A stretch of 43,081 nt of DNA from Alphaproteobacteria bacterium (GTDB taxonomy: Bacteria; Pseudomonadota; Alphaproteobacteria; Rs-D84). Numbering within the stretch: the stretch's first letter is position 1; each line of letters begins with the position of its first letter. The translations under genes were made by a program, and so were the position numbers. The stretch is taken from positions 1-43,081 of the forward strand of contig WSMU01000003.1 in assembly GCA_013316395.1 (NCBI GenBank). The letters are read 5' to 3'. Positions 1 to 43,081 of the stretch are shown one piece after another. Under the pieces are notes generated by a model. It saw nothing but the letters and a program-made list of their open reading frames with translations. It was not told the origin of the DNA and ran no database searches.

Positions 1-1707
1 GGTGGTGCACCTTCTGGGGCGGTAAGTGCGGCGCGTGCGGGGTCGATGCGTGTTTCGGCATCCGGTGGCACGGGTGGCAGTGTCGCGCCCAATCGTGGCA
101 CGACAACAACCGGCCGCGTTGCGACGGCGCCGCGACTGTCTATTGGCAAATATCTTGGTGGCGGCACATCTGTTAGCGGGGGGAGCTCTATAAAGAACCA
201 AAAGCCTGGCGGCAGTACCAGCAGCAGTAGCGGCAGCGGTTCTATGGACCCGGGTGTTATGGCAGATTTGGAAAGCCGTGTTGGCGAGCTGGAGGGGCAG
301 GTCGCAAATATTTACGTCAAGGATGATGTGGATTCTATGCTGCAGGACAAGCAGAATGTTTTGACGCCTGTTGATGATTATATTGAAATTGAAAACGATG
401 AAATTTATCTGAATGTTGACGCGCTTCGGGAAGGCTTGGAAGTAATTGCCGGCAAGGATGGGCGCGAGGTTGAAATCGGCTCGAACGCCACTCATTTGTT
501 GTGGCGCTACAAGGGTGACACTGCCTGGCAGGAGCTGATTGCGCTGGCTGATATTACAGGACCCCAGGGGCCGGCCGGTGAAAAAGGTGAAAAGGGAGAT
601 CCGGGCGAAGGATTGGACCCGGAACAGTATCCGACGAAAGAGTTTATGAATGCTGAAATTGCACGGGCGATAGATTCTGCAAATTATGTAACACCTGAGG
701 CGTTAAGCGAAGCTATTGCGGGCTTTGCGACCAGAACGGCGGTAGCAGAGAGTATTGCCGATGCGACATCGGGTCTGGCCTCTAAGGAAGAGTTGGCCGG
801 ATACGCTAAAACTGCGGATGTTTATACCAAGGACCAGGTGTATACCAAAGGGGAGGTTGATACCAAGGTTGCCGATGTTGTTGCAGGTGACATGAGCGAG
901 GCTCTTGCCGCGTATGCCAAGACGGCGGATGTAAACAGCGCGCTTGAGAAAAAGGCCGATGTTTCAGCTTTGTCTGATTATGCGACGAATGCTGTTGTGA
1001 CGGGATTGACCGGTCGTGTTTCGGCGGTTGAAACTGAAATGGATGATATTAACGATCTGGCGGCAAATGCGGCGACAGATGCGGCCACGGCGGTTACTTC
1101 TGCGACCGCGGCAAAGACGGCCGCGGATGAAGCCACGGCGGCGGCCGGTGTTGCATTAACAACGGCAAATTCTGCATCTGGGGCGGCTGATGCGGCCAAA
1201 ACACTGGCAGAGGGTGCAAAAACATCTGCGGATACGGCTGTTGCGACCGCGGGTGCGGCGAAAACAGCAGCAGATGCGGCGACGGCTGGTTTGGCGCTAA
1301 AGGCTAATGCGGATGATGTGTATACAAAGACCGCGGCGGATGAAAAATTTGCGCTAAAGGCGAATACATACACCAAGACAGAGGTAGATACCAAAGTTGC
1401 GGAGATTTCGGCCGGTAATATGGACGAAGCTTTGAAAGCTTATGCTAAAACCGAGTATGTTGATGCGGAGCTGGCAAAGAAAGCGAATACGGATTCTTTG
1501 GGGGCATTGGCTCTAAAGAATACGATTTCAAATGCAGACGTTGCAGATGATGCGGCGATTGCGAAAACAAAACTGTCGGCGGATGTTCAGGCGTCCCTGT
1601 CAAAGGCAGACCAAGCAGTTTCTATCGCGGATGCCCCTGAAACGGGTGACTTCGTGTTGGCGATTAGTGATGGTCAAAAAGGCTGGTTTGAGGTGGTTAC
1701 GGAGTAA
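1..1707 (+). CDS. Low-complexity/coiled-coil surface or fibre-like protein with a collagen-like segment; 5'-truncated by the window edge
   Basis: Frame 1 is open from base 1 through the ATG at 46 to the stop at 1707. Contains GPQGPAGEKGEKGDPGEG and two copies of a YTK-EVDTKVA-I/V-AG-M-EAL-AYAKT module. Confidence 0.7.
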   Translation, partial: GGAPSGAVSAARAGSMRVSASGGTGGSVAPNRGTTTTGRVATAPRLSIGKYLGGGTSVSGGSSIKNQKPGGSTSSSSGSGSMDPGVMADLESRVGELEGQVANIYVKDDVDSMLQDKQNVLTPVDDYIEIENDEIYLNVDALREGLEVIAGKDGREVEIGSNATHLLWRYKGDTAWQELIALADITGPQGPAGEKGEKGDPGEGLDPEQYPTKEFMNAEIARAIDSANYVTPEALSEAIAGFATRTAVAESIADATSGLASKEELAGYAKTADVYTKDQVYTKGEVDTKVADVVAGDMSEALAAYAKTADVNSALEKKADVSALSDYATNAVVTGLTGRVSAVETEMDDINDLAANAATDAATAVTSATAAKTAADEATAAAGVALTTANSASGAADAAKTLAEGAKTSADTAVATAGAAKTAADAATAGLALKANADDVYTKTAADEKFALKANTYTKTEVDTKVAEISAGNMDEALKAYAKTEYVDAELAKKANTDSLGALALKNTISNADVADDAAIAKTKLSADVQASLSKADQAVSIADAPETGDFVLAISDGQKGWFEVVTE

Positions 1708-1753
1708 TCTCAAATCATTATAAACGGCCCTTGGGCCAAGTGTAAAAAAGGAA

Positions 1754-2578
1754 GTGAAAGAAATGAAAGTAAAGAATGTCGCTTTTTCTGGGGTTGCAGC
1801 GGCTATGATGCTTAGTGCTGGTATCGGTGCGGCGGCGGCGGCTCCTCAAATCGCCAGCAAGCAATATGTTGACAATAAGGTTGCCACAGATGTTCAAACA
1901 CTGCAGACGACGATTGAAAACAACTATACCAAAACAGAGCAGTTACAGGATGTTATCGTAACAAATATCACAAACGAATTGCAGTCGGAAAACAGTGAGT
2001 TGAAAACCGCTATTGATGAAGCGTTGGATACCAAGGCGGATGCTGCGACGGTAACTCAGATTCAGAACAATGTTAACACAATGGCTACCACGGTTCAAAA
2101 TCTGGAGGCGGATGTTGCGGGCAAGGCAGATAAACTGAAGGGCGAGGCAATCAAGGCCGGTAATATCGCAACAATTGATGCGAATGGTAATTATGTTGCC
2201 GGAACAGTTGCGGCGGCGGATTTGGTAACAAATGCAACAGTTACTGAAAAGATTACATCTGCATTGGAAGGTAATGAGTCTGTAAAAGAAATCATTACGA
2301 CAATCGTTAGCAACGGCGATGTTGTCACAGATGCAATCGATACATCTATTGCGTCGGGTACGCTGAAGACAGAGCTAGATAAAAAAGCCAACGCAGCCGA
2401 TGTTTATACAAAGACAGAAACAGATGCAAAAATCATAAACCTGGCGATTCCAAAGCCACAGGGTGCGTGTGCGTCTGAATCCGGTCGTTGCGTATTGTCG
2501 GTTGACACAACTGGTAATTCTTTAATGTGGTTGGATGTGACCGCCCCTCTGGAAGGCACAACAACACCAGCAGAATAA
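1754..2578 (+). CDS. Secreted coiled-coil-type protein, paralog of the local array (signal peptide then QIASKQYVDNKV); start may be 1763
   Basis: Intact ORF; hydrophobic N-terminal signal; Y-V-D motif after the predicted cleavage site; C-terminal IPKPQGAC...VLSVDTTGNSLMWLDV resembles its neighbours. Confidence 0.7.
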   Translation: MKEMKVKNVAFSGVAAAMMLSAGIGAAAAAPQIASKQYVDNKVATDVQTLQTTIENNYTKTEQLQDVIVTNITNELQSENSELKTAIDEALDTKADAATVTQIQNNVNTMATTVQNLEADVAGKADKLKGEAIKAGNIATIDANGNYVAGTVAAADLVTNATVTEKITSALEGNESVKEIITTIVSNGDVVTDAIDTSIASGTLKTELDKKANAADVYTKTETDAKIINLAIPKPQGACASESGRCVLSVDTTGNSLMWLDVTAPLEGTTTPAE

Positions 2579-2605
2579 TATTTAATAAATAAAAATGGAT
2601 AAATT

Positions 2606-3298
2606 ATGAAAAAACTTACAACTGGTATATTTACTGTTCTGCTGGGCTTGGTTGCTATTGATGCAAATGCGGCTATTACGTCAAAGGCCTATGTTGATGC
2701 CAAGGTATCGACAGAAGTTGGAAAGGTTAATACAAAGGTAACAGAGCTAAATACAACGGTTAATGATTTTACAACAAATATTGGTGATAGAATTAACACC
2801 ACTATTAACCAAGCGCTGACAAATGAAGATTCCCAAATCTACAAAGAGCTGGAATCTAAGGCTTCGACGGCGGATTTAAAGGCTATTGATGAGCGCTTAT
2901 ACAATGCCGAGGCTGATATTGATGCACTGGAGAGGACAGTTGGAACATCCGAACTGGCGACAGAGGAAAAAACACTGACCGAGGCAATCAATGAATTGAA
3001 TACTAACAAAGTAACACAGGCTAAGGTTACAACAGATATTGCCGCCGCGGTAAAGGTTGAAACAGACCGTGCAACAGCAGCAGAGCAGGCAAATGCAAAT
3101 GCTATTGCGGCGAATACAGCGGCTGTTGAACAAGCTCAGGCTGATGCGACACAGGCGCTGAATGAGTCTATTAAGCAGATTAAGGCAACCGGTGAAGACG
3201 GAACCTATGTTTTGACTATCAAGACAATCGGCGACCAGGCTACGCTGAAATGGGAGCAGATTGAGCGTGCAGAAGCCACACAAACACCAGAGGCTTAA
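2606..3298 (+). CDS. Secreted coiled-coil-type protein, paralog of the local array
   Basis: MKKLTTGIFTVLLGLVAIDANA signal peptide followed by AITSKAYVDAKV; C-terminal VLTIKTIGDQATLKWEQIE. Confidence 0.7.
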   Translation: MKKLTTGIFTVLLGLVAIDANAAITSKAYVDAKVSTEVGKVNTKVTELNTTVNDFTTNIGDRINTTINQALTNEDSQIYKELESKASTADLKAIDERLYNAEADIDALERTVGTSELATEEKTLTEAINELNTNKVTQAKVTTDIAAAVKVETDRATAAEQANANAIAANTAAVEQAQADATQALNESIKQIKATGEDGTYVLTIKTIGDQATLKWEQIERAEATQTPEA

Positions 3299-3395
3299 TG
3301 CAGTAAATGCCGACGACCGTATTATGCGGTCGTCGGATATAGTGATGTAATATTTTGCATCGTCGGCAGATAAAACAATATTGGTAAAATTAATT

Positions 3396-4313
3396 ATGAA
3401 AAAAGCAGGATTTTTAGCACTTTCTTTGGCTATTATGCTCATTGCTGGTGCTGCACGTGCGGATATTGCATCTACATCATATGTAGAAAACGCCATTGCG
3501 CAAAAAGAAGACGTATCAAACAAGGCTTCAGAAACCTACACATCCGACAGCACGACACAATACCCGTCAATCCGCGTTGCAGAAACGATTGCCGCCAAGG
3601 CGGTTCAGGGGCTGGGTGATTTGGCGGGCCTGGACCAGGTTGGTACGGATGAGATAAAGGACGGCGCTGTAACAAAGGTAAAGTTGGATACATCTGTTCA
3701 GGCATCGCTGGGCAAGGCTGATACTGCGGTTCAGTCGGCCGCGCTGACCGCGGAAACACAGGCGCGGACAAATGCAGATAATGCTATTAACACCAAAATA
3801 GGTACCGTGCCCGCCGGAAAGACAGTTGTCGGTATGATTGATGAGGCAAAGACCGCGGCAACATACGATGATACGCAGGTTAAGGCGGATATTGCAGCGA
3901 ATACAGCGGCTATTGAACAAGCTCAGGCTGATGCGACAAAGGGTATTGGTGACGCAGCGGCCGCTGCACAGACAGCTAATGCGGCCAAGGCAGCGATAGA
4001 TAATGCGTCTACTGGTCTTGGGTCTAAGTTGCCAACGGCAACATATAATACTCAGGTAGGTACGGTTAGTGCAGCAAATATGGGAACAACTGCGACAACA
4101 GTAGTTGCTGCAATTAATGAAGTATCGAAAGAAGCTGCGGCTGCGGATGCCAAGGCTGTGGCTGCAGATACCAAGGCGACCGCGGCACAAAGCGCGGCCT
4201 CTGCGGCAAATACATTGGCGGCGGCGGCGATTCCAAAGCCATCGGGTACATGTAAGGATTGTGTGCTGAAGTATAATGGCACGGCCTTTTCCTGGGAGGA
4301 AATCGGTCGTTAA
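3396..4313 (+). CDS. Secreted coiled-coil-type protein, paralog of the local array
   Basis: Start moved to MKKAGFLALSLAIMLIAGAARA (signal peptide) followed by DIASTSYVENAI; C-terminal IPKPSGTCKDCVLKYNGTAFSWEEIGR. The track start at 3381 is upstream of the signal peptide. Confidence 0.68.
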   Translation: MKKAGFLALSLAIMLIAGAARADIASTSYVENAIAQKEDVSNKASETYTSDSTTQYPSIRVAETIAAKAVQGLGDLAGLDQVGTDEIKDGAVTKVKLDTSVQASLGKADTAVQSAALTAETQARTNADNAINTKIGTVPAGKTVVGMIDEAKTAATYDDTQVKADIAANTAAIEQAQADATKGIGDAAAAAQTANAAKAAIDNASTGLGSKLPTATYNTQVGTVSAANMGTTATTVVAAINEVSKEAAAADAKAVAADTKATAAQSAASAANTLAAAAIPKPSGTCKDCVLKYNGTAFSWEEIGR

Positions 4314-4420
4314 CAGGTGGTATTCTATGGCGCTGTGATAAAATGTTTATGCGCCATATATCCTCTTGTTACGGGATGTAGATTTGTGATAATATAAAAC
4401 TGGTAGAGAGTTTTTAGGTT

Positions 4421-5650
4421 ATGAAGAATATAGCGGGTGTTTTTGCAGTTTCTTTTATCGCGATTATGTCTGTGGTTGCGGCCCATGCAGATGTTGCTTC
4501 TACGGATTTGGTTGATAGACGATTTGAAGCGTTGGCTACGGTGGCAAGTACGGGCTCTTATAACGATTTGACGAATAAGCCGACAATTCCCGCGGCTCAG
4601 GTTCAGCCGGACTGGAATGCAACCACGGGTATGGGGGCGATAAAAAATAAGCCTACGTTGGGCGCGCTGGCATCGAAAGCGTCGGTTACAAGTGCGGAGA
4701 TTACAGACGGCACTATTGTAAATGCGGATATTTCCGCAACAGCCGGGATTGCGCCTTCAAAGATTAACATAGATAAGCTTACTACATATGATACCACGCA
4801 TACAGACAATGATGAGCGAATCCCTTCAGTAAAGGTGGTAGAGAGCATTGCCGCCGTATCTGCGGATGCTGCGCTTGTCGCCGCTAAGAATGTATATCAG
4901 GTTAAGTCTAATGCGAATTACCAGATGGGTTCAGCAAATGGGGCTTGGACTACGATGAGTGGTTCTCAGCAAAATGCTTTGAATTCTGGCATTACAACGG
5001 CAAAAGTAACCAAGTACGATAATTATGCCACAGGTAAGCAAGATACTTTGACCCCTGGGAGTAATGGAAATATTAAAGGGGCTGGTAGTGTGACTGTGAC
5101 TAAGGATGCCTCTGGTGTTATAACCGTATCTGGAACAGACACAAATACAGTTACAACAGCGACAACAACCGGTACCGGAAATGTTGTTTCTGCTATTACG
5201 GCAAATAACGGTGCGCTTACGGTTACAAAAGGCGTTACAGCGGCAACACCTGGTGATATTACAAATGCTATAAACGCGTTGGATGTTGCGGCATCAACCG
5301 CGGCTGGAAATGTCGTTACAAATGTTAGTCAGACAGATGGAAAAATTTCTGTAACAAAGGGAACAATAAGTGTTCCGACTGTGAATAACGCTACGCTGAC
5401 AATTAAGCAGGGGGGAGCTGTTAAGGGTACTTTTACCGCGAACCAGGCCACCGCGGCAACAATTGAGTTAACTGATAATAATACAACATATACGGCCAGC
5501 GGTTCAAATGGTGTTTCTGCATCAGTTAGTGGTACGTCGGTGAACGTATCCGGTGTATCCGCAACGCGTGATGCGGTTGGGGTGGCAAAGCTGGGAGTTA
5601 TTCCGGTTGGAACCACTGGTACGGCAACCGCTACTATTTGGGTTGAATAA
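4421..5650 (+). CDS. Secreted Thr/Ala-rich fibre-like protein (duplication copy 1)
   Basis: MKNIAGVFAVSFIAIMSVVAAHA signal peptide followed by DVASTDLVDRRF; repetitive beta/low-complexity body; followed by a terminator. Confidence 0.7.
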   Translation: MKNIAGVFAVSFIAIMSVVAAHADVASTDLVDRRFEALATVASTGSYNDLTNKPTIPAAQVQPDWNATTGMGAIKNKPTLGALASKASVTSAEITDGTIVNADISATAGIAPSKINIDKLTTYDTTHTDNDERIPSVKVVESIAAVSADAALVAAKNVYQVKSNANYQMGSANGAWTTMSGSQQNALNSGITTAKVTKYDNYATGKQDTLTPGSNGNIKGAGSVTVTKDASGVITVSGTDTNTVTTATTTGTGNVVSAITANNGALTVTKGVTAATPGDITNAINALDVAASTAAGNVVTNVSQTDGKISVTKGTISVPTVNNATLTIKQGGAVKGTFTANQATAATIELTDNNTTYTASGSNGVSASVSGTSVNVSGVSATRDAVGVAKLGVIPVGTTGTATATIWVE

Positions 5651-5710
5651 AGTTTCCCGCAAGGGGGGAGTCTGGAGGAGGGCGTCTTGGCGCCCCATAA
5701 GGAGAGAAGA

Positions 5711-5735
5711 CAGCGGCCACGGCCGCTGGTTTTTT
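5711..5735 (+). terminator. Rho-independent terminator
   Basis: CAGCGGCC-AC-GGCCGCTG followed by a T tract; repeated at 8541. Confidence 0.8.
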
Positions 5736-5759
5736 ATTCGATTAAAATGGTGCTGCGGA

Positions 5760-6332
5760 CTATAGCAGCATCATCAAGCCAATACCCAGTCCTGCTGCGA
5801 CAATCGCGAACATGGTAAGTGGCCAGAAATATTTTTTTACGATTGCATTTGCCTGTTCCTGGAAGCGCCACAGCAGTGCCGCCACCAGCGCAAAGCGCGC
5901 GGTGCGGAACACCGCCGATACACCCAGGAATAGGGCCGCCGGGAATCCCATAAAGCCCGCGCATATCGCCATTAGTTTGTAGGGAATTGGGGTAAAGGCG
6001 GTCAGAACTATTATAAATAGGCCATGCTTTATGAACAACTGCTGAGCCATTTCAAATTTTTCCATTGTGGCAAAGTTTTCAATCAGCCATATTCCGACAG
6101 AATCAAACAGCCAGAAACCAATAAGGTATGCGATTGCGCCGCCTATCAATGAACCGGCGGCGGCGGCGATTGTTATCGGTATCGCCCGGCGACGGTTTGC
6201 GATAATGGGTGGTGTCATGAATACTTCGGGCGGGACAAATAAAAATATTGATTCACATATTGTTAAAACAAAAACTATCCATGCATAGGCTGGATGTTCT
6301 GATTTTTTAAGAATAGATTCTATAAGTTTCAT
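5760..6332 (-). CDS. DedA/VTT (SNARE-associated) family inner-membrane protein, YqaA-like (duplication copy 1)
   Basis: Multi-TM protein with GSLIGGAIAYLIGFWLFDSVG and FTPIPYKLMAICAGFMGFP motifs typical of the family. Confidence 0.75.
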   Translation of the reverse strand: MKLIESILKKSEHPAYAWIVFVLTICESIFLFVPPEVFMTPPIIANRRRAIPITIAAAAGSLIGGAIAYLIGFWLFDSVGIWLIENFATMEKFEMAQQLFIKHGLFIIVLTAFTPIPYKLMAICAGFMGFPAALFLGVSAVFRTARFALVAALLWRFQEQANAIVKKYFWPLTMFAIVAAGLGIGLMMLL

Positions 6333-6417
6333 TTTTCCCCCGATTTCTCAAAATTTTTCTTGATTGTACATAAATTTAGTCTAATTTACAAATCATAAGT
6401 ACAAAAAAGATAACAAT

Positions 6418-7143
6418 ATGCAGAAAAAACGTACAAATTCAAATCGACCCGACCGCATTGCGGCCAAGGTTCAGGTGCTGGTTGCGGAAATATTGCGTGA
6501 TAATTATGGAGAGGACCCCATTTTGCGCGGGGCATCGCTGGGCAAGGCTGATACTGCGGTTCAGTCGGCCGCGCTGACCGCGGAAACACAGGCGCGGACA
6601 AATGCAGATAATGCTATTAACACCAAAATAGGTACCGTGCCCGCCGGAAAGACAGTTGTCGGTATGATTGATGAGGCAAAGACCGCGGCAACATACGATG
6701 ATACGCAGGTTAAGGCGGATATTGCAGCGAATACAGCGGCTATTGAACAAGCTCAGGCTGATGCGACAAAGGGTATTGGTGACGCAGCGGCCGCTGCACA
6801 GACAGCTAATGCGGCCAAGGCAGCGATAGATAATGCGTCTACTGGTCTTGGGTCTAAGTTGCCAACGGCAACATATAATACTCAGGTAGGTACGGTTAGT
6901 GCAGCAAATATGGGAACAACTGCGACAACAGTAGTTGCTGCAATTAATGAAGTATCGAAAGAAGCTGCGGCTGCGGATGCCAAGGCTGTGGCTGCAGATA
7001 CCAAGGCGACCGCGGCACAAAGCGCGGCCTCTGCGGCAAATACATTGGCGGCGGCGGCGATTCCAAAGCCATCGGGTACATGTAAGGATTGTGTGCTGAA
7101 GTATAATGGCACGGCCTTTTCCTGGGAGGAAATCGGTCGTTAA
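6418..7143 (+). pseudogene. Chimeric ORF: the N-terminal ~38 codons of RbfA fused in frame to the C-terminal ~200 aa of the 3396-4313 secreted protein
   Basis: MQKKRTNSNRPDRIAAKVQVLVAEILRDNYGEDPILRG matches rbfA at 9248, then ASLGKADTAVQ... matches the 3396-4313 protein; junction at 6531. Confidence 0.9.
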
Positions 7144-7250
7144 CAGGTGGTATTCTATGGCGCTGTGATAAAATGTTTATGCGCCATATATCCTCTTGTT
7201 ACGGGATGTAGATTTGTGATAATATAAAACTGGTAGAGAGTTTTTAGGTT

Positions 7251-8480
7251 ATGAAGAATATAGCGGGTGTTTTTGCAGTTTCTTTTATCGCGATTATGTC
7301 TGTGGTTGCGGCCCATGCAGATGTTGCTTCTACGGATTTGGTTGATAGACGATTTGAAGCGTTGGCTACGGTGGCAAGTACGGGCTCTTATAACGATTTG
7401 ACGAATAAGCCGACAATTCCCGCGGCTCAGGTTCAGCCGGACTGGAATGCAACCACGGGTATGGGGGCGATAAAAAATAAGCCTACGTTGGGCGCGCTGG
7501 CATCGAAAGCGTCGGTTACAAGTGCGGAGATTACAGACGGCACTATTGTAAATGCGGATATTTCCGCAACAGCCGGGATTGCGCCTTCAAAGATTAACAT
7601 AGATAAGCTTACTACATATGATACCACGCATACAGACAATGATGAGCGAATCCCTTCAGTAAAGGTGGTAGAGAGCATTGCCGCCGTATCTGCGGATGCT
7701 GCGCTTGTCGCCGCTAAGAATGTATATCAGGTTAAGTCTAATGCGAATTACCAGATGGGTTCAGCAAATGGGGCTTGGACTACGATGAGTGGTTCTCAGC
7801 AAAATGCTTTGAATTCTGGCATTACAACGGCAAAAGTAACCAAGTACGATAATTATGCCACAGGTAAGCAAGATACTTTGACCCCTGGGAGTAATGGAAA
7901 TATTAAAGGGGCTGGTAGTGTGACTGTGACTAAGGATGCCTCTGGTGTTATAACCGTATCTGGAACAGACACAAATACAGTTACAACAGCGACAACAACC
8001 GGTACCGGAAATGTTGTTTCTGCTATTACGGCAAATAACGGTGCGCTTACGGTTACAAAAGGCGTTACAGCGGCAACACCTGGTGATATTACAAATGCTA
8101 TAAACGCGTTGGATGTTGCGGCATCAACCGCGGCTGGAAATGTCGTTACAAATGTTAGTCAGACAGATGGAAAAATTTCTGTAACAAAGGGAACAATAAG
8201 TGTTCCGACTGTGAATAACGCTACGCTGACAATTAAGCAGGGGGGAGCTGTTAAGGGTACTTTTACCGCGAACCAGGCCACCGCGGCAACAATTGAGTTA
8301 ACTGATAATAATACAACATATACGGCCAGCGGTTCAAATGGTGTTTCTGCATCAGTTAGTGGTACGTCGGTGAACGTATCCGGTGTATCCGCAACGCGTG
8401 ATGCGGTTGGGGTGGCAAAGCTGGGAGTTATTCCGGTTGGAACCACTGGTACGGCAACCGCTACTATTTGGGTTGAATAA
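7251..8480 (+). CDS. Secreted Thr/Ala-rich fibre-like protein (duplication copy 2, identical protein)
   Basis: Same 409-aa translation as 4421-5650. Confidence 0.7.
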   Translation: MKNIAGVFAVSFIAIMSVVAAHADVASTDLVDRRFEALATVASTGSYNDLTNKPTIPAAQVQPDWNATTGMGAIKNKPTLGALASKASVTSAEITDGTIVNADISATAGIAPSKINIDKLTTYDTTHTDNDERIPSVKVVESIAAVSADAALVAAKNVYQVKSNANYQMGSANGAWTTMSGSQQNALNSGITTAKVTKYDNYATGKQDTLTPGSNGNIKGAGSVTVTKDASGVITVSGTDTNTVTTATTTGTGNVVSAITANNGALTVTKGVTAATPGDITNAINALDVAASTAAGNVVTNVSQTDGKISVTKGTISVPTVNNATLTIKQGGAVKGTFTANQATAATIELTDNNTTYTASGSNGVSASVSGTSVNVSGVSATRDAVGVAKLGVIPVGTTGTATATIWVE

Positions 8481-8540
8481 AGTTTCCCGCAAGGGGGGAG
8501 TCTGGAGGAGGGCGTCTTGGCGCCCCATAAGGAGAGAAGA

Positions 8541-8565
8541 CAGCGGCCACGGCCGCTGGTTTTTT
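8541..8565 (+). terminator. Rho-independent terminator (copy 2)
   Basis: Same hairpin and T tract as 5711-5735. Confidence 0.8.
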
Positions 8566-8589
8566 ATTCGATTAAAATGGTGCTGCGGA

Positions 8590-9162
8590 CTATAGCAGCA
8601 TCATCAAGCCAATACCCAGTCCTGCTGCGACAATCGCGAACATGGTAAGTGGCCAGAAATATTTTTTTACGATTGCATTTGCCTGTTCCTGGAAGCGCCA
8701 CAGCAGTGCCGCCACCAGCGCAAAGCGCGCGGTGCGGAACACCGCCGATACACCCAGGAATAGGGCCGCCGGGAATCCCATAAAGCCCGCGCATATCGCC
8801 ATTAGTTTGTAGGGAATTGGGGTAAAGGCGGTCAGAACTATTATAAATAGGCCATGCTTTATGAACAACTGCTGAGCCATTTCAAATTTTTCCATTGTGG
8901 CAAAGTTTTCAATCAGCCATATTCCGACAGAATCAAACAGCCAGAAACCAATAAGGTATGCGATTGCGCCGCCTATCAATGAACCGGCGGCGGCGGCGAT
9001 TGTTATCGGTATCGCCCGGCGACGGTTTGCGATAATGGGTGGTGTCATGAATACTTCGGGCGGGACAAATAAAAATATTGATTCACATATTGTTAAAACA
9101 AAAACTATCCATGCATAGGCTGGATGTTCTGATTTTTTAAGAATAGATTCTATAAGTTTCAT
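8590..9162 (-). CDS. DedA/VTT family membrane protein (duplication copy 2)
   Basis: Same 190-aa translation as 5760-6332. Confidence 0.75.
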   Translation of the reverse strand: MKLIESILKKSEHPAYAWIVFVLTICESIFLFVPPEVFMTPPIIANRRRAIPITIAAAAGSLIGGAIAYLIGFWLFDSVGIWLIENFATMEKFEMAQQLFIKHGLFIIVLTAFTPIPYKLMAICAGFMGFPAALFLGVSAVFRTARFALVAALLWRFQEQANAIVKKYFWPLTMFAIVAAGLGIGLMMLL

Positions 9163-9247
9163 TTTTCCCCCGATTTCTCAAAATTTTTCTTGATTGTACA
9201 TAAATTTAGTCTAATTTACAAATCATAAGTACAAAAAAGATAACAAT

Positions 9248-9610
9248 ATGCAGAAAAAACGTACAAATTCAAATCGACCCGACCGCATTGCGGCCAAGGT
9301 TCAGGTGCTGGTTGCGGAAATATTGCGTGATAATTATGGAGAGGACCCCATTTTGCGCGGGGTATCGCTGGTAGGGGCGGTGGCGCATGGCGGTTTGCAG
9401 TTTGTGCGGTTGTATTATTATTCGCGAAACGAAGACATTGCCGCGGTGCAAAAGCGCCTGGACGAGGTTGTGCGGACTGTTCGCTTTGAGTTGGCGGCCA
9501 GAATGAATCAAAAGTATGTTCCTGATATTCGTTTCGAATATGATGATACGCTGGAGCGGGCCGAGCGTATTGATGAATTGTTGGAGAATATTGCGAATGA
9601 AAAGATATAA
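9248..9610 (+). CDS. rbfA: 30S ribosome-binding factor RbfA
   Basis: Typical RbfA length and sequence (RIAAKVQVLVAEILRDN...VSLVGAVAHGGLQFVRLYYY...VRFELAARMNQKYVPDIRFEYDDTLERAERIDELL). Confidence 0.9.
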   Translation: MQKKRTNSNRPDRIAAKVQVLVAEILRDNYGEDPILRGVSLVGAVAHGGLQFVRLYYYSRNEDIAAVQKRLDEVVRTVRFELAARMNQKYVPDIRFEYDDTLERAERIDELLENIANEKI

Positions 9611-10067
9611 CGATTTTATACCAAAAGGCGATGTGCATTTATGTTCTAGTGTTACGGACAGTTTGTTGCGGGATTTCTATATGATTGCCAATCAAACACG
9701 CCCGAATAATGCAGAGATGATTTTTAAAACACTGCAGCATGAAGTACATGATCTGCATCATATTCTGCTGGTATATAAGATGCGCGATTATGTATATGGG
9801 TTTATCTCAGGTCATCTTATTCCAGGGAACGACAATGTTCAGGCAGAAGCTCGTATAAACTGGCTGTTTGTGGAACCGATAGCACAGAAAAAAGGCATAG
9901 GTTCAAAGCTTATCTCTGGATTTGAGAATCATTTAAAAGAAGTTTGGAAGGTATATCGGATACAGGTTCAGCCAGTGCCAACTTTACAGTCCAAGAATTT
10001 TTATACCAAGCATGGATATGCTCCGGGAATTATACCGTATCTGTATGCAAAAGATTTGTCGCGCTGA
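9597..10067 (+). CDS. GNAT-family N-acetyltransferase
   Basis: INWLFVEPIAQKKGIGSKLISGFENHL resembles GNAT motif A. Start set to the ATG at 9597, overlapping the rbfA 3' end by 14 bp. Confidence 0.75.
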   Translation: MKRYNDFIPKGDVHLCSSVTDSLLRDFYMIANQTRPNNAEMIFKTLQHEVHDLHHILLVYKMRDYVYGFISGHLIPGNDNVQAEARINWLFVEPIAQKKGIGSKLISGFENHLKEVWKVYRIQVQPVPTLQSKNFYTKHGYAPGIIPYLYAKDLSR

Positions 10068-10130
10068 TAATACAGAAAATCCCATAAAAAACCGATTGCA
10101 AGTTTTAATATACTGGTGTACCATTGCCGC

Positions 10131-11921
10131 ATGAGCCAGAATAATATTAGAAACTTTGCAATAGTTGCACACATAGACCACGGTAAATCCACTTTATCCG
10201 ACAGATTGATTGAGTTCACAGGCGGCCTGGCATCGCGTGAAATGAAGGCCCAGGTTTTGGACTCTATGGATATAGAGCGCGAGCGTGGCATTACAATCAA
10301 GGCCCAGACAGTACGTCTTAGCTACAAGGCAAACGATGGGCAGGTATATCAGCTTAATTTAATGGATACGCCCGGGCATGTCGATTTCTCGTATGAGGTA
10401 TCGCGTTCTTTGGCCGCGTGTGAAGGGGCGCTGGTTCTGGTTGATGCAACCCAGGGGGTTCAGGCACAGACGTTGGCGAATGCTTATCTGGCATTGGATA
10501 ATGATTTGGAAATGCTGCCTGTTTTAAACAAGGTAGACCTGCCGTCAAGCGATGTTGACGCGGTGCGGGAACAAATTGCGGATGTTATCGGACTGGATGC
10601 GTCCCAGGCGCTGGCTGTTTCTGGTAAGACGGGGGCGGGTGTTCCCGAACTGCTGGAGGAGATTGTTCAAAAGCTGCCTGCGCCGCGGGGGAATGAAAAT
10701 GCGCCGACGCGCGCGTTACTGGTCGATTCGTGGTATGATTCATATCTGGGTGTTGTGATATTGGTGCGTGTTGTTGACGGAAAGTTGGCACGTGGTCAAA
10801 AAATTAAATTCATGGCCACCGGGGCGGAGTATGTTGTAGATAAAATCGGATACTTTACGCCCAAAATGGTTAATACAGAAGAGCTTAAGACCGGTGAAAT
10901 TGGTTTTATTATTACAGGTATGAAGACCATACATGACTGTAAGGTTGGTGATACTATCTTAGATGTTCGTGGTGGCGGGGATGCATTGCCCGGGTTTAAG
11001 CCATCGATTCCCGTTGTATTTTCATCATTCTTTCCGGTAGAAGCCGATGATTATCCAGCATTGCGTGAAAGTGCAGAGAAGCTGGCGTTAAATGATGCAT
11101 CGTTTATGTTTACGACGGAAAAATCATCTGCGCTGGGCTTTGGTTTGCGATGCGGATTTTTGGGCCTGCTGCATATGGAAATCATAAGCGAGCGTTTGTC
11201 GCGTGAATTTAATTTGACGCTTATTAACACTGTTCCCAGTGTGCTCTACAAGCTGTATCTGCGTGGTGGTGACGTTATGGATTTGGAAAACCCTGCGGAT
11301 ATGCCGGAACCTACAAAAATAGAACGGATAGAAGAACCTTGGGTGCGTGCAACAATTATGATGCCCGATAAATACATGGGTGGGATTATGGCCCTGTGCT
11401 CGGAGCGGCGCGGTATTCAGGAAAATATTTCCTATGTCGGAAACCGTGCGGTTTTGGTATATCTGTTACCGCTGGCGGAAATAGTTTTTGATTTTTATGA
11501 CCGGGTAAAATCGATATCTTCTGGTTATGCGTCTTTTGATTACGTATTGCAGGGATATCAGGCATCGGATTTGGTAAAGGTATCTATTTTGGTAAATGAC
11601 GAAAATGTTGAGCCACTGTCGTTTATGTGTCACCGCAGTTTTGCAGAAAAGCGCGGGCGCCAGATTGTGGAAAAACTAAAAGACCTTATACCGCGACACC
11701 AGTTTAAAATACCGTTGCAGGCGGCAATCGGTGGAAAAATTATAGCGAGAGAGACTATTGCGGCATACCGCAAGGATGTTACCGCAAAATGTTACGGTGG
11801 GGATATAACACGTAAGCGCAAGTTGCTGGAAAAGCAAAAAGAAGGCAAAAAGCGTATGCGTACGTTCGGCAGTGTTGAGATACCGCAGAGTGCATTTATC
11901 AACGCGCTAAAAGTAAGTTAA
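10131..11921 (+). CDS. lepA: Elongation factor 4 (LepA GTPase)
   Basis: [49 protein letters not shown]-type G motifs and the LepA C-terminus ([24 protein letters not shown]). Confidence 0.97.
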
Positions 11922-11942
11922 TCAAATATAAGGAATAGTCAG

Positions 11943-12377
11943 ATGTTTGCAAATTTTGTTCAAAAGTGGAATGCATTTAAGGCAGATTTTGAAGAATATA
12001 AAAAGTTGCGTCGTATTGCATCTATTGCAAAGCGTAATTTGTTAGAGCTTCGTGGAAAAATAACAGTGTTTATTTCAATGGATGAAAAAATTTCTCGCAA
12101 GCGCTGTATTCAATCAAAACTGTTGGAGGTGCCGAGAAGGGACGTATGTGATACTGTCTTGGAGCCGGCCGGTGCTCATTATGTTCAGTGTGAACACTAT
12201 TGCCCAAATTTTCGTGCTGTCAAAGATAAGGAAAATGCTCAGCCCTGCACGGATACAGCATGTCCGTGTTATGCCGCAAACAAAGCCTATGCAGAAGCGG
12301 CGGTTCAATATACGGATGCGGTAAAAAAGCGTCGTGCGTTTTGGAACAAAAATAATACAAACGTAAAACAGATGTAA
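11943..12377 (+). CDS. Hypothetical protein, 144 aa, Cys-containing C-terminal half
   Basis: Intact ORF between lepA and the integrase-like gene; no family recognised. Confidence 0.55.
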   Translation: MFANFVQKWNAFKADFEEYKKLRRIASIAKRNLLELRGKITVFISMDEKISRKRCIQSKLLEVPRRDVCDTVLEPAGAHYVQCEHYCPNFRAVKDKENAQPCTDTACPCYAANKAYAEAAVQYTDAVKKRRAFWNKNNTNVKQM

Positions 12378-12389
12378 GCGGGGGCGGCT

Positions 12390-13397
12390 GTGGCTCATCA
12401 GTTCTATTTTAACCCATATATTCTGGATAATTTGCCGGCACCAAATTCGGGCTTTGACGTTGTCCAGGATATATCAGAGCCACGATTGAGAATGTATGTC
12501 ACAAGCCGCGGTGTAAAAACTTTCTTTGTACGCAAGCGCATCGGTGGTCGCGACCGAAGAATTATAATCGGAAATTATCCAGATATGGATATAGAGCAGG
12601 CCCGTGATAGTGTTTCATCTGTGTTGGCAAGTGCGGCGGAAAAGCCAAAGACGCGTCGTCGTAAAATCTCGTTTGGAAGACTAACAGATATGTATCTAAA
12701 CGAACGTGTTCGACGCAGCGAAGATGGAATGGTAAAACTGCGGCGTGCGATTGAACGGCACTTAGGCGAATTAGATGAGAAAAATATTTCCGAAGTAACA
12801 TTTGAAGATGTCATGGATGTGATTGGCTCCATCCATGGTGCGGCGATTGCGCGTCGCATGCAGGAACTGGTTCAGAGTATTTTTAAATATGCTCTCGAGA
12901 CGGGATATATAAAAGAAAATCCCATTTCCAAAATGCCAAAAGTTACGCAGCATCGACGTGTCCGGCCATTAACTAAATCCGGGATAGTTAGATTGATTGC
13001 CGCAATTGACGACGAGCCGTCGCCGGTTCTACGTGCTGCGTTTATGATGCTGGTATATGGATTCGCGCCAAAGTCGCAGGTGTTTTCGATGCGCTGGTCT
13101 GATTTGGATTTCAATCATTATATGTGGGGCGCGCGCCCGCTATCGGATGCCGCGGCCGTATTGCTGCAGGATTTGCCGCAGGACGGGAACTGGGTTTTTT
13201 CCGTGCGCGGTCGTATGCGCTTAACAGACCCGCGTGTGGCCTGGCGTCGTGTGGTTGCCGCGGCTGGAATTCCGAATTTAACAATGGATGATGTGCATAA
13301 ATTTATGATGCGACATTTGGTTTGGGCATCGGGCGCCGAAGACTTGCGCACAAATATGAATGAGCTGATTGATGAAATAAATTCTTCAAACATATAA
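12390..13397 (+). CDS. Tyrosine-recombinase/phage-integrase-like protein lacking catalytic residues
   Basis: Arm-binding-like N-terminus, SAM-like core domain and a recognisable catalytic fold (FSMRWSDLD; HKFMMRHLVWASG), but ArgI, ArgII and the Tyr nucleophile are not evident. Confidence 0.7.
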   Translation: MAHQFYFNPYILDNLPAPNSGFDVVQDISEPRLRMYVTSRGVKTFFVRKRIGGRDRRIIIGNYPDMDIEQARDSVSSVLASAAEKPKTRRRKISFGRLTDMYLNERVRRSEDGMVKLRRAIERHLGELDEKNISEVTFEDVMDVIGSIHGAAIARRMQELVQSIFKYALETGYIKENPISKMPKVTQHRRVRPLTKSGIVRLIAAIDDEPSPVLRAAFMMLVYGFAPKSQVFSMRWSDLDFNHYMWGARPLSDAAAVLLQDLPQDGNWVFSVRGRMRLTDPRVAWRRVVAAAGIPNLTMDDVHKFMMRHLVWASGAEDLRTNMNELIDEINSSNI

Positions 13398-13405
13398 ATA
13401 TCGTT

Positions 13406-13435
13406 TTGTCAAGTTTTGTTATCGTTTGTTATAAT
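13406..13435 (+). promoter_or_regulatory. Candidate sigma70-type promoter for acpP
   Basis: TTGTCA - 18 nt - TATAAT. Confidence 0.5.
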
Positions 13436-13524
13436 TTCTTGACACCAATGCCATAAAATGATAGCGTTAAGTAATGACACGCCCAGAGCAGGGCCACACA
13501 TTTAACTGAAACAAAGGAAAAAAA

Positions 13525-13758
13525 ATGACAACTTTTGAAAAAGTAAAAAAAATCGTAGCTGATAAGCTGGGCGTTGACGAAGCAAAAGTCACCGAAACAG
13601 CTGCATTCGTAAACGATTTGGGTGCTGATTCTTTGGACGTTGTTGAATTCGTTATGGAAGTTGAAAAAGAATTCGATATTACAATTCCTGACGAAGAAGC
13701 CGCGAAACTGGCAACAGTTGGCGATGCGGTTAAATACATCGAATCCCACAAAAAATAA
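13525..13758 (+). CDS. acpP: Acyl carrier protein
   Basis: 77 aa with the GADSLD phosphopantetheine site. Confidence 0.97.
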
Positions 13759-13896
13759 TTTTTGTTAGGGTATTTTATCGTGAGATAAACAAATCCGTCG
13801 CAATGTATTTTTGTTGGCGGATTTTTTTCTGTATTTTCGCCGGCCAAAGGTTTATTATATGGCCATAGACAGATAAGTATAAAAGGAATATAGAAA

Positions 13897-15150
13897 ATGA
13901 GAAGAGTAGTTATAACAGGCATGGGAATCGTATCACCGGTCGGTACCGGGATTGAACATGCGTGGAAAAATATTTTGGAGGGTAAATCCGGCGTTCGTAA
14001 AATTGACACGTTTGATGCGTCTGATTGCGCATCCCAGATTGCCGGTTTGCCTGTATGCGGGACAGAGCCCGGTCAGTATAACCCCGACAGTGTTGTTGAA
14101 CCGCGCGACCAGCGCAAAATGGACAAGGGTATTGTTTATGGTGTTGTTGCCGCAGACGAGGCAATGCGCGATGCGGGGCTGATTGACTATACCGGCGACA
14201 AAGAACGTATCGGTGTATCGATTGGTATGGGTATCGGTGGTTTGAATACAATTTATGATAATTGTGTTGAATTATATACCGGTGGCCCGCGTCGTATCAG
14301 CCCATTCTTTATCCCAAAATGCATTATTAACATGACAGCTGGACATGTATCCATTCGTTATGGACTAAAAGGGCCGAACTTATCCGTTGTAACGGCGTGT
14401 GCATCTGCGGCGCATTCAATCGGCGAAGCCGCGCGTCTGATTCAGCATGGCGATGCAGATATTATGCTGGCCGGTGGGTCCGAGGCGGCGGTTGGTAAAA
14501 TCGGCGTTGCCGGATTTTCAGCGATGAAGGCACTGTCAACGCGTAATGATGAACCGGAAAAAGCATCCCGTCCATGGGACAAGGGGCGCGACGGCTTTAT
14601 TATGGCCGAAGGCGCCGGTATTTTGGTTTTGGAAGAATATGAACATGCCAAGGCACGCGGTGCAAAAATTTATGCCGAGGTTGCAGGATACGGTATGTCT
14701 GGCGATGCGTATCATATCACTGCGCCGGCCGAAGGCGGCGAGGGCGGCCTGCGCGCGATGAAGGCGGCTTTGCGTGATGCAAATCTGACACCGGCCGATG
14801 TTGACTATATCAATGCGCATGGAACATCGACGGGCCTGGGTGACATTGGTGAATTAACAGCTGTAAAAGGGTTGTTTGGCGACCTGCCGGTTTCCATGTC
14901 ATCTACTAAATCTATGACGGGGCATCTGTTGGGCGCAGCTGGCGCGGTAGAGGCTATATTCTGCACGTTGGCGATTCGTGACGGTATTGCGCCGGCGACA
15001 ATCAATCTGGAAGATCCGGTTGACGAAGTTGGCAACTTTGACCTGGTTCCGAACAAGGCTAAAAAGCGCAAACTCGATGTTGCAATCAGTAACAGTTTCG
15101 GTTTTGGTGGCACAAATGCGTCCCTGGTTCTGAAAAAGGTTACAGAATAA
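13897..15150 (+). CDS. fabF: 3-oxoacyl-ACP synthase II (FabF)
   Basis: Thiolase-fold KAS sequence: VVTACASAAHSIGEA, NAHGTSTGLGD, GHLLGAAGAVEA, NSFGFGGTNASLV. Confidence 0.97.
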   Translation: MRRVVITGMGIVSPVGTGIEHAWKNILEGKSGVRKIDTFDASDCASQIAGLPVCGTEPGQYNPDSVVEPRDQRKMDKGIVYGVVAADEAMRDAGLIDYTGDKERIGVSIGMGIGGLNTIYDNCVELYTGGPRRISPFFIPKCIINMTAGHVSIRYGLKGPNLSVVTACASAAHSIGEAARLIQHGDADIMLAGGSEAAVGKIGVAGFSAMKALSTRNDEPEKASRPWDKGRDGFIMAEGAGILVLEEYEHAKARGAKIYAEVAGYGMSGDAYHITAPAEGGEGGLRAMKAALRDANLTPADVDYINAHGTSTGLGDIGELTAVKGLFGDLPVSMSSTKSMTGHLLGAAGAVEAIFCTLAIRDGIAPATINLEDPVDEVGNFDLVPNKAKKRKLDVAISNSFGFGGTNASLVLKKVTE

Positions 15151-15152
15151 TA

Positions 15153-15178
15153 AAAAGCCCCAAAACGGGGCTTTTTTA
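15153..15178 (+). terminator. Rho-independent terminator after fabF
   Basis: AAAAAGCCCCaaaaCGGGGCTTTTTT. Confidence 0.85.
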
Positions 15179-15318
15179 GTGTAGAAACAATTTGTTAAAA
15201 AGAAAAAACGGTGCCTATTCAAAAGGACCGTTTTCCTACATTGTTATTTTTAATAATTTTATCCCAGATTTTCGCTATATGTCAACCCAAAAAATTGCCG
15301 AAAAAAAACGGTGGTTTT

Positions 15319-15816
15319 ATGTTCAAGAAAGTTGTTGTGTTGGCGATTGTTGCGCTGTTGTGTTGGGAAAATAATTCGTTGGGTGGACGTTTGGTGCAAT
15401 GCTGTTTTCGAAAGAACGAGGAAGGCATATTTGCGCCTGTTACGGCGGAATCCTGCTCAAAATGTCCGCCCGGATGCAATGATTTATGCGATGAAGGGGG
15501 GCTTGACCCGATTCTGACATGTGGGGATGAATGTAAAGGGCTGACTGATTGGAGCGCCCCTAATGGAGTTTTGATAACAAAAGCTACTTATCAAACCCGC
15601 TGTAATGTTACATATTGTGAGTATAGGTGTATTGCGGGGTATTATGGACGCGGAAAAAATTGTATGGCGTGTCCAGGCTCTTTTTTGTTATCGGGAAATG
15701 GTGAGGTTGGAACCAGCAATGTGGGGGCGACACTAATAACGCAGTGCTATTCCGTATCCGGTAAAGATACATCTGGAAATTTTGTCTTTTCGCCCGCGTG
15801 TTTCTATTCGGAATAA
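15319..15816 (+). CDS. Small Cys-rich secreted protein (family with 15846-16649 and 38818-39300)
   Basis: Start at MFKKVVVLAIVALLC; C-terminal module YRCIAGYYGRGKNCMACPG...GATLITQCY...SGNFVFSPACFYSE. Confidence 0.65.
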   Translation: MFKKVVVLAIVALLCWENNSLGGRLVQCCFRKNEEGIFAPVTAESCSKCPPGCNDLCDEGGLDPILTCGDECKGLTDWSAPNGVLITKATYQTRCNVTYCEYRCIAGYYGRGKNCMACPGSFLLSGNGEVGTSNVGATLITQCYSVSGKDTSGNFVFSPACFYSE

Positions 15817-15818
15817 AG

Positions 15819-15846
15819 CCGGGGACAATCGTCCCCGGTTCATTTT
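15819..15846. terminator. Terminator hairpin between convergent genes
   Basis: CCGGGGAC-AATC-GTCCCCGG then TTCATTTTT. Confidence 0.7.
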
Positions 15847-16649
15847 TAATCATGATGGCAGTCATTGTTTACGATTGTAAAACTGCCTGTTTGATCGCCG
15901 TATTGCGTACCTTTGGGTATATAGCAGTCTGTTTGCAGGGTAGAGCCAGGTGCAGAAGTTGCCGGCCCCGGATAGGCTGGCCATCTGTTACAGGTTGATG
16001 TGGCTGATGTTGGTGTGCCGTAATAATGTTCCGCACAGCGATAATTGGTCGTCTGGGACCAGCCAGAAGATGCACATGTATAAATGCTTTCCTTTTCAAT
16101 CATTGGTACGTTATAGGTCGAGTCTTTCTTTGCCGTTTCCCAGTAAGTGTTTTCTGGTTTGGTGTCGATATAACATTTTTGCGTACATTTTCCGCTTATG
16201 CATATATAGCCTTTTTCGTTGTCGCATTGGTTGTTGTTGGTGCAATAGTTTGAAATTTGGAGACACCGGCCATATATTTCATTGATGTTTTTTTGACACT
16301 TAAATCCACTTACGCAATCGCTGTCGGACTGGCATGAGCATATTATATTGCTTAATACGCCTATTATACTGTTGTCGTTAAATTCTTGTAGCCCCATTGC
16401 GTTTATAAGGTTGGCCTGACATGCTGCGGTGACATTTAATGCGCAGTTGCCACCGCCCCAGCCATTTTTTGTTACCAGGCGCCAGTAGTTGTCACGATAG
16501 TTCAGGCTTTCTATGCCGTAAACATTTATGTATTTTGATGTGCATTCTGTAAAAAGGCCGCCAGGGTAATAGGTGCTGGTATCCGCGGCCCCGTGGCATG
16601 CCCCGGTTGCCAGGATGAATGCAGCGAACGCTGTTGTTATTTTTTTCAT
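15846..16649 (-). CDS. Cys-rich secreted protein with an EGF/CCP-like Cys pattern and the shared C-terminal module
   Basis: MKKITTAFAAFILATGACHGA signal peptide; CSCQSDSDCVSGFKCQ; C-terminal YRCAEHYYG...GSTLQTDCY...GDQTGSFTIVNNDCHHD. Confidence 0.75.
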   Translation of the reverse strand: MKKITTAFAAFILATGACHGAADTSTYYPGGLFTECTSKYINVYGIESLNYRDNYWRLVTKNGWGGGNCALNVTAACQANLINAMGLQEFNDNSIIGVLSNIICSCQSDSDCVSGFKCQKNINEIYGRCLQISNYCTNNNQCDNEKGYICISGKCTQKCYIDTKPENTYWETAKKDSTYNVPMIEKESIYTCASSGWSQTTNYRCAEHYYGTPTSATSTCNRWPAYPGPATSAPGSTLQTDCYIPKGTQYGDQTGSFTIVNNDCHHD

Positions 16650-16669
16650 TTTCTAACTCCTTGTTTGGT

Positions 16670-16697
16670 AAACAAAAAACCACCAAGGATTTGGTGG
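16670..16697 (-). terminator. Intrinsic terminator at the 3' end of structured leader A
   Basis: Minus strand CCACCAA-ATCC-TTGGTGG-TTTTTTGTT, about 20 nt before the ATG at 16649. Confidence 0.8.
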
Positions 16698-16905
16698 TCG
16701 GGGAGTTAAGAAAATCATACAACATAATGACCCCGCCAGCTTTTGGATAAACCTGTGGTATGGCTGACGGCTCCCCGACGCTATGCGGGGGGTACAATAG
16801 CGGGCGCAGAAAAATGCGCCGCATATATGCGGATTACGATGTATCGATACACCGATGTTGTATGGGATTTCTTAAGTCCCAGAACCCACATCCCTGTAGA
16901 TTCAA
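16670..16905 (-). ncRNA. Structured RNA element, copy A (candidate cis-regulatory leader or sRNA; unassigned class)
   Basis: Homologous in sequence and structure to 39326-39568; helices preserved by compensatory changes; promoter-like sequence at the 5' end and terminator at the 3' end. Confidence 0.75.
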
Positions 16906-16911
16906 GGCAAT

Positions 16912-16940
16912 TATAAAAAATATGGGACTTTAAAACAATA
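16912..16940 (-). promoter_or_regulatory. Candidate promoter of structured RNA copy A
   Basis: Minus strand TTGTTT - 17 nt - TATAAT, ending a few nt before conserved TTGAATC. Confidence 0.55.
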
Positions 16941-16942
16941 AT

Positions 16943-16973
16943 AAAAAAACGGGGGGGGGCCCCGTTTTTTATT
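16943..16973 (-). terminator. Terminator of the acyl-CoA synthetase gene
   Basis: AAAAAACGGGG-cccc-CCCCGTTTTTTT on the minus strand. Confidence 0.8.
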
Positions 16974-18648
16974 TTTCTTCTTTGTTTATCCCCAGCGTAT
17001 CTTTTACCGGTTCTATAATTGTTGTTTTCGCACTGTCTAGTGTTCTTATAAGTGCGCGCCGGATTTTGCCGCTGATTGTCATAGGCAGGCTTTCTACGAA
17101 TTCTATCACACGCGGATATTTATATGCCGCGGTGCGGGAACGGACATGATCCTGCAACTGGCGTACAAGTATGTCGCCGGGTTGGAAGTACTTGTTTAAG
17201 ACGATTGTTGCTTTTACGGCTTGGCCGCGGGATGGGTCGGGGATGCCGGTTACGGCTACCTCGCGGACGGCCGGGTGTTCCAGTAACACGCTTTCTACCT
17301 CAAACGGGCTAATGCGGTATCCGCTGCTCTTTATCAAATCATCGTTACGGCCCACAAACCAGAAGTAGCCGTCCGCATCGCGGAATGCCACGTCGCCGGT
17401 ATGATAGTAGCCGTCACGGTACACAGATGCGGTTTGTTTTTCGTTTTTATGGTATCCCAGGAACAGGCCGACGGGGCGACGTTCTTTTAAATTAACGCAT
17501 ATTTCGCCGACAGTGCCGTTGGGTACGGGGCGACCGCGCTCGTCCAGCAGTTCAACATCCCAACCTGCCGCGGGCATTCCCATGCTGCCGGGTTTTGGCT
17601 CAATCCATTCATGATTAAACAGCATTACGCATGTTTCCGTCTGGCCAAAGCCTTCGCGCATTTTTATCCCTGTGGCCTTTAGAAATCTTTCATATACCTC
17701 CGGATTCAGGGCTTCGCCGGCAATGTCGGCCTTGGTCAGTGCCGTCAGGTCGTATTTGCTTAAATCCGCATGCAGCAACATCTTATATACCGTTGGCGGT
17801 GCGCAGAAAGATGTAACATGATTTTCTGATATCGCCTTTAGCAGGTCGTGCGCGGTAAAGCGGCCGGCAAAATCAAACACAAACACTGTGGCCCCGGCCA
17901 ACCACTGGCCGTACATTTTTCCCCAGCTGCATTTTGCCCAGCCCGATTCGGACAGTGTAAAATGAATGTCGCCATCGCGCAGACGCTGCCAGAACAGGGC
18001 GGTGTTAATATGCCCCAGGGGATATGCAAAATTGTGTGCGACCATTTTTGGTAAATCCGTTGTGCCGCTGGTAAAATATAAAACCATGGTATCGCCTGTC
18101 TCGTTCGGGATACGGGCGAATGTTGTTGGGGATTGTTCTATCCCGGCGGCAACATCTTCGCATGGGATAAGCTGAATATTATCATCACCAATTGCGTTGC
18201 GGATTTCGTTTACAATATATCCGTCATCAAATGCTATTATGTTTTTTACATCAGCGGTATTTATTCGGTATTTAATATCCTCTGCCTTTAGTTGATTCGT
18301 CGAAGGAATTGGAATCGCACCCAGCTTGTGCATCGCCAGCATTAAAATCCAGTATTCCCAGCGCCGACGCATGAACAGTAAAACTGTGTCGCCTTTTTTT
18401 ATTCCGCGAGCGCTTAAAAAGTTTGCCGCCGCATTTGATGCACGCGCCAAATCGCGGAATGTAAATGTTTTTTTGTCACCTGCGTCATCATTCCATATTA
18501 ACGCAACCTTGTCCGGGCTTTCTATTGCCAGTGCATCAATTACATCATATGCGAAATTAAAGTTATCCGGAACCTGGGGGATTGCGTTTTGTTTATAGTC
18601 CTCGTAGCTGTCAAAATTGGCCTTTGACAAGAATTTTAAAGCGAACAT
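16969..18648 (-). CDS. AMP-dependent acyl-CoA synthetase/ligase (acetyl-CoA or medium-chain acyl-CoA synthetase-like)
   Basis: ANL-superfamily motifs: LYFTSGTTDLPKMV, EGFGQTET, YHTGDVAFRDADGYFWFVGRNDDLIKSSGYRISPFEVE, SGKIRR. Confidence 0.92.
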   Translation of the reverse strand: MFALKFLSKANFDSYEDYKQNAIPQVPDNFNFAYDVIDALAIESPDKVALIWNDDAGDKKTFTFRDLARASNAAANFLSARGIKKGDTVLLFMRRRWEYWILMLAMHKLGAIPIPSTNQLKAEDIKYRINTADVKNIIAFDDGYIVNEIRNAIGDDNIQLIPCEDVAAGIEQSPTTFARIPNETGDTMVLYFTSGTTDLPKMVAHNFAYPLGHINTALFWQRLRDGDIHFTLSESGWAKCSWGKMYGQWLAGATVFVFDFAGRFTAHDLLKAISENHVTSFCAPPTVYKMLLHADLSKYDLTALTKADIAGEALNPEVYERFLKATGIKMREGFGQTETCVMLFNHEWIEPKPGSMGMPAAGWDVELLDERGRPVPNGTVGEICVNLKERRPVGLFLGYHKNEKQTASVYRDGYYHTGDVAFRDADGYFWFVGRNDDLIKSSGYRISPFEVESVLLEHPAVREVAVTGIPDPSRGQAVKATIVLNKYFQPGDILVRQLQDHVRSRTAAYKYPRVIEFVESLPMTISGKIRRALIRTLDSAKTTIIEPVKDTLGINKEEK

Positions 18649-18766
18649 ATTTATTCCTTATTTATATACAGGATAAAATATGGTTCATTAAATGATAATT
18701 ACAAGTGAATTTTATAAATAAAAATAGTTGCATTTTATAAAAAACAGGTGCATAATCCCGCCATAT

Positions 18767-18843
18767 CGGAGTGTAGCTCAGTCTGGTAGAGCGCTGCGTT
18801 CGGGTCGCAGAGGTCGTAGGTTCGAATCCTGTCACTCCGACCA
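18767..18843 (+). tRNA. tRNA-Pro (anticodon CGG), CCA encoded
   Basis: Acceptor CGGAGTG/CACTCCG, anticodon arm CTGCG-TTCGGGT-CGCAG, T-arm TTCGAAT, terminal ACCA. Confidence 0.95.
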
Positions 18844-19012
18844 AAAATTTAACCGCCCCTTGTGGGCGGTTTGATTTTTGGATTGTGGTGCGGATGAGAA
18901 CCGTAAAGGTTCGACTACGACTTGGTGGCCGCAATGCGGACACCGTAGGAGTGCCCCGCAGGCGCTGTGCGCCGAGGGAATCCTGTCACTCCGACCAAAA
19001 ATTTAACCGCCC
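18824..19012 (+). repeat. 35-bp direct repeat of the tRNA-Pro 3' end plus terminator 5' arm (18824-18858 and 18978-19012)
   Basis: GAATCCTGTCACTCCGACCAAAAATTTAACCGCCC occurs at both positions, offset 154. Confidence 0.95.
18851..18880 (+). terminator. Terminator after tRNA-Pro
   Basis: AACCGCCC-CTTGT-GGGCGGTT followed by a T-rich tract. Confidence 0.75.
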
Positions 19013-19074
19013 ACAAGGGGCGGTTTCTTATTAGCGTTTGCAAAATCTTTTTTATCTGCAATAATATCCGGGTT

Positions 19075-20082
19075 ATGAAACGCAGAAATTTTAAACAAAA
19101 AAAATTCATGATTTTCTTCGGTTTGGCAATGCTGGCCGCATTGATTACCGGTGTTTATATGGTCGGGTTTTACTCGCCACTGCGCAGCAGCGTGGTTATA
19201 AATGTTCCGCGCGGGGCCAGTGTTTCATCTGTGGCACGCCAGCTGGTTCAAAAGGGGGTAATTGATTCGGTTCCTTTGTTTAAAATGTGTGTCCGCATGG
19301 CCGATGGGCGTGTCCAAAGCGGCGAGTATGAATTCCCGCCGTATGCCAGCGCATGGCGTGTGGCGCGCATGCTGGCGACGGGTGATGTTGCCGCTACAAC
19401 GGTCGTTATTCCCGAAGGCCTGACAATACGCCAGATAAAGCAGTTGTTGTTGCAGGCGCAGGGGCTGAGCGGGGTGGTTGAGTGCGATGGCCCCAGTGAT
19501 ATGCCTGTTTGCAATCTGCGTGACGGTGATGTTTTTCCTGATACGTACCGGGTGGCACGTGGGACATCGCGATTGGCGCTGCTGGATTTGGCACGTAAAA
19601 AGATGGTGGCTATTCATGACGCCTGGGAACGGGCAGGGCGTATCGCGCCATCGCCGCTTAAAACCTGGAATGAGGTGATAACGCTGGCGTCTATTGTTCA
19701 AAAGGAAACGCCGCGTGCCGAAGAAATGCCGACCGTTGCCAGTGTTTATGTTAACCGTCTGCGAAAAAATATGCGGTTGCAGGCGGACCCCACGGTTGTT
19801 TATGCACTGACCGGTGGGCTGGGGGATATGCAGGGGGCGGCGCTGTTGCGTGGTCATCTTAAGGTGGATAGTCCTTATAATACATATACACATTATGGTC
19901 TGCCGCCGGCGCCAATCGCCAATGTCGGCCAGGCTGCAATTCGCGCAGTGCTAAAGCCTGCGGATACAAATTATCTGTTTTTTGTCGCAGATGGGCGTGG
20001 CGGACATCGGTTTTCGAATTCGTATGAGCAGCATATGCGCTATCATGCTGACTGGCGCGCGATAAAAAAAAGTAGAAATTAA
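19075..20082 (+). CDS. mltG: Endolytic murein transglycosylase MltG (YceG-like)
   Basis: LQADPTVVYALTGG, SPYNTYTHYGLPPAPIANVGQAAIRAVLKPADTNYLFFVADGRGGHRFS; start set to MKRRNFKQKK. Confidence 0.93.
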   Translation: MKRRNFKQKKFMIFFGLAMLAALITGVYMVGFYSPLRSSVVINVPRGASVSSVARQLVQKGVIDSVPLFKMCVRMADGRVQSGEYEFPPYASAWRVARMLATGDVAATTVVIPEGLTIRQIKQLLLQAQGLSGVVECDGPSDMPVCNLRDGDVFPDTYRVARGTSRLALLDLARKKMVAIHDAWERAGRIAPSPLKTWNEVITLASIVQKETPRAEEMPTVASVYVNRLRKNMRLQADPTVVYALTGGLGDMQGAALLRGHLKVDSPYNTYTHYGLPPAPIANVGQAAIRAVLKPADTNYLFFVADGRGGHRFSNSYEQHMRYHADWRAIKKSRN

Positions 20083-20154
20083 AGTCTTGCAATCGACAAA
20101 AACATTAAAAATCATAATAATTTAATTATATAACGAAATTGACGCTTTGTATTA

Positions 20155-20182
20155 AAAAGCCCCGTAAATCCGGGGTTTTTTG
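20155..20182 (+). terminator. Rho-independent terminator
   Basis: AAAAAGCCCCGtaaatCCGGGGTTTTTT. Confidence 0.75.
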
Positions 20183-20347
20183 AATGTTTTTTAGGAAGTT
20201 TTTCCGATTCGAAAGCCGGCTTAGCATAGCATATTTATAGGGGTTTTGCAAAAATCTTTTCCCTTGCGGGTGGTCTGAGGCCAATAGTAAAATATTCTTA
20301 AGAACTAGAAAAAATGTCTAGTTGTTAACTTAAAGAAAGGATAGAGT

Positions 20348-21121
20348 ATGAAAAAATTAGCTTTGACTTCTTTGTTCGCCGTATTTGCTGTTTCCGGCGC
20401 GCATGCGGCCAATATCATTGATGGTAATCCGTTGTATCGTCCGGACCAGGGTCGTTTTTACAGTGTAACCACGGTTGGTTCAAATACTGAAAATACAAAG
20501 ACTGTCGCTCTGAATGAAGAATTTGCGTATGGAATTACCAAGAATTTGGCGGTGGTTTTGGCAACAAACGTATCGCAGACAGATTGGTTTGATACCGCCG
20601 ACTGGGGGATGACATCCTTTGGCTTGAATTATCGTGCAATCGATATGGGCAACTGGAAGGGTGACCTGTTCGGTGCTTATTCGGTAACGCCGGTTTGGGG
20701 TGACCATGCATCGTTCTTGGATGAAGATAATACAGACTATGTCTGGACATTGGGTGCGCGTGCCGGTTACGTATCTGATAATGGCTGGACGGTTGCCGGA
20801 CATATCGCGTTTGATTATGCGAACACGGAATCCTTTAACTGGGATGACGAAGGTCTGCACCAACTGCGCCTGGGCTTGGATGGTCAGGTCCTGCTGAGCA
20901 GTGAATGGAACCTGGTTGCGGGTGTTGAATATACCACTAATACAGATAACTGGGATGACAAACCGGGTGTTTGGACAGGTAAAGTCGGTGTAAACTACAA
21001 TATCGATGAAACCAAGTTTGTTGGTGCATATGTCGGCAAAGAGATGTCTCATGAAGCCGAAGGCAAATGGAAGGTTCAGGATGGCTTTGCATTTGGTGCC
21101 AAATTCGGTATTGATTTCTAA
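20348..21121 (+). CDS. Outer-membrane beta-barrel (porin-like) protein
   Basis: Signal peptide MKKLALTSLFAVFAVSGAHA, alternating amphipathic strands, C-terminal GIDF. Confidence 0.7.
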   Translation: MKKLALTSLFAVFAVSGAHAANIIDGNPLYRPDQGRFYSVTTVGSNTENTKTVALNEEFAYGITKNLAVVLATNVSQTDWFDTADWGMTSFGLNYRAIDMGNWKGDLFGAYSVTPVWGDHASFLDEDNTDYVWTLGARAGYVSDNGWTVAGHIAFDYANTESFNWDDEGLHQLRLGLDGQVLLSSEWNLVAGVEYTTNTDNWDDKPGVWTGKVGVNYNIDETKFVGAYVGKEMSHEAEGKWKVQDGFAFGAKFGIDF

Positions 21122-21142
21122 GTCTTTATCATAATGAAAATT

Positions 21143-21171
21143 GCGCGCCCCGACAGCATATCGGGGCGCGC
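21143..21171 (+). terminator. Strong GC hairpin downstream of the porin (terminator-like, weak T tract)
   Basis: GCGCGCCCCGA-cagcata-TCGGGGCGCGC. Confidence 0.55.
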
Positions 21172-21304
21172 TTGTACAAACATGAAAATAGTGCGAAAAA
21201 ATGCCGGTACTAAATATATTTTTGTGCGTTTGCGTTATTGGATAAATCCGCCGAAATGTGCGGGTTTGACATTTATTCCTTTATTATTTTTTCCTAGATT
21301 TTTC

Positions 21305-21333
21305 TTGACAATCTTGGGGGGCGCGGTTATAGT
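21305..21333 (+). promoter_or_regulatory. Candidate sigma70 promoter of the str operon
   Basis: TTGACA - 17 nt - TATAGT. Confidence 0.7.
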
Positions 21334-21479
21334 ATGTTCGCTTTCCGTGTAAATAAGGAAAGAAAAAATACAGAAATCTGCACGATTTGACAGATTTATA
21401 ATCACCCGGTACGCCTGGTGAAGTAAGTCTGACGGGCAGTTTTTGTGGACAAAAGTTATAAGGAAAAAAGAGATTTTGA

Positions 21480-21851
21480 ATGCCAACAGTAAACCAACTG
21501 ATTCGGAAACCGCGTAAAAAGGTTGTTGTGAAATCCACGGCACCTGACATGGTTGAATGCCCGCAGAAGCGTGGTGTTTGCACGCGTGTTTATACGACTA
21601 CACCTAAGAAACCTAACTCGGCGCAGCGTAAGGTTGCTCGTGTTAAACTGGCGAACGGTCATGAAGTAACCGCATACATTCCGGGCGAAGGTCACAACCT
21701 GCAGGAACATAGCGTTGTTATGATTCGTGGCGGTCGTGTAAAGGACTTGCCTGGTGTTAAATATCATATTATCCGTGGTGTCTTGGATACCAAGGGTGTT
21801 GATAGCCGTAAGCAGGGTCGCTCCTTGTATGGTGCAAAGGTAAAGAAATAA
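21480..21851 (+). CDS. rpsL: 30S ribosomal protein S12
   Basis: [13 protein letters not shown]...[18 protein letters not shown]...[18 protein letters not shown]. Confidence 0.98.
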
Positions 21852-21918
21852 TGCAAAAACATGCGGCCTTGCCGTGTGAGTAATCCGGACATCCGGGTGA
21901 AGAATAAAAGGAAAAAAA

Positions 21919-22392
21919 ATGTCAAGACGTAAAAGCGCAGCTAAACGTGAAATATTGCCAGATTCCAAGTATAACAATCTGGTTGTTGCAAAATTGATTA
22001 ATAATGTAATGTGGGACGGCAAGAAAGAAGTTGCCGAAAATATCGTTTACAGCGCGATGGATGAACTGAAGAAAATCGCAAAAGACGGTGATGAATTGGC
22101 TGGATTGTTGGAGGCTATTGATGCCTTGAAACCTTCTGTTGAAGTTAAGGGCCGCCGTGTTGGTGGTGCGACCTATCAGGTGCCAGTAGAAGTTCGTCCT
22201 GCACGTCAGCAGACATTGGCTTTGCGTAACTTGGTTATGTATGCGCGCAAGCGTGGTGAGCGTAATATGGCGGCTCGCTTGTTCGGTGAACTGCGTGATG
22301 CATTGAATGGCCAGGGTGGCGCGTTCAAGAAAAAGATTGATACGCACAAAATGGCAGAGGCGAACAAGGCGTTTGCACACTTCCGCTGGTAA
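21919..22392 (+). CDS. rpsG: 30S ribosomal protein S7
   Basis: Family sequence and position. Confidence 0.98.
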
Positions 22393-22431
22393 TATAAAAA
22401 ATATAAGACAATTTAAACTAAGGAAAGACAC

Positions 22432-24513
22432 ATGTCTGTTGGAAAAACCGCTCCTTTACATATGTACCGCAATATCGGCATTATGGCCCATATTGACGCT
22501 GGTAAAACAACTACGTCGGAACGTATCTTGTTCTATACCGGAAAAAGCTATAAAATCGGCGAAGTGCACGACGGGGCCGCGACAATGGACTGGATGGCCC
22601 AGGAACAGGAACGCGGTATTACTATTACATCTGCGGCGACAACATGCTTTTGGCGTGACCATCGTATCAACTTGATTGATACCCCGGGGCACGTTGACTT
22701 TACAATGGAAGTAGAACGTTCTCTGCGCGTTTTGGACGGTGCGGTTGCGGTATTTGAATCTGTATCCGGTGTTCAGCCTCAAACTGAAACTGTATGGCGC
22801 CAGGCTGATCGTTATAATGTTCCGCGTATTTGCTTTATTAACAAGATGGACCGTATTGGTGGAAACTTCTTCCGCTGTGTTGATATGATTCGTGAACGTT
22901 TGGGGGCAAATCCTCTGGTTTTGAACTTCCCGATTGGTGCGGAATCCGACTTTAAGGGCGTTGTTGACGTTCTGGAAATGAAGGGTATCGTATGGCAGGA
23001 TGAAAACGGCAGCAACCCTGTTGTTGTTGACATTCCCGAAGACCTGAAGGCAAAGGCCGAAGAACTGCACAATCGTTTGATTGAAGAAGTTGTAACACTT
23101 GATGATGCGGTAATGGAAGCCTATATGGAGGGCACAGTACCGGACCACGACACAATTAAAAAGCTGTTGCGCAAGGGTACAATTGCACAGAACTTTGTTC
23201 CCGTAATGTGCGGTTCGGCGTTTAAGAACAAGGGTGTTCAGCCGCTGTTGGATGCGATTGTTGACTATCTGCCGTCCCCGTTGGATATTCCGGCGATTAA
23301 GGGTACAAAGATGGACGGTGAAAGCGTTGCAGAACGCAAACCCAGCGTAAATGAGCCGTTCAGCGCTCTGGCGTTTAAGGTTGCAAATGACCCGTTTGTT
23401 GGAAATTTGATGTTTATCCGCGTATATTCGGGTAAATTGACATCCGGTTCATATATTTATAACTCCAACCGCGACAAGCGTGAGCGTGTTGGTCGTATGT
23501 TGCTGATGCACGCGAATAACCGTGAAGAAATCAAAGAAGCAACAGCAGGCGATATTGTAACGTTGGTCGGTATGAAAGAAACAATCACTGGCGATACGCT
23601 GTGTGATGAATCAAATCCGATTATTCTGGAAAACATTCATGTTCCAGAGCCGGTTATCAGCATTGCTGTTGAGCCCAAGACCAAGGCGGACATTGAAAAG
23701 ATGTCGCTGGGCCTGCAGGCGCTGGCTAAGGAAGACCCGTCTTTCCGTGTATCGGTGGACGAAGAATCCGGTCAGACAATTCTGGCAGGTGTGGGTGAGT
23801 TGCATTTGGAAATTTTGGTTGACCGCTTGCTGCGTGAATTTAAAGTTGATGTTGCTGTGGGTGAACCTCGCATTGCATATCGTGAAACCTTCCGCAAGGC
23901 GATTACCGAAGAATATACTCACAAGAAACAGTCGGGTGGTTCGGGTCAGTATGCTCAGGTTAAGATTGAATTTGAACCTGTAGAACCGGGCGAAGGATAT
24001 TCGTTTGACAATAAAATTGTTGGTGGTGCGATTCCGAAAGAATACATCCCCGGCGTTGAAAAGGGTTTGAAGATAGCGCAACAGACAGGTGTTCTGATTG
24101 GCTATCCCACAGTGGATTTCAAGGCAACATTGGTCGATGGTAAGTACCATGAAGTTGACTCCAATGTTCTGTGCTTTGAAATTGCGGCGCGTGCCTGTTT
24201 CCGTGAAGCGATGAAAAAGGCCTCGCCAAAGTTGTTGGAACCGATTATGAAGCTTTCGGTAAATACACCGGAAGAATACGTTGGTGACATCATCGGGGAC
24301 CTGAACAGTCGCCGCGGTCAGATTAACGGTATTGAGACCCAGTTCGGCAACCAGCTGATTTCGGCTTTCGTGCCGCTGGCTAATCTGTTCGGATACGTTA
24401 AGACATTGCGTTCTTTGTCACAGGGCCGCGCAAATCCGTATATGGAATTGTCGCACTATGCCGAAGTTCCGTCTAACGTTGCAGACGAAGTAATAAAAAA
24501 GCTGACAAAATAA
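22432..24513 (+). CDS. fusA: Elongation factor G
   Basis: [24 protein letters not shown]...[23 protein letters not shown]. Confidence 0.98.
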
Positions 24514-24557
24514 AAATAGAGTTTTAAACTAAACAAGCAAAGCCTAAGGAGAAAACT

Positions 24558-25745
24558 ATGGCAAAAGAAAAGTACGTAAGAACCAAGCCGCATGTTAACA
24601 TCGGTACCATTGGTCACGTTGACCACGGTAAAACGACGACAACTGCAGCTATTGTACAGTGTTATGGTGTTGGTGCTGACAAATCGAAGGGCGTTAACGA
24701 AATTGATAACGCGCCGGAAGAAAAGGCACGCGGTATAACAATTAACACTGCCCACGTTGAATATGAAACAGAAACACGTCACTACGCTCACGTTGACTGC
24801 CCGGGACACGCCGACTATGTTAAAAACATGATTACCGGTGCCGCGCAGATGGACGGTGCTATCTTGGTAGTTGCGGCGACAGACGGTCCGATGCCTCAGA
24901 CACGCGAACACATTCTGTTGGCTCGTCAGGTAGGTATTCCGAAAATCGTTGTATTCTTGAACAAGTGCGATTTGGCGAATGATCCGGAACTGTTGGAATT
25001 GGTTGAAATGGAAATTCGCGAACTGTTGTCTGCGAACGATTTCGACGGCGACAATGCTCCGATTATCCGTGGTTCTGCTATATCCGCTTTGGAAGGTAAA
25101 AACGACGGTTTGGGCAAAGAAGCGATTGACGCTCTGTTAAAGGCTTGCGATGAATACATCCCGATGCCGGAACGCCCGGTTGACAAGCCGTTCTTGATGC
25201 CGATCGAAGACGTATTCTCTATCACAGGTCGTGGTACCGTGGTAACAGGCCGTATCGAATCCGGTGTTATCAAGGTTGGTGACGAATGCGAAATCGTTGG
25301 TCTGCGTCCGACACAGAAAACAACAGTAACCGGTGTTGAAATGTTCCGCAAATTGCTGGATCAGGGTGAAGCCGGTGATAACGTTGGTCTGTTGCTGCGT
25401 GGTACAAAGAAAGAAGATGTTGAACGTGGTCAGATTATCTGCAAACCGGGTTCCATCACACCGCATACAGAATTCGAAGCTGAAGTTTATATTCTGACGA
25501 AAGAAGAGGGTGGTCGCCACACAGCGTTCTTCTCGAACTATCGTCCTCAGTTCTACTTCAGCACAACAGACGTAACTGGTACAATCACATTGCCGGCTGA
25601 CAAAGAAATGGTTCTGCCGGGTGACAACGTTCGTATCACAGTGCAGTTGATTGCACCGATTGCTATGAGCGAAGGTCGTCGCTTTGCTATCCGCGAAGGC
25701 GGTCGCACAGTTGGCGCCGGTGTTGTATCGAAGATTATCAAATAA
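24558..25745 (+). CDS. tuf: Elongation factor Tu
   Basis: [20 protein letters not shown]...[16 protein letters not shown]...VVSKIIK. Confidence 0.98.
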
Positions 25746-25825
25746 TACAACCAAACGGGTCGGTGTAACTGGATGAAATAGCGCCAGTGATTACCGGCCC
25801 GGATAAAAATAAGGAAAACGAACAA

Positions 25826-26137
25826 ATGGTACCTGCATCTAAAATTCGCATCAAGTTGACGGCATTCGACCATAGAGTCTTGATGGAATCTGTGGAAGAA
25901 ATTGTCAAAACTGCAAAGCGCACTGGCGCGGATGTCGTTGGACCCGTTCGCTTGCCGACTTTGATTCAGAAATTTACGGTGAATCGTTCGCCGCACGTTG
26001 ACAAGAAGTCGCGTGAGCAGTTCGAAATCCGCAATCATAAGGCGGTAATCGACATTGTTAACCCAACCCCTCAGACTGTTGATGCTTTGATGAAGTTGGA
26101 TTTGGCGTCCGGTGTTGACGTAAAGATTAAATTATAA
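25826..26137 (+). CDS. rpsJ: 30S ribosomal protein S10
   Basis: [22 protein letters not shown]; start trimmed to [11 protein letters not shown]. Confidence 0.96.
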
Positions 26138-26207
26138 GGCTGTTAGGTTGGCGTGGGATGCAAATAATAAAACGCGCTAACCTCTGACATAAATAAAGGC
26201 AACAAAA

Positions 26208-26918
26208 ATGAAACGTAGCGGATTAATTACAACAAAAATAGGAATGACGCGTCTGTATGACGACGCGGGGGCGGCCCATGCGGTGACGGTCCTGGCGGTC
26301 GGCGATTGTACAGTTATCGGAAATCGTACGGCGGACAAGAACGGTTATATCGCAAATATCGTAGGTATGCGCGAGGCCAAGGCAAAACATATTGCAAAAC
26401 CCCAAGCGGTCGCAGCAGAGAAGGCGGGTGTTAAACCATTCCGCAAGGTTGTTGAATTCCGCGTATCAGATGACTGCATTATCCCGGCGGGTACTGCACT
26501 GTCAGCGGAGCATTTTGTTGCCGGTCAATTTGTTGACGTTCAGGCGACAAGCAAGGGTAAGGGATTCCAGGGCGCGATGAAGCGTCATAATTTCGGCGGT
26601 AAAGAAGCGACACACGGTGTTTTGAAAGCGCATCGTTCCATCGGTGGTACGGGTATGCGCGAATGGCCAGGTCGTGTTTTGAAAGGTAAGAAGATGGCCG
26701 GTCAGATGGGTAATGAAACCGTCACCGTTCAGAACTTGAAAGTATTTGGCACGGACGCAGCTGACAATTTGATTTTTGTCGAAGGTGCTGTTCCGGGTGC
26801 AAACGGTACATTCGTATTGGTAACGGATGCCGTTAAGAAAGAACACAAAGACCTGCCGATGCCGACTAAAATGGGTGAGGCGTCGAAAGCAACCGAAACA
26901 GAAGCTGTTGCGGAATAA
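26208..26918 (+). CDS. rplC: 50S ribosomal protein L3
   Basis: KIGMTRLYDDAG...GGTGMREWPGRVLKGKKMAGQMGNE. Confidence 0.97.
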   Translation: MKRSGLITTKIGMTRLYDDAGAAHAVTVLAVGDCTVIGNRTADKNGYIANIVGMREAKAKHIAKPQAVAAEKAGVKPFRKVVEFRVSDDCIIPAGTALSAEHFVAGQFVDVQATSKGKGFQGAMKRHNFGGKEATHGVLKAHRSIGGTGMREWPGRVLKGKKMAGQMGNETVTVQNLKVFGTDAADNLIFVEGAVPGANGTFVLVTDAVKKEHKDLPMPTKMGEASKATETEAVAE

Positions 26919-26954
26919 TAAATAATAGTAACAGCAAGAGTAAGGTGAAAAAAA

Positions 26955-27575
26955 ATGCAAATAGATATCGTAAATTTTGATGGAAAATCGGTCGGCAAAG
27001 TTGAATTGTCGGACCTGATATTCGGATTGGAACCCCGTGCGGACATCTTGCATCGCGTAGTAACTTGGCAGCGTGCCAAGTCACGCGCTGGCACACATGC
27101 GGTAAAGACTGTATCGGATGTAGAAGGCAGCGGTAAGAAAGCGTTCAAGCAGAAAAAGACTGGTAACGCGCGTCAGGGTGAAAAGTATAACGTTCACATG
27201 CGTGGCGGTGGTGTTGTTCATGGACCGGTTGTTCGTGACCACTCTATTGACCTGCCGAAGAAAATCCGCAGCCTGGGTCTGAAGATGGCTTTGTCATCCA
27301 AGGCGAAAGAGGGCAGCTTGATTGTTATCGATTCTGAAAAGTTGTCTGAGGCCAAGACGGGTGCTTTTGCAAAACAGCTGAAAAAGATGGGTTTGACATC
27401 TGCGCTGTTTGTTGGCGGTGAAACGCTGGATGAAAACTTCAAGAAGTCTGCGGCAAATATTGTGAATATCGACGCATTGCCGACGATTGGTTTGAATGTT
27501 TTGGATATTCTGAAGCATGAAAAATTGGTTTTGACAGCTGATGCGGTCAAAGCGGTAGAAGCAAGATTGGCATAA
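26955..27575 (+). CDS. rplD: 50S ribosomal protein L4
   Basis: Family sequence and position. Confidence 0.97.
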   Translation: MQIDIVNFDGKSVGKVELSDLIFGLEPRADILHRVVTWQRAKSRAGTHAVKTVSDVEGSGKKAFKQKKTGNARQGEKYNVHMRGGGVVHGPVVRDHSIDLPKKIRSLGLKMALSSKAKEGSLIVIDSEKLSEAKTGAFAKQLKKMGLTSALFVGGETLDENFKKSAANIVNIDALPTIGLNVLDILKHEKLVLTADAVKAVEARLA

Positions 27576-27593
27576 TAAAGAAAGGTCAATGAA

Positions 27594-27926
27594 ATGGCAG
27601 AAAAAAAAGTGAATACAGAGAAAAAAATCGTTGCGACCGCTGATACTTATGGTATACTGCGTCGGCCGATAATCTCGGAGAAGGCAGCAAAACTGTCTGA
27701 AAACAATGGTGTAGCATTCGAAGTTGCGGCAGATGCCACAAAAGAAGATGTTGCACGTGGGGTTCAGGCAATCTACAATGTAAAGCCGACCAAGGTTAAC
27801 ATTGTGGTTACCAAGGGTAAGGTTAAAACCTTCCGTGGCCGCAGCACAGGTACACAGCGCACCGTTAAAAAGGCATACGTTTCGTTGCCGGTGGATGCGA
27901 AACTGGACCTGTCCGCAAACATATAA
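27594..27926 (+). CDS. rplW: 50S ribosomal protein L23
   Basis: ILRRPIISEKAAKLSENN...VKTFRGRSTGTQRTVKKAYVSL. Confidence 0.96.
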   Translation: MAEKKVNTEKKIVATADTYGILRRPIISEKAAKLSENNGVAFEVAADATKEDVARGVQAIYNVKPTKVNIVVTKGKVKTFRGRSTGTQRTVKKAYVSLPVDAKLDLSANI

Positions 27927-28000
27927 TAAAATAAACCGTTCTGGCAGAGAATCCGGGGGAACTGGACGTTAGTGTCAGAACAAAACAAAGGTAAGACAAA

Positions 28001-28834
28001 ATGGCATTAAAGCATTATAAGCCGAATACGCCGGGTATGCGTGGCCTGACACAGGTTGATCGCAGCGAACTGCATCGCGGCAGCCCGGAAAAATCGCTGA
28101 CCGTTGGTTTGAAGTCCAAGGGTGGTCGTAATAACTTCGGCCATGTTACCGTCATGCATCAGGGCGGCGGTCACAAGCGTAAATATCGTTTGATTGATTT
28201 TAATCGTAAAAAGACAGGAATTCCGGCGACGGTTGTTCGTTTGGAATATGACCCGAACCGTACTGCGTTTATCGCATTGATTGAATATACGGACGGTGTT
28301 CGTTCCTATATCTTGGCGCCGCGTGATTTGAAGGCGGGCGATACTGTTATTTCCGGCCAGCGCGAAGATATCAAGCCGGGTAATGCAATGCCTTTGAAGA
28401 ATATGCCGATTGGTACAATCGTGCACAACGTCGAACTGAAACCGGGTGCCGGCGGCCAGCTGGCGCGCAGTGCCGGTTGCTATGCCCAGTTGATGGGTAA
28501 AGACGGCGTATACGCTCAGATTAAGATGAACAGCGGCGAACTGCGCAAGGTTCATTCTGACTGTCTGGCGACAGTGGGCAGCGTTTCTAATCCGGACCAG
28601 CGTAATGTAAACCTGGGTAAGGCTGGTCGCGCACGCTGGTTGGGTATTCGTCCGTCCGTACGCGGTATGGCGATGAACCCGAACGATCACCCGATGGGTG
28701 GTGGTAACGGTCACTCGAAGGGTCACGAACCTGTATCTCGTACAGGTATTCCGGCCAAGGGTTACCGCACTCGTAGCAACAAGCGCACTGCTAAGATGAT
28801 TATCCGCAGCAGACATTTGGCAAAGAAGAAATAA
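28001..28834 (+). CDS. rplB: 50S ribosomal protein L2
   Basis: Family sequence; [22 protein letters not shown]. Confidence 0.98.
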
Positions 28835-28888
28835 TAAATAGGTCGGCCATCTATATGGTGGCCGACAAAAGAAAAAACGGAGTTATTA

Positions 28889-29173
28889 ATGTCTCGTTCA
28901 GTTTGGAAAGGTCCGTATGTTCATCCCTCTGTCTTGAAAAAGACGGCCGCGGCGATTGAAAAAGACGACCACAAGCCGATTAAAACTTGGTCCCGTGGCA
29001 GCACAATTGTGCCGCCGATGGTTGGACTGACCTTTGAAGTTCACAACGGTAACAAATTTATCCCGGTATCTATCGTAGAAGATATGATTGGGCACAAGTT
29101 GGGTGAATTCGCGCCGACACGTACATTTAAGGGGCATGCCGCTAATAAAAAGGCAGCGGCCGGCAAGAAATAA
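28889..29173 (+). CDS. rpsS: 30S ribosomal protein S19
   Basis: [16 protein letters not shown]...[22 protein letters not shown]. Confidence 0.97.
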
Positions 29174-29185
29174 AGGTAAGTAGTT

Positions 29186-29590
29186 ATGACAACGACAAGA
29201 TATGGAATTAAAGAGAATCAGGTTCGCGCCTTTAACAAAATGATTCGCGTCAGCCACCAGAAATTGAACTTGGTGTGCGATATGGTTCGCGGTTTGCCGG
29301 TTGAGCGTGCAGTTGATGTCTTGAAGTTTTCGAAAAAGCGCGTTGCGGGTGAAGTTTTGAAAACTTTGCTGTCTGCGGTCGCTAATGCAGAACACAACAA
29401 AAATCTGCCGGTTGACAGCTTGTTCATCAAAGAAATTTGGTGTGGCAAAGCGCTGACGATGAAGCGTATTATGCCCGGACCGCGCGGTAGTGCACGTCCG
29501 ATTTTGAAGCCGTTCTCGAATCTGACAATTGTTTTGGAATCGGGTGTCGCGCCGACAAGCAAGGCAAAAAAAGAAGAAAAAGCAAAATAA
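29186..29590 (+). CDS. rplV: 50S ribosomal protein L22
   Basis: Family sequence and position. Confidence 0.96.
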   Translation: MTTTRYGIKENQVRAFNKMIRVSHQKLNLVCDMVRGLPVERAVDVLKFSKKRVAGEVLKTLLSAVANAEHNKNLPVDSLFIKEIWCGKALTMKRIMPGPRGSARPILKPFSNLTIVLESGVAPTSKAKKEEKAK

Positions 29591-29680
29591 TAAAAGCCAG
29601 GGCCAGTGGTATGGAGCAATCCTGAATAAAACCTATATGGTTTCAAGAACACGGTGCCCTTAATATAAGGAAAAAAGAAA

Positions 29681-30382
29681 ATGGGACAGAAAGTATCGCC
29701 AATTTCACAGCGTCTGGGTATTAACAAGATTACAGACTCTCGCTGGATTGCGGGTAAAAAAGATTACGCCGCATTGGTTGCTGAGGATATCAAAATCCGC
29801 AAATTTATTGAAAAGAAACTGAAGAAAGCCGGACTGGCAAAGGTTGTTGTTGAACGCTTTGCAAAGAAAGTAGTGGTAACAATCCACACATCTCGTCCTG
29901 GTATGATTATCGGCAAAAACGGTGCGGATATCGAAGCACTGCGTAACGATATCAAGAAATTGGTTAAAAATGATCAGGTTGTCGTTAACATTTATGAAGT
30001 TCGTCGTCCTGATTTGAATGCCCAGTTGGTAGCGCAGAACATGGCTCAGCAGATTGAAGGCCGTGTATCGCCGAAGCGCGCCATGAAGAAAGCTGTTCAG
30101 AATGCTCAGAAAGCGGGTGCCCAGGGTATCAAGGTTATGTGCTCTGGCCGACTGAATGGTGCGGAAATCGCGCGTAGCGAACAAATCCGCGAAGGACGCA
30201 TTCCGCTGCATACATTGCGTGCGGATATTGACTATGCGTCTATCCAGGCGAAAACTACATACGGTGTTATCGGTGTAAAAGTTTGGATTTACACAGGTGA
30301 TGTTGTAAACAAGGAAAAGCTGGCATCTGAAATGGCGAGACCCGCCGAATACGCCGGCAGCAGCGAAAGAAAAAGCAAATAA
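29681..30382 (+). CDS. rpsC: 30S ribosomal protein S3
   Basis: MGQKVSPISQRLGINK; KH-domain GKNGADIEALR. Confidence 0.97.
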   Translation: MGQKVSPISQRLGINKITDSRWIAGKKDYAALVAEDIKIRKFIEKKLKKAGLAKVVVERFAKKVVVTIHTSRPGMIIGKNGADIEALRNDIKKLVKNDQVVVNIYEVRRPDLNAQLVAQNMAQQIEGRVSPKRAMKKAVQNAQKAGAQGIKVMCSGRLNGAEIARSEQIREGRIPLHTLRADIDYASIQAKTTYGVIGVKVWIYTGDVVNKEKLASEMARPAEYAGSSERKSK

Positions 30383-30450
30383 ATTTTTGTCGGCCCCTAT
30401 ATGGGGCCGGGGAAACAAAAATTGTAAAAAGTAATAAAAGGTAGTTAATT

Positions 30451-30864
30451 ATGTTGATGCCAACAAAAACAAAATTTCGCAAACAGCACAAGGGCCGCAT
30501 CCATGGTGCGACCAAAGGTGGCAGCGAATTGGCATTTGGTTCTTTTGGACTGAAGGCCATGACTCCGGAACGTGTTACGGCACGCCAGATTGAAGCGGCA
30601 CGTCGCGCAATCACACGTCATATGAAGCGTATGGGTAAACTGTGGATTCGCATTTTCCCGGATGTTCCGGTAACTAAGAAACCTGCCGAAGTTCGTATGG
30701 GTAAAGGTAAAGGTGCGGTTGAATACTGGATTTGCCGTGTAAAACCGGGCCGCATTATGTTCGAATTGGACGGTGTAAAGCCGGAAGTAGCATACGAAGC
30801 GTTCGCATTGGCCGCTGCAAAATTGCCGGTTAAGACAAAGATTGTTGAACGTAAAGTTAACTAA
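30451..30864 (+). CDS. rplP: 50S ribosomal protein L16
   Basis: [16 protein letters not shown]...[11 protein letters not shown]. Confidence 0.97.
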
Positions 30865-30920
30865 TAAAAAGGTTGCATGTGGCACAATATGGTGCCAAGA
30901 TGCAAAAAAAGGTAGCTAAA

Positions 30921-31115
30921 ATGGCAGACAAGAAAGTTGAAAAAGAATCTTTGACGGTGGAAGCTTTGCAGAGCAAACTGGTTGATTTGAGCAAAGAGCA
31001 GATGAACCAGCGTTTCCAGCATGTCGCGGGTCAATTACCGAAAACACACGTTATTCGTCAGACTCGTCGTGAAATTGCACGCGTCAAAACAAAGCTGAAT
31101 GCAGCAAAAAAATAA
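30921..31115 (+). CDS. rpmC: 50S ribosomal protein L29
   Basis: Start trimmed to MADKKVEKESL; position and family. Confidence 0.92.
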   Translation: MADKKVEKESLTVEALQSKLVDLSKEQMNQRFQHVAGQLPKTHVIRQTRREIARVKTKLNAAKK

Positions 31116-31259
31116 AAAAAATTGCCGATTTTTGTTGAGATTTCTAAATTTTTAGATATCATATGCCGAAATTGGTTTAAAAAACAAGCAACTTAACCGT
31201 CGTGTCTGGCGCTGTGTGCGCCGGAAACTGGGGGTTAAAATAGGTAAGGGACATAAGTT

Positions 31260-31526
31260 ATGCCAAGACGTATACTGCAGGGAACAGTTAAAAGTACAGC
31301 AAACGACAAAACAGTTGTCGTTGAAGTGGAACGTCGTTTCCGTCATCCGCTGTATGGTAAGTTCGTAAAGCAGAACAAAAAGTACAAGGCGCACGATGAA
31401 AACAATGAATTCAAAGTTGGTGACATTGTTGCGATAGAGGAACATCGTCCGATTTCCAAGACAAAATCTTGGGTCGTAAAGGGACGCGTAGGCGTTTCCA
31501 AAAACGACGAGGTCGAGGTAGCCTAA
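31260..31526 (+). CDS. rpsQ: 30S ribosomal protein S17
   Basis: [34 protein letters not shown]. Confidence 0.97.
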
Positions 31527-31637
31527 GCTCACTGGGGTTCTTTGAGGTTCGGCGTTTGGGATTGGAACGCTGTGACAGTCGGAGCCCGTAACAAAGCGAC
31601 GGGGGATTGCCCCGTTCGCAGGATATAGGGTAAAAAA

Positions 31638-32012
31638 ATGATTCAGAATGAAACAGTTATGACAGTTGCTGATAACTCTGGTGCGCGTAAAGCAATGTGC
31701 ATCAAGGTTTTGGGCGGTTCTCATCGCCGTTATGCAACAGTTGGCGACAAAATTGTTGTCGCAATCAAGGAAGCGATTCCCCGTGGTAAGGTTCAAAAGG
31801 GTACGGTTCAGCGTGCGATTATCGTTCGTACCAAATTCCCGGTAAAACGTCCGGATGGCTCTATCATCCGCTTTGACGACAATGCGGTTGTTTTGATAAA
31901 CAAGAACAACTTTGAACCGATTGGTACACGTATTTTCGGGCCGATTGCCCGTGAAGTACGTCGCAAGTATGACGTTCAAAAGATTGTCTCCTTGGCGCCA
32001 GAAGTTATATAA
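31638..32012 (+). CDS. rplN: 50S ribosomal protein L14
   Basis: [27 protein letters not shown]. Confidence 0.98.
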
Positions 32013-32055
32013 TATTTGGCCTATAGGTAATATCAAAAGATAAAAGGCGAGCAAA

Positions 32056-32358
32056 ATGAAAATAAAGAAAGGCGACGAAGTCGTAGTTATCTCCGGGAAG
32101 TACAAGGGCGTCAAGGGCAAGGTTCTTGAGGCACGTCCGACTGAATCCCGCGTTGTAGTTGAGGGTGTGAACCGCCGCAAATGGCATATCAAGCCCACAC
32201 AGGAACAGGCTGGTCATATTATTGACCGCGAAGCGCCGGTACATGTATCCAATGTTGCGCTGATTGACCCAAAAACCAAAAAGGCCACACGTGTGGGCTA
32301 CAAAATGGAGCAGGGCAAGAAAGTTCGCATTGCAAAGAAATCCGGAGCCCAAATATAA
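32056..32358 (+). CDS. rplX: 50S ribosomal protein L24
   Basis: [22 protein letters not shown]. Confidence 0.97.
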
Positions 32359-32404
32359 AAATGTTTTCCCGCTGTTACGGGAAAGAAACTGTAAGGAATA
32401 AGAA

Positions 32405-32950
32405 ATGCAAAGCAGATTGCGTGAAATTTATGAAAAGAGCATCGTGCCTGAATTGGTAAAAGAATTCGGCTATACGAATGAACTGGCGGTGCCGAAACTG
32501 ACGAAGATTGTGCTGAACATGGGTGTCGGCGAAGCTGTTTCGGATAAAAAGAAATTGGATTCTGCGGCGGCTGATTTGACAGCTATTGCTGCGCAAAAGT
32601 CAGTTATTACACGTGCAAAGAAATCCATTGCGACATATCGCCTGCGCGAAGGTCAGCCTATTGGTACAAAGGTTACATTGCGTGGAAAAAGAATGTATGA
32701 CTTCTTGGATAAGCTGATTACGGTTGCATTGCCGCGTGTAAAGGACTTTCGTGGTTTGTCCAAGTCCAAGTTTGATGGTCGTGGTAACTATGCTTTTGGT
32801 ATCAAAGAACATCTGATTTTCCCGGAAATTTCGGTTGATAAAATCGATGCTATCCGCGGTATGGATATTGTTATTGCTACAACCGCAAAGACAGATGATG
32901 AAGCACGCGCACTGCTGACTAAGCTCGGTTTACCGTTGGTGTTGAAATAA
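32405..32950 (+). CDS. rplE: 50S ribosomal protein L5
   Basis: Family sequence and position. Confidence 0.97.
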
Positions 32951-32968
32951 TAAGAGTAAGGAAAAAAA

Positions 32969-33271
32969 ATGGCTAAATTAGCGTTGATAAACAAACAGAA
33001 AAGACGTGAAAAGCTGGTCGCGCAGTATGCCTCAAAGCGTGATGCGATTAAGGCCAAGATGTCCGTCAATGCCACGCCTGATGAACGCATGGAAGCGATG
33101 AAGAAGCTGGCAAAACTGCCGCGTAATGCGAATCCGACGCGTTTGCGCAATCGTTGCAGCGTCACAGGACGTTCCCGCGGTTTCAGCCGCATGTTCGGTC
33201 TGTGCCGTCAGCAGGTTCGTACAATGGCGTCCGAAGGTAAACTGCCGGGCGTACGTAAGTCGAGCTGGTAA
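32969..33271 (+). CDS. rpsN: 30S ribosomal protein S14
   Basis: [39 protein letters not shown]. Confidence 0.97.
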
Positions 33272-33341
33272 AAACAACAATCGCAGCTGTGGACAATGCA
33301 GCTGTTTGAGCCGGAATTATCCGGCATAATAGGAGTAAAAG

Positions 33342-33740
33342 ATGTCATTATCACACCCGATAGGAGATATGGTGACCCGCATTCGCAACGGGCAGAATGC
33401 AGGTAAGGAAACCATAACCGTTCCGGCAAGCAATCTGCGTGCCGCGGTTTTGTCCGTACTGAAAGATGAAGGTTTCATCACTGATTTTCGCAAAGAACAG
33501 ATTGACGAACATCGTTCGAACTTGGTCGTTGAGCTGAAGTATGTCGGTGGAAACGGCGCGATTCAGGAAATTTCTATAGTGTCCAAACCGGGACGTCGCG
33601 TTTATTCCGGCAGTGCAAAAATGCCGAAAGTATTAAATGGCCTGGGTATTGCAATCGTATCAACCCCCAACGGCGTCATGACTGACCACAAGGCTCGCCT
33701 GATGAACGTAGGTGGCGAAGTATTGTGCAAGGTTATATAA
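33342..33740 (+). CDS. rpsH: 30S ribosomal protein S8
   Basis: Family sequence and position. Confidence 0.97.
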   Translation: MSLSHPIGDMVTRIRNGQNAGKETITVPASNLRAAVLSVLKDEGFITDFRKEQIDEHRSNLVVELKYVGGNGAIQEISIVSKPGRRVYSGSAKMPKVLNGLGIAIVSTPNGVMTDHKARLMNVGGEVLCKVI

Positions 33741-33759
33741 TTGAAGTGAGGAACAAGTT

Positions 33760-34311
33760 ATGTCTCGTGCAGGAAAATATCCAGTAAAAATCCAGGACGG
33801 TGTTTCTGTTGAAATGACGGAAGCGGTTCTGGTCGTAAAGGGCCCGAAGGGCGAAATCAAGCTGCCGTTGGATACAAAAAATGCAGCTTTGGTTGATATT
33901 AAAATTGAAGACGGTCATGTGACCATTACTCCTAAGGATGCAGAAGATAAAACTTCGCGTGCAATGTGGGGTACAATGGCGCGTAATGTTCGTTGCGCAA
34001 TCCAGGGTGTGTCCGCCGGCTTCCAGAAAGCTATGTATATGAAAGGTGTTGGTTACAAGGCATCGGTTAAGGGCAACGATTTGGTTTTGGTTGCGGGTTA
34101 TTCGCATGATGTTGTTATCCCGATTCCGGCTGGCTTGTCTGTTCAGATGGGCGATGCGCCGACAGAATTTACCATCAGTGGTGTTGACAAGTGCCTGGTA
34201 GGCCAGTTTGCTGACAAGGTTCACAAGGTTCGCAAGGCCGACCCATACAAGGGCAAGGGTATCTTCTATAAGGGCGAAAAAATCCGCCGCAAGGAAGGTA
34301 AAAAGAAATAA
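33760..34311 (+). CDS. rplF: 50S ribosomal protein L6
   Basis: MSRAGKYPVKI...GKGIFYKGEKIRRKEGKKK. Confidence 0.97.
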   Translation: MSRAGKYPVKIQDGVSVEMTEAVLVVKGPKGEIKLPLDTKNAALVDIKIEDGHVTITPKDAEDKTSRAMWGTMARNVRCAIQGVSAGFQKAMYMKGVGYKASVKGNDLVLVAGYSHDVVIPIPAGLSVQMGDAPTEFTISGVDKCLVGQFADKVHKVRKADPYKGKGIFYKGEKIRRKEGKKK

Positions 34312-34358
34312 TAAGTAGTGATTCCCGCTGTTACGGGGATATGCAAAAAGGAAACAAA

Positions 34359-34715
34359 ATGTTGAAACATTTGTCTACAGAAGAAAGACGTACGCTGGCA
34401 AATCGCGGCGCGCTGAAAAGAAAGAATCCGGGCAAAATCCGTCTGTCGGTTTTCCGTTCCGGTCGTCACATTGAAATCCAGGCTATTGATGATGTTAAAG
34501 GTCACACTGTTTGCGCCGCATCGTCAAAGGAAAAAGACTTTAAGGGCCAGGGCTGGAATGTTGCCGGTGCTGAGCTGGTCGGCAAGGTATTTGCTGAACG
34601 CGCAGTAAAGGCGAATATTGCTGATAACTGTTATTTTGACCGCGGCGGCTATCGCTATCACGGTCGTGTCAAAGCCTTGTGCGAAGCTGTTCGTGCTGGT
34701 GGCGTCAGAATATAA
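34359..34715 (+). CDS. rplR: 50S ribosomal protein L18
   Basis: Start trimmed to [35 protein letters not shown]. Confidence 0.95.
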
Positions 34716-34739
34716 TTGTAATATACGGAGTACATAAAA

Positions 34740-35294
34740 ATGGCACGTTTTGATGATAAAAAATTGCAGACGGATAATTTGGTAGACAAGTTGGTTTCTA
34801 TCAATCGCGTCTCGAAAACAGTTAAGGGCGGCCGCAACATGTCTTTCTCGGCATTGGTTGTGGTTGGTGACAAAGCCGGTCGCGTAGGTTTTGGTAAGGG
34901 CAAGGCGCTGGAAGTGCAGTCTGCTGTTCAGAAAGCGACTAAGGCCGCAAAGGCAAAAATGATTCGTGTTCCTTTGAAAGAAGGTCGTACACTGCATCAC
35001 GATAGCGCGGCGAAATATGGCGCCAGCAAGCTGGTTGTACGCAGCGCGGTTCCCGGTACCGGTATTATTGCGGGTGGTGCCTTGCGTGCGGTATTTGAAT
35101 GCTTGGGCGTTCAGGACGTTGTTGTGAAATCCCAGGGCTCTAACAACCCCAACAACATGATTCGCGCAGCTTTCATGGCATTTGCAAAAATGAATTCGCC
35201 GAAGACGGTTGCGGCACGCCGCGGCAAGTCTGTTGCGGAAATTATCGCAGGCCGTGACGGTAAAAAGCTGGAAGAAGCTGGCGAAGATAAATAA
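34740..35294 (+). CDS. rpsE: 30S ribosomal protein S5
   Basis: [20 protein letters not shown]. Confidence 0.97.
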
Positions 35295-35332
35295 CGCTTT
35301 GCGTGATTTAAAGAAAACGGAGTACTTTAGTT

Positions 35333-35512
35333 ATGTCTAAAATAGTTGTAAAGCAGGTAAAGAGCCTTATCGGTCGTCCGGAATCTCAGCGCAAGGTTAT
35401 TGCATCTTTGGGATTGGGCCGCATCGGCAAGACAAAAGAGCTGAACGATACGCCGGTTGTGCGTGGCATGATTGCCAAAGTTGCACACTTGGTTGAAGTT
35501 GTTGAGCAGTAA
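35333..35512 (+). CDS. rpmD: 50S ribosomal protein L30 (not in the supplied ORF track)
   Basis: Translated by eye: MSKIVVKQVKSLIGRPESQRKVIASLGLGRIGKTKELNDTPVVRGMIAKVAHLVEVVEQ*. Confidence 0.95.
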   Translation: MSKIVVKQVKSLIGRPESQRKVIASLGLGRIGKTKELNDTPVVRGMIAKVAHLVEVVEQ

Positions 35513-35594
35513 ATATAAAAAACCGAGTAGGGCGACACTTGTCGCCTTGCGAAAAAAGACTATATTGGTAGTCGTAGGATAAAAGGATAATAAA

Positions 35595-36053
35595 ATGAAA
35601 CTGAATGCACTGATGGATAATTATGGCGCGCGTGCGGATGCAAAGCGTGTAGGGCGTGGTATCGGCAGCGGTATGGGTAAGACAGCCGGTCGCGGTCACA
35701 AGGGTCAAAAGGCGCGCAGCGGTTCCCGCAAGCAGGCGACATTCCAGGGTGGACAGATGCCGATTTTGCGTCGTTTCCCGAAATTTGGATTTAACAATCC
35801 GTTTGCGAAGGAATATGTAACAATCAACCTGGGCGATATTGAAAAATTCATCGCGTCTGGTAAGATTGATGCCAAGGCACCGATTACTATTGATTCCCTG
35901 TTGGCGGCCAAAGTTATCAACCGCAAAATGTCTGGCTTGAAAGTTTTGGCGAAGGGTGAAATCAAATCTAAGGTTGAAATTGTTGCGGCCAAATGGTCCA
36001 AATCAGCCGAGGAAGCGATTGTAAAAGCCGGCGGTTCTATTAAGGCTGAATAA
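35595..36053 (+). CDS. rplO: 50S ribosomal protein L15
   Basis: VGRGIGSGMGKTAGRGHKGQKARSG. Confidence 0.97.
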   Translation: MKLNALMDNYGARADAKRVGRGIGSGMGKTAGRGHKGQKARSGSRKQATFQGGQMPILRRFPKFGFNNPFAKEYVTINLGDIEKFIASGKIDAKAPITIDSLLAAKVINRKMSGLKVLAKGEIKSKVEIVAAKWSKSAEEAIVKAGGSIKAE

Positions 36054-36055
36054 TA

Positions 36056-36355
36056 ATGATATCTCCCAAGCGTTACGCGCAGCACGTTAAGGATAATATG
36101 ACTGCTTCTTTCTCGAATGAGATTGCAGATGTTGTTATGGCGCGTGCTGGTTGTCAGCCGGATGTGTTCGCGCGTATCGTTGGGGAAATTCCGCGTTGTA
36201 TCCCGGCGAAATATCATAAGATACTGAGTGAGATTTTAATCACTGCCTGTTTTAGTAAGTTATGCAAAAAAGCAACTTACTCAATTCCATTGAGTGAAAA
36301 GCATAAAGTACTACAGCGTGCGCTGTTATACGCGGGAAATGTAAGAGAGAGTTAA
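36056..36355 (+). CDS. Hypothetical 99-aa protein embedded in the spc operon between rplO and secY
   Basis: Starts 3 nt after rplO and ends 4 nt before secY; intact ORF; no family recognised. Confidence 0.65.
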   Translation: MISPKRYAQHVKDNMTASFSNEIADVVMARAGCQPDVFARIVGEIPRCIPAKYHKILSEILITACFSKLCKKATYSIPLSEKHKVLQRALLYAGNVRES

Positions 36356-36359
36356 GCCG

Positions 36360-37679
36360 ATGAAATTTTTGAAAAACTTTTTTGGAAATCTGACAGATTT
36401 GCAAAAGCGTATTTTGTTCACACTGGGGGCGTTGATTGTTTATCGCGTGGGGTCTTTTATCCCGTTGCCGGGTGTAAATGCGTCGGCTGTTTTGCATTTA
36501 TTTAGCGGCGAAGGCAGCGGTATGATGGGCATGTTCGACATGTTTTCCGGTGGTTCGTTGTCGCGTATGTCGGTATTAGCGCTTAATATTTTCCCATATA
36601 TTTCCGCATCGATTGTTTTGCAGTTGTTAACAGCGACTAGCAAATCGTTAAATGAATTGCGCAAAGAGGGTGAGTCCGGCCGTATTAAAATCAATCAATA
36701 TACGCGCTATCTGGCGGTAGTCCTGGCCGTCGTTCAGGGTTGGGCCGTGGTGCGTGGTCTGGAGGCGATGGCACCTGTAAATGGCGTTGCTGCGGTTGTT
36801 AATCCGGGTTTTGCGTTTGAGCTGTCTGCAATTATCGCCCTGGTTGGGGGAACGGTATTTGTTATGTGGCTGGCGGAGCAGATTACTGCACGTGGTATAG
36901 GGCAGGGGGCTTCGTTACTGATTTTTGCTGGTATTATCGCAGAAGTGCCGGGTGGAATCGCAAAAGTATTTTCTTTGGGTTCCGTCGGTCAGATGTCGCC
37001 GGCGATGATTGCATTGGTTGTTGGATTTGTAGTCGGTATTGTTGCGCTGATTGCGTTCTTTGAACAGGCACAGCGTCGTATCCAGATTTTATATCCGCGC
37101 CAAGTTATGGCAAACGGTGTTACAAATACAAACGCCTCTTATCTGCCGATAAAGGTTAATATGTCGGGGGTTATGGGACCGGTATTCGCAGCCAGTATAA
37201 TGATGCTGCCGGCGTTTGTTCAGCGCTTTGTTCAGAGCGAGAATCTGCTGGTTCAAAATATTATGGGATTCTTTACGTATGGCGCATGGTCTTATATAAT
37301 CATGTATACGATATTGATTGCGTTCTTTGCGTATTTCCAAACGGCGGTTATCTTTAATTCTGAAGAGACAAGCAACAATTTGAAAAACGCAGGTGGCTAT
37401 ATCCCCGGTGTTCGTCCCGGCGAACAGACCATTCATTATCTGGATGCGGTTGTATCCCGTACAACGGCAATCGGCGTAATGTATTTGATTGTTGTTTGCG
37501 TTGTTCCGATTATTCTGAACACTCATTTTGGAATGCCGCTGGCGATTGGTGGGACAAGTGTTCTGATTGTGGCGGGTGTTGTACTTGACACTATGAACCA
37601 GGTTCAGTCTTATCTGGTCGCAAAGCAATATGGTGGTGTTATTAAAAAGGCACAAAAGAAAGGACGTTTCCGCGGATAA
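36360..37679 (+). CDS. secY: Preprotein translocase subunit SecY
   Basis: Multi-TM SecY sequence (RILFTLGALIVYRVGSFIPLPGVN...RGIGQGASLLIFAGI...TIHYLDAVVSRTTAIG). Confidence 0.98.
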   Translation: MKFLKNFFGNLTDLQKRILFTLGALIVYRVGSFIPLPGVNASAVLHLFSGEGSGMMGMFDMFSGGSLSRMSVLALNIFPYISASIVLQLLTATSKSLNELRKEGESGRIKINQYTRYLAVVLAVVQGWAVVRGLEAMAPVNGVAAVVNPGFAFELSAIIALVGGTVFVMWLAEQITARGIGQGASLLIFAGIIAEVPGGIAKVFSLGSVGQMSPAMIALVVGFVVGIVALIAFFEQAQRRIQILYPRQVMANGVTNTNASYLPIKVNMSGVMGPVFAASIMMLPAFVQRFVQSENLLVQNIMGFFTYGAWSYIIMYTILIAFFAYFQTAVIFNSEETSNNLKNAGGYIPGVRPGEQTIHYLDAVVSRTTAIGVMYLIVVCVVPIILNTHFGMPLAIGGTSVLIVAGVVLDTMNQVQSYLVAKQYGGVIKKAQKKGRFRG

Positions 37680-37843
37680 GCAAATAAAGCGGATGCGTAA
37701 ACAAGATTTGACTTTTGCTGAATTTTGTATAAAATGATTTGGCAAAATAAAATACCCGAAAGATTTATAATATAATTTTTCGGCGTTTATACCCAGGGCG
37801 GGATGACCGAATCCTGGCAGTAAAATAAAAAGGAAAACAAAAG

Positions 37844-38221
37844 ATGGCACGTATAGCAGGTGTGAACATTCCGACAGAAAAGCGTATTGAGGTTGCGCTG
37901 CAATACATTCATGGTATTGGCCCGGCCAAAGCGGCGCAGATTTGCGAAGCCCTGAAATTGAAAGAAGGACTGCGCGCAAAAGATTTGACTGACGAGGATG
38001 TTGTTAAAATTTCGAACTATATCGAACAGAACTTTAAGGTAGAAGGTGATATTCGTCGCGAAGTTGCGATGAACATCAAACGTTTGCAGGACTTGAAGGC
38101 ATATCGTGGTATTCGTCACCGTAACCGTTTACCGGTTCGCGGTCAGCGTACACAGACCAATGCACGTACTCGTAAGGGTAAGCGCGTAGTGGTCGCCGGT
38201 TCCGCAACCAAGGGTAAGTAA
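37844..38221 (+). CDS. rpsM: 30S ribosomal protein S13
   Basis: [26 protein letters not shown]...[26 protein letters not shown]. Confidence 0.98.
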
Positions 38222-38384
38222 AATTTAATCTAATGCCGCGTCTGTTTGATGTTGGCGCGCTGGTGTCGCTTGTTGTACACTTCGCTTACCAACATCGGGG
38301 TATTCAAAGCATTATCTTAAATTTTGAAATAAGGTAGAGATTAACACGACAGTTAATTGAAGACATCTAAAAAGGTAAAAAATA

Positions 38385-38768
38385 ATGGCAGTAGCAAAAA
38401 CAAAAAAGAAAGTTGTTAAGAAAGTATCGCATGGCATTGCGCATGTTGTTGCGACAAATAACAACACTCGTATCACAATCACAGACCAGTCCGGCGCCGT
38501 TTTGACATGGGCGACGGCCGGTGCGAATAACTTTAAGGGCGCCAAAAAGTCCACGCCGTATGCGGCGACGGTTGTTGCGGACGCTGTTGGCAAAAAAGTT
38601 GCCGAAATGGGTATGAAAACAGTTGACGTTCTGATGCGTGGTATCGGCCAGGGACGTGAATCCGCCGTGCGCGGTTTGGCAAACGCCGGTCTGATTGTGC
38701 AGAGCATTACGGATACAACACGTATTCCGCACAATGGCTGCCGTCCTAAAAAGGTTCGCCGCGTGTAA
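38385..38768 (+). CDS. rpsK: 30S ribosomal protein S11
   Basis: Family sequence; HNGCRPKKVRRV. Confidence 0.98.
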   Translation: MAVAKTKKKVVKKVSHGIAHVVATNNNTRITITDQSGAVLTWATAGANNFKGAKKSTPYAATVVADAVGKKVAEMGMKTVDVLMRGIGQGRESAVRGLANAGLIVQSITDTTRIPHNGCRPKKVRRV

Positions 38769-38788
38769 ACGTGCATCTTATAAAAATA

Positions 38789-38820
38789 ACGGGGCCATGT
38801 TGCCCCGTTTTTATTTTTTA
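38789..38820. terminator. Bidirectional-looking terminator between rpsK and the convergent Cys-rich gene
   Basis: ACGGGGC-catgtt-GCCCCGT followed by TTTTATTTTTT. Confidence 0.8.
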
Positions 38821-39300
38821 ATCACTATAGTAACAGTCGTTTATGTATTGATAAGTGCCGCTCTGGTCCCCCATCTCGATGTCGGCGGGCTGATAGCATT
38901 CGGTAATTACACTTGCGCCCGCAGCGGCGGTTGTGCCATACATGCCGTCCGACACGGGGCAGCGCGTGCATGATGTCCCTTTGCCGTAATAGCCTGTAAA
39001 ACACCGGTATTCGCATAATGCATTTGTTGCTGTTTTTCTGCATCTTATTTGATAATGCATATTGAGGATACTTGTCCATGTGGTCTTGGGACATGCGGCT
39101 GGGCATTCCGCCGGGTCGATTATCGTGCTAATACAGCCTGCCTCGGCGCATGTTTCACTACTGCTGCGACAGCAGGTGGGTTCGCCTGGCTTAATCGGGC
39201 AGTGAACAATGTATATGTTGTCGCAGGTGCGGGCAATGGCATTGTTGGCAAGTATAATGCCAAAGGCGGCTCCGCATAATAAGGTAATCGTTTTTTTCAT
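38818..39300 (-). CDS. Small Cys-rich secreted protein, same family as 15319-15816 and 15846-16649
   Basis: Start set to MKKTITLLCGAAFGIILANNAIA; C-terminal YRCFTGYYGKGTSCTRCP...GASVITECY...GDQSGTYQYINDCYYSD. Confidence 0.75.
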   Translation of the reverse strand: MKKTITLLCGAAFGIILANNAIARTCDNIYIVHCPIKPGEPTCCRSSSETCAEAGCISTIIDPAECPAACPKTTWTSILNMHYQIRCRKTATNALCEYRCFTGYYGKGTSCTRCPVSDGMYGTTAAAGASVITECYQPADIEMGDQSGTYQYINDCYYSD

Positions 39301-39325
39301 GCTTTCAAATCCCTGTCTTTGTGTT

Positions 39326-39354
39326 AAACAAAATGCCGCCATGGAATTGGCGGC
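39326..39354 (-). terminator. Terminator-like hairpin at the 3' end of structured leader B
   Basis: Minus strand GCCGCC-AATTCCAT-GGCGGC-ATTTTGTTT. Confidence 0.7.
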
Positions 39355-39568
39355 CGGGGATTTCAGAAAATCATAACATAAAATGACCCCGTGGCTTTTG
39401 GATTAAACCTGTTATATAGCCACGGATCCCCGACCGGTTAAAATCGGGTGATATAAAACACACGGCGCATTATTGCGCCGACGCATTTTGTCGGATTCAG
39501 TGCGTATCATCGCACAGTTATGTTATGGGATTTCTGAGGTCCCTGAGCCAACATCCCTGTTGATTCAA
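39326..39568 (-). ncRNA. Structured RNA element, copy B (same class as 16670-16905)
   Basis: Shared blocks TTGAATC-ACAGGGATGT, AAATCCCATA, GGCGCA..TGCGCC, TCGGGGA, ACAGGTTTA(A)TCCAAAAGC, GGGGTCATT, TATGATTTTCT, TCCCCG, plus preserved helices. Confidence 0.75.
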
Positions 39569-39573
39569 AAAGA

Positions 39574-39603
39574 AGTATATAAATTGTGTGTGCTTAAGTA
39601 AAG
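39574..39603 (-). promoter_or_regulatory. Candidate promoter of structured RNA copy B
   Basis: Minus strand TTTACT - 17 nt - TATACT shortly before conserved TTGAATC. Confidence 0.45.
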
Positions 39604-39665
39604 AATAAAAGAGTGGTTTTGGGAATCAAAAGTAAAAAAATTGTATATGCATGGGGCTTAACAGA

Positions 39666-39694
39666 TTGACTTTCTGATATTATTGATATAAGAT
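39666..39694 (+). promoter_or_regulatory. Candidate promoter for rpoA
   Basis: TTGACT - 17 nt - TAAGAT. Confidence 0.55.
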
Positions 39695-39765
39695 GTTATT
39701 CGCATGAAAAACTCATGCATGCCGAAATGGTGAAAATGATAAACTAAGCCAAATGGAGCAACATC

Positions 39766-40794
39766 ATGATTGAAAAAAATTGGATGACTTTGATTAAGCC
39801 GAAAAAGCTGAATATCAAAGTGGATGAGCATAATCCAAACCTGGCAACATTGGTTGCCGAACCCCTGGAAAAAGGATATGGTTTAACATTGGGTACCGCA
39901 TTGCGTCGCGTATTATTGTCGTCGTTGCAGGGTTGCGCACCTATTTATATCAAGATTGACGGGGTACAACACGAATTTTCTTCGCTGCAGGGTATTCGCG
40001 AAGATGTAACTGATATCATCCTGAACCTGAAGGGTGTTTATTTCAAAGCCCTGACCGAAGGTCAGCACAAGGCCATACTGAAAGTAAAAGGCCCGGCCGT
40101 TGTTACCGCGGGGATGATTGAAACATCCGGCAGCGTTGAGGTTATGAACAAAGATGTTGAAATCTGCACACTGGACAAGGGCGCATCTTTGGATATGGAA
40201 ATAACATTGGCCACAGGTCGTGGTTATGTTCCGGCATCTGCGCATGCAGACGGGCTGCCGCTGGGTGTGATTCCGGTAGATTCTATTTTCTCGCCGATTT
40301 TGAACGTTGCAACAGAAGTTTCTGCAACCCGTGTCGGCCAATCTACGGATTTTGACAAACTGGAACTGACTGTTAAAACAAACGGCAGCGTTTCGCCCGA
40401 AGATGCGATTGCATACGCCGCGCGTATTTTGACAGACCAGTTGGTTGTATTTATCAACTTCGAAGACCCGGCGCAGATTAACGCTCCGACCGAAGAAGAG
40501 AAGGCGAAAGACGCATTGCCGTTTGACCCGAAATTGCTGAAGCATGTTGATGAGCTGGAACTGTCTGTTCGTGCAAATAACTGCCTGAAGAATGACAAGA
40601 TTAACTGGCTGGGTGAACTGGTCCAGAAGACAGAAGCCGATATGCTAAAAACACCGAACTTTGGCCGCAAGTCCTTGAATGAAATCAAGGTTCAATTGGA
40701 GGCCATGGGCCTGGGCTTGGGTATGGAAGTACCGGGCTGGCCGCCGGAAAATATCGCGGAATTGGCGAAAAAATACGAAGACCCTTATAAATAA
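39766..40794 (+). CDS. rpoA: RNA polymerase subunit alpha
   Basis: [22 protein letters not shown]...[25 protein letters not shown]. Confidence 0.98.
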
Positions 40795-40804
40795 TAGGGT
40801 AGGG

Positions 40805-40836
40805 AAAGCAAGGGTAAAAATCCCTTGCTTTTTTTA
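40805..40836 (+). terminator. Rho-independent terminator between rpoA and rplQ
   Basis: AAAGCAAGGG-taaaaat-CCCTTGCTTT followed by TTTTT. Confidence 0.8.
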
Positions 40837-40947
40837 TAAAATAATTTAAAATTAACCGGCTGCATATTACTGAAGCTATGTGTTTTAGGGTATGCGAATA
40901 TAACAATCCCCGTATTCGGGGCAGAAACAGATAATAAGGAGTAGTCG

Positions 40948-41457
40948 ATGAGACACGCAAAAGCAGGTCGCACTTTTAATCGCGACACAAATGCACGCAA
41001 GGCATTGTTTGTTGGCCTGGCGAAAAGCTTGATTGAAAAAGAACAGATTAAAACTACATTGCCCAAGGCAAAAGACTTGCGTCGCGTGGTTGAAAAATTG
41101 ATTACCCGTGCAAAGAACGACACTGTTGCAAACCGTCGTTTGACGGCATCTGAACTGGGCAACAGCTCTGAAAAAACAGTTAAGAAGCTGTTTGATGTTT
41201 TGGGCCCGCGCTATGCGCAGCGCCCGGGTGGTTACACACGCGTTTTAAAGGCCGGTTTCCGTTATGGTGATGCGGCACCGATGGCGATTATCGAATTGGT
41301 TGACCGTGATGAAAATGCAAAGAAAGTAGCAGCGCCTGCGGCGGAGACTCCGGTGGCCGAAGAAGTAGCCGAAGCACCGGCGAAAAAAGAAGCCGCAGCA
41401 GAAAAGAAAGCTGCAAAGAAAGAGCCGGCAAAGAAGTCTGCAAAGGCTGCGAAGTAA
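40948..41457 (+). CDS. rplQ: 50S ribosomal protein L17 with a Lys/Ala/Glu-rich C-terminal tail
   Basis: [29 protein letters not shown]. Confidence 0.97.
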
Positions 41458-41473
41458 TCGAATAATAGTACCT

Positions 41474-41503
41474 AAAAAGCATCCCCAAACGGGGATGCTT
41501 TTT
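41474..41503 (+). terminator. Terminator of rplQ
   Basis: AAAAAGCATCCCC-aaac-GGGGATGCTTTTTTT. Confidence 0.85.
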
Positions 41504-41548
41504 TTATTTAATGCATGGCTAATAGCTTCTTAGAGGTGCTTATATAAA

Positions 41549-41570
41549 AATCCCCCGTTTGGGGGATTTG
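41549..41570 (-). terminator. Terminator of the 41573 minus-strand gene
   Basis: Minus strand AATCCCCC-aaac-GGGGGATTTTTAT. Confidence 0.75.
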
Positions 41571-41572
41571 TT

Positions 41573-43081
41573 TTAGAACTGGGTGTCCGTACAGGTTTCC
41601 ACCGGGTCGGCCCAGGCTTTGCAATACTTGCTGCCGAACAGGGGATTGCCTTTCTTGTTACAATTTTGTGCACGTACACATTTATGACAATTTAGGGTAT
41701 CCCATTCGAATGTCGATGTGATTGTCTCTTTGTAGTTCCACTGGTTCAAGGACTTAGAGCCAATCAGCTCGCGCTGGATGCCGCCATCGGCACCGTTTGC
41801 TTTTCCGCCACCGCTGCTGGCCAGACCTATGCCTGCTATTGTGGCGCCTGCGGCGGCTGCAGCAATTCCGGCTGTAGAAATACTTCCTATACCGGCAATT
41901 GCGAATGTTGACAGCCCTCCTGTAAACGGTATTGCGACCGCAGCGCCGGCAATTGCCACGACCGACAGGATTTTACCAAACGCATTTCCGGGCGGGTTGG
42001 GTGACTTTGGCAGGGCGGATGCATCTGCGAAGTTTATGCAGGCCACACGTGCGATTTCGCGGCGTGCATCCAGCGCGTTTTCGCCGGCGATTTCTGCCAT
42101 ACGCTCGCCAATCGTTGCATAGTCTTTCAGCATCTTTTCATTAAGCTCGTCATACTTTTTATAATAGTTGCCTTTTGCGATTTTTAATGCGGATGTTGCG
42201 ATTATCGTGCGCATTTGCTTAGTAAGCTCCGGGAAGCGGGCCGCATCGGCTGAGCGTTCGCCTATTTTACGACGGGTGTCGCCGCTTTTCATGCCTTGAA
42301 CCTCGCGGCCTGTCATACAGAACTGGACCGTCGGGTCTGCCTCGATTGCTTGGATTGCGGTATCTACATTCTTTTGTAGTACTGCCAGCTCAGAGCGTAT
42401 TTTTTCCTTAGATGCGGCGCTCATATTCTTTGGGGTGTCGATTTTAGTCAGGTATTCGTCAACAGATGACAGGCGGCCGTCGTCGTTAACTTCGACGCTT
42501 TCCCAATATATTGTACCGTCTAAAACGCCAGCGAACGGTGTTATCGGACCCAGGCCAGATTGGGTGGATCCAACAACGCGCCCCAGTTCAGTATCTTGGA
42601 TTTGTGATACGTCTGTGCGGCATCCGGCGTAAGATATATCCAGTGACTCGCCAGAGCTCTTATATTCACAAATCTTATATTCCAGGGATCGCGCACCAAT
42701 ATTCTCATCTACTGCAATACCGTTACAGTCTTCTGTAGAGCCACAGACTTTAATCATTGCTTCATTAGCAGCGTTTTGGCATTGGTTTAAGAAATTGTTA
42801 TCGATATTGAGCATGATACCCTGAACCATAGTAGCGAGTTCGTCGTATACCTTTTGTCCTGTGATATCGACACCTTGTTCTTGATAAACCTTTTGGCAAC
42901 CGACAAGTTTGTCATAGGGGCACATTCTGATAATAGTATCAGTGTCGAGTCCGATACATTGAGTATAATCTGCGCCACATCTGTCATCAGATTGGAGACA
43001 TTCTTTGACTTCGTTAGTACAGCTATCGACTCTCATTGCGGACAGTCTGGCATATACGTAATCTAATATTAAGGGCTCGGC
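41573..43081 (-). CDS. Large Cys-containing protein with an internal Gly/Ala hydrophobic segment; N-terminus beyond the window edge
   Basis: Frame stays open upstream of the track ATG to the window end (AEPLILDYVYARLSA-MRVDSC...), so 43036 is probably not the start. Confidence 0.65.
   Translation of the reverse strand, partial: AEPLILDYVYARLSAMRVDSCTNEVKECLQSDDRCGADYTQCIGLDTDTIIRMCPYDKLVGCQKVYQEQGVDITGQKVYDELATMVQGIMLNIDNNFLNQCQNAANEAMIKVCGSTEDCNGIAVDENIGARSLEYKICEYKSSGESLDISYAGCRTDVSQIQDTELGRVVGSTQSGLGPITPFAGVLDGTIYWESVEVNDDGRLSSVDEYLTKIDTPKNMSAASKEKIRSELAVLQKNVDTAIQAIEADPTVQFCMTGREVQGMKSGDTRRKIGERSADAARFPELTKQMRTIIATSALKIAKGNYYKKYDELNEKMLKDYATIGERMAEIAGENALDARREIARVACINFADASALPKSPNPPGNAFGKILSVVAIAGAAVAIPFTGGLSTFAIAGIGSISTAGIAAAAAGATIAGIGLASSGGGKANGADGGIQRELIGSKSLNQWNYKETITSTFEWDTLNCHKCVRAQNCNKKGNPLFGSKYCKAWADPVETCTDTQF

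Follow-up and report, generated by a model that had tools for sequence, protein, structure and literature searches.

A predicted C4-like antisense leader RNA, repeated throughout a small alphaproteobacterial genome

The stretch of DNA analysed here (43,081 nucleotides, referred to as the window) carries, between rpsK (S11) and rpoA and on the opposite strand, a structured leader RNA followed by a gene for a Cys-rich protein. The initial annotation of this site described the leader as the second copy (B) of an RNA found elsewhere in the window (copy A), and proposed either a conserved RNA function or a dispersed gene cassette. The question raised by the locus is what such an RNA does in front of the genes it precedes. 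The evidence reviewed below indicates that the leader is probably a cis-encoded antisense RNA of the C4/sRNA-Xcc1 type, the a'b' arm of which would pair either with a strand named a1b1 or with the downstream start site.

Copy B occupies positions 39330-39568 of the minus strand, with a sigma-70-like promoter, a terminator and, 30 nt further on, the start of the ORF. In the 5' to 3' direction the elements come in the order promoter, P0, a1b1, P3/P4, P5, P6, P9 (with b' in its loop), a', P7b, terminator and ORF start. The RNA, of 229 nt, has a folding energy of -85.7 kcal/mol, as against -59.1 +/- 4.4 kcal/mol in dinucleotide shuffles (z = -6.0, 0/200). The promoter-like site (39574-39602, minus strand) reads TTTACT-17-TATACT and matches the consensus at 9/12 positions; a TATAAT-like box also lies directly 5' of nearly all other copies, and for copy A no promoter passed a simple consensus scan. 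Next come the 5' hairpin P0 (39544-39567; TGAATCAACA-GGGA-TGTTGGCTCA) and the a1b1 strand (39518-39543; GGGACCTCAGAAATCCCATAACATAA), at the start of which, position 39543, a covariance model built from plasmid-type copies (R3) begins to align. The core of copy B is the long-range helix P1, formed by this strand with TTATGTTATGATTTTCTGAAATCCCC; it covaries between copies and is present in the minimum-energy folds of both window copies. The first part of a1b1 can alternatively form a local hairpin, P2. The hairpins P3 (39500-39515, GTGCG/CGCAC) and P4 (39464-39482) are variable, and P5 (39428-39448, CCCGA...TCGGGG) excludes P7 and vice versa, its 3' strand being common to P7a.

P7a (39426-39435; GGTCGGGGAT) marks the 5' end of a C4/sRNA-Xcc1-like module. 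In copy B the letters before it are CC, where many relatives have TAT as part of a TATGG|T junction of RNase P type; a junction of this type is present in plasmid copies and absent from both window copies. The hairpin P6 (39389-39425, CCGTGGC/GCCACGG) contains an inner loop, TATATAACAGG...CCAAAAG, which is conserved in alignments A1 and A6. The b'-a' strand, made up of the P9 loop and the strand after it (39356-39386), is complementary to a1b1 and partly to a2, and P7b (39352-39361; ATCCCCGGCC) shares 3 nt with the 5' arm of the intrinsic terminator (39330-39354; GCCGCC..GGCGGC-ATTTTGTTT), which ends in a T-rich tail. The candidate a2 (39298-39313; GGGATTTGAAAGCATG) extends from the ribosome-binding site to the start codon and is complementary to a' (...CTGAAATCCC). 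The nesting is a1-b1, then P7a, P6, P9 with b' in its loop, a' and P7b, and then the terminator, a2 over the ribosome-binding site and the ORF (38821-39300), which encodes an exported Cys-rich protein of 160 aa with 16 Cys and without a Pfam family. All of these features lie on the minus strand. The sequence elements named in the initial annotation (TTTACT-17-TATACT at 39602-39574, P0, GGCGCA/TGCGCC and the other hairpins, the ATG at 39300) were all recovered in place, and the structured nature of the RNA and its position inside the alpha operon were borne out; the dominant feature, P1, had been absent from its list of hairpins.

Copy A (16673-16905, minus strand) has the same architecture. 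Its candidate a2 (16647-16660; GGAGTTAGAAAATG) is complementary to a' (ATTTTCTTAACTCC) with one bulge, and the corresponding GGGATTTGAAAG of copy B mirrors a' less well than this start region does. The gene that follows (15846-16649, minus strand) encodes an exported Cys-rich protein of 267 aa with 19 Cys, again without a Pfam family. The comparison of leader with coding region proposed initially gave 71% identity over about 270 nt for the leaders, and for the two proteins only a C-terminal stretch of 77 aa in common, at 35% identity. The window also contains a direct duplication (3701-4000 and 6531-6830; 300 nt reported at 100% identity, spacing 2830 nt), and equal-length ORF pairs repeat at the same spacing (4421-5650 and 7251-8480); this is either a recent duplication or an assembly artefact.

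Both window copies belong to a large set. Covariance models point to about 46 credible copies in the 0.82-Mb genome from which the window comes. The model R2, made from a second, compact subtype of the leader present in this genome, gave 50 places at E up to 1, and the figure of about 46 was obtained from this list by adding copies A and B and removing doubtful or overlapping places. The survey of the genome that had been called for thus turned up many leader-plus-gene units which are not large uniform duplications, and the proposal of a conserved RNA function beside diverged coding sequences is supported. RNA copies also lie in the first 300 nt of contig ends (C12, C28, C40 and C45), so the assembly may break there and the figure of about 46 may be an underestimate. 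Several copies are arranged in tandem. One such array, comprising about five RNA units, lies behind a clpX-like gene (named by eye; C24, L080 1290-2240); several of its units have a TATAAT box and terminator of their own, and no ORF separates them. A decayed third copy (C45:9977-10114, L003) has lost its terminator and parts of P0 and P2, and adjoins a fragment similar to the C-terminal module found in the Cys-rich proteins.

Beyond this genome, R1, a covariance model of the 3' half of the leader, matches 91/96 genomes within the genus ("Candidatus Enterousia", an inferred assignment), and a DNA search detected relatives in 23/59 genomes. R1 combined with a pattern scan found members in many Alphaproteobacteria, cultured ones among them. 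Across the class, R3 matched 40/289 genomes and 31/223 genera; it also recovers copy A (16695-16880) at E 3e-9 and copy B (39351-39543) at E 9e-9. The three models come from different subtypes, and each recognises members of the others. Moreover, about 210 PLSDB plasmids, most of them conjugative, match the Pleomorphomonas or the pSinA copy. Outside the class, R3 matched 13 genomes of the phylum, and of the 11 places examined most had the same parts. A pattern scan of viral contigs gave 44 matches, all of them by chance in GC-rich phages, and a BLAST search of phage records with a phylum-level copy gave no match.

The genes behind the RNA are diverse. In the own genome the ORF mostly starts 20-40 nt past the terminator, on the same strand. 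About 11 copies precede exported Cys-rich proteins, and about 14 precede small proteins, mostly Xre/Cro HTH-like (several only below Pfam cutoffs), the sorting having been made by eye and with Pfam. The link with Cys-rich genes suggested by the initial annotation is thus unspecific, only about a quarter of the copies preceding them. Elsewhere in the genus the copies precede autotransporters, PMP and YadA domains, OMPs, a glycosyltransferase and a pyruvyl transferase, and in other genomes genes for RovC-like proteins, GIY-YIG proteins and DNA methylases. In phylum relatives outside the class the RNA precedes the phage antirepressor families AntA, Bro-N, Rha and P22_AR_N.

Furthermore, on plasmids the RNA immediately precedes traM, which encodes a conjugation antiactivator; examples are pTiA8196 (a Ti plasmid), pSinA, pS11L-2, pAt2788b and pB323S2b. 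In traM leaders a2 and b2 were not evident by eye. In Pelagibacterium (L246) the gene behind the RNA is of the TraM family and is flanked by partition-like and trb-like genes (neighbours assigned by eye). On pTiA8196 (L362 2072-2741) the RNA and traM are immediately preceded by a gene of the ProQ/FinO family; the ProQ/FinO partner suggested by this neighbourhood was rejected, ProQ being found in 0/36 relatives. Among other RNA-related observations in this field, the Ti plasmid sRNA QfsR affects quorum sensing (PMC7912708), and TraM is lower in an hfq mutant of A. tumefaciens (PMC4201532).

Evidence for the proposed function comes from the pairing within single copies. When the 5' strand was paired with the 3' strand, the energy was -22.9 kcal/mol within the same copy and -12.4 kcal/mol between different copies, and the own partner was the best in 32/46 copies; the window copies performed poorly here because their cut began at P3 and not at a1. 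In the 11 phylum-level relatives the corresponding values for a1b1 were -31.3 (own) and -22.8 (other; p = 8e-5), and for the ORF leader (a2b2) -29.3 and -24.5 (p = 0.003), both a2 and b2 being readable in the leader of these relatives. For a' against the start region in 91 genus copies, the own pairing reached -13.3 as against -11.4 for others (p = 5e-7; permutation p = 2e-4), a modest signal in Enterousia, where the own start region has a median rank of 24th of 91, and one that is partly due to the general complementarity of the CCTCC-type P7b to any Shine-Dalgarno sequence. In copies A and B a2 is visible and b2 is not evident. In alignments made without regard to structure, 52 of 83 named pairs were changed on both sides, and G-U cells outnumbered A-C cells (140 vs 37), which points to an RNA of this strand. 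A comparison of seven similar compact copies showed differences at 49% of positions in b1 and b', and hardly any in P7b and the terminator.

Since the own start region pairs better and the phylum relatives have a readable a2 and b2, antisense control of translation appears to be the most likely mechanism for the leader. The architecture, the complementarity of a1b1 across copies, the terminator, the placement of the ORF and the likeness to annotated C4 are legible in the sequence itself. On this basis we infer processing of the RNA, antisense repression and the independence of the loci, as follows. The leader would be driven by its own promoter in front of the gene to be controlled, and its 3' half (P7, P6 and P9, up to the terminator) would become a separate RNA of about 100 nt, through termination of transcription or through an RNase P-like cut before P7a. 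The b'-a' arm could then be sequestered on the a1b1 strand of its own precursor or, in the repressing state, lie on a2, that is, on the ribosome-binding site and ORF start, so that translation would be blocked. As each locus keeps its own complementary a/b sequences, the loci should act independently.

Other explanations have to be weighed against this one. The leader might be a riboswitch or a protein-responsive attenuator, in which a ligand or protein at the conserved P6 loop would pick between two exclusive folds: P1, P5 and an intact terminator (off), or the local hairpins P2 and P9 with P7 (on), where P7 would take 2-3 nt of the 5' arm of the terminator. Several features of the RNA suit such a device, since the alternative pairs P5/P7 and P2/P1 are both conserved, P7b overlaps the terminator, a terminator precedes the ORF in nearly all genus copies, and no other unpaired part is as conserved as the P6 loop. 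The downstream genes, however, have no pathway in common, a1 and b1 vary among the copies, as an aptamer core would not, and many plasmid copies do not possess a T-run terminator, so that this reading is considered unlikely. As to particular candidates, c-di-GMP is an unlikely ligand because a search for GGDEF proteins was negative in all of 18 genus genomes (control genomes being detected), and a double-pseudoknot riboswitch was dropped in view of the long duplex, the complementarity to the ORF start and the annotation of phage P1.

The cassette half of the initial proposal would make the unit chiefly a mobile gene element, integron- or transposon-like, its structure serving recombination at the DNA level. 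Tandem copies without ORFs, insertion between core genes, near-identical copies in different families of Alphaproteobacteria and the occurrence of sRNA-Xcc1 in integron cassettes speak for mobility. Nevertheless, the excess of G-U over A-C on one strand, the fixed places of promoter and terminator and a pairing that fits RNA argue against a DNA-level role; neither an insertion boundary nor a target duplication was established, and the own genome alone had the RNA at the rpsK-rpoA site. A mobile gene cassette is conceivable, but mobility as the main function is quite improbable. An integron attC was rejected, its core sites not fitting by eye, as was a conserved insertion at rpsK-rpoA, given a gap that varies within the genus and contains the RNA only in the own genome. 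Across the genus this gap (38769-39765 in the window) measures between 134 and more than 1300 nt; inserted sequence thus repeatedly breaks up the alpha operon. The tandem copies without an ORF, together with the abundance of C4-like RNAs as stand-alone transcripts in A. baumannii (PMC5320573), would suit stand-alone trans-acting small RNAs, for example in phage superinfection immunity, with the downstream gene as a mere neighbour; the regular distance and same-strand orientation of the ORF described above make this very improbable.

If the leader is a cis-encoded antisense RNA, its wider meaning may be set out tentatively. An antisense RNA of the phage-immunity type might have been amplified, in a reduced genome, to dozens of independent cis regulators with private a/b codes, by which surface and regulator genes would be switched singly, and might also control the plasmid quorum-sensing antiactivator traM; this is possible rather than probable. 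The dense leader set belongs to gut bacteria whose genomes do not exceed about 1 Mb. For a regulator of the structured RNA kind, one copy per 18 kb would be extremely dense: the known classes of riboswitch number some tens of copies in genomes that are far larger. The leader on Ti and other conjugative plasmids, apparently unannotated so far, offers a handle on the restraint of conjugative transfer via traM, and the gut-bacterial set one on how an uncultured lineage might control exported proteins. Present Rfam misses nearly all members of this RNA group, which ties together the C4 immunity RNA of phages, the integron sRNA-Xcc1, the traM leader and the leaders of gut bacteria.

Finally, the leader can be compared with known systems. 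The record of phage P1 has the order promoter P51b, a1, b1, c4 RNA (77 nt), a2, b2, icd and ant, and the leader copies the order of these parts as known for C4/c4-a1b1 of phages P1 and P7 (RF01695, RF03163, clan CL00128). In Rfam, C4 is a long stem that encloses two hairpins and, 3' of these, a linker leading to the closing strand, which is the topology of the 3' module of the leader: P7 encloses P6, P9 and a' in alignments A1, A3 and A6 as in the C4 structure line, and an a1b1 strand complementary to b'a' lies upstream in the leader copies. RNase P cleaves C4 at GGW, and roles of a' and b' have been described (PMC5320573). In both systems the a/b sequences vary between loci, and the candidate target of the leader lies, as in C4, at the ribosome-binding site; C4 precedes ant, and distant relatives of the leader likewise precede antirepressor-type genes. 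Unlike C4, the leader has an intrinsic terminator and a conserved P6 loop, the latter without counterpart in C4, and its downstream genes encode exported proteins, small HTH proteins and conjugation antiactivators. None of the copies tested matched RF01695 at E up to 1 (some up to 5), the P1 control scoring 68.8, and R1 and R3 do not find the C4 sequence in phage P1, so common descent with C4 is only a possibility. At the gathering threshold, Rfam found only a tRNA in the whole window.

The similarity to sRNA-Xcc1 (RF02221), an integron- and plasmid-borne sRNA of Xanthomonas, extends to scores at the 3' module: 29.5 for copy A, 41.9 and 46.5 for two genus copies (L010 and L008) and 69.9 for a phylum relative (L403), the cutoff being 53 bits, so that window and genus copies fall below it (29-47), and copy B is not listed. 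This family of 87 nt coincides with P7, P6 and P9; sRNA-Xcc1 was verified by Northern blot as an 88-nt RNA (PMC2996969), and it lies upstream of an ORF, as the leader copies do, namely symE in integron cassettes (PMC12444791). In contrast to the leader, it has neither the 5' half (P0, a1b1) nor the proposed target at the ORF start. As a working classification, the leader is filed as a predicted C4-like RNA, kin to sRNA-Xcc1, with the window copies below the cutoffs of both families. A precedent for many C4-type copies per genome is provided by the Group 1 C4-like sRNAs of Acinetobacter baumannii, which vary mainly in a' and are processed from longer transcripts (PMC5320573); these were described as sRNA genes in a gammaproteobacterium, whereas the genome of 0.82 Mb considered here contains about 46 copies, as a rule each fused to an ORF of its own.
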